Assembly: GCF_010977575.1 (NCBI RefSeq)
Contig: NZ_CP048812.1
Location: 2,666,001-2,730,000 of the forward strand
Length of the DNA: 64,000 bases
Reading direction: 5' to 3'
Origin: Halomonas socia
GTDB taxonomy: Bacteria > Pseudomonadota > Gammaproteobacteria > Pseudomonadales > Halomonadaceae
Shown: piece after piece, positions 1-64,000 of the stretch
How the letters are laid out: every line of letters starts with the position of its first letter
Numbering within the stretch: position 1 is the stretch's first letter
Program-made: the position numbers and the translations under genes
Notes under the pieces: generated by a model
Databases searched by the model: none
What the model saw: only the letters and a program-made list of their open reading frames with translations
What the model was told of the DNA's origin: nothing

Positions 1-546
1 GGTGGGGTTGTTGGGATTGATCAGCACGATGGCGCGGGTATGGCTGGTGACCTTGGCACGAATATCGTCCATGTCCGGCGCCCAGTCGGCCTGCTCGTCG
101 CACAGGTAGTGCACCGGCCGGCCGCCGGAGAGGTTGGCGGCAGCGGTCCACAGCGGATAGTCCGGCGCCGGGATCAGCACCTCGTCGCCGTCGTTGAGCA
201 GCGCCTGCATGGCCATCACGATCAGCTCGGAGACGCCGTTGCCGACATAGATGTCCTCGATGCCGACGCCGGGGATCTGCTTGCGCTGGCACTCCTGCAT
301 GATCGCCTTGCGCGCCGAGTAGAGTCCCTTGGAGTCGCAGTAGCCCTGGGCGGTGGGCAGGTTGCGCATCACGTCCTGGAGGATCTCCTCCGGCGCCTCG
401 AAGCCGAACGGCGCGGGGTTGCCGATATTCAGCTTGAGGATGCGCTGGCCTTCCTCTTCCAGGCGCTTGGCGTGGTCGAGCACCGGGCCGCGGATGTCGT
501 AGCAGACGTTATGAAGCTTATGCGATTTCCTGATCGGGGTGTCCAT
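1..546 (-). CDS. alaA: Alanine-synthesizing aminotransferase (AlaA-like), N-terminal part
   Basis: This is a PLP-dependent class I aminotransferase of the AlaA/YfbQ type, which makes alanine from pyruvate and glutamate. Only the first 182 codons are in the window; the rest lies to the left. The protein starts MDTPIRKSHKLHNVCYDIRG, has a conserved LKLNIGNPAPFGFEAP segment and a YCDSKGLYSARKAI segment, and reaches the substrate/cofactor loop INPNNP at the edge. The catalytic lysine would lie outside the window. The family is recognised from these segments; distinguishing AlaA from AlaC or an aspartate aminotransferase would need the full protein. Confidence 0.85.
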   Translation of the reverse strand, partial: MDTPIRKSHKLHNVCYDIRGPVLDHAKRLEEEGQRILKLNIGNPAPFGFEAPEEILQDVMRNLPTAQGYCDSKGLYSARKAIMQECQRKQIPGVGIEDIYVGNGVSELIVMAMQALLNDGDEVLIPAPDYPLWTAAANLSGGRPVHYLCDEQADWAPDMDDIRAKVTSHTRAIVLINPNNPT

Positions 547-592
547 GAGGTGTCCGAAAATGCGTCCAGTAGTGGGGCCCGCGAGGGGCGTC

Positions 593-1546
593 TCATTGGT
601 TATCGGTGGTGCTTGGGGCGTCATCCTCGGCCGCTGGCGCGGGGATATCCGCCGGGGTCTCGAGCGTTACCGGGCCGAGCTTGCCATCGCGCAGCTCGTG
701 CAGCAGCACCTCGGCACCGCGGTGCAGGTCGACTTCGCCGCCGGCGCGCAGGCCGCCGCGCCTGGCGGCGATCTCGGCGACGATGGCCGCGCCGTCGAAG
801 CCGGCCAGGGCCAGGAAGTCGGGCCGGGCCGGGCCGTCGGCCTCGACCCGCGCCGCCTCGGGATTGGCGGTGTAGGCGGGCAGCGCCTTGAGTTTATAGC
901 GCGCGGTGAGGGCCTCGGGATAGCGCTTGGCCAGTTCGGCGGCGGTGATCACTGCCACGTCGATGTAGTCGATGGCGGTATCGCGGATCGCGCCGCTGGC
1001 GGCCAGGCGGTAGGCGCTGGCCTGGTCCTCGATCTTCGGCCACAGCACGCCGGGGGTGTCGACCAGCGCCACCCGTCCGTCGAGGCGCACCTTCTGCTGG
1101 CGCTTGGTCACCGCCGGCTCGTTACCGGTCTTGGCGATCTTGCGGCCGGCCAGGCCGTTGATCAAGGTCGACTTGCCCACGTTGGGGATGCCCATCACCA
1201 TGACCCGCACGTCGCGGTCGGCGCGGATCTGGCCGGCCAGCTCGTGGCACAGCTTGGGGATGCGCTTGAGCTCTCGGGCGTTGGTGGTGGTCACTGCCAG
1301 GGCGCGGGTATCGGACTGGGCGTCGAAGTGGGCGACCCATTCGGCGGTGCGCGCCGGATCGGCGAGGTCGGCCCGCGACAGGATCTTGAGCACCGGCTTG
1401 TGTTCGGTGAGCTCGGCGAGCATCGGATTGGCGCTGGAGTAGGGCAGGCGGGCATCCAGCACCTCGAGCACCACGTCGATCTCCGGCAGCGCCTCCTTGA
1501 TCTGGCGGCGCGCCTTGTTCATGTGTCCCGGGAACCAGCCGAGCAT
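593..1546 (-). CDS. rbgA: Ribosome biogenesis GTPase RbgA/YlqF
   Basis: A circularly permuted GTPase that helps assemble the large ribosomal subunit. The motifs run in permuted order: a G4-like segment (ILSRADLAD) near residue 63, then G1 (GIPNVGKST), the G2 threonine region (AVTKRQQKV) and G3 (DTPGV). The WFPGHM start is typical of the family. ATG at 1546 was chosen because GGAGA lies six bases upstream; a GTG two codons earlier would have no spacing. Length is about 317 residues, normal for the family. The G4 position reads SRAD where (N/T)KxD is expected. It is on the same strand as the aminotransferase, about 46 bp upstream of it, so cotranscription is possible. Confidence 0.9.
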   Translation of the reverse strand: MLGWFPGHMNKARRQIKEALPEIDVVLEVLDARLPYSSANPMLAELTEHKPVLKILSRADLADPARTAEWVAHFDAQSDTRALAVTTTNARELKRIPKLCHELAGQIRADRDVRVMVMGIPNVGKSTLINGLAGRKIAKTGNEPAVTKRQQKVRLDGRVALVDTPGVLWPKIEDQASAYRLAASGAIRDTAIDYIDVAVITAAELAKRYPEALTARYKLKALPAYTANPEAARVEADGPARPDFLALAGFDGAAIVAEIAARRGGLRAGGEVDLHRGAEVLLHELRDGKLGPVTLETPADIPAPAAEDDAPSTTDNQ

Positions 1547-1632
1547 GGCCACTCTCCATCAGCGTGCAAAAGGTGACCATTCTAGCAGAGCGTAACCCGG
1601 GCGTGGGCCGGCAAACGCCGGCCCGGGCGGGC

Positions 1633-2037
1633 TCATTCGCCGTCGTGAAAGCTCAGCGACACCGAGTTGATGCAGTAGCGCAGGCCGGTGGTCTGGGGCG
1701 GGCCATCGGGGAATACATGGCCGAGGTGGGCGTTGCAGTGGGCGCAGACCACTTCGGTGCGCTGCATGGCATGGCTGGCGTCGGCGTGCTCTTCCACGGC
1801 GTTGACCCCCAGCGGGCGGTCGAAGCTCGGCCAGCCGCAGCCGGCGTCGAACTTGTGCTCGCTCTCGAACAGCGGCGCCTGGCAGCACACACAGTGGTAG
1901 ATGCCGTGGTCGTCGCTGACCTGGTAGTAGTCGCCGCTGAACGGCCGTTCAGTGCCTTTCTCACGGGTGACGCGATACTGCTCCGGGGTGAGCTGGGCGC
2001 GCCACTCGGCGTCGCTTTTCTCGACTTTGTTGCGCAT
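1633..2037 (-). CDS. msrB: Peptide-methionine (R)-S-oxide reductase MsrB
   Basis: It reduces the R-epimer of methionine sulfoxide in damaged proteins. The sequence shows both structural zinc CxxC pairs (CVCC and CAHC), the GCGWPSF motif and the catalytic cysteine in [11 protein letters not shown] close to the C terminus, at the usual length of about 134 residues. The start was placed at [12 protein letters not shown] because an AGAGAG stretch precedes it; the frame stays open upstream to 2076, adding 13 residues that are not family-like. Its upstream side faces the tRNA cluster promoter. Confidence 0.95.
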
Positions 2038-2162
2038 GGCGGTCTCTCTCGCTGCGGGTGAATCTGTGGTCATCAAACACCGCTCGGGGGTGTCTGGCTA
2101 GTCTCGACACGGCTATTATCAGCGTAGCTGGCCGGTCGGGAAAATCCCGCTTGGGCAGTCGC

Positions 2163-2191
2163 TTGACAGCCTAATGGGCGCTCAGTAACAT
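2163..2191 (+). promoter_or_regulatory. Promoter of the tRNA-Glu/tRNA-Gly cluster
   Basis: A consensus -35 box TTGACA (2163-2168) is followed after 17 bp by TAACAT (2186-2191). A GC-rich stretch follows, as in stringently controlled stable-RNA promoters. The first tRNA begins about 28 bp after the -10. This is the only good promoter seen ahead of the array, so the tRNAs are probably one transcript. Confidence 0.65.
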
Positions 2192-2219
2192 ACGCGCCAC
2201 CTCGATGAGGGAACGCCGC

Positions 2220-2295
2220 GTCCCATTCGTCTAGTGGTCCAGGACACCGCCCTTTCACGGCGGTAACAGGGGTTCGAACCCCCTATGGGACGCCA
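2220..2295 (+). tRNA. tRNA-Glu (UUC), copy 1
   Basis: The 76-nt cloverleaf has a GUCCCAU/AUGGGAC acceptor stem, anticodon loop CUUUCAC giving anticodon UUC, T-arm GGGGTTCGAACCCC and an encoded 3' CCA. It reads GAA/GAG. It is the first of three identical copies, each followed by tRNA-Gly. Confidence 0.97.
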
Positions 2296-2340
2296 CTTCC
2301 TCTCGTCAGGTGCTGGATGATCGGTTGGTGAAGGGCCTAC

Positions 2341-2415
2341 GCGGGAATAGCTCAGTGGTAGAGCACAACCTTGCCAAGGTTGGGGTCGCGAGTTCGAATC
2401 TCGTTTCCCGCTCCA
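2341..2415 (+). tRNA. tRNA-Gly (GCC), copy 1
   Basis: The 75-nt tRNA has acceptor stem GCGGGAA/TTCCCGC, anticodon loop with GCC (CTTGCCAAG), T-arm GCGAGTTCGAATCTCGT and an encoded CCA. It reads GGC/GGU. It lies 45 nt after tRNA-Glu copy 1 in the same presumed transcript. Confidence 0.97.
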
Positions 2416-2432
2416 AGCACTACAAGCATTGC

Positions 2433-2508
2433 GTCCCATTCGTCTAGTGGTCCAGGACACCGCCCTTTCACGGCGGTAACAGGGGTTCGAACCCCCTATG
2501 GGACGCCA
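2433..2508 (+). tRNA. tRNA-Glu (UUC), copy 2
   Basis: Identical in sequence to copy 1. It follows tRNA-Gly copy 1 after a 17-nt spacer whose sequence (AGCACTACAAGCATT) reappears, slightly changed, before copy 3. Confidence 0.97.
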
Positions 2509-2535
2509 CTCGATCATCGATAGATTGCGATACAA

Positions 2536-2610
2536 GCGGGAATAGCTCAGTGGTAGAGCACAACCTTGCCAAGGTTGGGGTCGCGAGTTCGAATCTCGTT
2601 TCCCGCTCCA
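2536..2610 (+). tRNA. tRNA-Gly (GCC), copy 2
   Basis: Identical to tRNA-Gly copy 1, with anticodon GCC and encoded CCA. It is followed by a damaged 3' part of another tRNA-Gly. Confidence 0.97.
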
Positions 2611-2637
2611 AGCAAGACCCGAGCAGGCCAACGTGAC

Positions 2638-2684
2638 GGTCGCGAGCTGGTGCGCCAGCCCGGTCGATCTCGTTTCCCGCTCCA
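2638..2684 (+). pseudogene. Decayed 3' part of a tRNA-Gly
   Basis: The segment reads GGTCGCGAG, then about 20 foreign bases, then ATCTCGTTTCCCGCTCCA. The two flanks are the 5' side of the T-arm and the T-arm/acceptor 3' side of the neighbouring tRNA-Gly genes. The T-loop is replaced and there is no D-arm, anticodon arm or 5' acceptor strand, so it cannot fold as a tRNA. It is best read as a scar of unequal recombination in the array. Confidence 0.75.
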
Positions 2685-2701
2685 AGCACCACAAGTATTG
2701 C

Positions 2702-2777
2702 GTCCCATTCGTCTAGTGGTCCAGGACACCGCCCTTTCACGGCGGTAACAGGGGTTCGAACCCCCTATGGGACGCCA
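2702..2777 (+). tRNA. tRNA-Glu (UUC), copy 3
   Basis: Identical to the other two tRNA-Glu copies. The spacer before it is a near copy of the spacer before copy 2, supporting duplication of a Gly-Glu unit. Confidence 0.97.
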
Positions 2778-2799
2778 CATTGCTGCCACGCTTCATCAT

Positions 2800-2874
2800 G
2801 CGGGAATAGCTCAGTGGTAGAGCACAACCTTGCCAAGGTTGGGGTCGCGAGTTCGAATCTCGTTTCCCGCTCCA
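2800..2874 (+). tRNA. tRNA-Gly (GCC), copy 3
   Basis: Identical to the other two tRNA-Gly genes and the last tRNA of the array. No clear hairpin plus T-run follows; only a short A-rich stretch is seen, so the transcript end is not defined. Confidence 0.97.
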
Positions 2875-2975
2875 AAAAATAGCCCTTCCCTGTCTGATTC
2901 TCGAGGTCTTGAATTCTCGGCGACCGCCCATATCTTTAGTTGCCTAATGATTCACCCATCTCCCGGGAGATCCCG

Positions 2976-3941
2976 ATGGCCACACCGGCGCTGTCCATCC
3001 GTGGGCTGACCAAGGTCTACGGCAACGGTTTTCACGCCCTCAAGGGCATCGATCTCGACGTGCAGCAGGGCGACTTCTTCGCGCTGCTCGGGCCCAACGG
3101 GGCCGGCAAGTCCACTACCCTCGGCGTGGTTTGCTCGTTGGTGCAAAAGAGCGCCGGCCGGATCTCGATCTTCGGCATCGATACCGGCCGCGACTTCGCC
3201 CGCGCCAAGTATCACCTCGGCGTGGTGCCCCAGGAGTTCAACTTCAACCAGTTCGAGAAGGTCATCGATATCGTGCTGGCCCAGGCCGGCTACTATGGTA
3301 TGCCGCGCAGCGAGGCCTTGCCCCGCGCCAAGCGTCTGCTTGGCGATCTTGGCCTGTGGGACAAGCGCGACGGCAGCGCGCGGATGCTCTCCGGCGGCAT
3401 GAAGCGCCGGCTGATGATCGCCCGGGCACTGATGCATCGCCCCAAGCTGCTGATCCTCGACGAGCCCACCGCCGGGGTGGATATCGAGCTGCGGCGCAGC
3501 ATGTGGGAGTACCTGCGCCGCATCAACCGCGAGGAGGGCACCACTATCATTCTCACCACCCACTACCTCGAGGAAGCCGAGAGCTTGTGCCGCAACGTGG
3601 CGATCATCAACCACGGCGAGATCATCCGTAATACCAGCGTCAGGGCACTGCTCACCGAGCTCGACACCGAGACCTTCCTGTTCGACCTGGCCGCCCCGCT
3701 GGAGGCGGTACCGCAGATCGAGGGCTTCGAGGTGCAGCAGGTCGACGGCGCCCAGCTCGCGGTCATGGTACACCGCGGCCAGCGGCTCAACGATATCTTC
3801 GCCGCCCTCGGCGACCAGGGCATCGAAGTGGTGTCGATGCGCAACCGCGCGAACCGCCTCGAGGAGATGTTCGTGACCATGGTCGAGCAGGGCAATGCCG
3901 ACCTTGCGCGTGCCGCTGCAGCGGCGGAGGCGCGCGCATGA
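2976..3941 (+). CDS. yadG: ABC-2 type exporter ATP-binding protein (YadG-like)
   Basis: The ATPase subunit of an ABC exporter; it powers the permease encoded next. Walker A (GPNGAGKST) lies near residue 42, the signature is LSGGMKRR, Walker B is LLILDEPTAGVD and the H-loop is TTHYLEEAE. A C-terminal regulatory stretch of about 80 residues follows. The start MATPALSIRG was chosen because GGGAGA lies just upstream; a TTG at 2940 extends the frame without a ribosome site. Its stop overlaps the permease start (ATGA), which indicates translational coupling. The substrate is not known for YadG/YadH. Confidence 0.9.
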   Translation: MATPALSIRGLTKVYGNGFHALKGIDLDVQQGDFFALLGPNGAGKSTTLGVVCSLVQKSAGRISIFGIDTGRDFARAKYHLGVVPQEFNFNQFEKVIDIVLAQAGYYGMPRSEALPRAKRLLGDLGLWDKRDGSARMLSGGMKRRLMIARALMHRPKLLILDEPTAGVDIELRRSMWEYLRRINREEGTTIILTTHYLEEAESLCRNVAIINHGEIIRNTSVRALLTELDTETFLFDLAAPLEAVPQIEGFEVQQVDGAQLAVMVHRGQRLNDIFAALGDQGIEVVSMRNRANRLEEMFVTMVEQGNADLARAAAAAEARA

Positions 3942-4711
3942 ATCCGACACAGATCGCCATCGCGCTATGGACCCTGGTGCACAAGGAGATCAAGCGCTTT
4001 ACGCGGATCTGGCCGCAGACCCTGCTGCCGCCGTCGATCACCATGACCATGTACTTCATCATCTTCGGCAGCCTGATCGGCTCGCGGATCGGTGACATGG
4101 ATGGCTTCAGCTACATGGACTTCATCGTCCCCGGGCTGATCATGATGGCGGTGATCACCAACAGCTACTCCAACGTTGCGTCATCCTTCTTCTCCAACAA
4201 GTTCCAGCGCTCCATCGAGGAGATGATGGTCTCGCCGATGCCCAACTGGGTGATCCTGACCGGCTTCGTGCTGGGGGGGATGGCGCGCGGGCTGGGCGTA
4301 GGGTTGATCGTGACCATCGTGTCGCTGTTCTTCACGCGCATCAGCATGGCCCACCCGCTGCTGACCATCGTCGTGGTGGTGCTGACCTCGGCGCTGTTCT
4401 CCATCGGCGGCTTCATCAACGCGCTGCTGGCCGACAAGTTCGACGATATCTCCATCGTGCCGACCTTCATTCTCACGCCGTTGACCTACCTCGGCGGGGT
4501 GTTCTACTCGATCTCGATGCTGCCGGCGCTGTGGCAGGGGGTGTCGATGCTCAACCCGATCCTGTATATGGTCAACGTATTCCGCTACGGCTTCCTCGGC
4601 GTCTCGGATATCCCGGTGGTCTGGGCATTGAGCGCCATCGTGGCCTTTATCGTGGTGCTGTTCGGCATCGCGCTGTGGATGCTCGAACACGGCAAGGGAA
4701 TTCGCTCATGA
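3938..4711 (+). CDS. yadH: ABC-2 type exporter permease (YadH-like)
   Basis: A membrane permease of the ABC-2 family, 257 residues with about six hydrophobic helices. The conserved central segment is SFFSNKFQRSIEEMMVSPMP, followed by the LTPLTYLGGVFYS segment typical of YadH/NodJ-like permeases. It forms the exporter with the preceding ATPase. Both ends overlap neighbours by 4 bp (ATGA), so yadG-yadH-queF look like one operon. The exported compound cannot be predicted. Confidence 0.9.
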   Translation: MNPTQIAIALWTLVHKEIKRFTRIWPQTLLPPSITMTMYFIIFGSLIGSRIGDMDGFSYMDFIVPGLIMMAVITNSYSNVASSFFSNKFQRSIEEMMVSPMPNWVILTGFVLGGMARGLGVGLIVTIVSLFFTRISMAHPLLTIVVVVLTSALFSIGGFINALLADKFDDISIVPTFILTPLTYLGGVFYSISMLPALWQGVSMLNPILYMVNVFRYGFLGVSDIPVVWALSAIVAFIVVLFGIALWMLEHGKGIRS

Positions 4712-5544
4712 GCCAGCAGCGTCCCGATACCCTGCAACACGCTCCGCTGGGCCGCGAGTCGGCCTACCCGGAGCGCTACGATGCCACGCTGCTCTATCCC
4801 ATCCCGCGGGCCGCCAACCGCGCGCCGCTGGGCATCGAGGAGGGCGCCTTGCCGTTCGTCGGCGAGGACGAGTGGCACGCCTTCGAGGTCTCGTGGCTCA
4901 ACGCCCGCGGCAAGCCGCTGGTGGCGGTGGCGCGCTTCCGGCTGCCGGCGGACTCGCCGAACCTGATCGAGTCGAAGTCGTGGAAGCTCTATCTCAACGG
5001 CTTCAACCAGACCCGCTTCGCCAGCCGCGCGGAGATCGTGACAACGCTCGAGCGTGACCTCGGCGCCGCCGCTGGAGCGCCGGTCACGGTGGTGCTGTTC
5101 GGCGTCGACGACCAGGCGCTGGCGCCGCGTCGCCTGCCCGGCGAGTGCCTGGATGATCTGGACATCGAGATCAACGACTACACCCCCAGTGCCGAGCACC
5201 TGGTGGTGGGTGACGAGATCGTCGAGGAGACACTGCACTCGCACCTGCTCAAGTCCAACTGCCCGGTCACCGGCCAGCCTGACTGGGGCAGCGTGCTGAT
5301 CCGCTATCGTGGGCCTAAACTCGACCGTGAAGGGTTGCTGCGCTATCTGATCGGCTATCGCCAGCATCAGGACTTCCACGAGCACTGCGTCGAACACATC
5401 TTCAGCGACCTGATGGTCCGCGCCCGACCCGAGCGGCTGCTGGTACTGGCGCGCTACGTGCGCCGCGGCGGCCTGGATATCAGCCCCTGGCGCGCGACCC
5501 CCGGCGAGCGCCCGCCGGAGCCGCTGCGCCTGGCTCGGCAGTAA
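4708..5544 (+). CDS. queF: NADPH-dependent 7-cyano-7-deazaguanine reductase QueF
   Basis: QueF reduces the nitrile of preQ0 to the amine of preQ1 in queuosine tRNA modification. The 278-residue length matches the long bimodular (E. coli-type) class. The ESKSWKLY motif of the family is present near residue 92, and the catalytic cysteine sits in NCPVTGQPDW near residue 184, followed by the GSVLIRYRG segment. The ATG overlaps the stop of the ABC permease, an unusual partner for a queuosine gene. No other queuosine gene is in the window. Confidence 0.95.
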   Translation: MSQQRPDTLQHAPLGRESAYPERYDATLLYPIPRAANRAPLGIEEGALPFVGEDEWHAFEVSWLNARGKPLVAVARFRLPADSPNLIESKSWKLYLNGFNQTRFASRAEIVTTLERDLGAAAGAPVTVVLFGVDDQALAPRRLPGECLDDLDIEINDYTPSAEHLVVGDEIVEETLHSHLLKSNCPVTGQPDWGSVLIRYRGPKLDREGLLRYLIGYRQHQDFHEHCVEHIFSDLMVRARPERLLVLARYVRRGGLDISPWRATPGERPPEPLRLARQ

Positions 5545-5596
5545 GTCACTGCGGTAAGCTGGTAGCCTATTCGACACCACCACGAGGAGACGCTGG

Positions 5597-6157
5597 ATGG
5601 ATGCCATGACGCTGCTGCACGAGCGCAGTTCCATGGGCAAGCTGATGGGTCCGCCCCCTGACGCCGCCCAGTGCGAGGCGCTGTATCGCGCCGCGCTGCG
5701 CGCCCCCGACCACAAGGAACTGACGCCGTGGCGCTTCATCGAGTTCTCCGGCAAGGGTCTCGACCGCCTCGGTGAGCTGTTTGCCGAAGCCGAGTATCGC
5801 GACGACCCGCACAGCGGCGATGACACCCTGAACGCCGCGCGCAAGAAGCCCCATCGCGCACCGATGGTGATCGCGGTGATCGCCAAGGTCACCCCGGATC
5901 TGCCCAAGGTGCCGCCGGTGGAGCAGGTGATTTCCGCCGGCTGCGCCGCCCACGGCATCGTGCTGGCCGCCCATGCCCTGGGCCTCGGCGCCATGTGGCG
6001 CAGTGGCCACTACGCCTTCAACAGCACCGTACGCAAGGGCCTCGGCCTGGGTGAGCACGACGAGATCGTCGGTTTCCTCTACCTCGGCCAGATGGCCGGG
6101 CGTCACAAGCCGCTTTCCGAGCGTGACCCGGCCGACTTCGTCGAGCGTTGGGACTGA
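5597..6157 (+). CDS. Nitroreductase family protein (YdjA-like)
   Basis: An FMN-dependent nitroreductase-fold oxidoreductase of the small YdjA class (186 residues; E. coli YdjA has 183). Typical segments are RAALRAPDHKELTPWRF near residue 34, which contributes to flavin binding, and AAHALGLGAMWRSG near residue 130. A strong GAGGAG ribosome site precedes the ATG. The physiological substrate of this class is unclear. Its stop overlaps the start of the next gene (TGATG), so the two are probably cotranslated. Confidence 0.88.
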   Translation: MDAMTLLHERSSMGKLMGPPPDAAQCEALYRAALRAPDHKELTPWRFIEFSGKGLDRLGELFAEAEYRDDPHSGDDTLNAARKKPHRAPMVIAVIAKVTPDLPKVPPVEQVISAGCAAHGIVLAAHALGLGAMWRSGHYAFNSTVRKGLGLGEHDEIVGFLYLGQMAGRHKPLSERDPADFVERWD

Positions 6158-6675
6158 TGGATATGCCGCGCCGCCCCGGCCAGCCACACCCGCGCCTGGC
6201 ACTGCCGGAGGCGGGGCTGGGGGATGACCTGGGCGAATTTCAGCGCTGGCTGCAGCAGGCCATTCCCCAGGTGGCACATCTCGGCATCCAGCGCATGGGG
6301 TTGGAGGGTGAGACGCTCGAATGGCATCTCGAGCTGGCCCCCAGCCTCAACGACAAGGGCACCGGCTTCGGCGGCGCCATGGCCTCTCAAACCATCTTGA
6401 TCGGCTGGTGCTGGCTGACCCTGTGGCTGCGCCAGCAGGGGCGTGCTCAGGACGTGGTCATCGCCGATGCCCGGCAGCGTTTCCTGGCCCCGGTCAGCGG
6501 CGACTACCGTCTGCTCTGTGAGCCCGCCCCGTCGGGAGGCGTGGCCGCGCTGAGCGAACGGCTCGCCAGTCGCGGCAAGGGTCGCATCAGTCTCGTTCAG
6601 CGCCTCTACTGTGGCGACACGCTCTGCCTCGAGGCCAGCGGTGACTATGCCGTACTGCCTTCGCCACCCGCCTGA
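6157..6675 (+). CDS. Thioesterase-domain protein (YiiD C-terminal type)
   Basis: A small hot-dog-fold protein of about 172 residues. The NDKGTGFGGAMAS segment near residue 66 corresponds to the central helix of YiiD_C-type putative thioesterases, and the ADARQRFLAPVSGDY segment to the following strand. It probably acts on acyl-CoA or acyl-ACP thioesters, but no substrate can be read from sequence. The ATG at 6157 overlaps the nitroreductase stop; a TTG at 6148 is possible but lacks a better ribosome site. Confidence 0.75.
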   Translation: MDMPRRPGQPHPRLALPEAGLGDDLGEFQRWLQQAIPQVAHLGIQRMGLEGETLEWHLELAPSLNDKGTGFGGAMASQTILIGWCWLTLWLRQQGRAQDVVIADARQRFLAPVSGDYRLLCEPAPSGGVAALSERLASRGKGRISLVQRLYCGDTLCLEASGDYAVLPSPPA

Positions 6676-6701
6676 AGCCCCGCCCGCAGCCGAAAAACGG
6701 C

Positions 6702-6730
6702 TTGCAATCACAGGCTTGGCTCGTTACAGT
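6702..6730 (+). promoter_or_regulatory. Candidate tRNA-Ser promoter
   Basis: TTGCAA (6702-6707) and TACAGT (6725-6730) are 17 bp apart, each matching four of six consensus bases. They lie about 66 bp before the tRNA-Ser and are followed by a GC-rich segment. Confidence 0.45.
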
Positions 6731-6796
6731 GTGCGCCGTTCTGACGCATAGGCCGAGCCGCCAACGCCGCCCGACCCTGCGACAGAGCCACAATGC

Positions 6797-6884
6797 GGAG
6801 GGGTGTCCGAGTGGTCGAAGGAGCACGCCTGGAAAGTGTGTAAGTCGAAAGGCTTCGAGGGTTCGAATCCCTCCCCCTCCGCCA
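6797..6884 (+). tRNA. tRNA-Ser (GGA)
   Basis: An 88-nt class II tRNA with a long variable arm. The acceptor stem is GGAGGGG/CCCCTCC, the anticodon loop CTGGAAA gives anticodon GGA (reads UCC/UCU), the T-arm is GAGGGTTCGAATCCCTC and the CCA is encoded. tRNA-Ser genes are common integration targets, and the sequence downstream contains mobile-element debris. Confidence 0.96.
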
Positions 6885-6897
6885 CAAATATCGAATA

Positions 6898-6928
6898 AGC
6901 CGCTGATTTTAGCGGCTTTTTCTTTTTC
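6898..6928 (+). terminator. Rho-independent terminator of tRNA-Ser
   Basis: The stem AGCCGCT/AGCGGCT with loop GATTTT is followed by a long T-rich run. It begins 13 nt after the tRNA CCA end. Confidence 0.9.
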
Positions 6929-7188
6929 TAGAGGTATGTGTCTGGCCCATGCTTTGACCCACACCTTTAAGTTCGCTCCCCGCTGACACACAGGATACTG
7001 TTGGACAAGTACCCAGAAGGCATAAATTGCATCGCCCTCTGCCCACATTCGCAACAACTGCATCAACGTCGCCGAGGCGATTCGCGAAGCTCAGGGGCGC
7101 TCTAGCCGCGCCCAACGCAGGATCTCCAAGCGGAACGTAAGAAAAATCGCACGCTTAGTGAAGAAGTTGAAATACTACGCACCAAGGT

Positions 7189-7295
7189 ATGAACAATCGG
7201 ATTAAGGTCATCAAGCGGATGGCTTTACGGGTACCGTGACGCGGCGTACTCCTTTCTTGAAGATCCGTGCAGCGTTTCCCGGCAAAGTGCGATGA
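7189..7295 (+). pseudogene. C-terminal remnant of an ISL3-family-like transposase
   Basis: Reading through two single-base shifts gives MNNRIKVIKRMA, then YGYRDAAYS, then LKIRAAFPGKVR and a stop. This is the characteristic C-terminal end of IS204/IS1001/ISL3-type DDE transposases. The shifts fall in short T runs (around 7222-7225 and 7251-7257). No inverted repeats or other transposase parts were found nearby. It marks a decayed insertion downstream of tRNA-Ser. The family assignment is from memory of the motif. Confidence 0.6.
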
Positions 7296-7339
7296 GCCTA
7301 AAGTTAAGGGGGTTCGTTTGGCTGCCGACCATTCCTTTC

Positions 7340-7359
7340 TGTAGCTTTTAGGCTACAAT
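7340..7359 (+). promoter_or_regulatory. Operator/promoter of the toxin-antitoxin pair
   Basis: The palindrome TGTAGC-ttttag-GCTACA (7340-7357) overlaps a good -10 box, TACAAT (7354-7359). Toxin-antitoxin operons of this class are normally repressed by the antitoxin at such a site. The toxin frame starts within 12 bp. Confidence 0.65.
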
Positions 7360-7369
7360 GCTTTCGATA

Positions 7370-7697
7370 ATGGAGCTTACGCACTACCTCACCGCTGACG
7401 GCCATGATCCCTTCCAGCCTGCCTGGAGGCCACCAAGGGCAAGGATCGACAGGCCGCCTGCGGGTACTGACTCGCCTCAACCGCTTGGCCGCTGGCAATG
7501 CCGGCGACACCAAGGCCGTTGGCGATGGAGTGCTGGAGCTGCGAATCGACTACGGCCCTGGTTACCGCGTGTATTACGCTAAGGTAGGCCGGCGCCTGGT
7601 GATGTTGTTGATCGGGGGTACCAAGAAGCACCAGCAAGCCGACATTGAGCAGGCCAAGGCGTTTCTGGCCGACCACCGAAGGAGAGCCCAGAGATGA
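7370..7697 (+). pseudogene. HigB/Gp49-like addiction-module toxin, frameshifted
   Basis: The C-terminal part (LRVLTRLNRLAAGNAGD, then GVLELRIDYGPGYRVYYAK and VMLLIGGTKK) is a typical PF05973-type mRNA-interferase-like toxin. The N-terminal part MELTHYLTADGHDPFQ is in one frame, the middle LEATKGKDRQAA in a second and the rest in a third. Adding one base near 7418 and one near 7458 restores a full-length protein of about 110 residues. Both sites are short G/C runs. Either the toxin is dead or the assembly carries two deletions. An ATG at 7404 could give a protein with a foreign N terminus. The stop overlaps the antitoxin start (ATGA). Confidence 0.75.
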
Positions 7698-7999
7698 AAC
7701 GCCACGACGATGCTGTAATTGAGATGCTGCGCGATGACCCTGAGATGGTGCTCGACTACCTGCGCACCGCCTTCGACGAGCTGGACGAGGAGGGAGGAGA
7801 GTCTGCCTTCCTGCTGGCGCTGCGTCATGTGGTGGAAGCCCAGGGCGGAATGGCTGCTGTGGCTGAGCGCGCCAAGGTCTCACGCGAAAGCCTATACCGG
7901 GCACTGTCGCCCAAGGGGAACCCGACGCTGCGCACCATGACCGCCGTGATCAAGGCGACCGGCATCCACTTCCACGACCTGACGCGGCATGCATCCTGA
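7694..7999 (+). CDS. HigA-like antitoxin (addiction-module antidote protein)
   Basis: A 101-residue HTH protein of the type paired with PF05973 toxins. The helix-turn-helix is in AVAERAKVSRESLYRALSPK (about residues 55-75), followed by the family ending NPTLRTMTAVIKATGIHFH. It should bind the toxin and repress the operon at the palindrome beginning at 7340. Unlike the toxin, its frame is intact, which fits selection to keep the antitoxin or a residual regulatory role. Confidence 0.88.
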   Translation: MKRHDDAVIEMLRDDPEMVLDYLRTAFDELDEEGGESAFLLALRHVVEAQGGMAAVAERAKVSRESLYRALSPKGNPTLRTMTAVIKATGIHFHDLTRHAS

Positions 8000-8446
8000 A
8001 GCGCATCCGACGACTGCATCTGGAAGCCCCGGAGCAATGGCTGGTGGCTATCACCAAACCCAGCTTATAGGGCATCATCCAGCATCACCCTCGCGCCTTT
8101 CTTTTCGTGGGGCAGGTAGTGGGGTATGAGGAGATGATGATTATAAAGTACTGATTTTTAACATGTAGAGATGGGCTACCTCTCCGCTACTTCTTCAAGA
8201 AAACCAGCCTGTTACGGCTGGTTTTCTGTTTTCCCTGCCTAACTACCCCACAAGTAGCGTGAAAGTCTGATCTCCTTTACGGATTGCCAGCCCCAACGTC
8301 GACAAGCCCCTAATATCTCCAGGTGCTACTCTTCATGGCTGTGCCGATAGCCATGGCCGGAGTGCTGGCTCTGGCTAGCCGCGATCTCTCGGCAGGTTGT
8401 TCATCCGCCAGTAGAACAAGACGTGTCGCAACGCTGGAGAATTCAC
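8000..8446. other. Intergenic region without a convincing gene
   Basis: About 450 bp of lower GC content. It holds the hairpin at 8199-8226 and a GTAGTGGGGTATGAGG stretch partly mirrored by CTAACTACCCCACAAG. A short hydrophobic frame from 8323 overlaps the next gene and has no ribosome site. A CATGGCT/AGCCATG inverted repeat lies near 8335-8356. No coding sequence could be supported. Confidence 0.6.
8199..8233 (+). terminator. Hairpin terminator at the right end of the small island
   Basis: A perfect 11-bp stem, GAAAACCAGCC/GGCTGGTTTTC, with loop TGTTAC is followed by TGTTTTCC. It may end the antitoxin transcript about 200 bp upstream. Confidence 0.75.
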
Positions 8447-9010
8447 ATGCAGTCAAGGATCGAATTGCCCTCGGCATACAACATGGACCCCGAGCAGAGG
8501 GCCATTCATGAGTCGATTCTCGAAACGCGGGGCAATGTGGACGGCCCCTTCCTGGCCTGGCTGCACAGCCCCGGCCTGGCGGGGCCTGCCCAGCAGTTGG
8601 GCGCCTTCTGCCGCTATAGTACTCGGTTGACCACCCTCGAGAGTGAGCTGTTGATCCTGATGGTTGCCGCGCATTTCCGGTGTGTTGGTGAGCAGCAGAT
8701 CCATGAGCCCATCGCGATACAAGCGGGACTGGCGCAGCAGGCGGTGTTGACGCTTCGGGAGGGCGGCTGGGCCGACCTTGCGCCACCCCGGCTTGCCATG
8801 TTGCAGACGCTGACGCGTCAGCTATTGGCCGACAACCGCATCGACGATGCGACGTTCGAGGCGGCTCTACAGGCGCTTCGCACCCAAACGCTGGTCGAGG
8901 TGGTGGGCATCATCGGCTATTACTCGCTGGTGGCCATGACGCTGAATGCGTTCGAGATGAGACTGCCCTTGGGCATGCTAGAACACCAAGGAGAACAGCA
9001 CCCCGAGTAG
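8447..9010 (+). CDS. Carboxymuconolactone decarboxylase-family protein
   Basis: A 187-residue alpha-helical protein of the CMD/AhpD-like fold. Segments such as TTLESELLILMVAAHFRCVGEQQIHEPIA (CMD core, quoted in shortened form by role: TLESELLILMVAAHFRC) and VEVVGIIGYYSLVAMTLNAF near the C terminus are typical. The core has a lone cysteine and histidines in place of the AhpD CxxC pair, so peroxidase activity is doubtful. ATG at 8447 follows GGAG; a GTG at 8423 is less likely. Its last 33 bp overlap the end of the convergent chromate transporter gene. Confidence 0.8.
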   Translation: MQSRIELPSAYNMDPEQRAIHESILETRGNVDGPFLAWLHSPGLAGPAQQLGAFCRYSTRLTTLESELLILMVAAHFRCVGEQQIHEPIAIQAGLAQQAVLTLREGGWADLAPPRLAMLQTLTRQLLADNRIDDATFEAALQALRTQTLVEVVGIIGYYSLVAMTLNAFEMRLPLGMLEHQGEQHPE

Positions 9011-10351
9011 CGCACAGCCGCCCAGCACCGTGAGCATGCCAATCTTGAAGCGAAAGATGGCGAGCATGGCCGCGGCGGAGAGAAGCAGGGCAAGCGGCTC
9101 CAGCGAGGCCAGGTCCGGGATCAGCAGGCGAGCCCCCAGGGCACGCCATTCCTCGACCTCGGCAAAGATCACGTGGAGCCCGAACCAGATCGCCAGGTTG
9201 AGGATCACGCCGACCACCGCCGCGGTGATGGCAGACAGGGCGGCACTGAGGGCGCGGTTGTCACGCAGGCGCTCCACGTAGGGCGCGCCGAGGAAGATCC
9301 ACAGGAAGCAGGGCACGAAGGTGACCCAGGTGGTGAGCACCGCCGCCAGGGTCGCCGCCAGCATTGGGTCGAGCCCAATGGCCTCGCGGTAGGCGCCCAT
9401 GAAGCCGACGAACTGCACCACCTGGATCAGTGGTCCCGGGGTGGTCTCGGCCATGCCCAGGCCGTCGAGCATCTCCCCGGGGGCCAGCCAGGCATAGTTC
9501 TGAACCGCTTCCTGGGTCACGTAGCCGAGCACCGCATAGGCGCCGCCGAAGGTCACCACCGCCATCTTGCTGAAGAAGGTGGCGATCTGGCTGAAGACGT
9601 TCTCGCTGCCCAGTATCAGCAATAGCAGTGCTACCGGTGTCAGCCACAACAGCACAAAGATGGCCGAGACGCGCAGCGACCAGCCGGGGTTGGGCCGCGC
9701 GTGGGCTGGCAGCCCCTCGCCGAGCAGCGAATCGCGGTCGCTGAGGCCCTGGTCGTTGCCATCGCCATGGCCGCCGCCCACCTGAAAGGCCGCCATGCCG
9801 CGCTTGCCACCCCAGTAGCCCAGCAGCGCCGCACTCAGGATGATCAGCGGGAAGGCCACTTCGAAAAAGAAGATGGCTACGAAGGCCGCCGCCGCCAGGC
9901 CCAGCATGATCCGATTCTTGAGTGCCCGCTTGCCGATCCGCACCACTGCATTGAGCACCACCGCCAGTACGGCGGCCTTGAGGCCGAAGAACAGCCCCTC
10001 CACCAGCCCCACGTTGCCCAGTGCTGCATAGAGATAGCTCAGCGCGAGGATGGCGATGAAGCCGGGCAGTACGAACAGACAGCCGGCGACCAGGCCGCCC
10101 TTGGTACGGTGCATTAGCCAACCGATGTAGATGGCTAGCTGCTGGGCCTCCGGCCCCGGCAGCATCATGCAGTAGTTGAGGGCATGCAGAAAACGCCGCT
10201 CGCCGATCCACTGCTTCTCCTCGACCAGAATGCGGTGCATCACTGCGATCTGGCCGGCCGGGCCGCCGAAGCTCAGCATGGCGATGCGCAGCCAGACCTT
10301 CACTGCCTCACGGAACGGAACCTGGTGGGGCGTCTCGGTGACAGGCGGCAT
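8978..10351 (-). CDS. chrA: Chromate transporter, CHR family
   Basis: A 457-residue two-domain ChrA-type membrane protein that exports chromate. The N-terminal half carries SFGGPAGQIAVMHR and MLPGPEAQQLAIYIG; the C-terminal half repeats the pattern with TFGGAYAVLGYVTQEAV and MAETTPGPLIQVVQFVG. About ten to twelve membrane helices are visible. The middle linker is hydrophilic and Gly/Asp-rich. No chrB regulator is adjacent. It is convergent with, and overlaps, the CMD-family gene. Confidence 0.92.
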   Translation of the reverse strand: MPPVTETPHQVPFREAVKVWLRIAMLSFGGPAGQIAVMHRILVEEKQWIGERRFLHALNYCMMLPGPEAQQLAIYIGWLMHRTKGGLVAGCLFVLPGFIAILALSYLYAALGNVGLVEGLFFGLKAAVLAVVLNAVVRIGKRALKNRIMLGLAAAAFVAIFFFEVAFPLIILSAALLGYWGGKRGMAAFQVGGGHGDGNDQGLSDRDSLLGEGLPAHARPNPGWSLRVSAIFVLLWLTPVALLLLILGSENVFSQIATFFSKMAVVTFGGAYAVLGYVTQEAVQNYAWLAPGEMLDGLGMAETTPGPLIQVVQFVGFMGAYREAIGLDPMLAATLAAVLTTWVTFVPCFLWIFLGAPYVERLRDNRALSAALSAITAAVVGVILNLAIWFGLHVIFAEVEEWRALGARLLIPDLASLEPLALLLSAAAMLAIFRFKIGMLTVLGGCALLGVLFSLVF

Positions 10352-10435
10352 GGCACATTCTCGGCTGATGGTATAAGGAAGCGATGATAAAACGAGGCCC
10401 TATGCTCGATGTACTCGCCCCTCATGTCCAGTCAT

Positions 10436-10603
10436 CTATCGCTCGTGTCGGTGCAGCAGCAAATGGGCGCCAAGGCACAGGGCCATGGGCAGCAATAGCC
10501 AGGCGCCGCTGTCCAGTGACTGGGCGCGCCACATCAGCAGCAGCATGACTGCCCCCATCAGCACCAGGCAGGCAGTCATCACCCAGTGGTGAAGGTGGCT
10601 CAT
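10436..10603 (-). CDS. Small hydrophobic protein after the copper ATPase (DUF2933-like)
   Basis: A 55-residue frame beginning MSHLHHWVMTACLVLMGAVM and ending in HLLLHRHER, with two hydrophobic stretches and His residues at both ends. Its ATG overlaps the copper ATPase stop (ATGA), strong evidence that it is translated as part of the operon. Small His-ended membrane proteins like this, including DUF2933 members, often accompany copper resistance genes. The family link is tentative. Confidence 0.6.
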   Translation of the reverse strand: MSHLHHWVMTACLVLMGAVMLLLMWRAQSLDSGAWLLLPMALCLGAHLLLHRHER

Positions 10604-12882
10604 TGGACGTCTCCTTGCGGGGTCTCGCGGGTGAAGCGCCGCTTGAGCAGCAGCGAGTTGCCGATCACCGATAGCGAGCTTGCGGTCATGGCGATCACGC
10701 CGATCATGGGGTGCAGCAGGCCCAAGGCGGCGATGGGGATGGCCGCGATGTTGTAGCCACTGGCCCAGATCAGGTTCTGCACGATCTTGCCGTAGGTGGC
10801 GCGGGAGAGATGCATGGCTTCTACCACTCCGGTCAGCTCGCCGCTCACCAGTGTCACGTCGGCGGCCTCGATGGCGACGTCGGCGCCGGCACCGATGGCG
10901 ATGCCGACGTTGGCCTGGGTGAGGGCAGGGGCGTCGTTGATGCCGTCGCCGACCATCGCCACGTGGTTGCCGTGTTTTTCCTGAAGTGCGCGAATGGCAT
11001 CGACCTTGCCTTCCGGCAGTACGCCGGCCTGGACCTCATCGATGCCGACCTCGTCGGCCACAGCGCGGGCGGCGCGCTCGTTGTCGCCGGTGATCATCAC
11101 CACGTGCAGGCCGAGGGCGTGCATGCCGCGAATGGCCTCGACCGAGGTTTCCTTGAGGGTGTCGGCCACGGCCACCAGGCCCAGGGCCTGGCCGTCGGCG
11201 GCGACGATCACTACGCTGCGCCCCTTACCCTCGAGCTCGCCCATGGCGTCATCCAGCGCATCGAGGCCGGCCACGCCTTGCTCTTCCAGCAGCCGGTGAT
11301 TGCCGATCAGGATCTGCTCCTCGCCGACCTTGCCAGACACGCCGCGGGCTCCTGTGGAGCGGAATTCGCTGACCTCGCCGGGCTTCACATCACGCTGCTT
11401 GGCGCCGTCGACGATGGCCCGGGCGATAGGGTGCTCCGAGGCGTTCTCCACGCTCGCCGCCAGGGTCAGCAGGCGCGTCTCGTCGACGCCCTCGGCGGCG
11501 ACCGCCTCGGTCAGCGTCGGCTCGCCGCGGGTGATGGTGCCGGTCTTGTCGAGAACCATGACCTTGACGTCCTTGAAGGTCTGGATCGCTTCGCCTGAGC
11601 GGATCAGGATGCCGCGCTCGGCGCCGATGCCGGAACCCACCATCAATGCGGTGGGCGTGGCCAGGCCCAGGGCGCAGGGGCAGGCGATGACCAGCACCGC
11701 CACGGCGGCGAGTATCGCCAGCACCGGGGTGGCGGCCTCGGGATTCACCCAGGGCAGGAAGGCAGCACCCCAGTCGAGAATCGGGCGCAGGAGGTCGGGT
11801 AGCAGCAGCCACACGATCAGGCTGGCCAGAGCGATCAGCAGCACCACCGGCACGAAGCGGCCGGTCATGCGATCGGCAAACTCCTGGATCGGCACCCGGG
11901 AGCCCTGGGCCTGGTCGATCAGGCGCACCACCTGGGAAAGAAAGGTATCGCCGCCGACCCGGGTCGCCTTGACCCGCAGCCGGCCCTCCTTGTTGAGGGT
12001 GGCGCCGATCACGCTGTCGCCGCTGCTCTTGTAGACTGGCACCGACTCGCCGGTGGCGATCGATTCGTCCAGGTGGCTCTCGCCTTCGACCACCTCGCCA
12101 TCGGTGGGCACCTTGTCGCCGGGGCGCACGACCATGATGTCGCCGGGAGCCAGCTCTTTCACCGGTACCTCGACCTCCTCGCCGTCGCGCTCCACCCGCG
12201 CGGTCTTGGCACCCAGGGTCAGCAGGCGGCGAATGGCCTGGGATGCGCGCCCCTTGGCCAGGGCTTCCAGGTAACGTCCCAGCAGGTGGAAGGTCATGAT
12301 GGTGGCGGCCATCTCGATGAACGAGGTCATCGGGTAGACGAAGCCGATCAGGCCGATCAGGTAGGGCGGCAGGCTGCCCATGGAGATCAGCACGTCCATG
12401 TTGAAGGTGCCGTTCTTCAGCGAGCGCCAGCTCGATTTATGGGTGGCTGCCCCGCCGAATAGGAACACCACCGGGAAGGCCAGCAGTGCCACGATCGCCA
12501 GATAGCCGGGAATCGGCTGCCAGAACATGTGCGGCATCATCAGCAGCATGATCAGGGTGGTGGGCACACCGGCGATCCATAGCCGCTTGCGGGCCTGGCT
12601 CAGATAGGCCTCCTCGATCTCGGCGTCGCTGTCGCTTGCGTCGTCGTCCTCGCTCTGCACTGCCGCGACGTCGTAGCCGGCGCCCTCCACGGCGTGCTGC
12701 AGCGCCTCGGCGTCGGGTGTGTTCGCGGTGGTGGTGACCTTGACGTGGTGGTTGGCGATATTGGTCTCGATCTCGCCCACGCCGTCGAGGCGCTGGAGCG
12801 TCTTGCGCACGATGCCGGCGCAATGGTCGCTGCCCATGCCGGGCACCGTCAGGGTAATCGTCTTCGCGGTCGTATCGGTCAT
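10600..12882 (-). CDS. copA: Copper-translocating P-type ATPase (P1B-1)
   Basis: A 760-residue heavy-metal ATPase that moves Cu(I) out of the cytoplasm. An N-terminal HMA-like domain (residues 8-75) is followed by the membrane region with the CPC motif (ACPCALG) near residue 399, TGES, DKTGTIT near 442, the HP motif (SEHPIA) and GDGINDAP near 645. The last helices hold WASGYN and MTASSLSVIGNS, marking the Cu(I) subgroup. The HMA loop reads GMGSDHC where GMxCxxC is expected, so one cysteine is missing. AGGAGG precedes the ATG at 12882. It is the second gene of an operon with the Met-rich protein upstream and a small membrane protein downstream. Confidence 0.93.
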   Translation of the reverse strand: MTDTTAKTITLTVPGMGSDHCAGIVRKTLQRLDGVGEIETNIANHHVKVTTTANTPDAEALQHAVEGAGYDVAAVQSEDDDASDSDAEIEEAYLSQARKRLWIAGVPTTLIMLLMMPHMFWQPIPGYLAIVALLAFPVVFLFGGAATHKSSWRSLKNGTFNMDVLISMGSLPPYLIGLIGFVYPMTSFIEMAATIMTFHLLGRYLEALAKGRASQAIRRLLTLGAKTARVERDGEEVEVPVKELAPGDIMVVRPGDKVPTDGEVVEGESHLDESIATGESVPVYKSSGDSVIGATLNKEGRLRVKATRVGGDTFLSQVVRLIDQAQGSRVPIQEFADRMTGRFVPVVLLIALASLIVWLLLPDLLRPILDWGAAFLPWVNPEAATPVLAILAAVAVLVIACPCALGLATPTALMVGSGIGAERGILIRSGEAIQTFKDVKVMVLDKTGTITRGEPTLTEAVAAEGVDETRLLTLAASVENASEHPIARAIVDGAKQRDVKPGEVSEFRSTGARGVSGKVGEEQILIGNHRLLEEQGVAGLDALDDAMGELEGKGRSVVIVAADGQALGLVAVADTLKETSVEAIRGMHALGLHVVMITGDNERAARAVADEVGIDEVQAGVLPEGKVDAIRALQEKHGNHVAMVGDGINDAPALTQANVGIAIGAGADVAIEAADVTLVSGELTGVVEAMHLSRATYGKIVQNLIWASGYNIAAIPIAALGLLHPMIGVIAMTASSLSVIGNSLLLKRRFTRETPQGDVQ

Positions 12883-12962
12883 CGCATGCCTCCTGCGAGC
12901 GGGGCCGAAGGGGCGGCCACTGGTTGGCCGCCCGGACATCCTGGCGCTTCTATCATGGCGGC

Positions 12963-13535
12963 TCAGTGATGGGCGTCGTGGTCGTCGCTGCTCTCGGGGG
13001 TGGCCTGCTCGAGCTGCTGGCGCTGCTCGTCGCTCATCAGGTCATGCATGGCGTTTTGCATGCGCACCATCTCGGCCATCATTGCGCCGTGCAGCTCAGC
13101 TAGCTGGCCGTGTAGCGCCTGGACCTCATCAGGGTCGGGGCGCTCGCCGTGCATCTCGGCCATCAGGTCGTCGCGCAGGTTCATCATCTGCCCCATGCGC
13201 TCGAACTGGGCAGGGCGGTGCTCCTGCATCAGCTCGCGCATCTCGCGGTACTGCTCATCGTCGAGCATCGACATCATGCGTATGTCGGCGCCGCCCATCA
13301 TCGGGCAGGGCATCATGCCGCCACCCATCATGCCCTTCATCATCCCGGGGCCCATGCCGCCCTGGCTGCCCCCCATCATGCCGGGGCCCTGGCCGCCGCC
13401 CATCATTCCTCCCATCATGGGGCGTCCTTGGCCTTCTTGGTCGCCCATCATCCCCTGGGCGAGGGCAATGCCGGTACCACTGGCAGCGAGTGCCAAGGCG
13501 AGTGCGAGTGTCAACGTCTGCTTGCGAAGCTTCAT
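12963..13535 (-). CDS. Periplasmic Met-rich Spy/CpxP-like protein
   Basis: A 190-residue exported protein. A signal peptide (MKLRKQTLTLALALALAASG, cleavage near ALAQ) is followed by a GMMGG-rich segment with more than twenty methionines, then a helical DDEQYREMRELMQEHRPAQ region resembling Spy/CpxP metal-sensor chaperones, and a His/Asp-rich tail ending DDHDAHH. Methionine and histidine clusters suit Cu(I)/Cu(II) binding. The second ATG (13535) was chosen because GGGAG lies seven bases upstream; the first ATG (13541) is too close. It is first in the copper operon. Its role is inferred from composition and neighbours. Confidence 0.8.
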   Translation of the reverse strand: MKLRKQTLTLALALALAASGTGIALAQGMMGDQEGQGRPMMGGMMGGGQGPGMMGGSQGGMGPGMMKGMMGGGMMPCPMMGGADIRMMSMLDDEQYREMRELMQEHRPAQFERMGQMMNLRDDLMAEMHGERPDPDEVQALHGQLAELHGAMMAEMVRMQNAMHDLMSDEQRQQLEQATPESSDDHDAHH

Positions 13536-13583
13536 GTTCATTCTCCCGTCGGGCGAGAGGCCCGATCGATGGTCATCATCTAC

Positions 13584-13615
13584 ATTCTGCGAGCTGTGTG
13601 GTGCACAGAGGTCAA
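13584..13615 (-). promoter_or_regulatory. Candidate MerR/CueR-type promoter of the copper operon
   Basis: On the minus strand, -35 TTGACC (13615-13610) and -10 CAGAAT (13589-13584) are 20 bp apart. This overlong spacing is typical of promoters activated by MerR-family metal sensors. The dyad CTGTG-CACCA-CACAG lies inside the spacer. The Met-rich gene starts about 50 bp downstream. No cueR-like gene is in the window. Confidence 0.5.
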
Positions 13616-14002
13616 TGCCATTTCACAACCACTAGCGGTAAGTGATCATCGAGGCTCAAGACCTGAACCGCTGCATAAGCAGGTAGAGGGACATCGATCG
13701 GTGCGCGATGGGCCCAGGGGGGGCGCATCCCTGTGGGGCAGTCAGATGGGCCGCTCGTCTACTGATCGCGTGTTGCCCTTACACTAGTTCAGTAGCGCAA
13801 GCAGTCCCTTGATGCAGATCAAGGGATGCTCGATGATAAACGCGGGTGCTGGGCCGATGCAGATAGCCGTGGAGTGCTCGGCCGCTAGTGGTTGGGCCCT
13901 ACTTGCGTGGTTGGGCGCTTTTGCATGACGCCTGGCCTGGGCTAAGCTGTCGGGACACCACGCCTGTTGCAAGGCGTCACTCAATGTTTCGGAGGTTGTC
14001 CC
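13616..14002. other. Intergenic region with an FNR-type box
   Basis: No convincing coding sequence was found in this stretch of nearly 400 bp. It contains the palindrome centred at 13815 (see separate entry) and the GGAGG ribosome site (13991-13995) of the next gene. The short frames here lack ribosome sites and protein-like composition. Confidence 0.6.
13809..13822. promoter_or_regulatory. Perfect FNR/ANR-type binding site
   Basis: TTGATGCAGATCAA matches the FNR/ANR consensus TTGAT-N4-ATCAA without mismatch and sits in a longer 9-bp-arm palindrome (TCCCTTGAT / ATCAAGGGA). The nearest rightward gene starts 180 bp away and the copper operon starts about 270 bp to the left. A TAGTGT hexamer at about 13786-13781 on the minus strand lies at a distance suiting an FNR-activated leftward promoter. 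The target is not established. Confidence 0.6.
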
Positions 14003-14428
14003 ATGCTGTTACGTGCCCTGGCGTCTGCTGCGCTGCTCGCCCTGCCCCTTGCCGCGTTGGCGGAGTCCCCCAATCTCGAGCCGGGCGAATGGGAGTTCAC
14101 CAGCACCACTACCGTGGAGGGCGACTTCCCGATTCCCGATGAAACCGATACCCACCGCGAGTGCCTGACCCAGGATGCCATCGACGAGGCCAACTCGGCG
14201 TTCATCCAGGAAGAAGAGGGCTGCGAGTTCCTCGAGCAGGAGGCCAGCAGCGAGCGCATGAGTTATCGCATGTCGTGCCAGGGAGAGGGCGGCGAAGCCA
14301 TGGTGGTCGGCGAGATGCGCTACTTCTCGGACCGCATGGAGGGCGACATGCAGGTCGACACCACCACGCCGATGGGCGACATGGTCATGAACACCAGCAT
14401 GGAAGGCGAGCGGCTCGGCGACTGCTGA
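14003..14428 (+). CDS. DUF3617-family exported protein
   Basis: A 141-residue periplasmic protein with a signal peptide (MLLRALASAALLALPLAALA) and the family pattern EPGEWEFTSTTTV at the N terminus, cysteines near TDTHRECL, EEGCEF and YRMSCQGEG, and a final cysteine. These suggest disulfide bonds. The GGAGG site seven bases before the ATG fixes the start. DUF3617 has no known function. Confidence 0.85.
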   Translation: MLLRALASAALLALPLAALAESPNLEPGEWEFTSTTTVEGDFPIPDETDTHRECLTQDAIDEANSAFIQEEEGCEFLEQEASSERMSYRMSCQGEGGEAMVVGEMRYFSDRMEGDMQVDTTTPMGDMVMNTSMEGERLGDC

Positions 14429-14450
14429 GCTGCGCGGGCCGCAGCCAACT

Positions 14451-14864
14451 TCAGCCTGCCGCGGCGCCCGCCATGGCAGGTTCGGGTGCCTCGGGCAGGT
14501 GGCGTGCCCACTCCAGCGCGATGTCGTGCTGATGGGTGGGGAAGACGCGCATCTCCAGCGAGCGGAACAGCCGATCCTCGAGGCGCACCAGTCGTTTGAC
14601 CCAGCGCTTGTCGCTGACCACCGCGGCACGATAGTAGTGCGATAGTTCGCTCAACTGCGTCAACCCGTAGCCGACATCGCGCAGCAGCGCGGTAGCGGTC
14701 ATCCAGCGCAACTGGTCGAGTTCGACGTAGAAGCTGACCCGCGGATGCTGGCGCTTGGTCTCCTCAATGGCGTCGATGATGCACTGTAGGTCGCGACCGT
14801 CGATGCGACCGCTGATACGCATCGCGACCAGATGGGCGGCGCCTGACGGTAGTAGTTCGATCAT
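14451..14864 (-). CDS. STAS/SpoIIAA-like protein
   Basis: A 137-residue cytoplasmic protein with the fold pattern of PF11964 (SpoIIAA-like): an N-terminal strand MIELLPSGAAHLVAMRISG, the helix RDLQCIIDAIEETKRQ and the strand VSFYVELDQL. It ends in an Ala/Gly tail. Such proteins are relatives of anti-sigma antagonists and lipid-binding CRAL-TRIO-like proteins, but specific partners are unknown. GGAGGG lies upstream of the ATG at 14864. It sits between the DUF3617 gene (convergent) and the RND operon (same strand, upstream of it). Confidence 0.7.
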   Translation of the reverse strand: MIELLPSGAAHLVAMRISGRIDGRDLQCIIDAIEETKRQHPRVSFYVELDQLRWMTATALLRDVGYGLTQLSELSHYYRAAVVSDKRWVKRLVRLEDRLFRSLEMRVFPTHQHDIALEWARHLPEAPEPAMAGAAAG

Positions 14865-14937
14865 CTCATGCCCTCCTGTCGGACTCCGCTGCCGGTTACC
14901 GGCGGCGGGGCTCAACAGCAGCATAGCAGCCACCCGC

Positions 14938-17900
14938 TCACTGCGTGTCGGCAGCGGGGGTGTGATGGTCGTCCATCTCGCGCTGCAGGCGGCGCTGCAC
15001 GTCACCCGGCGAGCCGGTGTTGCGTGCCAGCAGGTCGTAGGCCACCGGCACCACGAACAGCGTGAACAGCGTTGCCGCGGCCACCCCGCACATGATCACG
15101 GTGCCGATCACCAGGCGCGTCTCGGCGCCGGCACCGCTGCCGATGATCAGTGGGATGGAGCCGGCCATGGTGGTCACCGCGGTCATCAGGATCGGGCGCA
15201 GGCGTGTCACCGAGGCTTCGACCAGCGCCTCGTGGAAGGCCACGCCCTGATCGCGTAGCTGATTGACGAATTCGACGATCAGGATGCCGTTCTTGGCCGC
15301 CAGGCCGATCAGCATCACCAGCCCCACCTGACTGTAGATGTTCAGCGATTGCCCGGTGAGGAACAGTCCGAGCAGCGCGCCACTCATCGCCAGCGGCACG
15401 GTGAGCATGATCACGAAGGGATGCACGAAGCTCTCGAACTGGGCGGCCAGCACCAGGAACACCACCAGTGCGCCGAGCAGCAGCAGGAAGGTGGTGGCGC
15501 CGCTAGCCTCCTGGAAGTCGCGCGAGGGCCCGTCGACGTCGGTCTGGGCCTCGGCGGGCAGGATCTCGTCGGCGGTCTGCTGCAGGGAGTCGAGGGCTTC
15601 GCCAAGCGGGTAACCGCCGGCCAGATTGGCTTCGAGGGTGATCGAGCGTACCCGATTGAAGCGGCTCAAGGTGCTGGGGCCGGCGAAGTCGGTCAGCGTC
15701 ACCAGGCTGGCCAGCGGGATCAGCTCGCCGGAGCGCTGCGAGCGCACCTGGATGTTGTCCAGTGCACGGGCGCTGCGCTGGGCGCTGCGGTCGCCCTCGA
15801 GGATCACGTCGTACTCCTCGCCGTCATCGACGTAGCGGGTCACGTTGCGCCCGCCAAGCAGCGTCTCCAGGGTGCGGCCGATCTCGGTCACGGTGACCCC
15901 CAGTGAAGCGGCGCGTTCGTAGTTGATATCCACGCGCAGCTGCGGCTGGGTCTCCTGGTAGTTGCTGTCCAGCGCGGTGAGGCGTGGGTTGTGCTCGCGA
16001 ATATGCTCGAACATCATGTCGCGCCACTCGGCGAGTTCCTCGTAGGTGCCACCGCCGAGCACGAACTGTACCGGTTTCTGGATGCGCTGACCGAAGCCCT
16101 GTTGCATCACCGGTGAGGCAGTCACGCCGGGCAGGTCGCGCAGCTTGGCGCGCACCTCGTCCATGATCTCCCAGGCACTGCGGCGGCTGCCCCAGTCGGC
16201 CATGTTGACGATAATAAAGCCGTTGTTGAAGTTCTCGATATTGCCGAAGCCGCGCGGCGCACGGATCACTACCCGTTCCAGCTCCCCGGACGCGACCATC
16301 GGTTCCAGGCGGGTCTCGATCTCGTCCATGTAGTCCATGATGTAGTCGAAGGTCGCGCCCTCCGGGCCGTTGACCAGGATGATGAAGTTGCCGCGGTCCT
16401 CCTGGGGCGTGTACTCGTTGGGCAGGCTGCTGGCCAGCCAGCCGGTGCCTGCCACCAGGGCGATGAACAGCGCCAGCACCAGCAGTCGTAGCTGCAGCAC
16501 CTTGAGCAGGATGCGCCGATAGAGCCGCTGGCTGAACTCGAGCAGCGCCTGTACCGCATGAGCCAGCCGGCCTTCATGCATGTTGGGACTGAGAATCTTT
16601 GAGGCCATCATCGGTGTCAGGGTCAGGGCCAACAGACTCGAGATGGCCACCGCGGCGGCCAGGGTCAGGGCGAACTCCGAGAACAGCCGGCCGATGTCAC
16701 CCTGCAGCATGCTCAGTGGCACGAACACGGCGATCAGCACCAGGGTGGTGGCGATTACCGCGAAGGCGATCTGGCGGGTACCGCGGAAGGCGGCCACCAG
16801 CGGCGTTTCGCCGTAGGCCTGCATACGGCGATTGATGTTCTCGAGCACCACGATGGCGTCGTCGACGATCAGACCGATGGCCAGCACCAGCGCCAGCAGG
16901 GTCAGCAGGTTGATCGAGAAACCCAGCGCGGCAAGCGCGATAAAGGCGCCGACCAGTGCGATGGGCACGGTCACCGCCGGCACCAGGGTGGTACGCAAAT
17001 TCCCCAGGAACATGAAGATCACCGCCACCACCAGGCCCATGGCGATGAACAGCGTCATCACTACCTGCTGGATGGCGCCGGACACGAACACCGAGGAGTC
17101 GAAGTTCATGCTCAGTTCCATGCCCTCGGGCAGGGTGTCCTGCAGGCGCTCCATCTCGGCGGTGACGCCTTCCGAGACTTCCAGCACGTTGGCGGTGGAC
17201 TGCCTGATCATGCCCAGCCCGACCATCGGCACGCCGTTGGCGCGGAACACCGAGCGATCCTCCACCGAGCCGATCTCGATGCGCGCCACGTCGCCCAGGC
17301 GCACGATGTAGTCGTCGCTACGCGACAGCGCCAGGGCGCGGAAGTTGTCCGGCGTGGCGAAGCTGCGCGGCAGCCGCACCACGAACTGGCGCTCATCGGA
17401 CTCGATGGAGCCCGCCGGCAGCTCGACGTTTTCGGCGCGCAGGGCATCCTCGACGTCGCCGGCGGTGAGGTCGCGCGCGGCCAGGGCGTTACGGTCGAGC
17501 CACACGCGCATGGCGTAGTCGCGTCCGCCGCCGACCCGCACCCGGGCCACGCCGGGCTGCACCGAGAAGCGGTCGACCAGGTAGCGGTTGGCGTAGTCGG
17601 TAAGCTCGGGAATGCTGAAGTCCTCACCGGAAAGGCTCAGCCACAGGATCACGTCTTCGCTGCTGTCGGCCTTCTGCACTTCGGGCGGGTCGGCCTCATC
17701 GGGCAGGTTGCGCAGCGCGCCGGAGATGCGGTCGCGAATATCATTGGCGGCGGCGTCGATGTCCATCTCGAGGCCGAACTCGATATTGATCCGCGAGCGG
17801 CCGTCCTCGCTGGAGGAGGTGATCAACTGGATGCCCTCGACCCCGGCGATACGGTCCTCCAGCACCTGGGTGATGCGGGTCTCGACCACGCTCGACGAGG

Positions 17901-18060
17901 CCCCGGGGTAGCGGGTGTCGATGCTGACCACCGGCGGGTCGATGGAGGGGTACTCCTGCAGCGGCAGGCGCTCGAGGGCCAGAATGCCGAAGGCCACGAT
18001 CAGCAGGGCGAGGACCGTGGCCAGTACCGGGCGTTGAACCGAAACATCCGAGAGGCGCAT
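14938..18060 (-). CDS. RND efflux transporter, inner-membrane permease (HAE1 family)
   Basis: A 1040-residue AcrB/MexF-like proton antiporter that exports hydrophobic compounds. It begins with the classic MRLSDVSVQRPVLATVLAL helix and has the periplasmic EYPSIDPPVVSIDTRYPGAS segment. The helix AIGLIVDDAIVVLENI near residue 400 holds the proton-relay aspartates, and the second repeat has LIGLAAKNGILIVEFVNQ. Its ATG overlaps the adaptor stop by one base (TGATG). No outer-membrane channel gene is adjacent, so a shared TolC-type protein is probably used. The substrate is unknown. Confidence 0.93.
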   Translation of the reverse strand: MRLSDVSVQRPVLATVLALLIVAFGILALERLPLQEYPSIDPPVVSIDTRYPGASSSVVETRITQVLEDRIAGVEGIQLITSSSEDGRSRINIEFGLEMDIDAAANDIRDRISGALRNLPDEADPPEVQKADSSEDVILWLSLSGEDFSIPELTDYANRYLVDRFSVQPGVARVRVGGGRDYAMRVWLDRNALAARDLTAGDVEDALRAENVELPAGSIESDERQFVVRLPRSFATPDNFRALALSRSDDYIVRLGDVARIEIGSVEDRSVFRANGVPMVGLGMIRQSTANVLEVSEGVTAEMERLQDTLPEGMELSMNFDSSVFVSGAIQQVVMTLFIAMGLVVAVIFMFLGNLRTTLVPAVTVPIALVGAFIALAALGFSINLLTLLALVLAIGLIVDDAIVVLENINRRMQAYGETPLVAAFRGTRQIAFAVIATTLVLIAVFVPLSMLQGDIGRLFSEFALTLAAAVAISSLLALTLTPMMASKILSPNMHEGRLAHAVQALLEFSQRLYRRILLKVLQLRLLVLALFIALVAGTGWLASSLPNEYTPQEDRGNFIILVNGPEGATFDYIMDYMDEIETRLEPMVASGELERVVIRAPRGFGNIENFNNGFIIVNMADWGSRRSAWEIMDEVRAKLRDLPGVTASPVMQQGFGQRIQKPVQFVLGGGTYEELAEWRDMMFEHIREHNPRLTALDSNYQETQPQLRVDINYERAASLGVTVTEIGRTLETLLGGRNVTRYVDDGEEYDVILEGDRSAQRSARALDNIQVRSQRSGELIPLASLVTLTDFAGPSTLSRFNRVRSITLEANLAGGYPLGEALDSLQQTADEILPAEAQTDVDGPSRDFQEASGATTFLLLLGALVVFLVLAAQFESFVHPFVIMLTVPLAMSGALLGLFLTGQSLNIYSQVGLVMLIGLAAKNGILIVEFVNQLRDQGVAFHEALVEASVTRLRPILMTAVTTMAGSIPLIIGSGAGAETRLVIGTVIMCGVAAATLFTLFVVPVAYDLLARNTGSPGDVQRRLQREMDDHHTPAADTQ

Positions 18061-19154
18061 CAGGCGTCATCCCCACGCTGCTGCTCGAGGATCTCGCGAA
18101 TCGAGAGCTCGTCGTCGGCGATGCCCAACAGGCGCACCTGGTCGCCGTCGCGGATCCGCTGGACGCCGTGTCCCACTACCAGGTCGCCGGGTTCCAGGCC
18201 CTCCAGCACTTCCACCTGGCCGGCGCGGCGCTCGCCGATGACGACCTCGCGGCGGCTGATGCGGTTGTCGTCGCTCTCGTCGATGGCCATCACGTACTGC
18301 CGCTCGCCGCTCGGCACCAGCACGCTTTCGGCGACCACCACGGCATCCCGCGGGCTACGCTGCAGTACCACTTCCATCAGCATGCCGGGGCGCAGGATCA
18401 GCTCGGGGTTGTCGAACTCGGCGCGCACCTGCACGCTGCGCGTGACCGGGTCGACCCGGGCGCCGATGCTGGCCACTTCGCCCTCGAAGCGCTGATCGGG
18501 GAAGGCCACGCTATGGGCGCTGAGGCCGAGCCCCGGGCGCAGAATCGACAGATAGACTTCGGGCACGCTGAAGTCGAGCTTGACCACGTCGAGCTTGTCG
18601 AGGGTCACCAGCTCCATGCCCGGCGTGACCAGCGCGCCGGCGCTGATATTACGAAAGCCCACCACGCCGTCGAAGGGGGCACGAATGCGGTGGCTGGCCA
18701 GACGCGCTTCGATGGCCTCGATGTCGGCCTCGACCTGGCGTAGCCGTGCCTGGGTGTCCTCGACGTCGGCTCGCGAGCCGAGGTTGCGCGACTGCAGCTG
18801 GGAGGCCCGCGAGACGGCGTTGCGGCGTTCGTCGCGCAGCGCCTGGGCGGCACGCAGCTGGGCCTGCTCTTCGCTGTCATCGAGGCCCACCAGCAGTTGG
18901 CCGGCCTCCACTTCCTCACCGTCGATGAAGTTCAGCTCGCTGACGATCTCGGTGACGGTGGCGGAGAGCGTGACGCTCTCGTCGGCGCGCAGAGTGCCGA
19001 GGGCTTCGAGGGGGTCGGACCAGCGCTGCTGATCGGCGCGGGCGCCAATCACCGCGGTACGCTCATCGGCCAGGGCGGTGATGCTGAAGAGGGCGAGAGA
19101 GAGCGTCAGGGCAAGCGTCAGCCAGGCGCGTGGCGCCATCGATGTCGGGGTCAT
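18060..19154 (-). CDS. RND efflux adaptor (membrane fusion protein)
   Basis: A periplasmic adaptor of 364 residues with a signal-like N terminus (MTPTSMAPRAWLTLALTLSL). The split lipoyl domain flanks a coiled-coil hairpin (residues about 85-150, ERRNAVSRASQLQSRNL...LRQVEADIEAIEAR). The second lipoyl half includes IRAPFDGVVGFRNISAGALV, and a beta-barrel follows. It connects the RND permease to the outer-membrane channel. ATG at 19154 was preferred over the upstream in-frame start at 19190 for its signal-peptide spacing. It is first in the operon. Confidence 0.92.
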   Translation of the reverse strand: MTPTSMAPRAWLTLALTLSLALFSITALADERTAVIGARADQQRWSDPLEALGTLRADESVTLSATVTEIVSELNFIDGEEVEAGQLLVGLDDSEEQAQLRAAQALRDERRNAVSRASQLQSRNLGSRADVEDTQARLRQVEADIEAIEARLASHRIRAPFDGVVGFRNISAGALVTPGMELVTLDKLDVVKLDFSVPEVYLSILRPGLGLSAHSVAFPDQRFEGEVASIGARVDPVTRSVQVRAEFDNPELILRPGMLMEVVLQRSPRDAVVVAESVLVPSGERQYVMAIDESDDNRISRREVVIGERRAGQVEVLEGLEPGDLVVGHGVQRIRDGDQVRLLGIADDELSIREILEQQRGDDA

Positions 19155-19415
19155 GATGTCTCTGCGTGGTCGATGAGTCGGCGGGCGCACCTCCTGTGCT
19201 CCCTTGCCATTAGGCTACTTATCACTTTGTCCGGGAATGTGACAAGAATGAGAACTTTTTTCGACTATATTGGATGATTCAGCAATTATACAGAACTTGT
19301 TTTGCGGTATAAGTTCATCGGCGTCCGACAGGCGACGCCCGTTGCTCGGCTTGCTAGAATGCCGCGCCTGAACCACCGCGCCTCGCCCCGAGGCCCTGCC
19401 GGGAGTCGCCAGCTC
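19155..19415. other. AT-rich divergent intergenic region (RND operon / flavoprotein)
   Basis: The most AT-rich spot in this part of the window. On the minus strand a perfect TATAAT (19290-19285) lies about 130 bp before the RND adaptor. An inverted repeat GAACTT (19293-19298) / AAGTTC (19311-19316) sits just upstream of that -10 and could be an operator. No regulator gene is adjacent. Confidence 0.45.
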
Positions 19416-20606
19416 ATGACCTACGACGTCGCCGTGATCGGTGCCGGTGCCGCCGGCCTGATGTGTGCCCTCACCGCCGGCTACGCCGGGCGGCGGGTGC
19501 TGGTGATCGATCATGCCAACAAGGCCGGCAAGAAGATCCTGATGTCGGGGGGTGGGCGCTGCAATTTCACCAACATGGCGACCTCGCCGGCGAACTTCTT
19601 CTCGGCCAATCCGCACTTCTGTATCTCGGCGCTCAAGCGCTATCGGCCCGAGCACTTCGTCGAGCTGGTGGAGCGCCACGCCATCGAGTACATCGAGAAA
19701 GCCCCTGGCCAGCTGTTCTGCGCCGACTCGGCCAAGCAGATCGTCGCCATGCTGCTCACCGAATGCGAATGGGCCGGCGTCGAAGTGGCGCTCAAGACCT
19801 CGCTGACGCGGGTCGAACGCTGCGGCGAGAGTATGCGCTTGCTTACCTCGTGGGGAACGATCGAGTCGGGGGCGGTGGTGGTGGCCTGCGGTGGCCTGTC
19901 GATTCCGACCATGGGCGCCAGCGGTTTCGGCTACGATCTCGCCCGCCAGTTCGGTCTGGCGGTTACTGAGACGCGCCCGGCGCTGGTGCCCTTTACCCTG
20001 ACCTCGCAGTGGAAGGAGCGCGCCAGCGAGCTTGCCGGAGTGGCCTGCGAGGTGAGCGTTCACTGTCGCCGCGACGGCCAGCACCATGGGCACTACCGCG
20101 AGCCGCTGCTGTTCACCCATCGTGGCCTTTCGGGGCCGGCGATGCTGCAGATCTCCAGCTACTGGCAGCCCGGCGACGAGCTGGAGATCGACCTGCTGCC
20201 AGGTCTCGATGTGGCACAGGCGCTGGCCGCGGCGCGGCGCGAGACACCTCGCCGCCAGTTGATGACCTGGTTGAGTGAGCACCTACCCCGGCGCCTGGCC
20301 ACGGCGATTGGCGAGTGGTATGGCGAGTCGCCAACCCTGGCCGAGCTCTCCAACGCCGAGCTGGAGGCCTGGCAGCAGCGGCTGTCGGGGTGGCGACTCA
20401 AGCCCGCTGGCACCGAGGGCTGGCGTACCGCAGAGGTGACCCTGGGCGGCGTCGATACCCGGGCGATCTCATCCAAGACCTTCGCCGTGAACGACATGCC
20501 ACAGCTGCGTTTCATCGGCGAAGTGCTCGATGTCACCGGCGAGCTGGGCGGCTATAACTTCCAGTGGGCGTGGGCCTCGGGGGTGGCCTGCGGGCAGTCG
20601 CTGTAA
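19416..20606 (+). CDS. NAD(P)/FAD-dependent oxidoreductase, HI0933/YhiN family
   Basis: A 396-residue flavoprotein. The dinucleotide-binding motif VAVIGAGAAGLMCALTAGYA opens the protein, followed by the family signature KILMSGGGRCNFTN near residue 38. The C-terminal segment FIGEVLDVTGELGGYNFQWAWASG closes the FAD site. Members are common in bacteria but their reaction is unassigned. The start MTYDVAVIG follows a GGGAG site and leaves the Rossmann motif at the usual distance; longer frames add unrelated residues. Confidence 0.9.
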   Translation: MTYDVAVIGAGAAGLMCALTAGYAGRRVLVIDHANKAGKKILMSGGGRCNFTNMATSPANFFSANPHFCISALKRYRPEHFVELVERHAIEYIEKAPGQLFCADSAKQIVAMLLTECEWAGVEVALKTSLTRVERCGESMRLLTSWGTIESGAVVVACGGLSIPTMGASGFGYDLARQFGLAVTETRPALVPFTLTSQWKERASELAGVACEVSVHCRRDGQHHGHYREPLLFTHRGLSGPAMLQISSYWQPGDELEIDLLPGLDVAQALAAARRETPRRQLMTWLSEHLPRRLATAIGEWYGESPTLAELSNAELEAWQQRLSGWRLKPAGTEGWRTAEVTLGGVDTRAISSKTFAVNDMPQLRFIGEVLDVTGELGGYNFQWAWASGVACGQSL

Positions 20607-20620
20607 GCGCGATGCTGGAC

Positions 20621-20929
20621 TCAGCGGCGGGTGAGGCGCAGCAGGCGACGTGCCCGCCGCATCAGCAAGATGCCGGCGGCGGCGCGTTTGGCGATGCGCA
20701 CCAGAGAGCGGGGATGCTTGGCACTGCGTATCAGGAGCATGCCGCCCAGCGCATAGAGCGGGGCCTTGAAGCGCTGGAGTTGCCGCCAGCCGTCGTCGAT
20801 GCCGCTGCTGGCAGCGCGCCAGCGGGCCGCATCGACCATGATCTCGACGCGCTGCTGTTCGATCTGCGTTTCCAGTGCAGCCTTGCGCTGGCGGCGCAGC
20901 CGGCGAGCAGAGGGGGGCTTAGTCGTCAC
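20621..20929 (-). CDS. yqjK: YqjK-like protein
   Basis: A 102-residue, very Arg-rich protein. It opens with PPSARRLRRQRKAALETQIEQQRVE, quoted here only as an Arg/Glu helix of about 25 residues, and has a short hydrophobic stretch APLYALGGMLLI in the middle. Position after yqjD and yqjE and overall composition match YqjK. It overlaps yqjE by 11 bp, so the three are one operon. Function unknown; the set is linked to stationary-phase membrane biology in E. coli. Confidence 0.7.
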   Translation of the reverse strand: MTTKPPSARRLRRQRKAALETQIEQQRVEIMVDAARWRAASSGIDDGWRQLQRFKAPLYALGGMLLIRSAKHPRSLVRIAKRAAAGILLMRRARRLLRLTRR

Positions 20930-21311
20930 GCGACGTCTCCATCAGCGCGCGGTCGGTAGCCAAGTGCTTGAGGGTGCTCTTGAGCAGCGTCGGACGCTTG
21001 GCCAGGTGTACCACCCAGGCGCCGAGCGCCAGGCCGCCGCCGAGCAGCACCAGCGCGCTGGCGGCAATCGCCAGCAGGCGATGGGTCTCCCAGAACAGCA
21101 CTACCACGAATAGTGTCAGCACGGTCAGTCCCAGCATCACCATCAGCAGGCTGATGCCCGCCAGCAGCAGCAGGGTGACCAGCCGTGCGCGCTCTTCCTC
21201 GAGCTCAACGACGGCGAGGCGCAGACGCGCCTCGCCGTTGCTGAGCAGGCTGGCAATCAGCCGCTTGGTGGCGCCGAACAGCCGCTCGGCCGGTCCTTGG
21301 CCGTGGCTCAT
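20919..21311 (-). CDS. yqjE: Phage holin-family membrane protein YqjE
   Basis: A 130-residue inner-membrane protein with two hydrophobic helices (VTLLLLAGISLLMVMLGLTV and LAIAASALVLLGGGLALGAW). An amphipathic N terminus containing GEARLRLAVVELEEERAR is typical of the YqjE/holin superfamily III. The ATG overlaps the yqjD stop. The name holin is structural only; no lysis genes are near. Confidence 0.85.
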   Translation of the reverse strand: MSHGQGPAERLFGATKRLIASLLSNGEARLRLAVVELEEERARLVTLLLLAGISLLMVMLGLTVLTLFVVVLFWETHRLLAIAASALVLLGGGLALGAWVVHLAKRPTLLKSTLKHLATDRALMETSRDD

Positions 21312-21643
21312 CAGCGCCGCCCGATCAGCAGGCCAATGACCATCCCGGCGGCGGCGGCGATGCCGACGCTGGACCAGGGGTTTTCGTGGACATAATGGTC
21401 GCAGGCATCGACCTGCTCGCGCACCGAGTCGCGGGCTTCGCCGTAGAGGCGCTCGCCGCGGGCTTCGAGACGGTCTCGGGTGTCGTGCAGGCGCTTCTCG
21501 GCACGCTCGCGGAGTTCCTTGATATTGCTGCGCGAGTCGTCGGCGGTGGCGTTGACCAGCTCTTCGATGGTCTGGGTCAGGTGGTGCAGATCCGCCTTGA
21601 GCTGCTCGGTACTGGCATCGGTGTTGGGTTTGCGGCTTGCCAT
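21311..21643 (-). CDS. yqjD: DUF883/ElaB-YqjD family protein
   Basis: A 110-residue tail-anchored protein. A long charged helix (residues 10-80, including EELVNATADDSRSNIKELRE) is followed by a C-terminal membrane segment WSSVGIAAAAGMVIGLLIGRR in which the GxxxG-like pattern is typical. In E. coli such proteins bind stationary-phase ribosomes at the inner membrane. AGGAAG precedes the ATG at 21643. It is first in the yqjD-yqjE-yqjK operon. Confidence 0.88.
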   Translation of the reverse strand: MASRKPNTDASTEQLKADLHHLTQTIEELVNATADDSRSNIKELRERAEKRLHDTRDRLEARGERLYGEARDSVREQVDACDHYVHENPWSSVGIAAAAGMVIGLLIGRR

Positions 21644-21729
21644 CGGGGTCTTCCTTTGACGGTGAATGACGTCCACAGCATAGCAGGTAGCCATGCGACT
21701 TCAATCAGCCGCGGAGGCAGTTGCCACTA

Positions 21730-21855
21730 AGCGAAGAACGCCGGGGACAAGCCGAAGAAGAGGTTCAACGCCATGGATGGCGTTGGTAGCGCCCAGGGAT
21801 GGTTTACAGCGCCTCTTCGTAGGCTTGTCGACGGAACAGTTCCGAGCGGTGCTAC
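21730..21855 (+). repeat. Dispersed repeat, copy A
   Basis: The segment begins GCGAAGAACGCCGGGGACA and ends CCGAGCGGTGCTAC. Both arms recur, in inverted orientation, at 48991-49197, with a longer centre there. The right arm includes GGGATGGTTTACAGCGCCTC. It lies between yqjD and pldA, which are both on the minus strand. No frame in it is protein-like beyond the repeat itself. Confidence 0.8.
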
Positions 21856-21885
21856 TTATCTGCTATAGACGTAGGGTCGGCTGCG

Positions 21886-22917
21886 CTACAACTCCGGGCG
21901 CCCGGCAAACAGCGGGTTGAGGCTGAAGCCGACGCTGAGGCGGTGGTTGGAGTTGTCGTAGTCGATCATGCTCTCGCCGTAGCCGACGTAGTACTGCACA
22001 TGGCCGCGAATGTTGCCGAACAGCGGCCAGGAGTAGTCGACCTGAGAGCCCATATTGCCGGCGCTGGGGTTGCCGCGCACCAGCATGCTGGCCTCGTGGT
22101 CGTTAGCGAAGCGGTGTGCCAACTCGATATCACCGTAGCCCATATAGCGGTCGATGTCGGGATTGTCGTCGTCGCCGTCGGATTCCGGGATTCGCCAATG
22201 CGGGGTCACTGTGAGCGCCCAGTCACCGCGCTGGAAGGTGCTCTCGAGATAGATCCGGTTCCAGCTCCGCGACAGGTCGCTGGAGCGGCCGTTGGACAGA
22301 TGATTGAAGGCCAGCCGGTTGCGGGTGTTAGTCCAGCCGAACAGCCGCGAGTCGTTATCGAAGCTCAGGAAGGCCTCGGGCTCGTAGTTGGTCTCGCGAA
22401 AGGGTGACGAGGCCTTGGAGTTGTAGGCCTGCCACCAACTGCGCTGGGTATAGGCGAAATAGAGATCGGCGCGGTCGCTGAATAGCCCCTCGGCCAGGTT
22501 GACCTTGGCGCTGAACTGGAACTTGACCTCGACATCGTCGACGCCGTTATCCTCGCTGATAAAGAGGAAGTTGTCGGGATTCTGGCGAGCGTTGTAGCTC
22601 ACCGGGAGCAGGTAGTTGCGCCGGTAGGCGGTGATGGCCAGCGGGTTACGATCCGACTCTCGCTCCAGCGCACGCCGCTCCTGAGCCAGCTGTAGCGTCT
22701 CGGCGGCGGTCTGGTCGACCGCCGGTTGAACACCCACGGTTTGCTCGTCGGGGATCGTCTCGAGCTCCGACTGCAGGCTCTCCAGCTCCTGGTGGAGAGC
22801 ATCGATGCGGCTTTCGATCTCGGCACGCCGGGTATCGGCGTGGGCCCCTGCCGTGACGACCAGGCTGAGGATGGTCAGCGCGGCGCCTACGGTGGCAGTG
22901 GTGCGAAGCAGGGTCAT
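21886..22917 (-). CDS. pldA: Outer-membrane phospholipase A (OMPLA)
   Basis: A 343-residue beta-barrel enzyme that hydrolyses phospholipids misplaced in the outer leaflet. After a signal peptide and a coiled linker (residues 30-75), the barrel shows the family segments PYNSKAS-type (YNSKASSPFRETNYEPE), the catalytic FNHLSNGRSS with His and Ser near residue 205, and RSWNRIY with the supporting Asn. YGDIELAHRF probably contributes to the calcium site. Compared with E. coli PldA (289 residues) the N-terminal linker is longer. It is functionally related to MlaA at 54.6 kb, as both maintain outer-membrane asymmetry. Confidence 0.92.
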   Translation of the reverse strand: MTLLRTTATVGAALTILSLVVTAGAHADTRRAEIESRIDALHQELESLQSELETIPDEQTVGVQPAVDQTAAETLQLAQERRALERESDRNPLAITAYRRNYLLPVSYNARQNPDNFLFISEDNGVDDVEVKFQFSAKVNLAEGLFSDRADLYFAYTQRSWWQAYNSKASSPFRETNYEPEAFLSFDNDSRLFGWTNTRNRLAFNHLSNGRSSDLSRSWNRIYLESTFQRGDWALTVTPHWRIPESDGDDDNPDIDRYMGYGDIELAHRFANDHEASMLVRGNPSAGNMGSQVDYSWPLFGNIRGHVQYYVGYGESMIDYDNSNHRLSVGFSLNPLFAGRPEL

Positions 22918-23074
22918 GAACAAGCGCTCACAAGGGGAGGTATGAGCCACCGTTCTACCACGCCCGGAGGGCAAGTCAACTGGTGTTGCGTTGGAATGCA
23001 AAGAGATTGCCTTGGCGGCGCCTGGGACCCAAAATCGCCCCTTGGACCAGCATCGGGTCCGTGGGGAGATTGCC

Positions 23075-26000
23075 GTGATCTGTCGTTGCCTTCGCGCCTT
23101 GCCTGTCGCCGTCACAGTGTGGCTGGGCGGGTTTGTGCTATTACTGCTGTGCCTGCCATTGCCGGCACTGGCGCAGGCCGAGTTGCCCGAGCTGGAGCAG
23201 CTCGAGGCGCGGCTGGCCGAGCTCGAGCCCGGCGAGGGCGAGACCTTGAGCCAGGCTCAGCAGCGCCAGCGCGATGCGCTGGAGGATGCCATCGATGCCC
23301 TGCAGCGCCTCGAGGACGTCGAGGAGCGCTTGGCCGCTCTCGACCGCCGGCTGCAGGAGGCCCCCGCCGAGCTGATGCGCCTGGAGCGCGAGCTGCAGGA
23401 TGAGGAGCAGGTCGCGGTCGAGCTCTCCGCCGCGGATCTCGACGACCGACCCTTGGCGGAACTCGAAGATCGCCAGCGGGAGGCGCTCGGCGAGCTGCAG
23501 CGTTTGCAGGACCGCGTGGCCGAGGTCAATGCCCAGTTGCTGACCGCCCAGACCCTGCCCGAGCGGGCCCAGCAGGCGATTGCCGATGCCATGCAGCGTG
23601 CCGAACAGGCGCGCCGCGCCCAGGATGAGCTGGCCGGACGCGATATCCCCGATGACGATCCCCGCGTGCTGGCGTTGCGCGCCGAGCGGCAGTTGGCCGA
23701 ACGCGAGCAGCGCCTGTACCAGCGTGAGCTGGGCTCGAATACGCGCCTGCGCGAGCTTGCCCAGCAGCGCCGCGAGCTGCTCACCGCCCAGACAGGTCAT
23801 CAGGAGAGCCTACTGCTGCTGCTGCAGAACGTGATCGACCGCCAGCGGCGGCTGGCCTCGGAGCAGGCCATTGCCGACGCCGCCCGCGACGATCCGCTGA
23901 TCGCGGCAGGCCATCCGGTGCTGGAACGCGCCCAGCAGCTCAATCAGGACCTGAGCCTGGAGCTGCTACGCGCCAATGATCGGCGCAATGTGCTGCTGCG
24001 TGAGGCGATCACGGTGCGCAGTCAGCTCGACCAGGTCACCCAGCTGCAGCGCAGCCTCAACGAGCAGATCAGTGCGGTGCGCGGTAGCCTGCTGCTGGCG
24101 CGGATCCTGCGCGAGCAGCGCCAGTCGCTGCCCCAGGTGGCGGCGCGTCGTGACCTGCAGGACGAGATCGCCGACCTGCGCCTGCGCCAGTTCGACCTGG
24201 GGCGCCAGCGCGACCTGCTGCGCCAGGGCGAGCGGCTGGCCAACCAGCGCCTGGAAGAGGCCGGCGTGGAGATCACCGAGGGCCTGGTGGATTCGCTGCA
24301 GCGTCTCTATCAGTCGCGCCGCGAGCTGGTCGACCAGCTCGAACAGACCTACGGCGAGTTGCTCAGCACCGGTATCGAACTGCAGCTCAATCAGCAGCAG
24401 CTGCTGGAAAACGCCCAGTCGCTGCGCACCACCATCGATGAGCAGCTGTTCTGGGTGGCCAACAGCCGGCCGCTGGACTGGCAGTGGCTGCGCCATCTGC
24501 CGTCCAACCTGGTGCTTGAATGGCACGAGGGCGAGTGGCGCGAAGGCTTGCCACAGCGCTGGCGGCTGCCGAGCCTCGAGGCATTGCTGGGACTCCCTTC
24601 ACTGCTGGTGGCGCTGGGGCTGCTGGCGGCACGTCGCCGGCTGCGCGCGCGTCTGGCACTGCTCAATGATCAGATCGGTCGATTGCGCAGCGACACCCAG
24701 GGCCACACGCCCCAGGCGGTGGCGCTGAACGCGCTGCTGGCACTGCCCATGTCGCTGGGCCTGGCCGGGGTCGGCACTGGTCTGGTGGCCGGCGGCGAGG
24801 GGATCGCTGTCGCGCTGGGCCATGCCCTGTGGCATCTGGCGCTGGCCTGGGCGGCGATTGCCTGGTCGCGGCGGCTGCTGGTCAAGGACGGCGTGGCGAT
24901 GCGCCATTTCTACTGGCCGGCCGGCTATGCCGCGCGGCTTCGCTGGCTGCTGCTGTGGCTGGGCGTGGCGCTGGTCCCGGTGCTGATGGTCACGCCGCTG
25001 GTGCGCGACACCGAGGTCACCCTGGCCACGCGTCCGCTGGCGCTGGCACTGCTGGTAGGCGGTTTGGTGGCGATGAGCGTGCTGCTGGCGCGTTTGATCC
25101 TGGCGCATATTCCCTATTTCGGCGTCAAGCTGTTCCGCCTGCTGCTGGGGCTGACGCTGGCGCTGGTGCCGCTGTTGTTGGTGGGACTGATCGTCGCCGG
25201 CTACGAGTACACCGCGCTAAGCCTGGTGGGCCGCTTCGTGATCACTCTCTACCTGCTGGGGCTGTGGATCCTGGTCGAGGCGGCGGTGGTGCGTGGCCTG
25301 GCGGTGGCGGCACGCCGCCTGGCCTACCGTCGTGCGCTGATGCGCCGCCGAGCCCAGGTGCAGGAGGGCGCCGAGGGCGGGCTCGAGGTGGTAGAAGAGC
25401 CACCGCTCGACATGCAGCAGGTCAATCAGCAGTCGCTGCGGTTGTCCAAGCTGATCCTGCTGATCGGCTTTGCCGCGCTGTTCTATGTGGTCTGGGCCGA
25501 CCTGCTGACGGTGCTCGGCTACCTCGACCAGGTGGCGATCTGGGAAGCCGCCGACGGCGGCAACACTGAGCTGGTGACCAGTGCAGTGTCGGTGTCGGAC
25601 ATCGTCACTGCGCTGCTGATCGTGGCGCTGACGCTGATGCTGGCCGGCAACCTGCCGGGCCTGCTGGAGGTGATGGTGCTGTCGCGGCTGACCCTCAAGC
25701 AGGGCAGCGCCTATGCCATCACCTCGCTACTCTCCTATACCATCGTCGGCACCGGCCTGGTGATGTCGCTGGCCACGCTGGGCGTCGCTTGGAACCAGCT
25801 GCAGTGGCTGGTGGCGGCGCTGGGTGTGGGCCTGGGCTTTGGCCTGCAGGAAATCTTCGCCAACTTCATCTCGGGGCTGATCATCCTCTTCGAGCGGCCG
25901 GTGCGGATTGGCGACACCATCACCATCGGCAACCTCACCGGCACGGTGAGCAAGATCCGCATCCGCGCCACCACGGTGACCGACTTCGACCGCAAGGAGA

Positions 26001-26479
26001 TCATCATCCCCAACAAGACCTTCGTCACCGACCAACTGATCAACTGGTCGCTGTCCGACAGCGTCACCCGGGTGGTGCTCTACTACCGGGTGTCCTTTGG
26101 TTCCGATCATCGCCTGGTGCATGACCTGCTGCGCCAGGCCGCCGACGAGAACCCACGGGTGATGGCCGACCCCGAGCCGCAGGTGTTCTTCATGGACTAC
26201 GGCGACAGCACCCTCAACTTCGAGCTGCGAATCTTCGTCAATGCGCTGGGCGATCGGCTGTATGCCACCGACGAGATCAACTGCCGGGTCGGCGAGTTGT
26301 TTGACGAGCATGACATCGATATCGCCTTCAATCAGCTAGAGGTCTGGCTGCACCGTAGCGGCGCGGCGCAGAAGGTGCAGAGCGTTGCCGGCGGGCAGGT
26401 CACCAACCCCGACTTCCCGCCGCCGGGGGCCAAGGGCGATCCGGGGGATATCGACGTCGACGGCGGCGACGGCCGTTAG
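23075..26479 (+). CDS. mscK: Mechanosensitive channel of the MscK (KefA) type
   Basis: A 1134-residue channel opened by membrane tension. A signal peptide is followed by a periplasmic coiled-coil domain (about residues 30-470, very rich in Gln/Glu/Leu/Arg). A bundle of membrane helices (about 500-880) and the MscS domain follow. The pore/beta region reads LGVGLGFGLQEIFANFISG and FERPVRIGDTITIGNLTG. The C-terminal vestibule ends in an Asp/Gly tail. The GTG at 23075 is preceded by GGGGAG. It is divergent from pldA. Confidence 0.9.
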   Translation: MICRCLRALPVAVTVWLGGFVLLLLCLPLPALAQAELPELEQLEARLAELEPGEGETLSQAQQRQRDALEDAIDALQRLEDVEERLAALDRRLQEAPAELMRLERELQDEEQVAVELSAADLDDRPLAELEDRQREALGELQRLQDRVAEVNAQLLTAQTLPERAQQAIADAMQRAEQARRAQDELAGRDIPDDDPRVLALRAERQLAEREQRLYQRELGSNTRLRELAQQRRELLTAQTGHQESLLLLLQNVIDRQRRLASEQAIADAARDDPLIAAGHPVLERAQQLNQDLSLELLRANDRRNVLLREAITVRSQLDQVTQLQRSLNEQISAVRGSLLLARILREQRQSLPQVAARRDLQDEIADLRLRQFDLGRQRDLLRQGERLANQRLEEAGVEITEGLVDSLQRLYQSRRELVDQLEQTYGELLSTGIELQLNQQQLLENAQSLRTTIDEQLFWVANSRPLDWQWLRHLPSNLVLEWHEGEWREGLPQRWRLPSLEALLGLPSLLVALGLLAARRRLRARLALLNDQIGRLRSDTQGHTPQAVALNALLALPMSLGLAGVGTGLVAGGEGIAVALGHALWHLALAWAAIAWSRRLLVKDGVAMRHFYWPAGYAARLRWLLLWLGVALVPVLMVTPLVRDTEVTLATRPLALALLVGGLVAMSVLLARLILAHIPYFGVKLFRLLLGLTLALVPLLLVGLIVAGYEYTALSLVGRFVITLYLLGLWILVEAAVVRGLAVAARRLAYRRALMRRRAQVQEGAEGGLEVVEEPPLDMQQVNQQSLRLSKLILLIGFAALFYVVWADLLTVLGYLDQVAIWEAADGGNTELVTSAVSVSDIVTALLIVALTLMLAGNLPGLLEVMVLSRLTLKQGSAYAITSLLSYTIVGTGLVMSLATLGVAWNQLQWLVAALGVGLGFGLQEIFANFISGLIILFERPVRIGDTITIGNLTGTVSKIRIRATTVTDFDRKEIIIPNKTFVTDQLINWSLSDSVTRVVLYYRVSFGSDHRLVHDLLRQAADENPRVMADPEPQVFFMDYGDSTLNFELRIFVNALGDRLYATDEINCRVGELFDEHDIDIAFNQLEVWLHRSGAAQKVQSVAGGQVTNPDFPPPGAKGDPGDIDVDGGDGR

Positions 26480-26514
26480 GCGTGGGCCCGCCGCACTCAG
26501 GTCCCGGAAGCGGG

Positions 26515-27455
26515 TCAGGCCTTCCAGGGCAGCGGTGGGGCGGTCAGCCTCGGGCCGTCGAACTCGGGAATGCTGCCGAAGCGGGGACTCTCGGCCTCCC
26601 AGTCGCGCTGGGCCTCGCTGATCTCCGCCTTGCTGTGGCCGACGAAGTTCCACCAGATCAGGATCTCCTCGCCCAGGGGCTCGCCGCCCACCAACAGGAC
26701 CCGGCCGCTGGGGGGAGCGTCACCGTCACCTCGTCGCGGCCGCGGCCCAGGTAGGCCAGCTCATGGGTGGCGAAGGTCTCGCCCTCGATCTCCAGGTCGC
26801 CCTCCAGGGCCACCAGGCCGAACTCGAAGTCCTCGCGTAGCGCCAGACGCAAGCGGCCACCCCGGGGGCTGGCCAGGTCCAGGGCTATCAGGGGTGAGAA
26901 GGTCAGGGTTGGGGCCCGTTGGCCGGCGAAGTCGCCCACCAGCAGTGTCAGCTCCACGTCCTCTTCCTGCCAGCGGGGCAAAGTCGAGTAGTGGTCGAAG
27001 CGCGGGTCGGTGGCGCGGTCCGCCTCGGGTAGGGCGATCCACAGCTGGGCGGCATGCAGGGTCGCCTCGCCGGGCAGCGACTCCTCGGTATGACTGATGC
27101 CGCGGCCGGCGGTCATCAGGTTGACTTGGCCAGGGCGGATCACCTGGGCGGTGCCCAGGCTGTCGCGGTGGAGGATCTCACCCTCGAGCATCCAGGTGAA
27201 GGTCTGCAGGCCGATATGCGGATGGGGGCCGACCCGAAGGCCGGGGTCGTCCGCCGCGAAGTCGGCCGGGCCGATATGATCGAGGAAGCACCAGGCGCCG
27301 ATCAGCCGGCGCTGACGGCGGGGCAGGGCGCGGTTGACGGGAATGCCCCCTACCTCGGCGCTATGCGGCGAGACATGCTGTACCTGGCGCTTGCCGTCGA
27401 CGACGGGGCAGTCGAGAGAGCTGGCAAGTTCGCGTTGGTTGACGAGATTGCTCAT
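26515..27455 (-). pseudogene. Pirin-family protein, C-terminal frameshift
   Basis: A cupin-fold pirin of about 310 residues if read through. The N-terminal part is intact: VGPHPHIGLQTFTWMLEGE carries metal-binding histidines, and MTAGRGISHTEES follows. Near 26710-26715 a run of six G (C on the coding strand) breaks the frame. In the given frame the protein ends 17 residues later at 26658; with one more base it continues as GRVLLVGGEPLGEEILIWWN and ends at 26515. The AGGAG site fixes the start at 27455. It could be a real mutation or an assembly error. Confidence 0.8.
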
Positions 27456-27558
27456 GGTTCGGGACTCCTGTGGGCAAAAGGAGAGAGGCTCGGCCTTCTA
27501 GCATAGGCCCTTCCGGGCATTGCCAGGGACCGTGTCCTTGCCGCGAGACCGGCGACAC

Positions 27559-27585
27559 GGCCAGGGCGCGGGATCCGCCCTGGCC
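27559..27585 (-). terminator. Hairpin after the isochorismatase gene
   Basis: A 10-bp stem GGCCAGGGCG/CGCCCTGGCC with a short loop begins 10 nt downstream of the minus-strand stop at 27595. There is no clear T-run, so it may act as an mRNA end stabiliser or weak terminator. Confidence 0.5.
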
Positions 27586-27594
27586 GGTCGCTGC

Positions 27595-28221
27595 CTAGCC
27601 CAGCGGGCTCTGCTGGTTATAGCTCTGCATCAGGTTGGCATAGGCGGGCAGGTGGCCGGCCAGCAGGCCGCCGAAGCCCTCGATATCGTTGCGCCAGTCG
27701 CGGTGCAGCTCACCACCGACTGCAAACCAGGTCATCAACTGGGCGCCGGCCTGGGACATGCGATTCCAGGCGGCGTCTCGGGTGATGGGGTTGAAGGTCC
27801 CGGAGGCGTCGGTGACGACGAAGACCTCATAGCCCTCCTCCAGGGCCGAGAGGGTCGGGAAGGCCACGCACACCTCGGTGACCACCCCGGCGATCAGCAG
27901 CTGCTTCTTGCCGGTGGCCTTGATGGCGGCGACGAACTCCTCGTTGTCCCAGGCGTTGATCTGCCCGGGGCGGGCGAAGTAGGGCGCCTGGGGGAACATC
28001 TCCTTGAGCTCAGGCACCATGGGGCCATTGGGGCCATCCTCGAAGCTGGTGGTGAGGATGGTGGGAATGTCGAAGAACTTGGCGATATCGGCCAGGGCCA
28101 AGACATTGTTCTTGAAGTCGTCCGGGCTGAAGTCGCGCACCAGGGAGAGCAGGCCAGCCTGGTGGTCCACCATCAGCAGGGCCACGTCATCTTTGTCGAG
28201 TCGGTGGTAGGTAAAGGACAT
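27595..28221 (-). CDS. Isochorismatase-family hydrolase (YcaC-like)
   Basis: A 208-residue cysteine hydrolase. The catalytic aspartate lies in ALLMVDHQAGL near residue 19 and the catalytic cysteine in AGVVTEVCVAFPTLSALE near residue 117; the cis-peptide VVTE motif precedes it. The length and the FEDGPNGPMVPEL segment match the YcaC group, whose substrate is unknown. An AGGAG site precedes the ATG. It lies between two pirin genes on the same strand, a common association. Confidence 0.88.
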   Translation of the reverse strand: MSFTYHRLDKDDVALLMVDHQAGLLSLVRDFSPDDFKNNVLALADIAKFFDIPTILTTSFEDGPNGPMVPELKEMFPQAPYFARPGQINAWDNEEFVAAIKATGKKQLLIAGVVTEVCVAFPTLSALEEGYEVFVVTDASGTFNPITRDAAWNRMSQAGAQLMTWFAVGGELHRDWRNDIEGFGGLLAGHLPAYANLMQSYNQQSPLG

Positions 28222-28247
28222 GATCGTTCTCCTTTCGCTGTCATGGG

Positions 28248-28305
28248 CCTGCCCGGCGACCATCGCCGGGCAGGGACGGGGAGCATGAGTCGACTCATGC
28301 TCCCC
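28248..28305 (-). terminator. Two perfect hairpins between the second pirin and isochorismatase genes
   Basis: The first hairpin (28248-28274) has a 12-bp stem CCTGCCCGGCGA/TCGCCGGGCAGG with loop CCA. The second (28278-28305) is a perfect 28-bp palindrome with half-site GGGGAGCATGAGTC and contains the stop codon of the pirin gene. No T-run follows. They may attenuate or stabilise the mRNA between the two genes. Confidence 0.6.
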
Positions 28306-29167
28306 TCGGCTTGCCGAACTTCCCGGCGTGGAAGTCGGCAAAGGCTTGGTGGAGCTCGGCCTCATGATTCATCACGAAGGGGCCTTGTCCCGCCACTGGC
28401 TCGTCAATGGGCTCGCCGCTCAGCAGCAGCAGCCTGGCGTCGTTGTTGGCCTCCAGGTGGAGGGCCTCGCCACGGCGCTCGAAGGCGACGACGCTCTCGT
28501 CGCGCACGAGGTGCTCACCGTTGACCAGCAGCGTGCCCTCCAGCACCACCAGCAGGGTGGTATGGCCCTCGGGGACCTCGAGCTGGGCGGCGCCACCGGC
28601 CACCAGGCGCAGGTCCCAGACATTGATCGGGGTAAAGGTGCGCGCCGGGCCCTCTCGATCAAGATAGCGGCCCGCCACCACCCGGACCTGGCCGGCATCG
28701 CCCGGCAGGTCGATCCGAGGAATCTCGCCGTCGAGCAGGGTCTGGTAGGCCGGTGGGGCGGACTTGTCCCGGGCCGGCAGGTTGATCCACAGCTGCACCA
28801 TCTCCAGGATGCCGCCGCGCTCACCGAAGGCCGGGGCGTGGTACTCCTCGTGGACGATGCCGGCGCCGGCGGTCATCCACTGGACGTCGCCCTCGCCGAT
28901 CCGGCCGCCATGTCCCGCCGAGTCGCGGTGCTCCAGTTCCCCCTGGTAGACCAGCGTCACGGTCTCGAAGCCCCGGTGGGGATGGGCACCGACGCCGCGA
29001 GCGTGCCGGGTTGGCCCGAAGCGATGCGGGCCGGCATGGTCGAGCAGCAGGAAGGGGCTGAGATGCGCGGCGCCCAGGCGGTCGTAGCTGAGCAGGGAAC
29101 GCACCGGAAAGCCATCGCCGACCCAGTGGCCATGCGGGGCACCGTATACGGCTTGAATTTTCTTCAT
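28295..29167 (-). CDS. Pirin-family cupin protein (YhhW-like)
   Basis: A 290-residue double-cupin protein. The N-terminal cupin has the metal ligands in GVGAHPHRGFETVTLVYQGE (His pair) and MTAGAGIVHEEYH. The C-terminal cupin contains LLVVLEGTLLVNGE, and the ending FGKPRGA is family-like. Homologues such as YhhW have quercetin dioxygenase activity in vitro. Unlike the other pirin at 26.5-27.5 kb it is intact. It is transcribed divergently from a LysR regulator 121 bp away, which probably controls it. Confidence 0.9.
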   Translation of the reverse strand: MKKIQAVYGAPHGHWVGDGFPVRSLLSYDRLGAAHLSPFLLLDHAGPHRFGPTRHARGVGAHPHRGFETVTLVYQGELEHRDSAGHGGRIGEGDVQWMTAGAGIVHEEYHAPAFGERGGILEMVQLWINLPARDKSAPPAYQTLLDGEIPRIDLPGDAGQVRVVAGRYLDREGPARTFTPINVWDLRLVAGGAAQLEVPEGHTTLLVVLEGTLLVNGEHLVRDESVVAFERRGEALHLEANNDARLLLLSGEPIDEPVAGQGPFVMNHEAELHQAFADFHAGKFGKPRGA

Positions 29168-29219
29168 AAGGGACTCCTGTCAGAACGTGGGAAGTGTGTT
29201 CTCCCGATAACAGGAAGCC

Positions 29220-29257
29220 TATTTTATGAACAAAGATGCCGCTAGATGGCTAAAATA
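29220..29257. promoter_or_regulatory. Inverted repeat in the pirin-lysR divergent region
   Basis: Arms TATTTTA (29220-29226) and TAAAATA (29251-29257) lie in an AT-rich 121-bp divergent region. A paired AT-rich site like this is where a LysR regulator would be expected to bind. It does not show a clean T-N11-A match. Confidence 0.35.
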
Positions 29258-29288
29258 ACACTCAGCGTTTCAATAATAGGACAATGGG

Positions 29289-30230
29289 ATGCAGGACCTC
29301 AACGACCTCTACTACTTCGTGCAGGTGGTGGATCATGGCGGCTTCGCCCCGGCCGGGCGTGCCCTGGGCATTCCCAAGTCGAAGCTGAGCCGGCGTATCA
29401 CCCAGCTCGAAGTGCGCCTCACCACCCGCCTGATCCAGCGCTCCACGCGGCACTTCTCGGTCACCGAGCTGGGCCAGGCCTACTATCGCCACTGCCTGGC
29501 CATGCTGGTGGAGGCGGAGGCCGCTGAGGAGCTGATCCAGCGCCATCACGTCGAGCCTCAGGGCACGGTGCGGTTGAGCTGCTCGCCCAGCGTGCTGCAC
29601 TACCTGATCACGCCGCTGCTGGTGCGCTTCATGGCGCAGTGCCCCAAGGTGGAGGTGCAGGTAGAGGCGACCAGCCGGCGGGTGGACGTGGTCAAGGAGG
29701 GCTTCGACCTGGCGATCCGGGTGCGCTTTCCGCCCCTGGATGACAGCGACCTGACCATGAAGGTGCTGGCGTCGAGCCCCCAGCGGCTGATGGCCGCTCC
29801 GGGTCTGTTCGATGACCGGCCACGGCCGCGCAGCCCGGCAGATCTCGGCGCACTGCCGAGCCTCGATTTCGAGCAGTACGACCATCGCCACTGCTGGGAC
29901 CTGATAGGGCCCGACGGCGCCAGCGCACAGGTCCCTCATCGGCCGCGGCTGGTCACCGACAGCGCCGAGACCCTGCATGCCGCGGCGCTCGAGGGGCTCG
30001 GCGTGGTCAAGCTGGGGCTACTGGTGGGTGCTCAGGATATCCAGGCGGGGCAGCTGATCGACGTGCTGCCGGGCTGGGAACCCCGGGGCGGGATCCTGCA
30101 TGCGGTCTTCCCTTCCCGCCGGGGGCTGTTGCCGGCGGTGCGGGCGCTACTCGACTTTCTGGACGAGCAGATCGCCGAGGAGGACTTCGCCAGCCGGGAG
30201 GCGCTGATCAATCGGGCGGATGAAGCCTGA
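29289..30230 (+). CDS. LysR-family transcriptional regulator
   Basis: A 313-residue regulator. The winged helix-turn-helix occupies residues 1-60, with the recognition region GGFAPAGRALGIPKSKLSRR. A linker helix and a periplasmic-binding-like effector domain follow (VEVQVEATSRRVDVVKEGFD, then DLAIRVRF). It is divergent from the pirin/isochorismatase group, which it probably regulates. The inducer is unknown. Confidence 0.93.
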   Translation: MQDLNDLYYFVQVVDHGGFAPAGRALGIPKSKLSRRITQLEVRLTTRLIQRSTRHFSVTELGQAYYRHCLAMLVEAEAAEELIQRHHVEPQGTVRLSCSPSVLHYLITPLLVRFMAQCPKVEVQVEATSRRVDVVKEGFDLAIRVRFPPLDDSDLTMKVLASSPQRLMAAPGLFDDRPRPRSPADLGALPSLDFEQYDHRHCWDLIGPDGASAQVPHRPRLVTDSAETLHAAALEGLGVVKLGLLVGAQDIQAGQLIDVLPGWEPRGGILHAVFPSRRGLLPAVRALLDFLDEQIAEEDFASREALINRADEA

Positions 30231-30284
30231 CGCTCACGGACGTGTGGCGTTATTCAGACCGCCTGCGGTGCAACCGGTGGATGC

Positions 30285-31046
30285 CTAGCACACCGCATGC
30301 AGCAGGAATTCGCGGTTGCCGTCGCCGCCGAGCAGCGGGCTCTCCTGCCAGTGGCGGATGCTCAGGCCGTGGGCCGCGCAGCAGTCGCGGATGCGTGCCT
30401 CGACCTCGGCGTAGCGTGTCGGCTCAGTGACGATGCCGCGGACATTCACGCCGCCGGGGCCGACCTCGAACTGCGGCTTGACCAGGCTCAGCAGCTCGCC
30501 GCCTGGGGCGAGCAGGGCGGCGAGCTGAGGCAGGATCAGCGTCTGCGAAATGAACGACACATCCATCATCGCGCAATCGAGGCCTGCCGGCGCTCGCCTG
30601 GCGAGGGCTGCGGCCAGGCGCTCATCGCCGGCCATCTCCCGGGCGTTGAGCCCCTCCAGGCAGGTCACCCGCGGGTCGTCGCGTAGCGCCGGGTCGAGCT
30701 GATCGTGCCCCACCTCCACGCCGATCACATGGTGTGCGCCGTGCTGCAGTGCACAGTCGCTGAAGCCACCGGTGGACTGCCCTACGTCGAGTACCACGCG
30801 TCCCGCCAGGCGCAGCCCCAGGTGTTCGAGTAGCGCCTCGAGCTTGAGGCCGGCGCGTGACACATAGCGCTCCTCGGGGTCGGCCTCGACCCGCAGGCGT
30901 ACGACATCGGCCAGCTTCTCGCCGGGCTTTCTCAAGACCCGGCCGTCGTCCTCGAGGCTGACCCGGCCATGCCGGATCAGGCGCTGGGCGCGGGTGCGTG
31001 AGCGGGCCAGGCCCTGGCTGACGAGAAGCTGATCGAGACGCGGCAT
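30285..31046 (-). CDS. tlyA: TlyA-family rRNA 2'-O-methyltransferase
   Basis: A 253-residue protein with an N-terminal S4 RNA-binding domain (MPRLDQLLVSQGLARSRTRA) and an FtsJ-like methyltransferase domain. The SAM motif reads VVLDVGQSTGGFSDCAL; catalytic residues are in MMDVSFIS, LVKPQFEVG and GNREFLLHA. TlyA methylates the ribose of cytidines in 16S and/or 23S rRNA. GQSTGG replaces the more usual GASTGG. It is a single gene between lysR and the AbrB-family gene. Confidence 0.93.
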   Translation of the reverse strand: MPRLDQLLVSQGLARSRTRAQRLIRHGRVSLEDDGRVLRKPGEKLADVVRLRVEADPEERYVSRAGLKLEALLEHLGLRLAGRVVLDVGQSTGGFSDCALQHGAHHVIGVEVGHDQLDPALRDDPRVTCLEGLNAREMAGDERLAAALARRAPAGLDCAMMDVSFISQTLILPQLAALLAPGGELLSLVKPQFEVGPGGVNVRGIVTEPTRYAEVEARIRDCCAAHGLSIRHWQESPLLGGDGNREFLLHAVC

Positions 31047-31152
31047 GACGGTTTCCTGGGACGATTCGGCGTCGATTATAGCGCCACTGTCAACGTCTGG
31101 CGCCGAACGTGTAATACTGGGGATTCGTTAGCCGGTTAATTAAGGAGGGGGG

Positions 31153-32220
31153 GTGTCACATGCCTCGCTGAAGGCCCTGCTACGTGCGCTTGTGATCGGG
31201 GCGCTGGGCGGGCTGCTGTTCGCGCTGCTCAATCTGCCGCTACCGTGGATGCTGGGCCCGCTCACCGCCAACCTGCTGGCTTCGGGGCGTGGTCTCGACG
31301 TACGCGTGCCGGAGGGCCTGCGCGAGGCATTTCTGGGCGTGATGGGGCTAGTGCTGGGCAGTCAGGTCACGCCGCAGCTGGCCGAGCGGCTGCTCGACTG
31401 GCCGCTGTCGGCGGCACTGCTACTGGTCGGGGTGGCGGCGTCCACGGCGGTGGCGGCGGCCTGGTACCGGCGTTGCGGCTTCGATCCGGTGAGTGCCTGG
31501 TTTGCCTCGGCGCCCGGGGCGATGCCGACCATGATCCTGCTCGGTGAGAAGTGCGGCGGCGACCCGCAGCGGGTCGCGGTGTCCCAGTCGCTGCGTATCA
31601 TCCTGGTGATTCTGCTGCTGCCACCGCTGTTCTGGGCCTATGAGGGCGGTTCGCCCACTCAGGCGGCGGTGAGTGAGCCGGCGGCACACCTGTGGATGCT
31701 GCTGGCGCTGCCGCTGGTGATCCCGCTGGGCAACTGGCTGCGCCTGCCGAGTGCCTCGCTATTGGCGCCGCTGGCCTTCGCGGCACTGCTGTCGGGCACC
31801 GACTTGGCCAGCCTGCAATTGCCGGAGTGGGGGCTCAACGTGATGCTGTGGGGGCTGGGTAGCGCCATTGGCTGCAAGTTTCGCGGGCTGTCGCGGCGCC
31901 GCTTCGGCAAGTACCTGTGGCAGGCTGCCCTGGCCACGCTACTGGCCCTGCTGGTACTGGCCGTGTTCGCCGAGTTGATCCACCGCCTGCTGGGGGTGCC
32001 GCGGGACGTGGCGCTGTTGGCGTTGGCGCCGGGGGGCATCGGCGAGATGGCGATACTTGCGGTGGCGCTGGATATCGACCCAGTGTTCGTCGCTTTCCAC
32101 CATATCCTGCGTATGGTGGCGCTGATGATCGTGGCACCGTTCTGGGCACGCTATCTGACCCGACGCTATCCGCCGAGTGCCTCCTCGACGACCACACCGC
32201 GGCCGCCGGGGAAGGGCTGA
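31153..32220 (+). CDS. AbrB-family (PF05145) membrane protein
   Basis: A 355-residue inner-membrane protein of the AbrB (sometimes mis-called ammonia monooxygenase) family. It has about ten helices in two similar halves, each with a conserved Pro/Gly-rich segment: LPLPWMLGPLTANLLAS near residue 30 and LALAPGGIGEMAILAVALD near residue 290. The middle segment FASAPGAMPTMILLGE is the first-half counterpart. Transport function is assumed, substrate unknown. A GTG start follows AAGGAGGGG. It is convergent with the next gene: their stop codons abut at 32220/32221. Confidence 0.85.
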   Translation: MSHASLKALLRALVIGALGGLLFALLNLPLPWMLGPLTANLLASGRGLDVRVPEGLREAFLGVMGLVLGSQVTPQLAERLLDWPLSAALLLVGVAASTAVAAAWYRRCGFDPVSAWFASAPGAMPTMILLGEKCGGDPQRVAVSQSLRIILVILLLPPLFWAYEGGSPTQAAVSEPAAHLWMLLALPLVIPLGNWLRLPSASLLAPLAFAALLSGTDLASLQLPEWGLNVMLWGLGSAIGCKFRGLSRRRFGKYLWQAALATLLALLVLAVFAELIHRLLGVPRDVALLALAPGGIGEMAILAVALDIDPVFVAFHHILRMVALMIVAPFWARYLTRRYPPSASSTTTPRPPGKG

Positions 32221-34266
32221 TCAGTTGGCGTCGAGCCCGGGGCTGGCCTGCAGGTCGGTCGCCGGTACGCGGTCGGCGCCCCAACTGCGGTGCACATGGC
32301 CGATTACCCGGTCGAGCTCCTGTTGGGTGATGGTGGCCAGCTCGCCGCGCTCCAGTGGGTCGAAGTGAAAGATATACAGCCGCGAGGCGAGTTGCTCGAA
32401 GGGCAGTGAGGCCTCGCCAAAGCGCTCGCCCTGGCCCGCAGTACTGACCTTGACGCCATCGCCCCAGTCCTGGCCGCTATCGTTGTTGGGATTGTAGAAG
32501 TAGACCCGCATCACGTCCTGGGGATCGAGGTTGACCCGTAGCAGGGTGATGGCGTGCCAGCCGATGAAGCGCGCCGCGCTGTCGGTCACGGCGATGCCCG
32601 CCGGTTGCGGATGGATCAGTGGTTGGTTGCCGTTGTAGTAGGGGTGATAGGCGGCATAGAAGTGGCGCAGGAAGTCCTCGAGGCCCTCGAGCTGGCCGGT
32701 CGCCACGTCGACGTTGATACGAAAGCCGCGCCCCGACCACCAGCCGTGAAACTCGGGATTGACCCAGCGGTGCGGGTCGCCCTCGCGGCCGATGCAGCGC
32801 CTCCCCATCTCGGCGTAGATGCGATCGAGGTGCGGCACTACCAACAGCGACACCGCATCCAGGTCCATGGGCAGTTCGGTGGCAACGCCAGAGAGGCTTT
32901 CGCGGGACGAGATCGGCTGGCCCTCGAAGTGCATCACGATCTCGTCGTCACGCGCCGCCCAGGCGACCATCTGCAGCAGATAGTCAGGATCGTTGTAGGC
33001 CCACATCGACAGCGCGCGGGCCGACTGACAGGTGGGGTTGTTGCCCTGGCCCACACCGAGAGGCAGCCCCAGCATGCACAGCACGCCCTCTAGCAGCCGT
33101 GCCCGCGGTGATACCGCGTCGCCGTGGGCCATCTTCAGGCGCTGCTGCGACCACTCCGAAAGCGTCAATCCCAGCTGGCGCCACATGGCCGGTGCTACCG
33201 GCGGCTGATAGAGAATGCCGCGCTCGAGCAGTAGCGCCAGGCCGTAGATGGCCTGCGGCGTGGCCGGGTAGACGCCACCGCGGATCAGCGCATGGACCAG
33301 CTCGCGATAGCACAGCAGGCAGTCGCGGCCGGTGGAGGAGAGACCCAGCGTCTCGGCCAGCAGGTGGTCGCTATGCTCCAGCAGGTGGCGCATCAGCACG
33401 CTGTGGTAGGGCGAGACCAGGCCGGTGTCGTGCATGGCGCGGGCAAAGCCGCTGGCCTCGTACTGCAGGGCGGCCTGGTCCATGCTCTCCAGTCGCTGCC
33501 GGTAGATGTCGATACCCGGATCTTCGCGGCATGCCTGGGTCGGCCCGAACAGCGAGCTGACCAGGCGGTCGGCGCCCTGGCCGCTGGCGCCCAGGTCGAT
33601 GGCCGGATTGGCCTGGCAGATGGCGATCTGGGTGATCATCTGCTTGACCGGTTCGACCTGCAGCGGGCGCTGGCGCAGGATGCGCCATATTTCATCGATC
33701 AACTGGTCGACGATATGTTCGTAACCGATGCGCTCGGCGAGGTGCTGAAACAGCAGGCGAGGCAGCTGTGCCAGGCGCCCCTGGGTCTCGCGCTCGGCTT
33801 CGCTGGGCGCACCGAACAGCAGCCACAGGTTTAGTGCCATCACCTGGGTGAGGTAGTGGTGGGCCTGTTCGGCGGAGATCAGCGGGTGCTGGTAATCGCC
33901 CATGGCCACCGCCAGCAGGCGCAGCTCGCTGAGCGATTCGATCACCACACTGTTGGGATCGGCGCTCTTCAGCGCATGGGTGGTCAGTGAGGGCACCAGA
34001 TACTGCGGCGTCGCCCAGTCGGAGCCGAGGAACAGCCCGGCTGTCTCGAGGGCTTCGGCGCGGGCCTCTACCGCCGCACAGCCGCCGGGCTGCAACATCA
34101 CCCGGCGCGCGGTGTCGAGGACGCGCCCCAGCTTGCTTGGCTTGGCGAAGTCGCGGGCCGCATCGAGCAGCTGTATCGCCTCGTCCAGCTTGGCCAGCAA
34201 GCCGGTCAGCTTGTCCCCGTCGGTTGGGGGTTGTGTTGCACTGTTCGTATCAGGGTGCTCGGTCAC
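32221..34266 (-). CDS. 681-residue protein with papain-like Cys-His-Asn signature
   Basis: No named family was recognised. The N-terminal 400 residues are mostly helical, without signal peptide or membrane segments. The C-terminal part contains VGQGNNPTCQSARALSMWA. Gln407 lies six residues before Cys413, the same spacing as the papain oxyanion Gln and nucleophile. GWHAITLLRV supplies His571 and FYNPNND supplies Asn592/594. This order and local pattern suggest a clan CA cysteine peptidase or transglutaminase-like enzyme. The GTG start follows AAGGAG. It lies 31 bp after an ATP-grasp ligase gene, surely in one operon. A ligase plus peptidase pairing suggests making and trimming a peptide-like bond; this is inference. 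Confidence 0.6.
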   Translation of the reverse strand: MTEHPDTNSATQPPTDGDKLTGLLAKLDEAIQLLDAARDFAKPSKLGRVLDTARRVMLQPGGCAAVEARAEALETAGLFLGSDWATPQYLVPSLTTHALKSADPNSVVIESLSELRLLAVAMGDYQHPLISAEQAHHYLTQVMALNLWLLFGAPSEAERETQGRLAQLPRLLFQHLAERIGYEHIVDQLIDEIWRILRQRPLQVEPVKQMITQIAICQANPAIDLGASGQGADRLVSSLFGPTQACREDPGIDIYRQRLESMDQAALQYEASGFARAMHDTGLVSPYHSVLMRHLLEHSDHLLAETLGLSSTGRDCLLCYRELVHALIRGGVYPATPQAIYGLALLLERGILYQPPVAPAMWRQLGLTLSEWSQQRLKMAHGDAVSPRARLLEGVLCMLGLPLGVGQGNNPTCQSARALSMWAYNDPDYLLQMVAWAARDDEIVMHFEGQPISSRESLSGVATELPMDLDAVSLLVVPHLDRIYAEMGRRCIGREGDPHRWVNPEFHGWWSGRGFRINVDVATGQLEGLEDFLRHFYAAYHPYYNGNQPLIHPQPAGIAVTDSAARFIGWHAITLLRVNLDPQDVMRVYFYNPNNDSGQDWGDGVKVSTAGQGERFGEASLPFEQLASRLYIFHFDPLERGELATITQQELDRVIGHVHRSWGADRVPATDLQASPGLDAN

Positions 34267-34297
34267 ACCGACTCCTTATCCCGGTTTCTGCCAGGGA

Positions 34298-35521
34298 TTA
34301 TACATAGAAGTCCAGATCCTCCTGGTGCTTGAGCAGGTCACGCAGCTGATGAGGATCCTCGCCCTTGAAGTAGATTAGCCCCCAGTGGGTGCCGAAGGCG
34401 GTACGCTTGGTCACCGTCTCTTCCATCGGCGGCGTCAGCTCGTGGGACTCGAAGTAGGGGTGGTCCTCGACCTCTTCGGGGATCTCCAGGCGGCTGACCA
34501 CGCGACGCCGCGGATAGACGCCGAAGCAGCCGGCATAGCCGTTGGCATCCTCGACTTCCCTGGGGAAGAATGCCTTGATCTCGTCAGTGCTGGCCTTGGG
34601 ATCGAACACCAGCATCGAGGCCTGGTAGGCGTTGAAACCGTAGACCCGCTCGAGCAGCTCGAAGACCTTGAAGCCCGGCGGCCGGTAGGCGACTTCGCCG
34701 AAGTACATTTCGCCGTCGCTGGTGACGAAGTACTCCGGGTGGATCAGGCCGAACTCGATATCGAAGGTCTTGATCAGTTTCTCGATCTGGGCGGTGATCT
34801 GGGGGCGATACCTCTCCAGCTCCGGCGAGGCCGGAACGAACACCGAGTAGCCCAGGGTCACGTATTCGGAGATATTCAGAAACGCGATCTTGCCGTTGTG
34901 CACCCAGGCTTCGACGGCGAATTCCCAGCCGTCGAGGTGCGATTCCATCAGCACCGGAAACTCCTCGTCGGGGATCGAGTCGACCTCGTCCGGGGTACGA
35001 ATCACCCGGTGGCCGAGGCAGCCGGCCTTGTCGAAGGCCTTGAGGTGGATCGGATCGTTGGGGTCGCCGTCGAGCTTGAGCAGCGTCTGGTTGACGCGCT
35101 TGAGGAAGCGCACCACGTCCTCCTTGTCGTGGGCTTCCTCGAAGATACCGACGCGAATACCGCCGAGCTGGGCGCGGCGCTTCATCAGCGCCTTGTCGCG
35201 CAGCAGCAGCGACTGGCCGTAGAGGCGCGGGTTGTCGAGCAGCAGAGAGTTGATCGCCCCGGCCCACTCGACGGTCTCTTCGTAAAGTGGGATGGCCACG
35301 TTGACGCCCATCTCCTGGAGAGTCTCGGCGATCTCCATGGAGCGGTCGTTCAAGCGCTCGAAGTTCCACGATACATAGGGAATGTCGTGCTTCTCGCAAT
35401 ACTCTTCGGCCCAGTCCGGTGCCACCACCACGTAACGGCGGTCGAAATTCTCGGCGGCTTCGACGGCACTGAGGCTCCAGCCCAGGAGTGCGATATAGCC
35501 CTTGTTGGGATCCTTGGTCAT
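34298..35521 (-). CDS. ATP-grasp ligase (carboxylate-amine type)
   Basis: A 407-residue cytoplasmic enzyme with the three-part ATP-grasp fold. The pre-ATP-grasp Rossmann-like part is residues 1-105. The lysine region is SLLLRDKALMKRRAQLGG, the central part is VLMESHLDGWEFAVEAWV, and the metal-binding end is FGLIHPEYFVTSDGEMYFGE followed by YRPPGF. Such enzymes activate a carboxylate as acyl phosphate and join it to an amine. Substrates are unknown. GGAGG precedes the ATG at 35521. The only operon partner is the papain-like 681-residue protein; no amino-acid or nucleotide pathway genes are adjacent. Confidence 0.85.
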   Translation of the reverse strand: MTKDPNKGYIALLGWSLSAVEAAENFDRRYVVVAPDWAEEYCEKHDIPYVSWNFERLNDRSMEIAETLQEMGVNVAIPLYEETVEWAGAINSLLLDNPRLYGQSLLLRDKALMKRRAQLGGIRVGIFEEAHDKEDVVRFLKRVNQTLLKLDGDPNDPIHLKAFDKAGCLGHRVIRTPDEVDSIPDEEFPVLMESHLDGWEFAVEAWVHNGKIAFLNISEYVTLGYSVFVPASPELERYRPQITAQIEKLIKTFDIEFGLIHPEYFVTSDGEMYFGEVAYRPPGFKVFELLERVYGFNAYQASMLVFDPKASTDEIKAFFPREVEDANGYAGCFGVYPRRRVVSRLEIPEEVEDHPYFESHELTPPMEETVTKRTAFGTHWGLIYFKGEDPHQLRDLLKHQEDLDFYV

Positions 35522-35649
35522 GAGTAGTGCCTCCGTTGGAAAGGGGTTGAACAATGCCTACACGCTACACCTTGGGTCCGCATCTTGGATAGCGGCGCGG
35601 GCAATTGGTGCAGTGTGGGGTGGAGGGTTACGATGGCCGTAGGCGGCGG

Positions 35650-35678
35650 TTGCGAGGCCGCTGGGGCGCTGTTATAGT
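35650..35678 (+). promoter_or_regulatory. Promoter of the 4.5S RNA gene
   Basis: TTGCGA (35650-35655) and TATAGT (35673-35678) are 17 bp apart, followed by a GC-rich discriminator. The mature RNA begins about 65 bp later, so a 5' leader trimmed by RNase P is likely. Confidence 0.6.
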
Positions 35679-35743
35679 GCGCCTCGCTCGGCCCGATGAC
35701 GTAACCATTCGCTGTGAATGTCACGTCGGACGTCGAACGCTAT

Positions 35744-35855
35744 GGTGGCCCTCGTCGGTCCTCCCGCAACGCTAAACTGCGAACCCCGCCAGGCCCGGAA
35801 GGGAGCAACGGTAGTGGTGGATGCGTGTGCCGGGATGTGGCTGTCGGGGGCCGCC
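35744..35855 (+). ncRNA. ffs: 4.5S signal recognition particle RNA
   Basis: The RNA component of the signal recognition particle, which binds Ffh and targets membrane proteins. The conserved core GCCAGGCCCGGAAGGGAGCA with the GGAA tetraloop region is present, as are the flanking GAACCCC and CAACGGTAG. The 5' GGTGGCCC pairs with the 3' GGGCCGCC to close the hairpin, about 112 nt in all. Exact ends are estimated. It lies upstream of dnaX, as in many gammaproteobacteria. Confidence 0.93.
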
Positions 35856-36008
35856 TCCATTCTGGGTGGTCGGTTCCGGCTGCCTGTCGCTGTCGCTTTC
35901 CCCTGCGAGTCCCAGCCGCTAGAATGAATGCCCTGTCATGACAGCGCTTGCCGGCCTCGGCTTGGCGCCATCTTCGTCGTGAACCCGGCCGCAAGGATTC
36001 TGCCCGCA

Positions 36009-38027
36009 ATGAGCTATCAGGTACTGGCCCGCAAGTGGCGCCCGCGCACCTTCCACGAGCTGGTCGGCCAGGACCATGTGCAGCGTGCGCTGGTCAACGC
36101 CCTCGACCAGGGGCGCCTGCACCACGCCTATCTGTTCACCGGCACCCGGGGGGTGGGCAAGACCACCCTGGCGCGAATTCTCGCCAAGTGCCTCAACTGC
36201 ACCGCCGGCGGCCACGACGACAGCGCCGTGACGTCGACTCCCTGTGGCCAGTGCGAGAGTTGCCGAGCCATCGATGAGGGGCGCTTCGTCGACCTCATCG
36301 AGGTCGATGCCGCTTCGCGGACCAAGGTCGAAGACACCCGCGAGTTGCTCGATAACGTGCAGTACGCGCCGACCCAGGGCCGCTTCAAGGTGTACCTCAT
36401 CGATGAGGTGCACATGCTCTCTACCCACAGCTTCAATGCGCTGCTCAAGACCCTCGAAGAGCCGCCGCCCCACGTCAAGTTCCTGCTCGCCACCACCGAC
36501 CCCCAGAAGCTGCCGGTCACGGTGCTGTCGCGCTGCCTGCAGTTCACCCTCAAGAACATGCCGCCGGAGCGCATCGTCGAGCACCTCGGCAAGGTGCTGG
36601 GTGCCGAGGGTGTCGCGTTCGACGAGTCGGCACTGTGGCTGCTGGGACGCGCCGCCGACGGCTCGATGCGCGATGCCATGAGCCTTACCGACCAGGCCAT
36701 CGCCTTCGGCCAGGGCGCGGTGCACCAGGCCGACGTGGCGGCCATGCTCGGAACCCTCGACCACCGCCACCTGCTGGCGCTGGTCGAGGCGCTGGCCGAG
36801 GTCGACGCCGCCCGGGTGCTCAGCGAGGTGGCGGCCCTCGCCGAGCAGGGCCCCGATTTCGCCGGGGTACTCGACGACCTGCTCGGCACCCTGCACCGCC
36901 TGGCGGTGGCGCAAATGGTCCCCGACGCCCTCGACAACGGCCACGGCGACCGCGAGTCGCTGCTGGCCCTGGCCGCACGCTTTACCGCCGAAGACGTGCA
37001 GCTCTACTACCAGATTGGCCTGCAGGGCCGCGGCGACATGGATCACGCGCCTGATGCCCGCATGGCGCTGGAGATGACCCTGCTGCGCATGCTGGCCTTC
37101 CGCCCCCAGGGCGTGCCCAAGCCGGCCAGCACACCGCTGCCGATTAGTGGCACGGTGCCGCAACAGGGCCAGCCTGCTCCCCAGCAGGCGCCGCCTGCCG
37201 CTGCCGAGTCGTCGCCCCCGGCGCCTAGCGCGTCAGAGGTGCCGTCGCCGTCACCAGGCGCGGCCAAGCCCGAGCCCGACGCTGACACAGCAGCTGCCTC
37301 CGCGTCGCCGAGCGTGGAGCCGCCGCCGTGGGAGATGCCGAGCGAACCCCCTGCCCAGCCTGCAGCAGCAGCGATGAACGAGGCGGTCGAGCCGCACGCC
37401 GCAGCGCCTGTCCAGCAGGCCGCAGCCGAGCAAGATGTCTCCGCGCCGGTCGCCAATGAGGCGATACCCGAAGCGGCGCCAGCCGAGCAGGCTGCGGCCC
37501 CGCAGGACGCGCCGCTTGCCGAGCAGGTCGAGCTCCCGCCCGAGCCCAGGGTCGAGACCCAGCCGGATAGCGCCGAACCTGGCCCCGCGGCGCCAGCCGT
37601 TGGCGAGCATCGCGGCACCTTCGACCACGCCACCTGGCTGGCGCGCTTCGACGACCTGGGGCTTGGCGGGCTGACGCGCAACCTTGCCGCCCACTGCCTG
37701 GTCGAACATGACGACGGCCAGCGCCTGCAGCTTCGGCTCGACCCCAGCCAGGCGGCGATGAATGCCGAGGTCCACGTCGAGCGGGTCGAGAAGGCGTTGC
37801 TCGGGCTGGGAGTTTCGCGCCGGGTCAGCATCGAGCCCGGCGAGCTGCCCGCCGATATCGAGACACCGCGGGCGCTGGCCGATCGCCTCAATGCCGAGCG
37901 CCACGCCGCCGCGGTCAAGTCGCTGGAGGCGGACCCCCACGTACAGGAACTCCGCGAGGCCTTCGGTGCCCGATTGCTGGAAGCCTCGGTATCCCCACAG
38001 CAGCGCAGCGGCGAGGCCGCGCGCTGA
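36009..38027 (+). CDS. dnaX: DNA polymerase III subunit tau (and gamma)
   Basis: The clamp-loader ATPase. It begins MSYQVLARKWRPRTFHELVG, with Walker A GTRGVGKTT near residue 47. The zinc module runs from CLNC to CGQCESC (residues 65-85), followed by LIDEVHML and the SRC sensor. A Pro/Ala-rich linker (residues about 375-530) leads to the tau C-terminal domain (WLARFDDLGLGGLTRNLAA) that binds DnaB and alpha. At 672 residues it is close to the E. coli tau (643). No A-AAA-AAG slippery heptamer was found, so gamma may not be made by frameshifting here. Confidence 0.96.
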   Translation: MSYQVLARKWRPRTFHELVGQDHVQRALVNALDQGRLHHAYLFTGTRGVGKTTLARILAKCLNCTAGGHDDSAVTSTPCGQCESCRAIDEGRFVDLIEVDAASRTKVEDTRELLDNVQYAPTQGRFKVYLIDEVHMLSTHSFNALLKTLEEPPPHVKFLLATTDPQKLPVTVLSRCLQFTLKNMPPERIVEHLGKVLGAEGVAFDESALWLLGRAADGSMRDAMSLTDQAIAFGQGAVHQADVAAMLGTLDHRHLLALVEALAEVDAARVLSEVAALAEQGPDFAGVLDDLLGTLHRLAVAQMVPDALDNGHGDRESLLALAARFTAEDVQLYYQIGLQGRGDMDHAPDARMALEMTLLRMLAFRPQGVPKPASTPLPISGTVPQQGQPAPQQAPPAAAESSPPAPSASEVPSPSPGAAKPEPDADTAAASASPSVEPPPWEMPSEPPAQPAAAAMNEAVEPHAAAPVQQAAAEQDVSAPVANEAIPEAAPAEQAAAPQDAPLAEQVELPPEPRVETQPDSAEPGPAAPAVGEHRGTFDHATWLARFDDLGLGGLTRNLAAHCLVEHDDGQRLQLRLDPSQAAMNAEVHVERVEKALLGLGVSRRVSIEPGELPADIETPRALADRLNAERHAAAVKSLEADPHVQELREAFGARLLEASVSPQQRSGEAAR

Positions 38028-38052
38028 TCACTTCGATCCAGGAGCATGAGCC

Positions 38053-38379
38053 ATGATGAAGGGCGGAATGGGCAACCTGATGAAGCAGGCCCAGGAAATG
38101 CAGGAAAAGATGCAGCGCATGCAGGAAGAGGCGCAGAAGGCCGAAGTCAGCGGCGAGGCCGGTGCCGGCATGGTCAAGGTGACCATGAACGGGCGTCACG
38201 ATGTCAGCAAGGTGGACATCGACCCCAGCGTGCTGGAAGAGGACAAGGAGCTGCTCGAGGACCTGCTGGCGGCCGCCGTCAATGACGCGGTGCGCAAGGT
38301 CGAGGAGAATACCCAGGCGCGGATGGAGGAGGCCACTGCCGGCATGAACCTGCCGCCGGGCTTCAAGATGCCGTTTTAA
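38053..38379 (+). CDS. ybaB: YbaB/EbfC nucleoid-associated protein
   Basis: A 108-residue dimeric DNA-binding protein. A Met/Gln-rich N-terminal helix ([20 protein letters not shown]) is followed by the compact [20 protein letters not shown] sheet and the [19 protein letters not shown] helix. It sits between dnaX and recR, the conserved order in gammaproteobacteria. Its stop overlaps the recR start (TAATG). Confidence 0.95.
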
Positions 38380-38984
38380 TGAGTTTTTCTCCGCTCGTTG
38401 ATCGTCTGCTCGAGGCGCTGCGGGTGCTGCCCGGGGTCGGGCCCAAGAGCGCCCAGCGCATGGCGCTGTATCTGCTCGAACGCGATCGCGAGGGCGGCCA
38501 GCGCCTCGCTGCAGTGCTCGCTCAGGCCCTCGATGAAGTCGGCTACTGCCAGCGCTGCCGCACGCTGACCGAAGAGGCGCTATGCGGGCTGTGCCGCAGC
38601 CCGCGCCGCGATGATGCCATCCTGTGCGTGGTCGAGTCGCCGGCCGATATGCTGGCCATCGAGGACGCCGGTGGCTATCAGGGCCAGTACTTCGTGCTCC
38701 ACGGCCATCTGTCGCCCCTCGACGGTATCGGGCCGGAGGACATCGGGCTCGACCAGCTCGAGGCGCGTATCGACGCCGAGGCGGTCAGCGAAGTCATCCT
38801 GGCCACCAACCCTACCGTCGAGGGTGAGGCCACCGCCCACTACATCGCCGCGCAGCTCGCCGACCGTGACCTGCGGCTGTCGCGTCTCGCCTACGGCGTG
38901 CCGATGGGTGGTGAGCTGGAGTACGTCGACGGCGGTACCCTCAGTCGCGCCTTCAACGGCCGCCTGCCATTTCAAAGTGAATGA
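38379..38984 (+). CDS. recR: Recombination protein RecR
   Basis: RecR, with RecO and RecF, loads RecA at gapped DNA. The 201-residue protein has the HhH segment [19 protein letters not shown], the four-cysteine zinc finger [16 protein letters not shown] and the Toprim domain ([14 protein letters not shown]). The ending [20 protein letters not shown] is typical. It is translationally coupled to ybaB. Confidence 0.96.
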
Positions 38985-39008
38985 GCCGCACCGCGGCCAG
39001 GACACCCC

Positions 39009-40162
39009 TTGACGATGCCTAATACTGCCCCGGGCTTGCCACCCCCGACATTCGCTGGGTCGACACCCCTGCGGCGCTGGACGCCGCCTGTGCCGAACTG
39101 GCCTCCGCCGACACCCTGGCGTTGGACACCGAGTTCTTCCGCGAATCGTCCTTTCATCCGGTGCCGGCGCTGGTCCAGCTCACTGCCGGTGGGGCGGTCT
39201 ACCTGATCGATCCCCAGGCCCTCGAGGCCAGTGCGGCGCTGCGCGATCTGCTGGCCGGCGGGCCGCTCAAGCTGCTGCATGCCAGCAGTGAAGACCTCGA
39301 GGTGCTGCGTAACTGGGCGGACGTACTGGTGGCCCCACTGGTCGATACCCAGGTGGCGCAGGGGCTGCTGGGCGAGGATCCGGCGATGGGTTACCAGCGC
39401 CTGGTCGAACACTGGACCGGCGAGACCCTGCCCAAGGAGGAGACCCGTTCCGACTGGCTCGAGCGGCCGCTGTCCGAGGCCCAGTGCCGCTATGCAGCGC
39501 TCGACGTGGTCTATCTGCTCGAGGTATGGAAGCACCAGCGGGCGCGGCTGGTCGAGCTCGAGCGGCTGGCTTGGCTGGAGGCCGACTGCGCCGAACTGCT
39601 GGCCCAGGCCGGACGCAGCGGCGATGCCGACGGCCAGTGGTACCTGCGTCAGCGCCAGCTATGGCGCCTTGCCCCGCGCCAGATCGAGGCCTATCGGCGC
39701 CTCACCATCTGGCGCGAGGGCGAAGCGCGGCGGCGCAATCTGCCGCGCGGCTGGCTGGTCAACGACAAGCTGCTCTACGCCATCGCCGAGGCGCTGCCGC
39801 AGAATCGCCATTCGCTGGCTGCCATCGAGGGCGTCAAGCCGACGCTGGTCAAGCGCGAGGGCGACACCCTGCTGGCGCTGGTCGGCGAAGCGCGTCGGGT
39901 CGAGGAGGGGGAGCTGCCCGAGGCACTGCCATCGCCGCTGGCCGGCGCCTTCAAGAAGCGCTTCAAGGCCCTCAAGCAGGTGGTGGCCGCCGAGGCTGAG
40001 GCGCTGGGGTTGGCCCCGGAAGTGCTGCTCAGGCGCCGCGACCTGGAAGCGATGGTCGCCGCCGACCTGCAGGGGCGCAGCCTGCCGCTGCCGACAGGTT
40101 GGCGCGGCGAGCGGCTCTCGGCTGGGTTGTCTGCGGCGCTGTCGCAGGGAGATGAGGCATGA
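39009..40162 (+). pseudogene. rnd: Ribonuclease D, with a 5' frame break
   Basis: A 3'-5' exonuclease that trims tRNA precursors. The DEDD motifs are clear: ALDTEFFRE, LHASSEDLEVL and YAALDVVYLLEVW, followed by two HRDC-like regions. The longest open frame with a recognised start begins only at TTG 39122, inside the first motif. Upstream the same frame encodes DIRWVDTPAALDAACAELAS, a normal RNase D N terminus, with no start codon. The TTG/ATG at 39009/39015, preceded by AGGA, is one base out of frame. Adding one C to the C run at 39042-39046 joins them into a protein of about 384 residues, the family length. It is either an assembly deletion or an N-terminally damaged gene. It overlaps ycgL by 4 bp. 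Confidence 0.8.
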
Positions 40163-40455
40163 GTGGCGACCTGCTGATATGCGAGATATACAAGAGCTCA
40201 CGCAAGGACGAGCTATATCTCTACGTCGACAAGCGCCAGGGGCTCGCCGATGTGCCGGAGCAACTGCTCGAGCATTTCGGCACGCCGCTGCCGGTGACCA
40301 CCATGCTGCTGACCGCCGGCAAGCGCCTGGCCCGCGCCGAAGCCAGCGAGGTCATGGCGCAGATCGCCGAGAAGGGGTTCTACCTGCAGATGCCCCCGGC
40401 CAAGGAGCCGTATCTGCTCGACCTCTACTGCACGCCGACGCAATCACGCTATTGA
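40159..40455 (+). CDS. ycgL: YcgL-domain protein
   Basis: A 98-residue cytoplasmic protein with the family pattern CEIYKSSRKDELYLYVDK at the start, LAARAEASEVMAQI-type helix in the middle (LARAEASEVMAQIAEKG) and GFYLQMPPAKEPYLLD near the end. The function of YcgL is unknown. It overlaps rnd (ATGA) and is followed by ycgN, the standard order in Pseudomonas and relatives. Confidence 0.93.
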   Translation: MSGDLLICEIYKSSRKDELYLYVDKRQGLADVPEQLLEHFGTPLPVTTMLLTAGKRLARAEASEVMAQIAEKGFYLQMPPAKEPYLLDLYCTPTQSRY

Positions 40456-40482
40456 GCGCCGCTGGCGCCGGGGGGAGTAGAG

Positions 40483-40932
40483 ATGCGCGAACTGTTCTGG
40501 GAGCGCTATCGTCTCGACGAGCTCACCGACGAGGAGTGGGAGGCGCTGTGCGACGGCTGCGGCCAGTGCTGCCTGCTCAAGTTCCAGGACGAGGACAGCG
40601 GCGACCTGGCGGTGCTCAACGTCGCCTGTGAGCTGCTCGATATCGACAGCTGCCGCTGCGGCGACTACGCCAACCGCTTCGAACGGGTGCCCGACTGCAC
40701 TCAGCTCACCCCGGCGCGGATCGACGAATTTCGCTGGCTGCCGGGCTCCTGCGCCTATCGCCGCCTGGCCGAGGGGCGCAGCTTGGCGCGCTGGCACCCG
40801 TTGATCAGCGGTGACGGCCGCCGCATGCACCGCAAGGGCATCAGCGTGGCCAGCTTCGCGGTCTCCCAGCGTGACGTGCCCGAGGCCGATTACGACGAGC
40901 ACATCATCGCCATCCTGCCCATCGACGGTTAG
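40483..40932 (+). CDS. ycgN: YcgN-family cysteine-cluster protein
   Basis: A 149-residue protein with the cluster CDGCGQCC near residue 23, further cysteines in CELLDIDSCRCGDY and a late GSCAYRRL. The arrangement suggests metal binding (UPF0153/CxxCxxCC type). It ends the dnaX-ycgN run. Function is unknown. Confidence 0.93.
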   Translation: MRELFWERYRLDELTDEEWEALCDGCGQCCLLKFQDEDSGDLAVLNVACELLDIDSCRCGDYANRFERVPDCTQLTPARIDEFRWLPGSCAYRRLAEGRSLARWHPLISGDGRRMHRKGISVASFAVSQRDVPEADYDEHIIAILPIDG

Positions 40933-41125
40933 CCCCCGCCAGCCGTTTCCACCAGCCTGACCACCCCTTTTCAGCCGCCAGGGCTGAGCGAACTGGTACG
41001 CCACAATCAGGCAGCTTTCTGATTGTGGCGGCCAGGCATCCCAACGATGCTGATCAGTGTATGTAACAACGTGTTGCTAGGCGCCTGGGCGCGCCAGCGG
41101 TGGGGATCTGTACGGGGGATGGAAC

Positions 41126-41791
41126 ATGAAACGCTATCGGGGGATAGGCCTGTCGCTGGTGTGCCTGATGCTGGCGGCACCGGCTGCATGGTCGCAGTCG
41201 AACAGCTGGGATGAGATTGCAGAACCCGGCGAGTTCGACTCGCTGGATGACGAGGCGCTGTTGGAGATGATCGACGATCTGCCACCTACCGCTGCGGGCG
41301 GTGGTGGAGGCGGCTGTGGCGCCGGCGGCGGCGAAGAGGGCGGCGGCTGCGGAGGCGGTTTCCTGCTCAGCGTCAATACCAGTGCCGACGCCGAGCCACC
41401 GTCACCAGCACCCGAGCCGCCGGCGCCGTCCAATCCGTCTACGCCAGGCAACGGAGGTGGTAACGGTGGTGGCGGAAGCGGCGGCAATGGCGGTGGCGCA
41501 GGCGGGGGAGGCAACGGCGGCGCAGGCGGTGGCAATGGTGGCGGTGGCGCAGGCGGGGGAGGCAACGGCGGCGCAGGCGGTGGCAATGGTGGCGGTGGCG
41601 CAGGCGGGGGAGGCAACGGCGGCGCAGGCGGTGGCAATGGTGGCGGTGGCGCCGGTGGGGGAAGCAACGGTGGTTCAGGAGGTGGGAGCGCTGGCGGCGG
41701 AACCGGCGGTGGCGCTAACGGCGGGAGTGGCGGTAACGGCGGCGGGGGTGCCGGTGGTGGCGCCAACGGCGGTAGCGGTGGCGGCAGCTGA
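41126..41791 (+). CDS. Secreted glycine-repeat protein
   Basis: A 221-residue protein with a signal peptide (cleavage near AAWSQS). A short acidic segment (EIAEPGEFDSLDDEALLEMI) is followed by a Gly/Cys patch (GCGAGGGEEGGGCGGG), a Pro/Ser spacer and about 110 residues of Gly-Asn-Ala repeats. The 17-residue unit GNGGGGAGGGGNGGAGG occurs twice exactly and more times with changes. Low-complexity structural or surface roles are plausible, but no family was recognised. It is a single gene, convergent with ptrB and separated by a hairpin. Confidence 0.7.
   Translation: MKRYRGIGLSLVCLMLAAPAAWSQSNSWDEIAEPGEFDSLDDEALLEMIDDLPPTAAGGGGGGCGAGGGEEGGGCGGGFLLSVNTSADAEPPSPAPEPPAPSNPSTPGNGGGNGGGGSGGNGGGAGGGGNGGAGGGNGGGGAGGGGNGGAGGGNGGGGAGGGGNGGAGGGNGGGGAGGGSNGGSGGGSAGGGTGGGANGGSGGNGGGGAGGGANGGSGGGS
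41483..41680 (+). repeat. 51-bp tandem repeat within the glycine-rich gene
   Basis: The units at 41531-41581 and 41582-41632 are identical, preceded by a 48-bp variant (41483-41530) and followed by a diverging partial copy. The unit length is a multiple of three, so gain or loss of units keeps the frame. Confidence 0.9.
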
Positions 41792-41794
41792 GTC

Positions 41795-41823
41795 ACGACC
41801 ACCGCGTTACACGCGGTGGTCGT
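41795..41823. terminator. Bidirectional hairpin between glycine-rich gene and ptrB
   Basis: A perfect 12-bp stem ACGACCACCGCG/CGCGGTGGTCGT with loop TTACA lies between two convergent genes. T-runs are absent on both sides. Confidence 0.7.
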
Positions 41824-41832
41824 CGTGTGTGG

Positions 41833-43923
41833 CTAGTCGGCCATACCCAGCGCCCAGAGGATGAAGGCATCCTGGCGGGCGCCATCCTGCCAGGCCTTGA
41901 AGCGCCCCGAGGCACCGCCGTGGCCGGCTGCCATGTCGGTGCGCAGCACTATCGGGCCGCGGGCACTGCCCAGTTCGCGCAGGCGCGCATAGAGCTTGGC
42001 CGGCTCCCAGTAGGGCACTCGTGAGTCGTGCCAGCTGCCCTGCAGGAAAACGCTGGGGTAGGGCAGCGGCGCGAGGTTGTCGAGCGGTGAGTAGTCGCGA
42101 ATGCGCTTGCGTACCGCCGGCTCGTCGGGATTGCCCCACTCGGTATACTCGGCGGTGGTCAGCGGCAGGTCGGGATTCTCCATGGTACGCAGTACATCGA
42201 CGAACGGCACGTCGAGCACCGCGGCACAGAAGGCTTCAGGCGCCAAGTTGAGGCTGGCGCCGACCAGCAGGCCGCCGGCGCTGGCGCCGTAGGCGGCGAT
42301 GCGCGCCGGGTCGCTGAGCCCAGTGTTGGCCAGGGCGTCCCGCGCGGCCAGAAAATCGCGGAAGCTGTTCTGCTTGTGCTCCATCTTGCCGGCCAGGTAC
42401 CACGGCTCGCCGCGGTCGCCACCGCCGCGCACGTGGGCCACGGCGAACGCCACGCCGCGCTCGAGCAGTTCGAGCCGCGCCACCGAGAACCAGGGGTCAA
42501 GGACCTCGCCATAGGCGCCATAGCCGTATAGCAGCGTAGGCAGCGGCGCCTGGCCGAGGCGGTCGGCGCGGGCCACGATGGAGACCGGGATCTGCTCGCC
42601 GTCGTGGGCGGTGGCCCACAATCGCCGGCATTCGAGCTGCTCGGGGAGCAGCGAGCCGTGGATCGGCTGCTGCTTGAGCAGCCACCGCTCGCCGCTGTCG
42701 AGGTCGTGCTCGAGCCAGCGCACCGGCAGCGTGAACGACTCCTCGCGCAGACGCAGACGACGCGCCGTAAAATGCGGCATGTCGCCGAGCATCAGGCTGC
42801 AAGGCGCCTCGGGCAGCGGCAGGCGCTCATCGCGGCCGATGGCGTGATTGGCATCCAGTTCGATGACGCGCATCCGCACCTGGGCCTGCTGGTGGTCGCG
42901 CTCGGTGACCACCAGTCCCCAGCTGAAGGCGTCGACTCCCTCCAGGGTGGCATCGTCGCGGTGGCCCAGCAGCGGCTGCCAGGTAGTCTCGGCGTGCTCG
43001 GCAAGGCTTGCCGCTTGCTCGACCCGGTCGAGCTGAAAGTGCGGTGCGTCGCGGTTGTGCAGCACGTAGAAATGCCCGGGGCGATGGTCCAACGAATACT
43101 CCACCCCGCTCTCACGACGTCTGAAGCAGTGCGGTGGGGTGCTGGGAGCGTCGGCGGGTATCAGGTAGCACTCAGTGGTGTCCTTGGACGCCGACTCCAG
43201 CACCAGCCACTGGCGTGAGCGCGTCTTGCCCAGGCCCAACCAGAACTCTGGGTCGTCCTCGCGTAGGATCAGGCTGGACTCACTGGCCTGGCCCGTCGCA
43301 TCGATGGTCAGCCGCCACACGCTATCCGGGCGCTGGGTGGCATCGAAGCGGGTGAACAGCAGGGTGGTGTCGTCCTCGGCCCAGCTCAGCTCCGGGCCGA
43401 TCGCTTCCAGCACACGCCGCGGCGTGCCGTCGGGCAGCCGCTTGAGCCACAGCTCGAAGGTCTCGTCGCCGCGGGTATCTTCGCTCCATGCCAGCCACTG
43501 CTCGTCGGGGCTGAGGGCCATGTCGCCCAGTTCGAAGAAGTCATGTTCGGCGGCGCGGGCCTCCAGGTCGAGAAAACAGTGGCGCGCCTCGGGCTGCTCG
43601 AGGGGGTAGCGCCACCAGCGCTGAAAATCGGCGTCGGCGGCGGTCTCGCTCCAGTAGCAATGGTAGTCTAGTGGGCTGGGCAATCCGTCGACGGCCAGCT
43701 CGCGGCGCGCCAGATGGCCGCGATAGAGTGCCTCGGTGAGCGCCTCGAGGGGAGCGAACCAGGCGTCGGACTCGCGGTTGGCGGCTTCCAGGAAGGCGCT
43801 GACCTGCGGGTCGTCGCGGCTTTCGAGCCAGTGCCATAGTGGGTCATCGGCGCGACGATAGTCGGCGACCGGCGAACCGGCTGCCTGGCTGAGCGGATTG
43901 TGACGCGGCGGCTGTGCTTTCAT
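41833..43923 (-). CDS. ptrB: Oligopeptidase B-like S9 peptidase
   Basis: A cytosolic prolyl-oligopeptidase-fold enzyme that cleaves short peptides after basic residues. An N-terminal beta-propeller (about residues 60-390) precedes the hydrolase domain with YGYGAYG, HVRGGGDRGEPWY, the nucleophile in AYGASAGGLLVG near residue 544, the Asp in SWHDSRVPYWEP near 633 and the His in DMAAGHGG near 665. The start at 43923 (MKAQPPRHN) gives 696 residues, close to family length; ATGs at 43950 and further upstream overlap the divergent gene region and have no better ribosome site. Confidence 0.9.
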   Translation of the reverse strand: MKAQPPRHNPLSQAAGSPVADYRRADDPLWHWLESRDDPQVSAFLEAANRESDAWFAPLEALTEALYRGHLARRELAVDGLPSPLDYHCYWSETAADADFQRWWRYPLEQPEARHCFLDLEARAAEHDFFELGDMALSPDEQWLAWSEDTRGDETFELWLKRLPDGTPRRVLEAIGPELSWAEDDTTLLFTRFDATQRPDSVWRLTIDATGQASESSLILREDDPEFWLGLGKTRSRQWLVLESASKDTTECYLIPADAPSTPPHCFRRRESGVEYSLDHRPGHFYVLHNRDAPHFQLDRVEQAASLAEHAETTWQPLLGHRDDATLEGVDAFSWGLVVTERDHQQAQVRMRVIELDANHAIGRDERLPLPEAPCSLMLGDMPHFTARRLRLREESFTLPVRWLEHDLDSGERWLLKQQPIHGSLLPEQLECRRLWATAHDGEQIPVSIVARADRLGQAPLPTLLYGYGAYGEVLDPWFSVARLELLERGVAFAVAHVRGGGDRGEPWYLAGKMEHKQNSFRDFLAARDALANTGLSDPARIAAYGASAGGLLVGASLNLAPEAFCAAVLDVPFVDVLRTMENPDLPLTTAEYTEWGNPDEPAVRKRIRDYSPLDNLAPLPYPSVFLQGSWHDSRVPYWEPAKLYARLRELGSARGPIVLRTDMAAGHGGASGRFKAWQDGARQDAFILWALGMAD

Positions 43924-43997
43924 CGGGTGCGGTGTACCATAATGAGTCATGAATGTGGCAACGCTGCGTCCGCGCTGACGCAGGTCTGGAGAGTTCG

Positions 43998-44417
43998 ATG
44001 CTGATATCCGATTCAATTCCTCTACTCTGGCTGATTTACGCGCTGATGTCGCTGATGGTACTGGGCACCGGCTATATGGCGGTCCGCTTCCTGCCGCGTC
44101 TGCCGCGCCTGGTGATCGTCGGGGCGGTGGCCGGGGCGCTGTGGATGCCGACTCGCTTTCGTCTGCCGCTGATCGAAGAGGGCGAATTCTATACCGGTTT
44201 TGCCCCGGCCGTGGTCGTCGCCGGGATTACCTTTCTGCAGCGCGATGGCGGCACTATGGCCACCGCACTGATTCTGCTGGTGCTGGGGGTAGGCCTGGGC
44301 ACGCTGGCCGGTGTGGCGCTGTGGCTGCTGGGCCGCGGTGGCGTCGAGCCCGAGGCGCAGGATGCGCCCGCCGAACGGCCGTCCTCCAGCGAGCGTCGGG
44401 AGCCGGTCATCGGCTAA
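43998..44417 (+). CDS. Small inner-membrane protein upstream of the VWA gene
   Basis: A 139-residue protein with three to four hydrophobic helices (PLLWLIYALMSLMVLGTGYM, LVIVGAVAGALWM, FAPAVVVAGITFL, ATALILLVLGVGLGTLAGVAL) and a polar, Pro/Glu/Arg-rich C-terminal tail. GGAG precedes the ATG. It stands 9 bp before the VWA gene and is probably cotranscribed with it. No family was recognised. Confidence 0.75.
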   Translation: MLISDSIPLLWLIYALMSLMVLGTGYMAVRFLPRLPRLVIVGAVAGALWMPTRFRLPLIEEGEFYTGFAPAVVVAGITFLQRDGGTMATALILLVLGVGLGTLAGVALWLLGRGGVEPEAQDAPAERPSSSERREPVIG

Positions 44418-44426
44418 GGAAACGTC

Positions 44427-46313
44427 ATGCGCGCCGTGTTGAAGCTGGGGGTATGGTGGCTGTTGGCGGTGGCAATGCCGCTGATGGCACAGCCCGCCGT
44501 GGAGCTTGCCACCGATAGCGGCCAGCCGCCGCTACTGCTGGTCGAGCGCGGCGATGAGCGCAGTGAGGCGGCCGATGTGCGTGTGGTCATCGACATCTCG
44601 GGTAGCATGCGCAGCAACGATCCCGACCAGCTGGCGGCCAGTGCCCTGGAGTTGCTGGTGGCGCTGCTGCCCCACGGCATCCACGGCGGTATCTGGACCT
44701 TCGGCGAGTCGGTCGACAACCCGCTGCCGGTGTCGCCGGTCGATGCCGAGTGGCGCCAGCAGGCGCTGGCGCTGCGCCCGGCACTGGTCGACTATCAACT
44801 GTTCACCGATATCGAGGCGGCAGTACGTGACGCCTCCGGCGATGCCGACAACGGTACCCGTCACCTGATTCTGCTTACCGACGGCATGATCGACCTGCCC
44901 GCCGCGGGCCAGGACAAGGCCGCCCGCGATGCGGCCTCGCGGCGAACGCTGAGCGATGAGCTGACCCCGCGACTGGCCGAGGAGGACGTGGTGATCCACG
45001 CCGTAGCCTTCTCTGCCGACGCCGACCTGGCGCTGGTCGAGCTGCTCGGCCAGCGCAGCGGTGGCCTGGCCGCCCTGGCCGAGTCCCCCGACGAGCTGCT
45101 GCGTGCCTTCCTGGATATCTTCGACCGCATCTTCCCCGGCGACCGGGTGCCGCTGGAAGACGGCCGTTTCAGCATCGATGACCAGGTCGAGTCGTTCTCG
45201 GCGCTGCTGTTCCACGACCCTGATTCACCGCCGCTGACCCTGATTGGCCCCGATGGACAGCGCTACAGCCGCGACGACCACCCGGACGATGTGCGCTGGC
45301 AGAGCGAGCCGCGCTTCGACCTGATCACCGTGCCTGGCCCCGCGGAGGGCGAGTGGCGCGTCGAGGGCCCGATCAGTATCGACAGTCGCATCAGCGTCGC
45401 CTCGACCCTGACACTGCGCAGCGCGGAATTGCCAGCGACCCTCTATCAGGGTTTCGAAGTGCCGATCGAGGCCTGGCTCGACCTCGACGGCGAGATATTG
45501 TCGTCGCCGGCTTGGCCTGACGATCTGCGGCTGCGCGCCGAGCTGCAGGACCTGGAGGGTAACGTCCAGTCGGCGACTCGGCTGGCGGCCGACGAGCAGC
45601 GCTTCCAGGGTGTGTTGCCGGCGCCGGCCCTGACCGGCAATGCGCGGCTGATAATCGACGCCCACAGCGTGCGTTTCCAGCGTCAGCGGGTGCAGGCGGT
45701 CAACGTGCTGCCGGCGATTGCCGCCGAGGTCGATGAAGCGGTGTCGCAAGTCAGCCTGCGCGCCGAGCACCCGCGGCTGAGCGTCGACAATACCCAGATT
45801 CGTGCCGAGCTGCAGGGCGAGGCGCTGGAGGTCGAGGCACTGGACGAGCGACAGTGGCAGATCGTGCTGCCTGAGCTGCCCGACGATACCCGGCTGCCGC
45901 TGCTACTCAGCGCCACGGTGACCCTCGACGACCAGCGCCTCGAACTGAGCCTGCCGCGGCTGGTCCTCAATCCTCAGGCGCGCATCGGCGTGGATGCCGC
46001 GCCGCGGGATGGCGGGGGACTGGAATCCGAAGCGCTCGAGGCATCGGCGGCCGAGGAGCCCGAGCCGCTACCCGAGCCCGATCTCGCCGAGCGCCTGGTA
46101 AGCGCCATCAACCAGCTGCCGCGGCAGGCTCAGGCGCTATGGCGCGATACCTTGCCGCGCCTCGAGCGGGCCGGCGATGAGCTCGGCCTGGACGCCGAGC
46201 AGAGCCTGCGCTGGGCCGGTGGGCTTGCGGCAGCACTGATCGCGCTGCTGGTACTGGGCGGCTGGTCACGCAGCCGGCGGCGGCCTTCGCGCCGAGAGGA
46301 TCCGCATGTGTGA
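44427..46313 (+). CDS. VWA-domain membrane-anchored protein (TIGR03503-like)
   Basis: A 628-residue exported protein. A signal peptide (cleavage near LMAQPA) is followed by a von Willebrand A domain with a complete MIDAS start, VVIDISGSMRSND, near residue 55, and LLTDGMIDLPAAG. An Ig-like, acidic middle region follows, and a C-terminal membrane helix (GLAAALIALLVLGGW) before an Arg-rich tail. The layout resembles the conserved TIGR03503 family. It may bind metal-dependent partners in the periplasm. Its stop region overlaps the next gene by 8 bp. Confidence 0.8.
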   Translation: MRAVLKLGVWWLLAVAMPLMAQPAVELATDSGQPPLLLVERGDERSEAADVRVVIDISGSMRSNDPDQLAASALELLVALLPHGIHGGIWTFGESVDNPLPVSPVDAEWRQQALALRPALVDYQLFTDIEAAVRDASGDADNGTRHLILLTDGMIDLPAAGQDKAARDAASRRTLSDELTPRLAEEDVVIHAVAFSADADLALVELLGQRSGGLAALAESPDELLRAFLDIFDRIFPGDRVPLEDGRFSIDDQVESFSALLFHDPDSPPLTLIGPDGQRYSRDDHPDDVRWQSEPRFDLITVPGPAEGEWRVEGPISIDSRISVASTLTLRSAELPATLYQGFEVPIEAWLDLDGEILSSPAWPDDLRLRAELQDLEGNVQSATRLAADEQRFQGVLPAPALTGNARLIIDAHSVRFQRQRVQAVNVLPAIAAEVDEAVSQVSLRAEHPRLSVDNTQIRAELQGEALEVEALDERQWQIVLPELPDDTRLPLLLSATVTLDDQRLELSLPRLVLNPQARIGVDAAPRDGGGLESEALEASAAEEPEPLPEPDLAERLVSAINQLPRQAQALWRDTLPRLERAGDELGLDAEQSLRWAGGLAAALIALLVLGGWSRSRRRPSRREDPHV

Positions 46314-47082
46314 ATTGCTGGGCATGAGCGCCAATGTCCCGACCGATATCTGCTTCAGCTTCACCGGCTTTCTGCATCGTGGTGGCGGGACTGGTCCGCA
46401 CCGCGATGGCTGGGGGATCGCCTTCTATGAAGCCGGTGGCTATCGCGACTTCCGCGACCCGCACCCCTCGGTAGACTCGCCGATCGCGCGCTTGATCTGC
46501 GACTATCCGATCAAATCCCATGTAGTGATCAGTCATATCCGCCAGGCCAATGTCGGCCAGGTGCAGCTGGCCAACACCCACCCCTTCACCCGCGAGATGT
46601 GGGGCCGCCAGTGGTGCTACGCCCACAATGGCCAGCTCGAGGCGTGGCAGTCGCTGCCGCTGGCGGTGTATCGCCCGGTGGGCAGCACCGATAGCGAACA
46701 CGCCTTCTGCTTCCTGCTCGGCGAGCTGCGCCGGCGCTTCGACGACCTGCCGGCCTCGCCCGAGGCGATCTGGTCCTGCCTGCATGCGCTGTGCGAACGG
46801 CTGCGCGGTCTCGGCGTGTTCAACCTGCTGCTCTCCGATGGCGTCCACCTGTATGCCTACTGCTCCACCAAGCTGGCGCATACCACCCGGCGGGCGCCGT
46901 TCGGCAGGGCCCAGCTGTCGGATGCCGAGCTCAGCGTCGACTTCGTCGAGCACACCACCGAGCACGACGTGGTCTCGGTGCTGGCCACCGAGCCGCTCAC
47001 CGACAACGAGCAGTGGGTGCGCATGCTGCCCGGCGAGTTGCTGGTGTGGCGCGACGGCGAGATCGTCGCGCGCTACCATTGA
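46306..47082 (+). CDS. yafJ: Class II glutamine amidotransferase (YafJ-like)
   Basis: A 258-residue Ntn-type amidotransferase domain protein. The mature N-terminal Cys2 follows Met1 directly (MCELLGMSANVPTD). The family segments GTGPHRDGWGIAFY, ISHIRQANVGQ and WCYAHNGQLEAW are present. It hydrolyses glutamine to give ammonia, but the acceptor for YafJ is unknown. It overlaps the VWA gene, placing three genes (43998-47082) in one unit. Confidence 0.93.
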   Translation: MCELLGMSANVPTDICFSFTGFLHRGGGTGPHRDGWGIAFYEAGGYRDFRDPHPSVDSPIARLICDYPIKSHVVISHIRQANVGQVQLANTHPFTREMWGRQWCYAHNGQLEAWQSLPLAVYRPVGSTDSEHAFCFLLGELRRRFDDLPASPEAIWSCLHALCERLRGLGVFNLLLSDGVHLYAYCSTKLAHTTRRAPFGRAQLSDAELSVDFVEHTTEHDVVSVLATEPLTDNEQWVRMLPGELLVWRDGEIVARYH

Positions 47083-47182
47083 TAATGGCGAAACCGCCCA
47101 ATAAACCATAGGCTTGGGGTAATGCTGGCCTAAAGTGGCATGGCATTTGACGCCGTGACCTGTCATCTTCCAACGTTAGTTT

Positions 47183-47196
47183 CAAGCGATCGTTTG
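47183..47196. promoter_or_regulatory. Candidate PsrA operator upstream of fadD
   Basis: CAAGC-GATC-GTTTG matches the PsrA-type palindrome (G/C)AAAC-N4-GTTT(G/C) with one mismatch. It overlaps a TTGACA hexamer (47194-47199) and is 55 bp before the fadD start. PsrA is the long-chain-fatty-acid-responsive repressor of beta-oxidation genes in pseudomonads and relatives. Confidence 0.5.
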
Positions 47197-47250
47197 ACAG
47201 ACGACAAGAGTCGACAGGGTGTCGATCATCTCAAAAGCGGAGAGTAGCCC

Positions 47251-48924
47251 ATGAGCGAGCACGCCACTGCCCCGGTACTCAAAGGCCCGGCCCTGGAAGG
47301 CCTCGACGATTACACGTCGGTGATGGACGTCTTCAAGGTGTCGGCCGGGAAGTTCGCCGACAAGCCGGCCTTCACCTGCATGGGGCAGACCCTGACCTAT
47401 GCCGAACTGGACAAGCAGTCGCAGGCCTTTGCCGCCTGGCTGCAGCATGAAACTGGCCTCGAGCCCGGCGACCGCATCGCCATCCAGCTGCCCAACGTGC
47501 TGCAGTTCCCGGTGGCAGTGTTCGGTGCCATGCGCGCCGGCCTGGTGGTGGTCAACACCAACCCGCTCTACACCGAGCGCGAGATGGCCCACCAGTTCAA
47601 GGACTCCGGCGCCAAGGCGATCCTGATCCTCGCCAACATGGCCGACAAGCTGGAGAAGGTGCTCGACCGCACTGATATCCAGCATGTGCTGGTCACCGAG
47701 CTTGGCGACATGCACGGCTTCCCCAAGCGGTTGCTGATCAACGCCGTGGTCAAGTACGTCAAGAAGATGGTGCCGGCCTACTCGCTGCCCACCGCGGTGG
47801 GCTTCCGCGACGCCCTGAGCAAGGGCGCGAGCCTCTCGCACCAGGAGGTCGAGCGCACCCCCGACGACGTTGCCGCGCTGCAGTACACCGGCGGCACCAC
47901 GGGCCTTGCCAAGGGCTCGATGCTCACCCACCGCAACCTGATCGCCAACATGCTGCAGGCGCGCGCGGCGATCGGCCCGGCGCTCAAGGACGGCCAGGAG
48001 ACCGTGATCGCGCCGCTGCCGGTCTATCACATCTACACCTTCACCGTGAATTGCCTGTTCCTGGTCGAGACCGGCAACCACTCGATCCTGATCACTAACC
48101 CTCGCGATCTCGACAACTTCGTCAAGGAGCTGAAGAGCATCAAGTTCAGCGGCTTCATCGGCCTCAATACCCTGTTCAATGCGCTGTGCAACCGCGACGA
48201 CTTCAAGCAGCTCGACTTCTCGCGGCTCAAGCTCACCGTGTCGGGGGGCATGGCACTGACCAAGGCCGCCGCCCAGCGCTGGGAAGAGGTCACCGGCTGT
48301 GCCATCGCCGAGGGCTACGGCATGACCGAAACCTCGCCGATCGTCACTTTCAACCCGGTCGATGCCATCCAGCTCGGCACCATCGGCAAGCCGGTGGCCG
48401 GTACCTCGGTCAAGGTGATCGACGCCGACGGCCAGGCGCTGCCCTATGGCGAAGCCGGCGAGCTGTGCGTGCAGGGGCCGCAGGTCATGAAGGGCTACTG
48501 GAATCTGCCCGAGGAGACCGCCAAGGCGATGGACAGCGATGGCTGGATTCGCACCGGCGACATCGCCGTGCTGCAGGAGGATGGCTACGTCAAGATCGTC
48601 GATCGCAAGAAGGACATGATCATCGTCTCCGGCTTCAACGTCTATCCCAACGAGATCGAGGACGTGGTCGCGGGCCATCCGGACGTGCTCGAGGCCGCGG
48701 CGGTGGGGGTGCCCGACGAGGATGCCGGTGAGGCGATCAAGCTGTTCGTGGTGTCGCGCAACCAGGACCTCGACGGCGAGAGCCTGCGCCAGTGGTGCAA
48801 GAAGGAGCTCACCGGCTACAAGGTGCCCAAGTTCGTCGAGTTCCGCGACGAGCTGCCCAAGACCAACGTCGGCAAGGTGCTGCGTCGTGAGCTGCGTGAC
48901 CAGGAGACCGAGCAGAGCGCCTGA
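47251..48924 (+). CDS. fadD: Long-chain-fatty-acid--CoA ligase
   Basis: An acyl-adenylate-forming enzyme that activates fatty acids for beta-oxidation. The 557-residue protein has the P-loop-like YTGGTTGLAKGSMLTHRN near residue 212, GYGMTETSP near 353, DGWIRTGD near 430 and the hinge GFNVYPNEIEDVV near 467. The ending KTNVGKVLRRELRD carries the catalytic lysine. These match FadD rather than short-chain synthetases. A PsrA-like site lies upstream. A GGAGAG ribosome site precedes the ATG. Confidence 0.95.
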   Translation: MSEHATAPVLKGPALEGLDDYTSVMDVFKVSAGKFADKPAFTCMGQTLTYAELDKQSQAFAAWLQHETGLEPGDRIAIQLPNVLQFPVAVFGAMRAGLVVVNTNPLYTEREMAHQFKDSGAKAILILANMADKLEKVLDRTDIQHVLVTELGDMHGFPKRLLINAVVKYVKKMVPAYSLPTAVGFRDALSKGASLSHQEVERTPDDVAALQYTGGTTGLAKGSMLTHRNLIANMLQARAAIGPALKDGQETVIAPLPVYHIYTFTVNCLFLVETGNHSILITNPRDLDNFVKELKSIKFSGFIGLNTLFNALCNRDDFKQLDFSRLKLTVSGGMALTKAAAQRWEEVTGCAIAEGYGMTETSPIVTFNPVDAIQLGTIGKPVAGTSVKVIDADGQALPYGEAGELCVQGPQVMKGYWNLPEETAKAMDSDGWIRTGDIAVLQEDGYVKIVDRKKDMIIVSGFNVYPNEIEDVVAGHPDVLEAAAVGVPDEDAGEAIKLFVVSRNQDLDGESLRQWCKKELTGYKVPKFVEFRDELPKTNVGKVLRRELRDQETEQSA

Positions 48925-48990
48925 TTGCCGCTGTCGAGTCAGCCTCCGAGCGGTGCGGCATAGGGTGGCATTCGGGAGTGTCGCCTACAG

Positions 48991-49197
48991 CTAGCACCGC
49001 TCGAACTGATCCGTTGACAGGCCCACGAGGAGGCGCTGTAAACCATCCCTGGGCGCTCCCGATGCCTTGCTGCGCTCTCGCATCCTGCTCCGCTTGCAGG
49101 ACCGGTGCTGGCCATCCATGGCCAGCCCGTTCGGAGGAATACTCCTCACCCATGGCATCGAAACCTCCTCTTCGGCCTGTCCCCGGCGTTCTTCGCT
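48991..49197 (-). repeat. Dispersed repeat, copy B
   Basis: On the minus strand it begins AGCGAAGAACGCCGGGGACA and ends GAGCGGTGCTAG, matching both arms of copy A at 21730-21855. The central part is about 80-100 bp longer than in copy A and has its own inverted repeat (GGCCATGGATGGCC region). It occupies the 400-bp gap between fadD and hrpA. Reading frames across it are artefacts of the repeat. Confidence 0.8.
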
Positions 49198-49324
49198 GAG
49201 GGGCAGCCGCTCGTTTTGGTGCAACACCACTGAATTAGGCGCGGCCAGGCGCCAAGCGTTACACTATGCTGCCCGCTCCGGTACTGCCGGGGCGGGCAGT
49301 GTCATTTCAACCTGTGAGGCTGCC

Positions 49325-52300
49325 TTGAGCACCACCGCTTCCCGCTCCACTGCATCCCCCGACCTGACTCGTCTGCGCGACCTCGAGGCGCGGCTGGGCG
49401 ACTGCCTGGGCGGCGACGCCGTACGCCTGAGCAAGCGCCTGGCCGGGCTCGAGCGGCGCGCGCGGGACGGCAAGCCGGTGGATCGCGGCCTCGGCGAGAT
49501 TGAGCGGCTGATCGACGCCTCGGCGAGCAAGGTCGCCGCGCGGCGTGCCCAGCCGGTCACGCTGCGCTACCCACCCGAGCTGCCGGTGGCCGAGCGCCGC
49601 GACGACATTCTCGCTGCGCTGCGCGAGCATCAGGTGGTGGTGGTGGCCGGCGAGACCGGCTCGGGCAAGACCACCCAGTTGCCCAAGCTGTGCCTGGAGC
49701 TGGGCCTGGGGCGGCGCGGGCTGATCGGCCACACCCAGCCGCGCCGGCTGGCGGCGCGCTCGGTGGCCACGCGCCTGGCCGAAGAGCTCGAGGTGCCGCT
49801 CGGCGAGCAGGTCGGCTACCAGGTGCGTTTCAGCGACCAGAGCAACGAGCGCACCCTGATCAAGCTGATGACCGACGGGATCCTGCTGGCCGAGACCCAG
49901 CACGATCCCGATCTGTCGCGCTACGAGGCGATCATCATCGACGAGGCCCACGAACGCAGCCTCAACATCGACTTCCTGCTCGGCTACCTCAAGCGCCTCA
50001 CCGCGCGTCGCCCCGACCTCAAGATCATCATCACCTCGGCGACCATCGACGTCGAGCGCTTCGCCGCCCACTTCGGCGAGCCGGGCCGCCCGGCGCCGGT
50101 TGTCCAGGTCTCCGGGCGCACCTATCCGGTGGAGCTGCACTACCGGCCGCTGGTGCGCGAGGCCGACGACGAGGAGGACCGCACCCTGCAGGAGGGCATC
50201 CTGCAGGCGGTGGAGGAGATCGAGCAGATCGAGCGCGACAAGCGCTGGTGGCACGGCCCCCGCGACGTGCTGATCTTCCTGCCCGGCGAGCGCGATATCC
50301 GCGAGACCGCCGACACCCTGCGCCGCGCCGACCTCAAGGGCACCGAGATCCTGCCGCTCTATGCGCGGCTCTCCAATGCCGAGCAGAACCGCGTCTTCCA
50401 GCCCCACGCCGGACGCCGCATCGTGCTCTCGACCAACGTCGCCGAGACCTCGCTGACGGTGCCTGGGATCCGCTACGTGATCGACCCGGGGCTGGTGCGC
50501 ATCAGCCGCTATAGCTACCGCTCAAAGGTCCAACGCCTGCCGGTAGAGCCGGTCAGCCAGGCCAGCGCCGACCAGCGCAAGGGGCGCTGTGGGCGCATCG
50601 CCGAGGGCGTCTGCATTCGGCTCTACGCTGAGGAGGACTTCCTGGCGCGGCCGGCCTTTACCGAGCCTGAGATCCAGCGCACCAACCTGGCCTCGGTGAT
50701 CCTCTCGATGCTGTCGCTCAGGCTCGGCGACATCGAGGCCTTCCCGTTCGTCGACGCGCCGGATGCGCGCTTCATCAAGGACGGCTTCCGGCTGCTGTTC
50801 GAGCTCGGTGCGGTGGACGAGACCCTGCGCCTGACCGCCACCGGCAAGCGCCTGGCGCGGCTACCCATCGACCCGCGGCTGGCGCGCATGGTGCTGGCCG
50901 GCGCCGAGCAGGGCGCCCTGCGCGAGGTGCTGATCGTGGTCTCGGCGCTGGCGGTGCAGGACCCTCGCGAGCGCCCGGCCGACAAGCGCCAGGCCGCCGA
51001 CCAGGCCCACCGCCGCTGGCAGGACCCGGAGTCGGACTTCGTCGCCTGGCTCAACCTGTGGCACGGCTTCGAGGCGGCCCGCGACGAACTCTCCGGCAAC
51101 CAGCTCAGGCGCTGGTGCCGCGACAACTACTTGAGCTACCTGCGCCTGCGCGAGTGGCACGACACCTTCCGCCAACTGCGCCAGCTGCTACGCGACATGG
51201 AGATCCAGGTGCCGCCGGCCGCGCCGCGCAGCGCCGATGACGACCCCGAACGGCGCGCCGAGGCGCGCCGCGAGAGCGCGGTCAAGCTGCATCAGTCGCT
51301 GCTCACCGGGTTGCTCTCCAACCTTGGCCAACTTACCGAGAACCGCGAGTACCTCGGCGCGCGCAACCGCAAGTTCGTGATCCACCCAGGCTCCGGACTG
51401 GCCAAGAAGTCGCCCAAGTGGCTGATGGCCGGCGAACTGGTCGAGACCTCGCGGCTGTTCGCCCGCGAGGTGGCGCGCATCCAGCCGCAGTGGATCGAGC
51501 CGCTGGCCGGGCATCTGGTCAAGCGCAGCTACAGCGAGCCGCACTGGGAGATGAAGCGCGCCCAGGTGGTGGCCTTCGAGCAGGTGACGCTGTTCGGCCT
51601 GCCGATCGTCAACCGGCGCAAGGTGCACTACGGGCCGATCGCCCCCGGCGAGGCCCGCGAGATATTCATTCGCCGCGCGCTGGTGGAGGGCGAGTTTCGC
51701 ACCCGCGGCGAGTTCTTCGCTCACAACCGCGCGCTGATCGACGAGGTCGAAGACCTCGAGGACCGTGCTCGCAAGCGCGATATCCTGGTCGACGAGGAGG
51801 CGCTGTTCGACTTCTACGACCAGCGATTGCCGGCCGAGATCATCAATGGCAAGGGCTTCGAGGCGTGGCGCAAGCAGGCCGAGGCCGACGACCCGGCGAT
51901 CCTCAAGTTCGACCGCAACGCGCTGATGGCCCGCGATGCCGGCGACGTCACCGCCGAGCAGTACCCCGACGAGCTGCTGCTGGGCGGGGTGCGCTACCCG
52001 CTGGCCTATCATTTCGAGCCCGGCGCCGGCGATGACGGCGTGACCCTGACGGTGCCCGCGGCGATGCTGGCGCAGTTGCCCGAGGCGCGCCTCGAGTGGC
52101 TGGTGCCGGGCCTGCTGCGCGAGAAGTGCATTGCGCTGATGAAGTCGCTGCCCAAGGCGGTGCGCCGTCAGGTGGTGCCGATCCCCGACTGGGTGGACGC
52201 CGCCCTCGAGACCCTGGTGCCCGACGACGTGCCGCTGGGCACGGCGCTGGGCGAGTTCCTGCGCGTCAAGACCGGGCTGCGCCTGAGCCCCGACGACTGG

Positions 52301-53323
52301 CGCCACGACCAGCTCGAGCCGCACCTGATCATGAACCTGCGGGTGGTCGACCACGACGGCCGGGTGCTGGGGGAGGGGCGTGACCTGCAGGCGCTGACCG
52401 AACGCTTCAGCGAAGCGGCGAGCCAGGGTGCTCGAGCGCTGGCCGAAATCAGTGGCGGCAGCGAGGCGGTCGAGTCGCTGCCCGAGCAGGCGCTACCCGA
52501 GTCGCGGGTGACCACCCAGGCGGGGATACGCGTCGAGGCCTATCCGGCACTGGTCGCCAAGGGCGATGCGCTGGCCGTGGAGCTGTTCGACCACCCCGAC
52601 AAGGCCCAGGCAGCGCATCGCCGCGGGGTCACCCAGCTGGCGATCCAGCGTCTGCCCGACCAGGCGCGCAGCATCGCCCGGCTCAAGGGGCTCGAGCGCT
52701 GTGCGCTGCTGTTTGCCAAGGTCGGCAGCAAGCGCCAACTGGTCGATGACGTAGTCTTTGCCAGCGTCGAGCAGGTCGTGGCGGTAGACCCGCTGCCGCG
52801 TTCGCAGAGTGACTTCGAGGCGCGCCTCGAGGCCAGCCGCGCCGAGCTCGTGCCCCACGCCGAGGCGCTGGTGGCGACCCTGGAGCAGGCGCTCAAGGGC
52901 CATCTGGCAGTGACCAAGGCGTTGAAAGGCAACCTCAGCTTCGCCCTGGCGCTGGTATACAGTGATCTGCAGGCCCAGATGCAGCGCCTGGTCTATCCCG
53001 GCTTTGTCAGCGACGCCGGGGCCTGGCTCGAACACTATCCGCGCTATATGCAGGCCGTCGAGATTCGCCTCGACAAGGCGCCCCGCGAGCGCAACCGCGA
53101 CCAGATGATGATGCACGAAGTACACGATTTCGAACGCCGCCTCGACGAGCGCCGCGAGGCGAGTCGCCGCGCCGGCGTCAGCGACCCGGCACTGGACGAG
53201 TTCGGCTGGTGGCTCGAGGAGCTGCGGGTGTCGCTGTTCGCCCAGCAGCTCGGCACCCTGATGCCGGTGTCGACCAAGCGCCTGACGCGGCGCTGGGCCG
53301 AGATCACAGGCCGACACCACTGA
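49325..53323 (+). CDS. hrpA: ATP-dependent RNA helicase HrpA
   Basis: A DEAH-box RNA helicase involved in rescue of stalled ribosomes and mRNA processing. Of 1332 residues (E. coli 1300). Motifs: GETGSGKTTQLPK near residue 109, DEAHERSLN near 208, ITSATID near 237, and DQRKGRCGRIAEG in motif VI. The HA2/OB region and the long DUF3418 C terminus follow. The start is the TTG at 49325 with GAGG five bases upstream; the frame stays open to 49067 but that part is the dispersed repeat. Confidence 0.94.
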   Translation: MSTTASRSTASPDLTRLRDLEARLGDCLGGDAVRLSKRLAGLERRARDGKPVDRGLGEIERLIDASASKVAARRAQPVTLRYPPELPVAERRDDILAALREHQVVVVAGETGSGKTTQLPKLCLELGLGRRGLIGHTQPRRLAARSVATRLAEELEVPLGEQVGYQVRFSDQSNERTLIKLMTDGILLAETQHDPDLSRYEAIIIDEAHERSLNIDFLLGYLKRLTARRPDLKIIITSATIDVERFAAHFGEPGRPAPVVQVSGRTYPVELHYRPLVREADDEEDRTLQEGILQAVEEIEQIERDKRWWHGPRDVLIFLPGERDIRETADTLRRADLKGTEILPLYARLSNAEQNRVFQPHAGRRIVLSTNVAETSLTVPGIRYVIDPGLVRISRYSYRSKVQRLPVEPVSQASADQRKGRCGRIAEGVCIRLYAEEDFLARPAFTEPEIQRTNLASVILSMLSLRLGDIEAFPFVDAPDARFIKDGFRLLFELGAVDETLRLTATGKRLARLPIDPRLARMVLAGAEQGALREVLIVVSALAVQDPRERPADKRQAADQAHRRWQDPESDFVAWLNLWHGFEAARDELSGNQLRRWCRDNYLSYLRLREWHDTFRQLRQLLRDMEIQVPPAAPRSADDDPERRAEARRESAVKLHQSLLTGLLSNLGQLTENREYLGARNRKFVIHPGSGLAKKSPKWLMAGELVETSRLFAREVARIQPQWIEPLAGHLVKRSYSEPHWEMKRAQVVAFEQVTLFGLPIVNRRKVHYGPIAPGEAREIFIRRALVEGEFRTRGEFFAHNRALIDEVEDLEDRARKRDILVDEEALFDFYDQRLPAEIINGKGFEAWRKQAEADDPAILKFDRNALMARDAGDVTAEQYPDELLLGGVRYPLAYHFEPGAGDDGVTLTVPAAMLAQLPEARLEWLVPGLLREKCIALMKSLPKAVRRQVVPIPDWVDAALETLVPDDVPLGTALGEFLRVKTGLRLSPDDWRHDQLEPHLIMNLRVVDHDGRVLGEGRDLQALTERFSEAASQGARALAEISGGSEAVESLPEQALPESRVTTQAGIRVEAYPALVAKGDALAVELFDHPDKAQAAHRRGVTQLAIQRLPDQARSIARLKGLERCALLFAKVGSKRQLVDDVVFASVEQVVAVDPLPRSQSDFEARLEASRAELVPHAEALVATLEQALKGHLAVTKALKGNLSFALALVYSDLQAQMQRLVYPGFVSDAGAWLEHYPRYMQAVEIRLDKAPRERNRDQMMMHEVHDFERRLDERREASRRAGVSDPALDEFGWWLEELRVSLFAQQLGTLMPVSTKRLTRRWAEITGRHH

Positions 53324-53378
53324 ACACCTTATATATACGACGGCCACAGGTTTCGATGCCGTCGCCAGGAGACATGCC

Positions 53379-54500
53379 ATGACCTCAGCCGTAATCACCG
53401 GCAGCGGCCTTTTCACCCCCAGCCAGGCGATCGACAACGATGCCCTGGTGGCGGCCTTCAATAGCTGGGTGGACGCCGAGAACGCGCTTCACGCCGAGGT
53501 CATCGCCGCCGGCGAGCGCGAGCCGCTGCAGCACTCGAGCAGCGAGTTCATCGTCAAGGCCTCGGGCATTCACAGCCGCTACGTACTCGACGCCGGGGGC
53601 ATCCTCGACCCCGAGCGGATGCGCCCGCGGCTGCCCCGGCGCGGCAACGACGAGCCCTCCATCCAGTGCGAGATGGGCCTTGCCGCGGCGCGTCAGGCGC
53701 TCGACGCCGCTGGCGTCGAGGCCGCCGAGATCGACCTGCTGATCGTCGCCTGCTCGAACCTCGAGCGGCCCTATCCGGCGGTGGCGGTGGAACTGCAGGC
53801 GGCGCTGGGCGCCGGCGGCTATGCCTTCGACATGAACGTGGCGTGCAGCTCGGCGACCTTCGCCATCGACATGGCCAACAACGCCATCCGTGCCGGTAGT
53901 ATTCGTCGCGCGCTGGTGGTCAACCCCGAGATCTGTTCGGCGCACCTCAACTTCCGCGATCGCGACAGCCATTTCATTTTCGGCGATGCCTGCACCGCGG
54001 TAGTGGTCGAGGCCGCCGAGGAGGCGCGCAGCGAGCGGCGCTTCGAGATCCTCGGCACGCGGCTGACCACGCGCTTCTCCAATGCGATCCGCAATAACGC
54101 CGGCTTCCTCAACCGGGTTACCGACAGCGACCCCCAGGCACTGGACAAGCTGTTCATTCAGGAAGGGCGGCGGGTGTTCAAGGAGGTCTGTCCGATGGTG
54201 GCGGCGCTGATCAGCGAGCACCTCGAGAGCCTGGGGCTGGCTGAGACGCCGCCGGCACGCCTGTGGCTGCACCAGGCCAATCGCCATATGAATGACCTGA
54301 TCGCGCGGCGGGTGCTGGGCCATGAGCCCAGCGAAAGCGAGGCGCCGGTGATCCTCGATCGCTACGCCAATACCAGTTCGGCGGGTTCGATCATCGCCTT
54401 CCACCTCCACCGCGACGACCTGCAGGCCGGCGAGGTGGGGGTGGTGTGTTCGTTCGGTGCCGGCTACAGTGCCGGCAGCGTGGTGGTGCGCAGGGCCTGA
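53379..54500 (+). CDS. Beta-ketoacyl-ACP synthase III-like protein (FabH family)
   Basis: A 373-residue condensing enzyme. The catalytic triad is present: Cys in NVACSSATFAID near residue 156, His in LHQANRHMN near 298 and Asn in YANTSSAGS near 331. It is longer than FabH (about 317), with an N-terminal insertion around residues 30-70. That layout resembles the Pseudomonas PA3286-type enzymes that feed beta-oxidation intermediates into fatty-acid synthesis. Acyl specificity is not readable. It lies alone between hrpA and mlaA. Confidence 0.88.
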   Translation: MTSAVITGSGLFTPSQAIDNDALVAAFNSWVDAENALHAEVIAAGEREPLQHSSSEFIVKASGIHSRYVLDAGGILDPERMRPRLPRRGNDEPSIQCEMGLAAARQALDAAGVEAAEIDLLIVACSNLERPYPAVAVELQAALGAGGYAFDMNVACSSATFAIDMANNAIRAGSIRRALVVNPEICSAHLNFRDRDSHFIFGDACTAVVVEAAEEARSERRFEILGTRLTTRFSNAIRNNAGFLNRVTDSDPQALDKLFIQEGRRVFKEVCPMVAALISEHLESLGLAETPPARLWLHQANRHMNDLIARRVLGHEPSESEAPVILDRYANTSSAGSIIAFHLHRDDLQAGEVGVVCSFGAGYSAGSVVVRRA

Positions 54501-54587
54501 GCGCACGCCGCTTGGACCAATCTGTACTGGCTGATGCAGTGCTAGGTTGATGAACCATCTACAATATAGTGACAACCACAGGGTGAC

Positions 54588-55373
54588 ATGATGCAAGGCA
54601 AGGGACGCGGGTGGGGAAACGAGCTGTCCGCCGGCATGCGCTTGGCAACGGCGCTGATGCTGGCGCTGGTGCTGGCGGGCTGCGCAGGGGCTCAGACCAT
54701 CGAAGAGCGCAACCCGGATGACCCCTGGGAGGGCTTCAACCGGCGCGTGTTCGTGTTCAACGACGCCCTCGACCGCGCCGTGCTGCGCCCCGTGGCGCGG
54801 GGTTACGATACCGTCACCCCGCAGCCGGTGCAGACCGGTGTCAGCAACTTCTTCTCCAACCTCGGCGAGCCGCGCTCCGCGCTCAACAGCCTGCTGCAGG
54901 GCAAGCCGGGCAATGCCGGCATCGCCGCGACGCGCTTCCTGATCAATACCACGGTGGGCATCGGTGGGTTGTGGGATTTCGCCACCCATATGGAGATCAC
55001 CGGCCGCGACGAGGACTTCGGCCAGACCCTGGGGGCCTGGGGCGTCGGCGAGGGGGCTTATCTGATGCTGCCGTTCCTCGGGCCGAGCACGCTGCGCGAC
55101 ACCGCCGGCCTGCCGCTGGACTGGTACACCTATCCGGTCACCCATGTCGATGACGTGGCACTGCGCAACGCCTTGCGCGCGGTGCAGGTGGTCGACACCC
55201 GGGCCAGCCTGCTAGACCTCGAGGAGCTGATTCGTGGCGACCGCTATAGCTTCATTCGCGACTCTTACCTGCAGCAGCGCCGCTATGAAGTCAGCGACGG
55301 CGAACTGGGCGACGACCCGTTTGCCAGCGACGACTTCGATTTCGACTTCGATGATGATGACTTCGCCGATTAA
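54588..55373 (+). CDS. mlaA: MlaA/VacJ outer-membrane lipoprotein
   Basis: MlaA removes phospholipids from the outer leaflet of the outer membrane and hands them to MlaC. The lipobox LAGC puts the lipidated Cys near residue 32. The domain begins DPWEGFNRRVFVFNDALDRA and includes NLGEPRSALNSLLQGK and the LPFLGPSTLRDT ridge segment. The C terminus is a strikingly acidic tail (Asp/Phe-rich, residues about 240-261). A TATAGT hexamer at 54565-54570 may be its -10. The ATG at 54588 gives a long n-region; an ATG at 54636 is an alternative start. Confidence 0.93.
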   Translation: MMQGKGRGWGNELSAGMRLATALMLALVLAGCAGAQTIEERNPDDPWEGFNRRVFVFNDALDRAVLRPVARGYDTVTPQPVQTGVSNFFSNLGEPRSALNSLLQGKPGNAGIAATRFLINTTVGIGGLWDFATHMEITGRDEDFGQTLGAWGVGEGAYLMLPFLGPSTLRDTAGLPLDWYTYPVTHVDDVALRNALRAVQVVDTRASLLDLEELIRGDRYSFIRDSYLQQRRYEVSDGELGDDPFASDDFDFDFDDDDFAD

Positions 55374-55382
55374 AGGTGGTGT

Positions 55383-56579
55383 ATGGCCAGTGACAAGCGC
55401 TTGATCGGGGTCATCGACCAGCCGGGGGCGGAGCGCGATGCGCTGGCCGATGTGATTGCCAAGGGCCACTTTGCGGTGGTGGCGGTGTCCGACGCCGAGG
55501 AGCTGCCCGACCACACCCTGCTGGCAGTGGCCCACGTGCGCGCGGTACCGCCGAACCAGTGGGCGGCGCTGTCGAGGCGTTTGCCGACGCTGGTGGTCAG
55601 CGACGAACGACTCGACGTCGAGCTGATCAAGGCGGTGGAGGTCGGCGTGGCCGACTACATCGTCGCGCCGCTGCGTCATGGTGACGTGCTGCGGCGGATG
55701 ATCGACAAGGTGATCGACAACCACCGCCTGGCGCGGGAGCACGAGCGCGACCGCCTGCGCCTGGCCGATCTCAACGAGCACCTCGAGACCCACCTGGCGA
55801 TGCTGCGTCTCGACCAGCAGGCCGGCGGGCATATTCAGCGCAAGCTGCTGCCGCAGCGTCCGCTGACCCTCAACGGTGTGAGCTGCGACTACTGGCTGGC
55901 GCCGTCGCTCTACCTGTCCGGCGATTTCCTCGATTTCCAGCGCTTCGACGAGCGCTACAGCGTGTTCTACTTCGCCGATGTCTCGGGGCACGGCGCCTCG
56001 TCGGCGTTCGTCACGGTACTGCTCAAGTATCTGTGCAATCACTGGCTGGCGCAGTGGGATGGCCAGCATCCGGAGCGCCTGCCGGCGCGCTGGCTTGGTC
56101 AGCTCAACCGTGAGCTGTTGGATGCCGGGATCGGCAAGCATGCGACCCTGTTCGTCGGGGTATTTGACCGCCAGCATCACTACCTGCACTATTCGCTCGG
56201 CGCCCAGCTGCCGATGCCGATGCTGGTCAGCGATGATCGGCTGCGCCTGCTCGACGGCGAAGGCATGCCGGTGGGCTTGTTTCCGGGCGTTGAATACCCC
56301 ACGCTGGGTTGTGAACTACCGCAGAACTTCCGACTTTGGCTATGTTCGGATGGAGTATTGGAGTGGCTGTCTGGCGACAGTCTCGATAGTCGGCTCAAGG
56401 AACTCGAGCGTCTGGTGTTGGCCAGCAATGACGTGGCCGCACTGCGGGGGAAGCTGTCACTGGGTGACGTGCCGGAGAACGACGACGATGCCGTTGCCGG
56501 GCGCGCGCCAGGTCACGACGAGCTTCCGGATGACCTGACGATCATGACGTTGAGCGGATTTGACGATGATGATGCATGA
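55383..56579 (+). CDS. Pseudo-receiver/PP2C phosphatase (HsbR-like)
   Basis: A 398-residue signalling protein. Residues 1-115 have a receiver-like fold (RLIGVIDQPGAERD), but the usual phospho-acceptor Asp is absent: the strand reads TLLAVAHVRAVPP. The K of the last strand is also missing (IVAPLRHGD). A coiled coil (118-150) leads to a SpoIIE-type PP2C domain with SGDFLDF, FADVSGHGASSAFV and PDDLTIMTL carrying metal-binding aspartates. It probably dephosphorylates the STAS protein encoded next. The pair resembles Pseudomonas HsbR/HsbA. The coding regions overlap. Confidence 0.85.
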   Translation: MASDKRLIGVIDQPGAERDALADVIAKGHFAVVAVSDAEELPDHTLLAVAHVRAVPPNQWAALSRRLPTLVVSDERLDVELIKAVEVGVADYIVAPLRHGDVLRRMIDKVIDNHRLAREHERDRLRLADLNEHLETHLAMLRLDQQAGGHIQRKLLPQRPLTLNGVSCDYWLAPSLYLSGDFLDFQRFDERYSVFYFADVSGHGASSAFVTVLLKYLCNHWLAQWDGQHPERLPARWLGQLNRELLDAGIGKHATLFVGVFDRQHHYLHYSLGAQLPMPMLVSDDRLRLLDGEGMPVGLFPGVEYPTLGCELPQNFRLWLCSDGVLEWLSGDSLDSRLKELERLVLASNDVAALRGKLSLGDVPENDDDAVAGRAPGHDELPDDLTIMTLSGFDDDDA

Positions 56580-57090
56580 AGGGCGACTGAAGGCGGCGTT
56601 CGACTCCGGCGTCTTCGTGCTCAAGCTGTGTGGCGATGTACGCCTGACGCTTTGCGCGACGCTGGACGATCAGGTTCAGCGGCTGGCCGCGACGCCTGGG
56701 CTCAAGGCGGTCATGATCGACCTGCGCGATGCCAGCAATGTCGACTCCACGGCGCTGGGGTTTCTGGCCAAGGTGGCGATGGCGGTCAAGGACAAGATCG
56801 AGCAGCCGCCGACCATCGTGGCCGACCATCCCGACGTGCAGCGCATGCTCGATGTGATGGGCTTTTCCCACTACTTCACCCTGGTCGAGGCGCCGCTCAG
56901 CGAGCCGAGTGAGCTCGATGAGCTGCCGCAGATCGAGGCCGACGAAGCGGGACTGCAGCAGCGCATTCTCGAAGCGCATCGCATCCTGATGCACATGAGC
57001 GAGCACAATCGCTCGGAGTTCCAGCCATTGGTGGAACTGCTCGAGGAGCAGCAGCGCGAGCGCCAACGCACGCCGGAGCCGCTCAAGTGA
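56566..57090 (+). CDS. STAS-domain anti-sigma factor antagonist (HsbA-like)
   Basis: A protein of about 174 residues. The N-terminal STAS domain carries the regulatory serine in DASNVDSTALGFLAKVA near residue 63, as in SpoIIAA/HsbA. A C-terminal extension of about 70 residues (EAHRILMHMSEHNRSEFQ) is helical. Its phosphorylation state should be set by the upstream PP2C protein and an unlinked kinase, giving partner switching with an anti-sigma factor. Three ATGs in a row (56566, 56569, 56572) make the exact start uncertain. Confidence 0.85.
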   Translation: MMMHEGRLKAAFDSGVFVLKLCGDVRLTLCATLDDQVQRLAATPGLKAVMIDLRDASNVDSTALGFLAKVAMAVKDKIEQPPTIVADHPDVQRMLDVMGFSHYFTLVEAPLSEPSELDELPQIEADEAGLQQRILEAHRILMHMSEHNRSEFQPLVELLEEQQRERQRTPEPLK

Positions 57091-57110
57091 GCGGCTCGCG
57101 AGGTGTCCTC

Positions 57111-58046
57111 TCAGCAACGTAGTTCGCCCAGCAGTTTCTCCAGCTTGCGCTGGTCGTCCATGAACTTGCGAATGCCCTCGGCCAGCTTCTCGGTGGCCAT
57201 GGCGTCCTCGTTCATGGCCCAGCGGAACTCGGCCTCGTCGTCGGGCTCGGGGGCCGAAGTTTCGGCATCGCACGGCGTCAGGCGGCGGTTGAGCGGCCCG
57301 CGGTCGGCGGCCAGCTCCTCGAGCAGCTTGGGCGAGATGGTCAGCCGATCGCAGCCCGCCAGCGCCTCTATCTCACCGCTATTGCGAAAGCTCGCCCCCA
57401 TCACGATGGTCCTGTAGCCGTGGCCCTTGTAGTGCTCGTAGATCGCCTTGACCGAGCGTACCCCGGGGTCGTTGTCGCCACTGAAGTCGGCGTCCGGGGT
57501 GGCGGCCTTGTGCCAGTCGAGGATGCGGCCAACGAACGGTGAGATCAGTGTGACCCCGGCATCGGCGCAGGCCTGCGCCTGGGTGAAGCTGAACAGCAGG
57601 GTGAGGTTGGTGCGAATCCCTTCACGTTCGAGCTGCTGGGCGGCGCGGATGCCTTCCCAGGTCGAGGCGACCTTGATCAGGATCCGCTCGCGGTCGACGC
57701 CGCGCCGCTCATAGCGCGCGATCAGCGAGCGGGCGCGGGCCAGGGTGGCATCGGTGTCGAAGGAGAGGCGCGCGCTGACTTCGGTCGAGACATAGCCCGG
57801 CACCAGCTCGCTGATCTCGCTGCCGATCTCCACCGCCACGGCGTCCAGGGCGTCGTCGATATCGACGCTTTGCCGGGCCAGCTCGGCAAGGCGCGCGCGG
57901 CGTGACGGCTGCTGGGCGGCCTGCAGAATCAACGAGGGGTTGGTGGTGGCGTCGGTGGGACTGAAGCGGCGAATCGCCTCGATATCGCCGCTATCGGCGA
58001 CCACCGTGGTCATTGTCTTGAGCTGTGACAGTTTGTCCTGATCCAT
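57111..58046 (-). CDS. tal: Transaldolase
   Basis: A pentose-phosphate enzyme moving dihydroxyacetone units between sugar phosphates. The 311-residue protein is of the TalB type: [12 protein letters not shown] near residue 32, the Schiff-base lysine in [12 protein letters not shown] near 127 and [14 protein letters not shown] near 150. The ending [13 protein letters not shown] is typical. It is convergent with the STAS gene (20 bp apart) and divergent from the MFS gene. Confidence 0.95.
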
Positions 58047-58163
58047 GGGCGTGCGTCCTGTGGGTGAGGTAAGCCGCTACTACTCTATCAATTCCAGTAG
58101 TCGCGCTGATAGCCGCATCGCTCGCGACCGATCCGCCGCGGGCCTGCGCCTAGCCGCATCTGA

Positions 58164-58172
58164 TGGTATGAT
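58164..58172 (+). promoter_or_regulatory. Extended -10 promoter of the MFS gene
   Basis: TGGTATGAT (TG at 58164, -10 TATGAT at 58167-58172) lies 64 bp before the GTG start. No good -35 box is present, as is usual for extended -10 promoters. Confidence 0.4.
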
Positions 58173-58235
58173 TAGCCTCCTATCTTTTCACGCTGGCTGG
58201 CTGGCTGCTCGCCGTCGCCGGCTCGAGGAGGCGTC

Positions 58236-59423
58236 GTGACGCTCAATGCTCGCCGGGTTGCCTGGTTGGTGGCGGCCAACACTGCTCTAGCCCCATTTGC
58301 CATCGATGCCTATCTGCCGGCGATGTCGCGGCTGGCTGCATCGGTGGGTGCCAGCATTCACCGTACCGAACTGTCGATCAGCGTGTTCCTGTTCGGCTTT
58401 GCGCTGGGTCAGCTGGTGTTCGGGCCGCTCTCCGACCGTCTGGGTCGCAAGCCGGTGCTGATCGGCGGCCTGGTGGTGTTCCTGCTGGCCAGCCTGATGA
58501 TCACCACGGCGGGCTCTCTCACCGAGCTGCTGGCCTGGCGCTTCGTGCAGGCGCTGGGCGGCGGCGCCTGCGTGGTCAATTCCGCGGCCATCGTGCGCGA
58601 CTGCTTCAGCGGCCGCCAGGCGGCCAGCGTGATGTCGACCATGGCCATGATCATGATGCTGGCGCCGCTGGTGGCACCGGTGGTGGGCAGTGGACTGCTG
58701 TATCTCGCCGACTGGTGGCTGATCTTCGTGTTCCTGGCGGCCTACGCGGCGTTTCTGATCTGGCTGCTCAGCACCCAGCTACCCGAGACCCGCGATCCCA
58801 GCCTGCCGGCGGCCAGCCCGCGTCAGGTGCTGGCCAACTATGCCAGCGTGCTGAGCCATCGCCAGGGCATGGGCTATATCTGCGCGGTGGCGGCCTCGTT
58901 TGCCGGGCTGTTCGCCTTCGTGACCTTCTCGCCGTTTCTGTATCTCGACTACTTCGGCCTGTCGCCGGCGATGTATCCGCTGGTGTTCGGTGTCAACGTG
59001 GTGGTGATCGCGCTCTCCAATTGGGTCAATATCCGCCTGCTGCGCGGCAAGCGCACGCCGCAGCAGAATATGTACCTGGGCCTGGGCATCCAACTGGGCG
59101 CGGCCACGGCACTGGTCGCGGTCACCATACTCGGGCTCGATTCGCTGTATACCCTGGTGCCGCTGATCATGATCTACGCCGGCATGGTCGGGCTGATCAC
59201 TCCCAACGCCATGTCGTCGCTGCTCGACCACTTCGGCCATATCAGCGCCACCGCCACGGCGGTGATGGGCGGTATCAAGTTCGGTGCCGCCGGTCTCGCC
59301 GGGGTGATGGTCAGCGCCTTCGAGATCGAGAACCTGTGGCCGATGGTGCTGACCATGCTCGGCGTGTCGATCTTCGGCAATGTCGCGCTACGCTGGCTGG
59401 TAGGAGGCCGCGCGGATGCCTGA
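58236..59423 (+). CDS. MFS drug exporter, Bcr/CflA family
   Basis: A 395-residue twelve-helix proton antiporter. Motif A of DHA1 transporters is present after helix 2 (GPLSDRLGRKPVL), and the start PFAIDAYLPAMSRLAASVG is typical of Bcr/CflA. The GTG start at 58236 follows GAGGAG. It is divergent from tal and overlaps the TSUP gene by 8 bp. Substrate unknown. Confidence 0.92.
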   Translation: MTLNARRVAWLVAANTALAPFAIDAYLPAMSRLAASVGASIHRTELSISVFLFGFALGQLVFGPLSDRLGRKPVLIGGLVVFLLASLMITTAGSLTELLAWRFVQALGGGACVVNSAAIVRDCFSGRQAASVMSTMAMIMMLAPLVAPVVGSGLLYLADWWLIFVFLAAYAAFLIWLLSTQLPETRDPSLPAASPRQVLANYASVLSHRQGMGYICAVAASFAGLFAFVTFSPFLYLDYFGLSPAMYPLVFGVNVVVIALSNWVNIRLLRGKRTPQQNMYLGLGIQLGAATALVAVTILGLDSLYTLVPLIMIYAGMVGLITPNAMSSLLDHFGHISATATAVMGGIKFGAAGLAGVMVSAFEIENLWPMVLTMLGVSIFGNVALRWLVGGRADA

Positions 59424-60150
59424 GGAGGTGTTCGCCGCCCTCGACGTGGCACCGCTGGTATGGGCCGGCTGTGGCCTGACGCTGCTGGTGGGGGCCTTCG
59501 TACAACGTGCCACCGGCTTTGGCCTGGCAGTGATCGGTGCGCCGCTGTTGCTGATGCTGGAGCCGCGCCTGGTGCCGGTGATCCTGGTGCTGTTCGGCTT
59601 CACCGTGTCGCTGATGATGGTCGGCAAGTATCGCCATGAGGTGCGCGTGACCTTCATTGGCACGGCACTGGTGGGGCGGATGCCGGGCACGCTGCTGGGC
59701 ATCTGGCTGCTGCTGGCGGCACCGCTGGCGCTGCTCGAGAACGCCATTGCCTTGATCGTGCTAAGCGCGGTGGCGGTCAGCCTGCTCAATATCAGCGTGC
59801 CGGTCAATCGCGCGAGCCTGTTCGTGGCCGGGGTGCTGTCGGGGATATTCGGCACCGTCTCGGCGATCGGTGGGCCGCCTATCGCCATGCTGATGCACCG
59901 CCTGCCGCCGGACAGCGCGCGGGGCAATCTCGCCGCCTACTTCATCTGCAGCTCGCTGATGACGCTGCTGGCCCTGGCGCTGGCCGGGCAGATCCGGCTC
60001 TGGCACCTGACCCTTGCCGCCAGCCTGTTCCCCTGGCTGCTGGTCGGCAATGCGCTGGCCAATGCCTGCGCCCACCGCTTCGACCGCCGTACGCTGACCT
60101 GGTCGTCGATGGCGCTCTCCACTCTGGCGGCGCTGGGGTTACTACTCTAG
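59416..60150 (+). CDS. TSUP-family (TauE/SafE) membrane transporter
   Basis: A 244-residue protein with about eight helices. The repeated family motif appears as GAFVQRATGFGLAVIGAPLL and GVLSGIFGTVSAIGGPPIAM. Members export sulfite, sulfonates or related anions; the exact substrate is not readable. It overlaps the MFS gene, so the two transporters are cotranscribed. It ends three bases before the PHO box of pstS. Confidence 0.9.
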   Translation: MPEEVFAALDVAPLVWAGCGLTLLVGAFVQRATGFGLAVIGAPLLLMLEPRLVPVILVLFGFTVSLMMVGKYRHEVRVTFIGTALVGRMPGTLLGIWLLLAAPLALLENAIALIVLSAVAVSLLNISVPVNRASLFVAGVLSGIFGTVSAIGGPPIAMLMHRLPPDSARGNLAAYFICSSLMTLLALALAGQIRLWHLTLAASLFPWLLVGNALANACAHRFDRRTLTWSSMALSTLAALGLLL

Positions 60151-60153
60151 CCG

Positions 60154-60187
60154 CTGTCACATTCCTGCAACGAACCCCCTGCATGAT
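60154..60187 (+). promoter_or_regulatory. PHO box and promoter of the pst operon
   Basis: CTGTCAC-ATTC-CTGCAAC (60154-60171) has the two 7-bp direct repeats of a PhoB site. A -10-like CATGAT (60182-60187) lies 10 bp further, the usual arrangement where PhoB replaces the -35. The operon should be induced by phosphate starvation. Confidence 0.8.
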
Positions 60188-60272
60188 CACTCCTGCGATC
60201 GGCAATCAGCCGACCTGAGCTGGAACCAGCGCGCCGCGCAGTCCAGTAACCAACGCAGAGAGGATCGTGAAG

Positions 60273-61286
60273 ATGAACGTCAACAAGCGTACCTTGGGAA
60301 TCGCCATCGTGGCAGGTCTGGCTAGCGGTATCTCTACCGCAGCCATGGCGCGCGACACCATCCAGATTGCCGGTTCTTCCACGGTGCTGCCTTTCGCCAG
60401 TATCGTCGCCGAAGAGTTTGGCGCCTCCTTCCCGCAGTTCGATACGCCGGTGGTAGGCTCAGGTGGTTCCGGTGGCGGGTTGCGGCAGTTCTGTCAGGGG
60501 GTTGGTGAAAATACCATCGACATTGCCAACTCTTCGCGGGCCATCCGTAGCGCCGAGATCGAGAATTGTAACGCCAACGGCGTCGAGGAAATTCTCGAGG
60601 TCATGTTTGGCTATGATGGTATTGTATTCGCCTCACGAATCGACCGTGAGTCCTTCGAGTTGACGCCATCGCATGTTTTTGCCGCTGCGGCCGCCGAACT
60701 CAACATCGACGGCGAGACCGTTGAAAACCCCTACACTCGCTGGTCTGAGATCGATGACTCGTTGCCCGACCAGGAAATCGTGCTGGTTATCCCGGCATCG
60801 AACCATGGCACGCGTGAAGTCTTCGAGGAAAAGGTACTTCATTTGGGCTGTGATGCCTACGATATGGAAGGCGAAGCCTGCGACGCGCTGCGGGGAGATG
60901 GTCGAATCATCGAGATCGCCGGCGACTACACTGAGACACTGGCGCGCCTTGATGCCCAGGAAGATGCGGTCGGGGTATTCGGGCTGAGCTTCTATGATCA
61001 GAACCGTGACCGTCTGCAAGTTGCCACTGTAGATGGCGTTACTCCTAGCCTTGAGACGATTGGCTCTGGCGAGTATCCGGTATCCCGTCCGCTGTTCTTC
61101 TATGTCAAGGGTGAGCACCTCGACCAGATTCCTGGCTTGGCCGAGTACACCGAGTTCTTCCTAGATGAAATGACATCAGGGTTTGGCAGTCCGTTGGAAG
61201 ATGCCGGTCTGATTCCGATGGATGACGGTGAGCGTGATGAAGCACTAGAAGCATTCCAGGCGCGTACCGTTGCCACGGGTGAATAA
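60273..61286 (+). CDS. pstS: Phosphate ABC transporter substrate-binding protein PstS
   Basis: A periplasmic phosphate-binding protein of 337 residues. A signal peptide (cleavage near AAMARD) is followed by the phosphate loop IAGSSTVLPFAS and GSGGSGGGLRQFCQG. A second ligand region reads IANSSRAIRSAE, and PASNHGTREVFE closes the site. It belongs to the group with two extra cysteine pairs (CNAN, CDAYD). ATG 60273 has AGAGGA nine bases upstream; the GTG at 60267 is too close. Base composition is visibly less GC-rich than in the preceding genes. Confidence 0.94.
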   Translation: MNVNKRTLGIAIVAGLASGISTAAMARDTIQIAGSSTVLPFASIVAEEFGASFPQFDTPVVGSGGSGGGLRQFCQGVGENTIDIANSSRAIRSAEIENCNANGVEEILEVMFGYDGIVFASRIDRESFELTPSHVFAAAAAELNIDGETVENPYTRWSEIDDSLPDQEIVLVIPASNHGTREVFEEKVLHLGCDAYDMEGEACDALRGDGRIIEIAGDYTETLARLDAQEDAVGVFGLSFYDQNRDRLQVATVDGVTPSLETIGSGEYPVSRPLFFYVKGEHLDQIPGLAEYTEFFLDEMTSGFGSPLEDAGLIPMDDGERDEALEAFQARTVATGE

Positions 61287-61306
61287 TACCGCTGTAACCT
61301 GCTGAC

Positions 61307-61333
61307 GACGAGGGTGGCCAAGCCACCCTCGTC
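61307..61333 (+). promoter_or_regulatory. Intercistronic hairpin between pstS and pstC
   Basis: A perfect 12-bp stem GACGAGGGTGGC/GCCACCCTCGTC with loop CAA lies 20 bp after the pstS stop and 31 bp before pstC. There is no T-run. Such hairpins can protect the pstS message and keep PstS in excess over the permease. Confidence 0.75.
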
Positions 61334-61364
61334 GCAGATTGTGATCGTTAATTTTGGAGACAAG

Positions 61365-62735
61365 ATGAATAATCTTGCCCTGATTGTCACCGTGCTGATT
61401 GTAATGGCTGTGGCCTATCAACTGGGCTTGACGCGGAGCAAGTCAGTCGTAGGAGGTGGCCAGCGTTTGCACTCGCGTCCAGGTTACTACGGCATTCTGG
61501 TGGCGCTTTGGTGTGGTGTGCCGACATTGCTGCTATTGGCGCTGTGGGGGATTTTTGGCAACGACATCATTCAGTTTCTGGTATCCCAACAGTTACCACC
61601 AGAAACGGCCGCTTTCAGCGAGCGCGAGATGCTGCTACAGATGCGACGTATTGCTGCTCTGGCGTCAGGACAAAACGTCAGTGATCCCCAGCAGTATGAG
61701 CTTTCTGCTGCAGCTCAGCAAGCTCGGCTGGAGAGCCTAGGGCACTTGGTTTTACTGGCAAGCATGTCCGTTCTGGCGGTTCTCGGCCTCGTGCTGTCAA
61801 GGCGCAAGATTACACCTGATATGCGAGCTCGCAATCATGTGGAGCGCGTCATCATGGTTGCGTTGGCGCTGAGTTCTGGCGTGGCGATTTTGACGACAGT
61901 AGGTATCGTACTGTCGATGATCGGCGAAGCGATGAACTTTTTCCGCTTTATCAGCCCCGCCGATTTCTTCTTTGGCACCACCTGGAATCCGCGTTTTAGC
62001 ACATCGGGTGATGCTGGGCAGGGTGAGTTCGGCTTGCTGCCTCTGCTATGGGGCACCTTGATGGTTAGTAGCATCGCGCTGCTGGTGGCCATTCCCCTGG
62101 GGCTGATGACGGCGATCTACATGTCCGAATATGCACCGCCATCGCTGCGTAATGTGGCGAAGCCGGTCATCGAGGTGCTGGCGGGCATTCCAACCATAGT
62201 TTATGGGTTTTTCGCGTTGATCGTGATTGGCCCTTTCCTATCGGGACTTGGCGACTTGGTGGGAATCAGCATTCGTACCACCAGTGCGCTCACCGCTGGG
62301 CTGGTGATGGGTATCATGATCATCCCATTCGTCTCGTCTCTCTCCGATGACATCATCACCCAGGTGCCCAAGGCACTGCGCGACGGCGCGCTGGGACTGG
62401 GTGCCACCAAGTCCGAAACCATTCGTCAGGTGGTGCTGCCTGCGGCCCTGCCGGGTATCGTCGGGGCTTTTCTGCTGGCGGCGAGTCGGGCTATCGGCGA
62501 GACCATGATCGTGGTATTGGCGGCGGGTAATAATCCGGTACTCCACGCTAACCCCTTCGAGGCGGTGTCGACAATTACCGTGACCATTGTCAATCAGTTG
62601 ACCGGTGATATGGATTTCGCCAGCCCGCAGTCGCTGGTCGCTTTTGCACTCGGCTTGACGCTGTTCGTGATCACACTGGGCTTGAACGTCATCGCGTTGG
62701 TGATAGTGCGCCGCTATCGTCAGCAATATGAATAA
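61365..62735 (+). CDS. pstC: Phosphate ABC transporter permease PstC
   Basis: A 456-residue inner-membrane subunit. The C-terminal 280 residues are the classic permease, with FGLLPLLWGTLMVSSIALLV, EVLAGIPTIVYGFFALIV and the EAA loop (PKALRDGALGLGATKSETIRQ, in part). The N-terminal 170 residues add extra helices and a periplasmic stretch, as in the long PstC of marine gammaproteobacteria (E. coli PstC has 319). ATG 61365 follows TTTTGGAG. The pstA gene follows after 15 bp. Confidence 0.93.
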   Translation: MNNLALIVTVLIVMAVAYQLGLTRSKSVVGGGQRLHSRPGYYGILVALWCGVPTLLLLALWGIFGNDIIQFLVSQQLPPETAAFSEREMLLQMRRIAALASGQNVSDPQQYELSAAAQQARLESLGHLVLLASMSVLAVLGLVLSRRKITPDMRARNHVERVIMVALALSSGVAILTTVGIVLSMIGEAMNFFRFISPADFFFGTTWNPRFSTSGDAGQGEFGLLPLLWGTLMVSSIALLVAIPLGLMTAIYMSEYAPPSLRNVAKPVIEVLAGIPTIVYGFFALIVIGPFLSGLGDLVGISIRTTSALTAGLVMGIMIIPFVSSLSDDIITQVPKALRDGALGLGATKSETIRQVVLPAALPGIVGAFLLAASRAIGETMIVVLAAGNNPVLHANPFEAVSTITVTIVNQLTGDMDFASPQSLVAFALGLTLFVITLGLNVIALVIVRRYRQQYE

Positions 62736-62750
62736 TTGGCAGGGGGCATC

Positions 62751-64000
62751 TTGAATACCATCACTCAAGCGTCGCGCGGTGAGCGTCTTGCCATTATCGA
62801 GCGGTCACTGGCATCGCGGCATCGCCAAGAGAAGAGGTTTCGTCGCCTTGGGCTGGCCGCGGTAGTGACCGGCATGGTGCTAGTGCTGATCCTGTTCGCG
62901 AGCATTCTGATGCGTGGTTTGCCAGCCTTCTGGCAGGCAACGTTTTACCTGGATATCCACTTCGACTCCGACATTGTCAATGTATCAGAGCGGCCAATTC
63001 AGCAAGAGGGTGAGAGTAATGCTGACTTTCGTGAGCGCGATTTCACTTGGCAGAGCGAAGTAGGGCGCGTCAATTGGCAACAGCTGATCGATAATGCCTT
63101 AGCAGAGGCTCTTGGCGAAGAGATCGAACCCCAGCAGACACGCGACCTTCGGGCATTGGTAACATCGGCCGAGAGACGCACTCTGCGTGACCGGTTCATT
63201 GAGGATCAGTCGTTATTGGGTGAGACGCACACCATAAAGTTGTTGGCAAGTGCCAACGTCGATGTCTGGATCAAAGGAAATATCAACCGTGATCTTCCGG
63301 ACAGTCAGCAACAGTTGAGCGCCCAGACTCGCGAGTGGGCAGACCATCTTTACGAGGAAGGAGTGATTACCAATGCGTTCAGCACAGCGCTGTTCCTGAA
63401 TACAGACTCGCGCAGCTCTTTGGCATCGGCAGGGCTCGCGGGGGCATTCATGGGCTCGCTGTTCATGATGTTGATCGTCATGCTGCTGTCGATTCCGATA
63501 GGCGTGGCGAGTGCCATTTATCTGGAAGAGTTTGCCCCGAAGAATCGTCTGACCGATCTCATTGAGATCAATATCAATAATCTGGCGGCGGTGCCGTCAA
63601 TCGTTTTTGGTTTGTTGGGAGCGGCGATTTTCATTGGCTATTTGAGGCTTCCACTGTCGGCACCACTGGTAGGTGGTCTGGTGCTGACACTGATGACACT
63701 TCCCACTATCATTATCGCAACGCGTGCCGCGCTACGTTCAATTCCCAACTCTATTCGCCAGGCCGCACTAGGAATGGGTGCTTCCAAGGTCCAGACGGTT
63801 TTCCATCACGTGCTGCCGCTGGCCCTTCCTGGAATATTGACAGGGTCGATTCTCGGGGTGGCCCAGGCGCTAGGGGAGACGGCCCCCTTGCTTCTGATTG
63901 GCATGAATGCGTTTGTGTCCAACATTCCCGCGACGCCCTTCGACCAAGCCTCGGCGTTACCGGTACAGATATACCTATGGCAGGGCAATGAGCTGCGCAA
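62751..64000 (+). CDS. pstA: Phosphate ABC transporter permease PstA, C-terminus outside the window
   Basis: The frame starts at TTG 62751, directly after AGGGGGCATC, and is open to the window edge (416 codons). After a first helix (VVTGMVLVLILFASILM) comes an inserted periplasmic region of about 160 residues (Glu/Gln/Arg-rich). The permease part follows: LAGAFMGSLFMMLIVMLLS, NNLAAVPSIVFGLLGAA and the EAA loop ALGMGASKVQTVFHH. Long PstA proteins pair with long PstC. The remaining C terminus, and pstB/phoU, should lie to the right. Confidence 0.9.
   Translation, partial: MNTITQASRGERLAIIERSLASRHRQEKRFRRLGLAAVVTGMVLVLILFASILMRGLPAFWQATFYLDIHFDSDIVNVSERPIQQEGESNADFRERDFTWQSEVGRVNWQQLIDNALAEALGEEIEPQQTRDLRALVTSAERRTLRDRFIEDQSLLGETHTIKLLASANVDVWIKGNINRDLPDSQQQLSAQTREWADHLYEEGVITNAFSTALFLNTDSRSSLASAGLAGAFMGSLFMMLIVMLLSIPIGVASAIYLEEFAPKNRLTDLIEININNLAAVPSIVFGLLGAAIFIGYLRLPLSAPLVGGLVLTLMTLPTIIIATRAALRSIPNSIRQAALGMGASKVQTVFHHVLPLALPGILTGSILGVAQALGETAPLLLIGMNAFVSNIPATPFDQASALPVQIYLWQGNELR

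What the first reader, a model, noticed from the sequence alone, without database searches (positions are those of the whole stretch)
32221..35521. ATP-grasp ligase paired with a papain-like 681-residue protein: candidate undescribed peptide-modification unit
Two genes 31 bp apart on one strand, with no other pathway gene beside them. Seen: one protein has ATP-grasp motifs (DKALMK, ESHLDGWEFAVE, and EYFVTSDGEMYFGEVAYRPPG split by role). The other has Q407-G-N-N-P-T-C413 with papain-like Gln-Cys spacing, H571 in GWHAITLLRV and N592/N594. Known: ATP-grasp enzymes form amide or related bonds, and clan CA enzymes cleave or transfer them. Inferred: a system that builds and hydrolyses, or transfers, an amide-linked metabolite or protein tag. 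The 400-residue helical N-terminal region of the partner matches nothing I recognise.
Basis: partly seen in the sequence, partly recalled or inferred. Interest (0 to 1): 0.85.

Follow-up and report, generated by a model that had tools for sequence, protein, structure and literature searches.

The report
Ligase–cysteine-hydrolase pair with deacylase partner
Two neighbouring bacterial genes, one that probably makes an amide bond and one that probably breaks one, were found together in every carrier genome tested; most of those carriers also hold a third, histone-deacetylase-like enzyme, which points to an undescribed pathway that builds and cleaves an amide.

Summary
A 407-aa ATP-grasp protein (GRASP, 34298-35521 -) and a 681-aa protein (PAP, 32221-34266 -) lie 31 bp apart. 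PAP matched no Pfam or NCBIfam model. Q407, C413, H571, N592 and N594 are invariant in 105 distinct PAP sequences. Weak but consistent evidence supports a papain-like C-terminal domain; GRASP is structurally closest to L-amino-acid ligases. In two genome samples the genes occur in exactly the same genomes (8 of 274; 8 of 299). Of 80 kept relatives, 73 have GRASP adjacent; the other 7 lack an intact adjacent copy, yet all 7 genomes hold a GRASP elsewhere. New here: a histone-deacetylase-like protein (HDAC-X) tracks the pair: 7 of 8 carriers and 0 of 266 non-carriers at E<=1e-100 in the class sample. It adjoins the pair in three lineages, twice in operon-like order. Polyamine-transport-like genes directly precede a PAP paralogue in one lineage and the pair in another; osmolyte-related genes surround it in a third. 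Best reading: an amide conjugation-deconjugation pathway, most likely for a polyamine or similar diamine (0.4). Rivals: osmolyte pathway, reversible protein tag. My searches of the held literature found no description.

The parts
34298..35521 (-). GRASP: 407-aa ATP-grasp ligase of the L-amino-acid-ligase type
   Evidence: PF13535 ATP-grasp_4 at 24.7 bits (cut-off 27) and LAL_C2 weakly; best PDB sequence match L-amino acid ligase 4wd3 and 3vot/4wd3 by profile; Foldseek top three hits RizA 4wd3 (E 1.4e-15) and BL00235 3vot (model mean pLDDT only 66.8); candidate ATP-grasp residues invariant
34267..34297 (-). 31-bp gap between GRASP stop and PAP start, same strand, consistent with one transcript
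   Evidence: ORF coordinates; tandem order common in relatives
32221..34266 (-). PAP: 681-aa protein, helical N-terminal region plus papain-like C-terminal domain
   Evidence: No Pfam or NCBIfam family at E<=1 for the window's protein; over 30 members only stray weak Pfam hits, best E 0.011; AlphaFold2 mean pLDDT 85.3
33118..34266 (-). PAP N-terminal helical region, residues 1-383
   Evidence: Helical in the model; mean column identity 61% over 30 sequences; weak Foldseek hits to helical solenoids, none at E<=0.001
32224..33117 (-). PAP C-terminal papain-like domain, residues 384-681
   Evidence: Mean column identity 78% over residues 384-664 in 30 sequences; profile match to bacterial C1 papains at the His/Asn region, score 35.6, 0 of 100 column shuffles reach it
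33046..33048 (-). Q407 codon, candidate oxyanion-hole Gln (Gln-x5-Cys spacing as in papain)
   Evidence: Invariant in 105 distinct sequences; role recalled from papain
33028..33030 (-). C413 codon, candidate nucleophile at the start of a helix
   Evidence: Invariant in 105 distinct sequences; helix 413-425 in the model, but residues 408-411 just before it have pLDDT under 50
32554..32556 (-). H571 codon, candidate catalytic His in strand 567-580
   Evidence: Invariant in 105 distinct sequences; aligned with the papain His strand
32491..32493 (-). N592 codon, candidate third catalytic residue (N594 not excluded)
   Evidence: N592 and N594 both invariant in 105 distinct sequences; N592 directly follows strand 586-591

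Best explanation
The two genes encode the make-and-break core of an undescribed amide-conjugation pathway. GRASP uses ATP to activate an amino-acid-type carboxylate and join it to an amine, as its L-amino-acid-ligase relatives do (inferred from fold and motifs). PAP is a thiol hydrolase (or transferase), probably cytosolic, whose Cys413-His571-Asn592 site cleaves or exchanges that amide; its helical half recognises the conjugate or a partner (inferred). In most carriers tested a zinc-type histone-deacetylase-like enzyme, HDAC-X, removes an acyl group from the same class of amine (inferred from co-occurrence and gene order). The amine is most likely a polyamine or similar diamine, so the system would store, detoxify or recycle it as a neutralised conjugate. 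My estimates: functional pair 0.95; HDAC-X as third component 0.75; GRASP forms an amide 0.7; PAP acts on GRASP's product 0.5; polyamine or diamine substrate 0.35-0.4.
For: Pair: the same 8 of 274 and the same 8 of 299 genomes carry both (13, 20). GRASP lies next to PAP in 73 of 80 kept loci, and the 7 genomes without an intact adjacent GRASP each keep one elsewhere at 78-79% identity. In 31 stretches cut from other genomes, PAP and GRASP are neighbours in 20 and one gene apart in 2, while 5 hold PAP alone and 4 GRASP alone. The other genes around the unit change between lineages. Adjacent pairs diverge in parallel, r = 0.91 over 31 non-redundant of 85 pairs, at least partly shared ancestry. 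GRASP: Foldseek top hits are L-amino acid ligases. PAP: invariant site, papain-like order of elements, profile match at the His/Asn region. HDAC-X: strong full-length match in 29 of 34 carriers and 0 of 32 hand-chosen non-carriers; in the even class sample 7 of 8 carriers and 0 of 266 non-carriers at E<=1e-100. Gene order GRASP-PAP-HDAC-X in L137, PAP-HDAC-X-GRASP in L139, convergent with PAP in L154; on rough assumptions about 0.08 such neighbours are expected by chance, P for three or more 8e-5, or 6e-4 with two units per genome. Polyamine: PotF-PotG-PotH-PotI-like genes, then a PAP paralogue (without GRASP) 3 bp downstream, in L150; a weaker PotD/A/B/C-like set, then GRASP-PAP, in L079; an acetyltransferase after HDAC-X in L201 whose closest PDB entries are spermine/spermidine acetyltransferases; an acetylpolyamine amidohydrolase near the unit in L067.
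Against: No substrate is shown for any of the three proteins. Papain support is modest: hhalign probability 37% over 32 columns, the global run aligned neither the Cys nor the His/Asn region, and Foldseek on the full model gave nothing at E<=0.001. In the near-versus-far neighbour test the ABC permease family was 4 of 124 near and 2 of 121 far, so polyamine transport is no clear enrichment over all lineages. Acetylpolyamine-amidohydrolase-like genes are in 21 of 34 carriers but also 11 of 32 non-carriers. HDAC-X is missing in 5 of 34 carriers, including all 3 of the other class, and its best PDB matches are HDAC6-type rather than polyamine deacetylases. In the window's own genome HDAC-X is 2.6 Mb away in coordinates, beside ABC-transporter genes of another kind. 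Osmolyte-related neighbours in L134 and L083 point elsewhere.
Confidence: 0.4

Rival explanations
1. An osmolyte pathway: GRASP makes a small peptide-like or amino-acid amide compatible solute, and PAP with HDAC-X takes it apart when salt falls, in the manner of the NAGGN system.
For: In L134 four genes stand in one row on one strand: mechanosensitive-channel-like, GRASP, PAP, BCCT osmolyte transporter. A mechanosensitive channel also follows the unit in L083, and a large one lies about 6 kb from PAP in the window. The 80 best relatives are in records named for Halomonadaceae genera, Marinobacter, Guyparkeria, Saccharospirillum, Ectothiorhodospiraceae and one Haliea bin, groups that I mostly recall as marine or salt-loving. 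Proteins of carrier genomes are somewhat more acidic than those of non-carriers (median excess about 2.4% versus 1.1%, p = 0.014 with 22 and 18 genomes, 0.015 with the one small carrier also dropped, 0.007 with none dropped).
Against: The 80 are ranked by likeness to a Halomonas-type query, so the habitat pattern is biased. The acidity test compared stretches around the unit with stretches at contig starts and ignores relatedness; some carriers are not acidic (G625, G458, G290). Channel families were only 2 of 124 near, and not among the 25 families listed for the far set.
Confidence: 0.25
2. A reversible protein modification: GRASP adds an amino acid or small acid to a protein, PAP (with its helical recognition region) removes it, and HDAC-X deacylates lysines of the same target.
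For: PAP's helical half gives weak solenoid-like Foldseek hits, as a protein-binding region might; HDAC-X is closest to HDAC6-type domains in the PDB; GRASP and PAP are extremely conserved, as for a fixed macromolecular target.
Against: No candidate target or small tag protein of 80-90 aa or more is conserved beside the unit across lineages; shorter ones were not sought. GRASP's best structural matches are small-molecule ligases. Polyamine-type and osmolyte-type genes in operon-like order argue for a small molecule.
Confidence: 0.15
3. PAP is a scaffold or regulator of GRASP with a degenerate papain-like fold, and the conserved Cys-His-Asn is structural.
For: No activity is known; dozens of other residues across the C-terminal domain are equally invariant, so invariance alone does not prove catalysis.
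Against: Gln-x5-Cys, His and Asn occur in papain order, at the expected secondary-structure positions, and are invariant even in paralogues at about 41% identity (L097).
Confidence: 0.1

Closest known systems
L-amino acid ligases (RizA 4wd3, BL00235 3vot, YwfE/BacD)
   Same: ATP-grasp fold; GRASP's best sequence and structure matches
   Different: Sequence similarity is very low (phmmer E 0.0013; 16% identity in the fold match); GRASP has a fixed PAP partner; substrate unknown
Glutathionylspermidine synthetase/amidase
   Same: Works alike in outline: an ATP-grasp ligase paired with a papain-like amidase, with a polyamine as suspected substrate (the known enzyme is recalled)
   Different: Two separate proteins here; the only Pfam families listed at E<=1 are ATP-grasp_4 and LAL_C2, so neither its synthase nor its CHAP domain family
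Papain-like (C1) cysteine proteases
   Same: Gln-x5-Cys, His, Asn order; weak profile and Foldseek similarity
   Different: The Pfam C1 model finds nothing in the window's genome at E<=0.001; about 380-residue helical N-terminal region; no signal sequence seen by eye (not run through a predictor)
Bacterial histone-deacetylase-like amidohydrolases and acetylpolyamine amidohydrolases
   Same: HDAC-X is a clear PF00850 protein (over 300 bits in the four loci scanned)
   Different: A subclass with an N-terminal extension; full-length strong matches only in PAP/GRASP carriers among the genomes sampled
NAGGN osmolyte system
   Same: Ligase plus hydrolase in one cluster, linked to salt stress (recalled)
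   Different: No NAGGN model among the NCBIfam matches of GRASP and PAP at E<=1
Tubulin tyrosine ligase / vasohibin / HDAC6 set
   Same: Same three enzyme types: ATP-grasp ligase, papain-like protease, HDAC6-type deacetylase (recalled; vasohibin's place among papain-like enzymes seen in a passage of PMC10318531)
   Different: Bacterial and genetically linked; that passage gives vasohibin a Cys-His-Ser triad, whereas PAP has Cys-His-Asn; no tubulin implied

Membership tests
ATP-grasp superfamily / L-amino-acid ligase type | ATP-grasp fold and ATP/Mg residues | tested here: met
   Foldseek: 314 PDB matches at E<=0.001, top hits L-amino acid ligases (the GRASP model itself has mean pLDDT 66.8); candidate ATP/Mg residues invariant (their roles are recalled)
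ATP-grasp superfamily / L-amino-acid ligase type | Curated Pfam cut-off for PF13535 | tested here: inconclusive
   24.7 bits in hmmscan (cut-off 27); 26.3 bits, 27 with its neighbours in the frame, in the genome search
ATP-grasp superfamily / L-amino-acid ligase type | Forms a peptide bond between two amino acids | not testable with these tools
   needs an enzyme assay
Papain-like fold (clan CA) | Cys at the start of a helix, then His and Asn/Asp on strands, in this order | tested here: met
   C413 opens helix 413-425; H571 in strand 567-580; N592 after strand 586-591; all invariant.
Papain-like fold (clan CA) | Significant profile or structure match to solved papain-like enzymes | tested here: inconclusive
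   Foldseek no hit at E<=0.001; 7 of the 50 listed rows are papain-type proteases; hhalign probability 37%, 0 of 100 shuffles reach the score, global run uninformative
Glutathionylspermidine synthetase/amidase | Its synthase and CHAP Pfam domains | tested here: not met
   Pfam scan of both proteins at E<=1 lists only ATP-grasp_4 and LAL_C2
NAGGN osmolyte system | NAGGN synthase, amidotransferase and peptidase families | tested here: not met
   NCBIfam scan of GRASP and PAP at E<=1 gave no such model
Graspetide (RiPP) biosynthesis | Short precursor peptide gene beside the ATP-grasp gene | not tested
   No search for short precursor ORFs; neighbour calling used minimum lengths of 70-90 aa
Histone deacetylase superfamily (HDAC-X) | PF00850 domain | tested here: met
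   302.8, 321.2, 311 and 314.3 bits in the four subclass members scanned

The most novel reading that the evidence does not exclude
A bacterial counterpart of the tubulin tag cycle: an ATP-grasp ligase adds an amino-acid tag to a protein, a solenoid-guided papain-like enzyme removes it, and an HDAC6-type enzyme deacylates the same target, giving bacteria a three-enzyme erasable protein code.
Probability: 0.1. Interest if true: 0.9.

Novelty: new variant of a known kind. Interest (0 to 1): 0.62.

Why it matters
The three-gene association gives a concrete, testable set for finding the substrate. If the polyamine reading is right, it is a new route of polyamine conjugation and release; if the osmolyte reading is right, a new compatible-solute pathway; if the protein reading is right, a new reversible modification in bacteria.

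Tried and rejected
Pfam, NCBIfam and PDB sequence searches with PAP or its alignment gave nothing meaningful. Plasmids: one record with PAP, a 1.8-Mb Halomonas replicon. Viral contigs: 76 pattern matches, none a relative. A search with the PAP C-terminal profile in another class found it in 3 of 240 genomes, each within a frame of PAP length, and no remoter relative at E<=0.001. The near-versus-far neighbour Pfam test showed no clear enrichment of any family; it counts each protein cluster once and lists only 25 families a side. The PF00850 gene near the unit in 8 of the 80 kept loci (L067 shown to be an acetylpolyamine amidohydrolase; L013 only as PF00850; the other 6 not scanned) was set aside as a specific partner because 11 of 32 non-carriers have such a gene too. 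Carrier proteins were only weakly more acidic. In one search two non-carriers under 1,500 residues were dropped while one carrier (G264) of that size was kept; one search repeats it both ways. Of 13 loci from the C1 search, 10 went into the papain profile. and alignment A1 used a PAP reference lacking its start codon; A2 corrects this. The structure models are of the whole PAP and of GRASP; the PAP C-terminal domain was not folded alone. No paper describing the pair was found: searches were seen as listings with abstract starts, and of PMC10318531 and PMC8939145 I saw only the passages returned. The amidoligase survey by Iyer, Aravind and colleagues (recalled) was not held under the id that I tried, so a prior mention there is not excluded.
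Full report
What is there. The window lies in a 4.75-Mb single-contig genome. Two ORFs on the - strand, GRASP (34298-35521, 407 aa) and PAP (32221-34266, 681 aa), are 31 bp apart. An AbrB-family membrane protein gene (31153-32220 +) converges on PAP, and a DNA polymerase III tau/gamma-like gene (35928-38027 +, named by eye) diverges from GRASP.

Conservation. Halomonadaceae-named records have 77-97% identity; Marinobacter, Guyparkeria, Saccharospirillum and Ectothiorhodospiraceae records 77-78%, and one Haliea bin 81%. Paralogues and remote members reach about 41%. Across 30 members residues 384-664 have 78% mean column identity and residues 1-383 have 61%. In 106 rows (105 distinct PAP sequences) Q407, C413, H571, N592 and N594 never vary. 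GRASP is even more conserved, 87% mean column identity in 19 sequences.

Linkage. In an even sample of 274 genomes of the class, 8 hold PAP and the same 8 hold GRASP at E<=1e-40. In 299 genomes of the phylum the figures are again 8 and the same 8 (the samples overlap, and the window's genome is in both). GRASP is adjacent in 73 of the 80 kept loci; in one of these (L076) it is cut by the contig end and in another (L046) only residues 17-407 match. In the other 7 there is no intact GRASP beside PAP, and fragments remain in 3. All 7 genomes carry a full GRASP elsewhere at 78-79% identity; in one of them, G563, it is about 8 kb away with a PAP of its own (L182). Counting these 13 handles, the same-genus genomes, the two samples and the two further genomes of the other class, I met 34 PAP carriers and a GRASP in every one. 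In 31 stretches cut from such genomes, PAP and GRASP are neighbours in 20 and one gene apart in 2; 5 hold PAP alone and 4 GRASP alone, these being extra copies. Other neighbours change from lineage to lineage. This is what a self-contained unit with an obligatory ligase would show.

PAP. AlphaFold2 with 30 sequences gave mean pLDDT 85.3. Residues 16-400 are mostly helical. C413 opens a helix, H571 sits in a strand and N592 follows the next strand, the papain order (recalled). Residues 408-411, just before the Cys, are predicted poorly. Foldseek on the whole model gave no PDB match at E<=0.001; 7 of the 50 listed rows are papain-type proteases (fibroinase, a castor-bean endopeptidase, Amb a 11, ananain, bromelain), and many others are helical solenoids. 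A profile of ten bacterial C1 papain loci aligned to the PAP C-terminal profile at the His/Asn region (score 35.6, probability 37%, 32 columns); 0 of 100 column-shuffled profiles reached that score (maximum 31.1), the reversed profile scored 12.5 and the PAP N-terminal profile 16.5. A forced global alignment was uninformative. I take the papain-like fold as likely, not proven.

GRASP. Pfam ATP-grasp_4 is just below its cut-off; the PDB sequence search gives an L-amino acid ligase at E 0.0013. The AlphaFold2 model is moderate (mean pLDDT 66.8) but its Foldseek hits are clear: RizA first at 1.4e-15, then BL00235.

A third gene. Re-calling genes in 44 loci with codon usage trained on the unit and clustering neighbours showed a PF00850 histone-deacetylase-like protein, HDAC-X, in four of the 44. 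L137 has GRASP-PAP-HDAC-X on one strand with 6 bp between PAP and HDAC-X. L139 has PAP-HDAC-X-GRASP on one strand, PAP and HDAC-X overlapping by 4 bp. In L154 HDAC-X converges on PAP, and in L149 it lies 3 kb from a GRASP. L139 is a 5.6-kb contig of a fragmented genome, so it deserves caution. I then searched 66 genomes: 29 of 34 PAP carriers have a full-length match of at least 48% identity and 337 bits, and 0 of 32 non-carriers do, their best being 223 bits over part of the length. Those 32 were picked by me from the listed negatives. The even class sample, not picked by me, gives 7 of 8 carriers and 0 of 266 non-carriers at E<=1e-100; at E<=1e-70 three non-carriers show partial matches of 241-272 bits. 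Fisher p values are 4e-13 and 4e-11 at these two limits, but assume independent genomes, which they are not. A genome of the window's own family that lacks PAP (G276) lacks GRASP and HDAC-X too. Against this, HDAC-X is missing in five carriers, including all three of the other class, and in most carriers it is not next to the unit.

Clues to the substrate. In L150, from a genome of the family that I take for Marinobacter's because G338 of the same family has a contig of the same length as a named Marinobacter record, a PAP paralogue begins 3 bp after a putrescine-type transporter set: PotF-like (420 bits to a polyamine transport protein), PotG-like (542 bits), PotH-like (444) and PotI-like (430), the last three at about nine tenths of NCBI's equivalog cut-offs. 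In the Saccharospirillum locus L079 a polyamine-like ABC set directly precedes GRASP-PAP; its scores are far lower and its ATPase is as close to phosphonate transporters, so its substrate is less sure. After HDAC-X in L201 is an acetyltransferase whose best PDB matches are spermine/spermidine acetyltransferases (E 6.5e-11; the NCBIfam hits are weak and of other names), with a related gene after HDAC-X in L209. A PF00850 gene lies near the unit in 8 of the 80 kept loci; the one compared with the PDB, L067, is an acetylpolyamine amidohydrolase (438 bits), but such genes occur in 21 of 34 carriers and 11 of 32 non-carriers. One PAP paralogue is followed by a gene with a weak glutamate-cysteine-ligase match (L153). 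On the other side, L134 has a mechanosensitive-channel-like gene, GRASP, PAP and a BCCT osmolyte transporter in one row, and L083 a mechanosensitive channel after the unit. The near/far test shows neither theme as an enriched family, so both rest on a few operon-like cases. I lean to an amine conjugate, with an osmolyte pathway as the main rival.

Verdict. The new elements are genome-level evidence of linkage, the invariant site, and the histone-deacetylase-like third partner. None of the three proteins has a known substrate, and all mechanistic steps are inferred.

Noticed in passing
window 41126-41791 (+): A 221-aa ORF for a glycine-rich protein with tandem repeats of period 51 and 102 bp (95% and 85% matches), beginning with a possible signal sequence by eye.
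   Followed up: no
window 26658-29167 (-): Two pirin-like proteins flank an isochorismatase-like hydrolase, beside a LysR-type regulator; named by eye from the translations.
   Followed up: no
window 2220-2874 (+): Alternating tRNA-Glu and tRNA-Gly genes, three of each in about 650 bp.
   Followed up: no
L053, L058, L072 (about 5.6-6.0 kb): Fragments of a decayed GRASP gene beside an intact PAP, while another GRASP is kept elsewhere in each genome: apparent replacement of one copy by another.
   Followed up: partly
L148:5636-7546 and L153:5279-7174: A protein of about 636 aa lies near two PAP paralogues; the L148 copy has a beta-ketoacyl-ACP synthase III-like C-terminal half.
   Followed up: no
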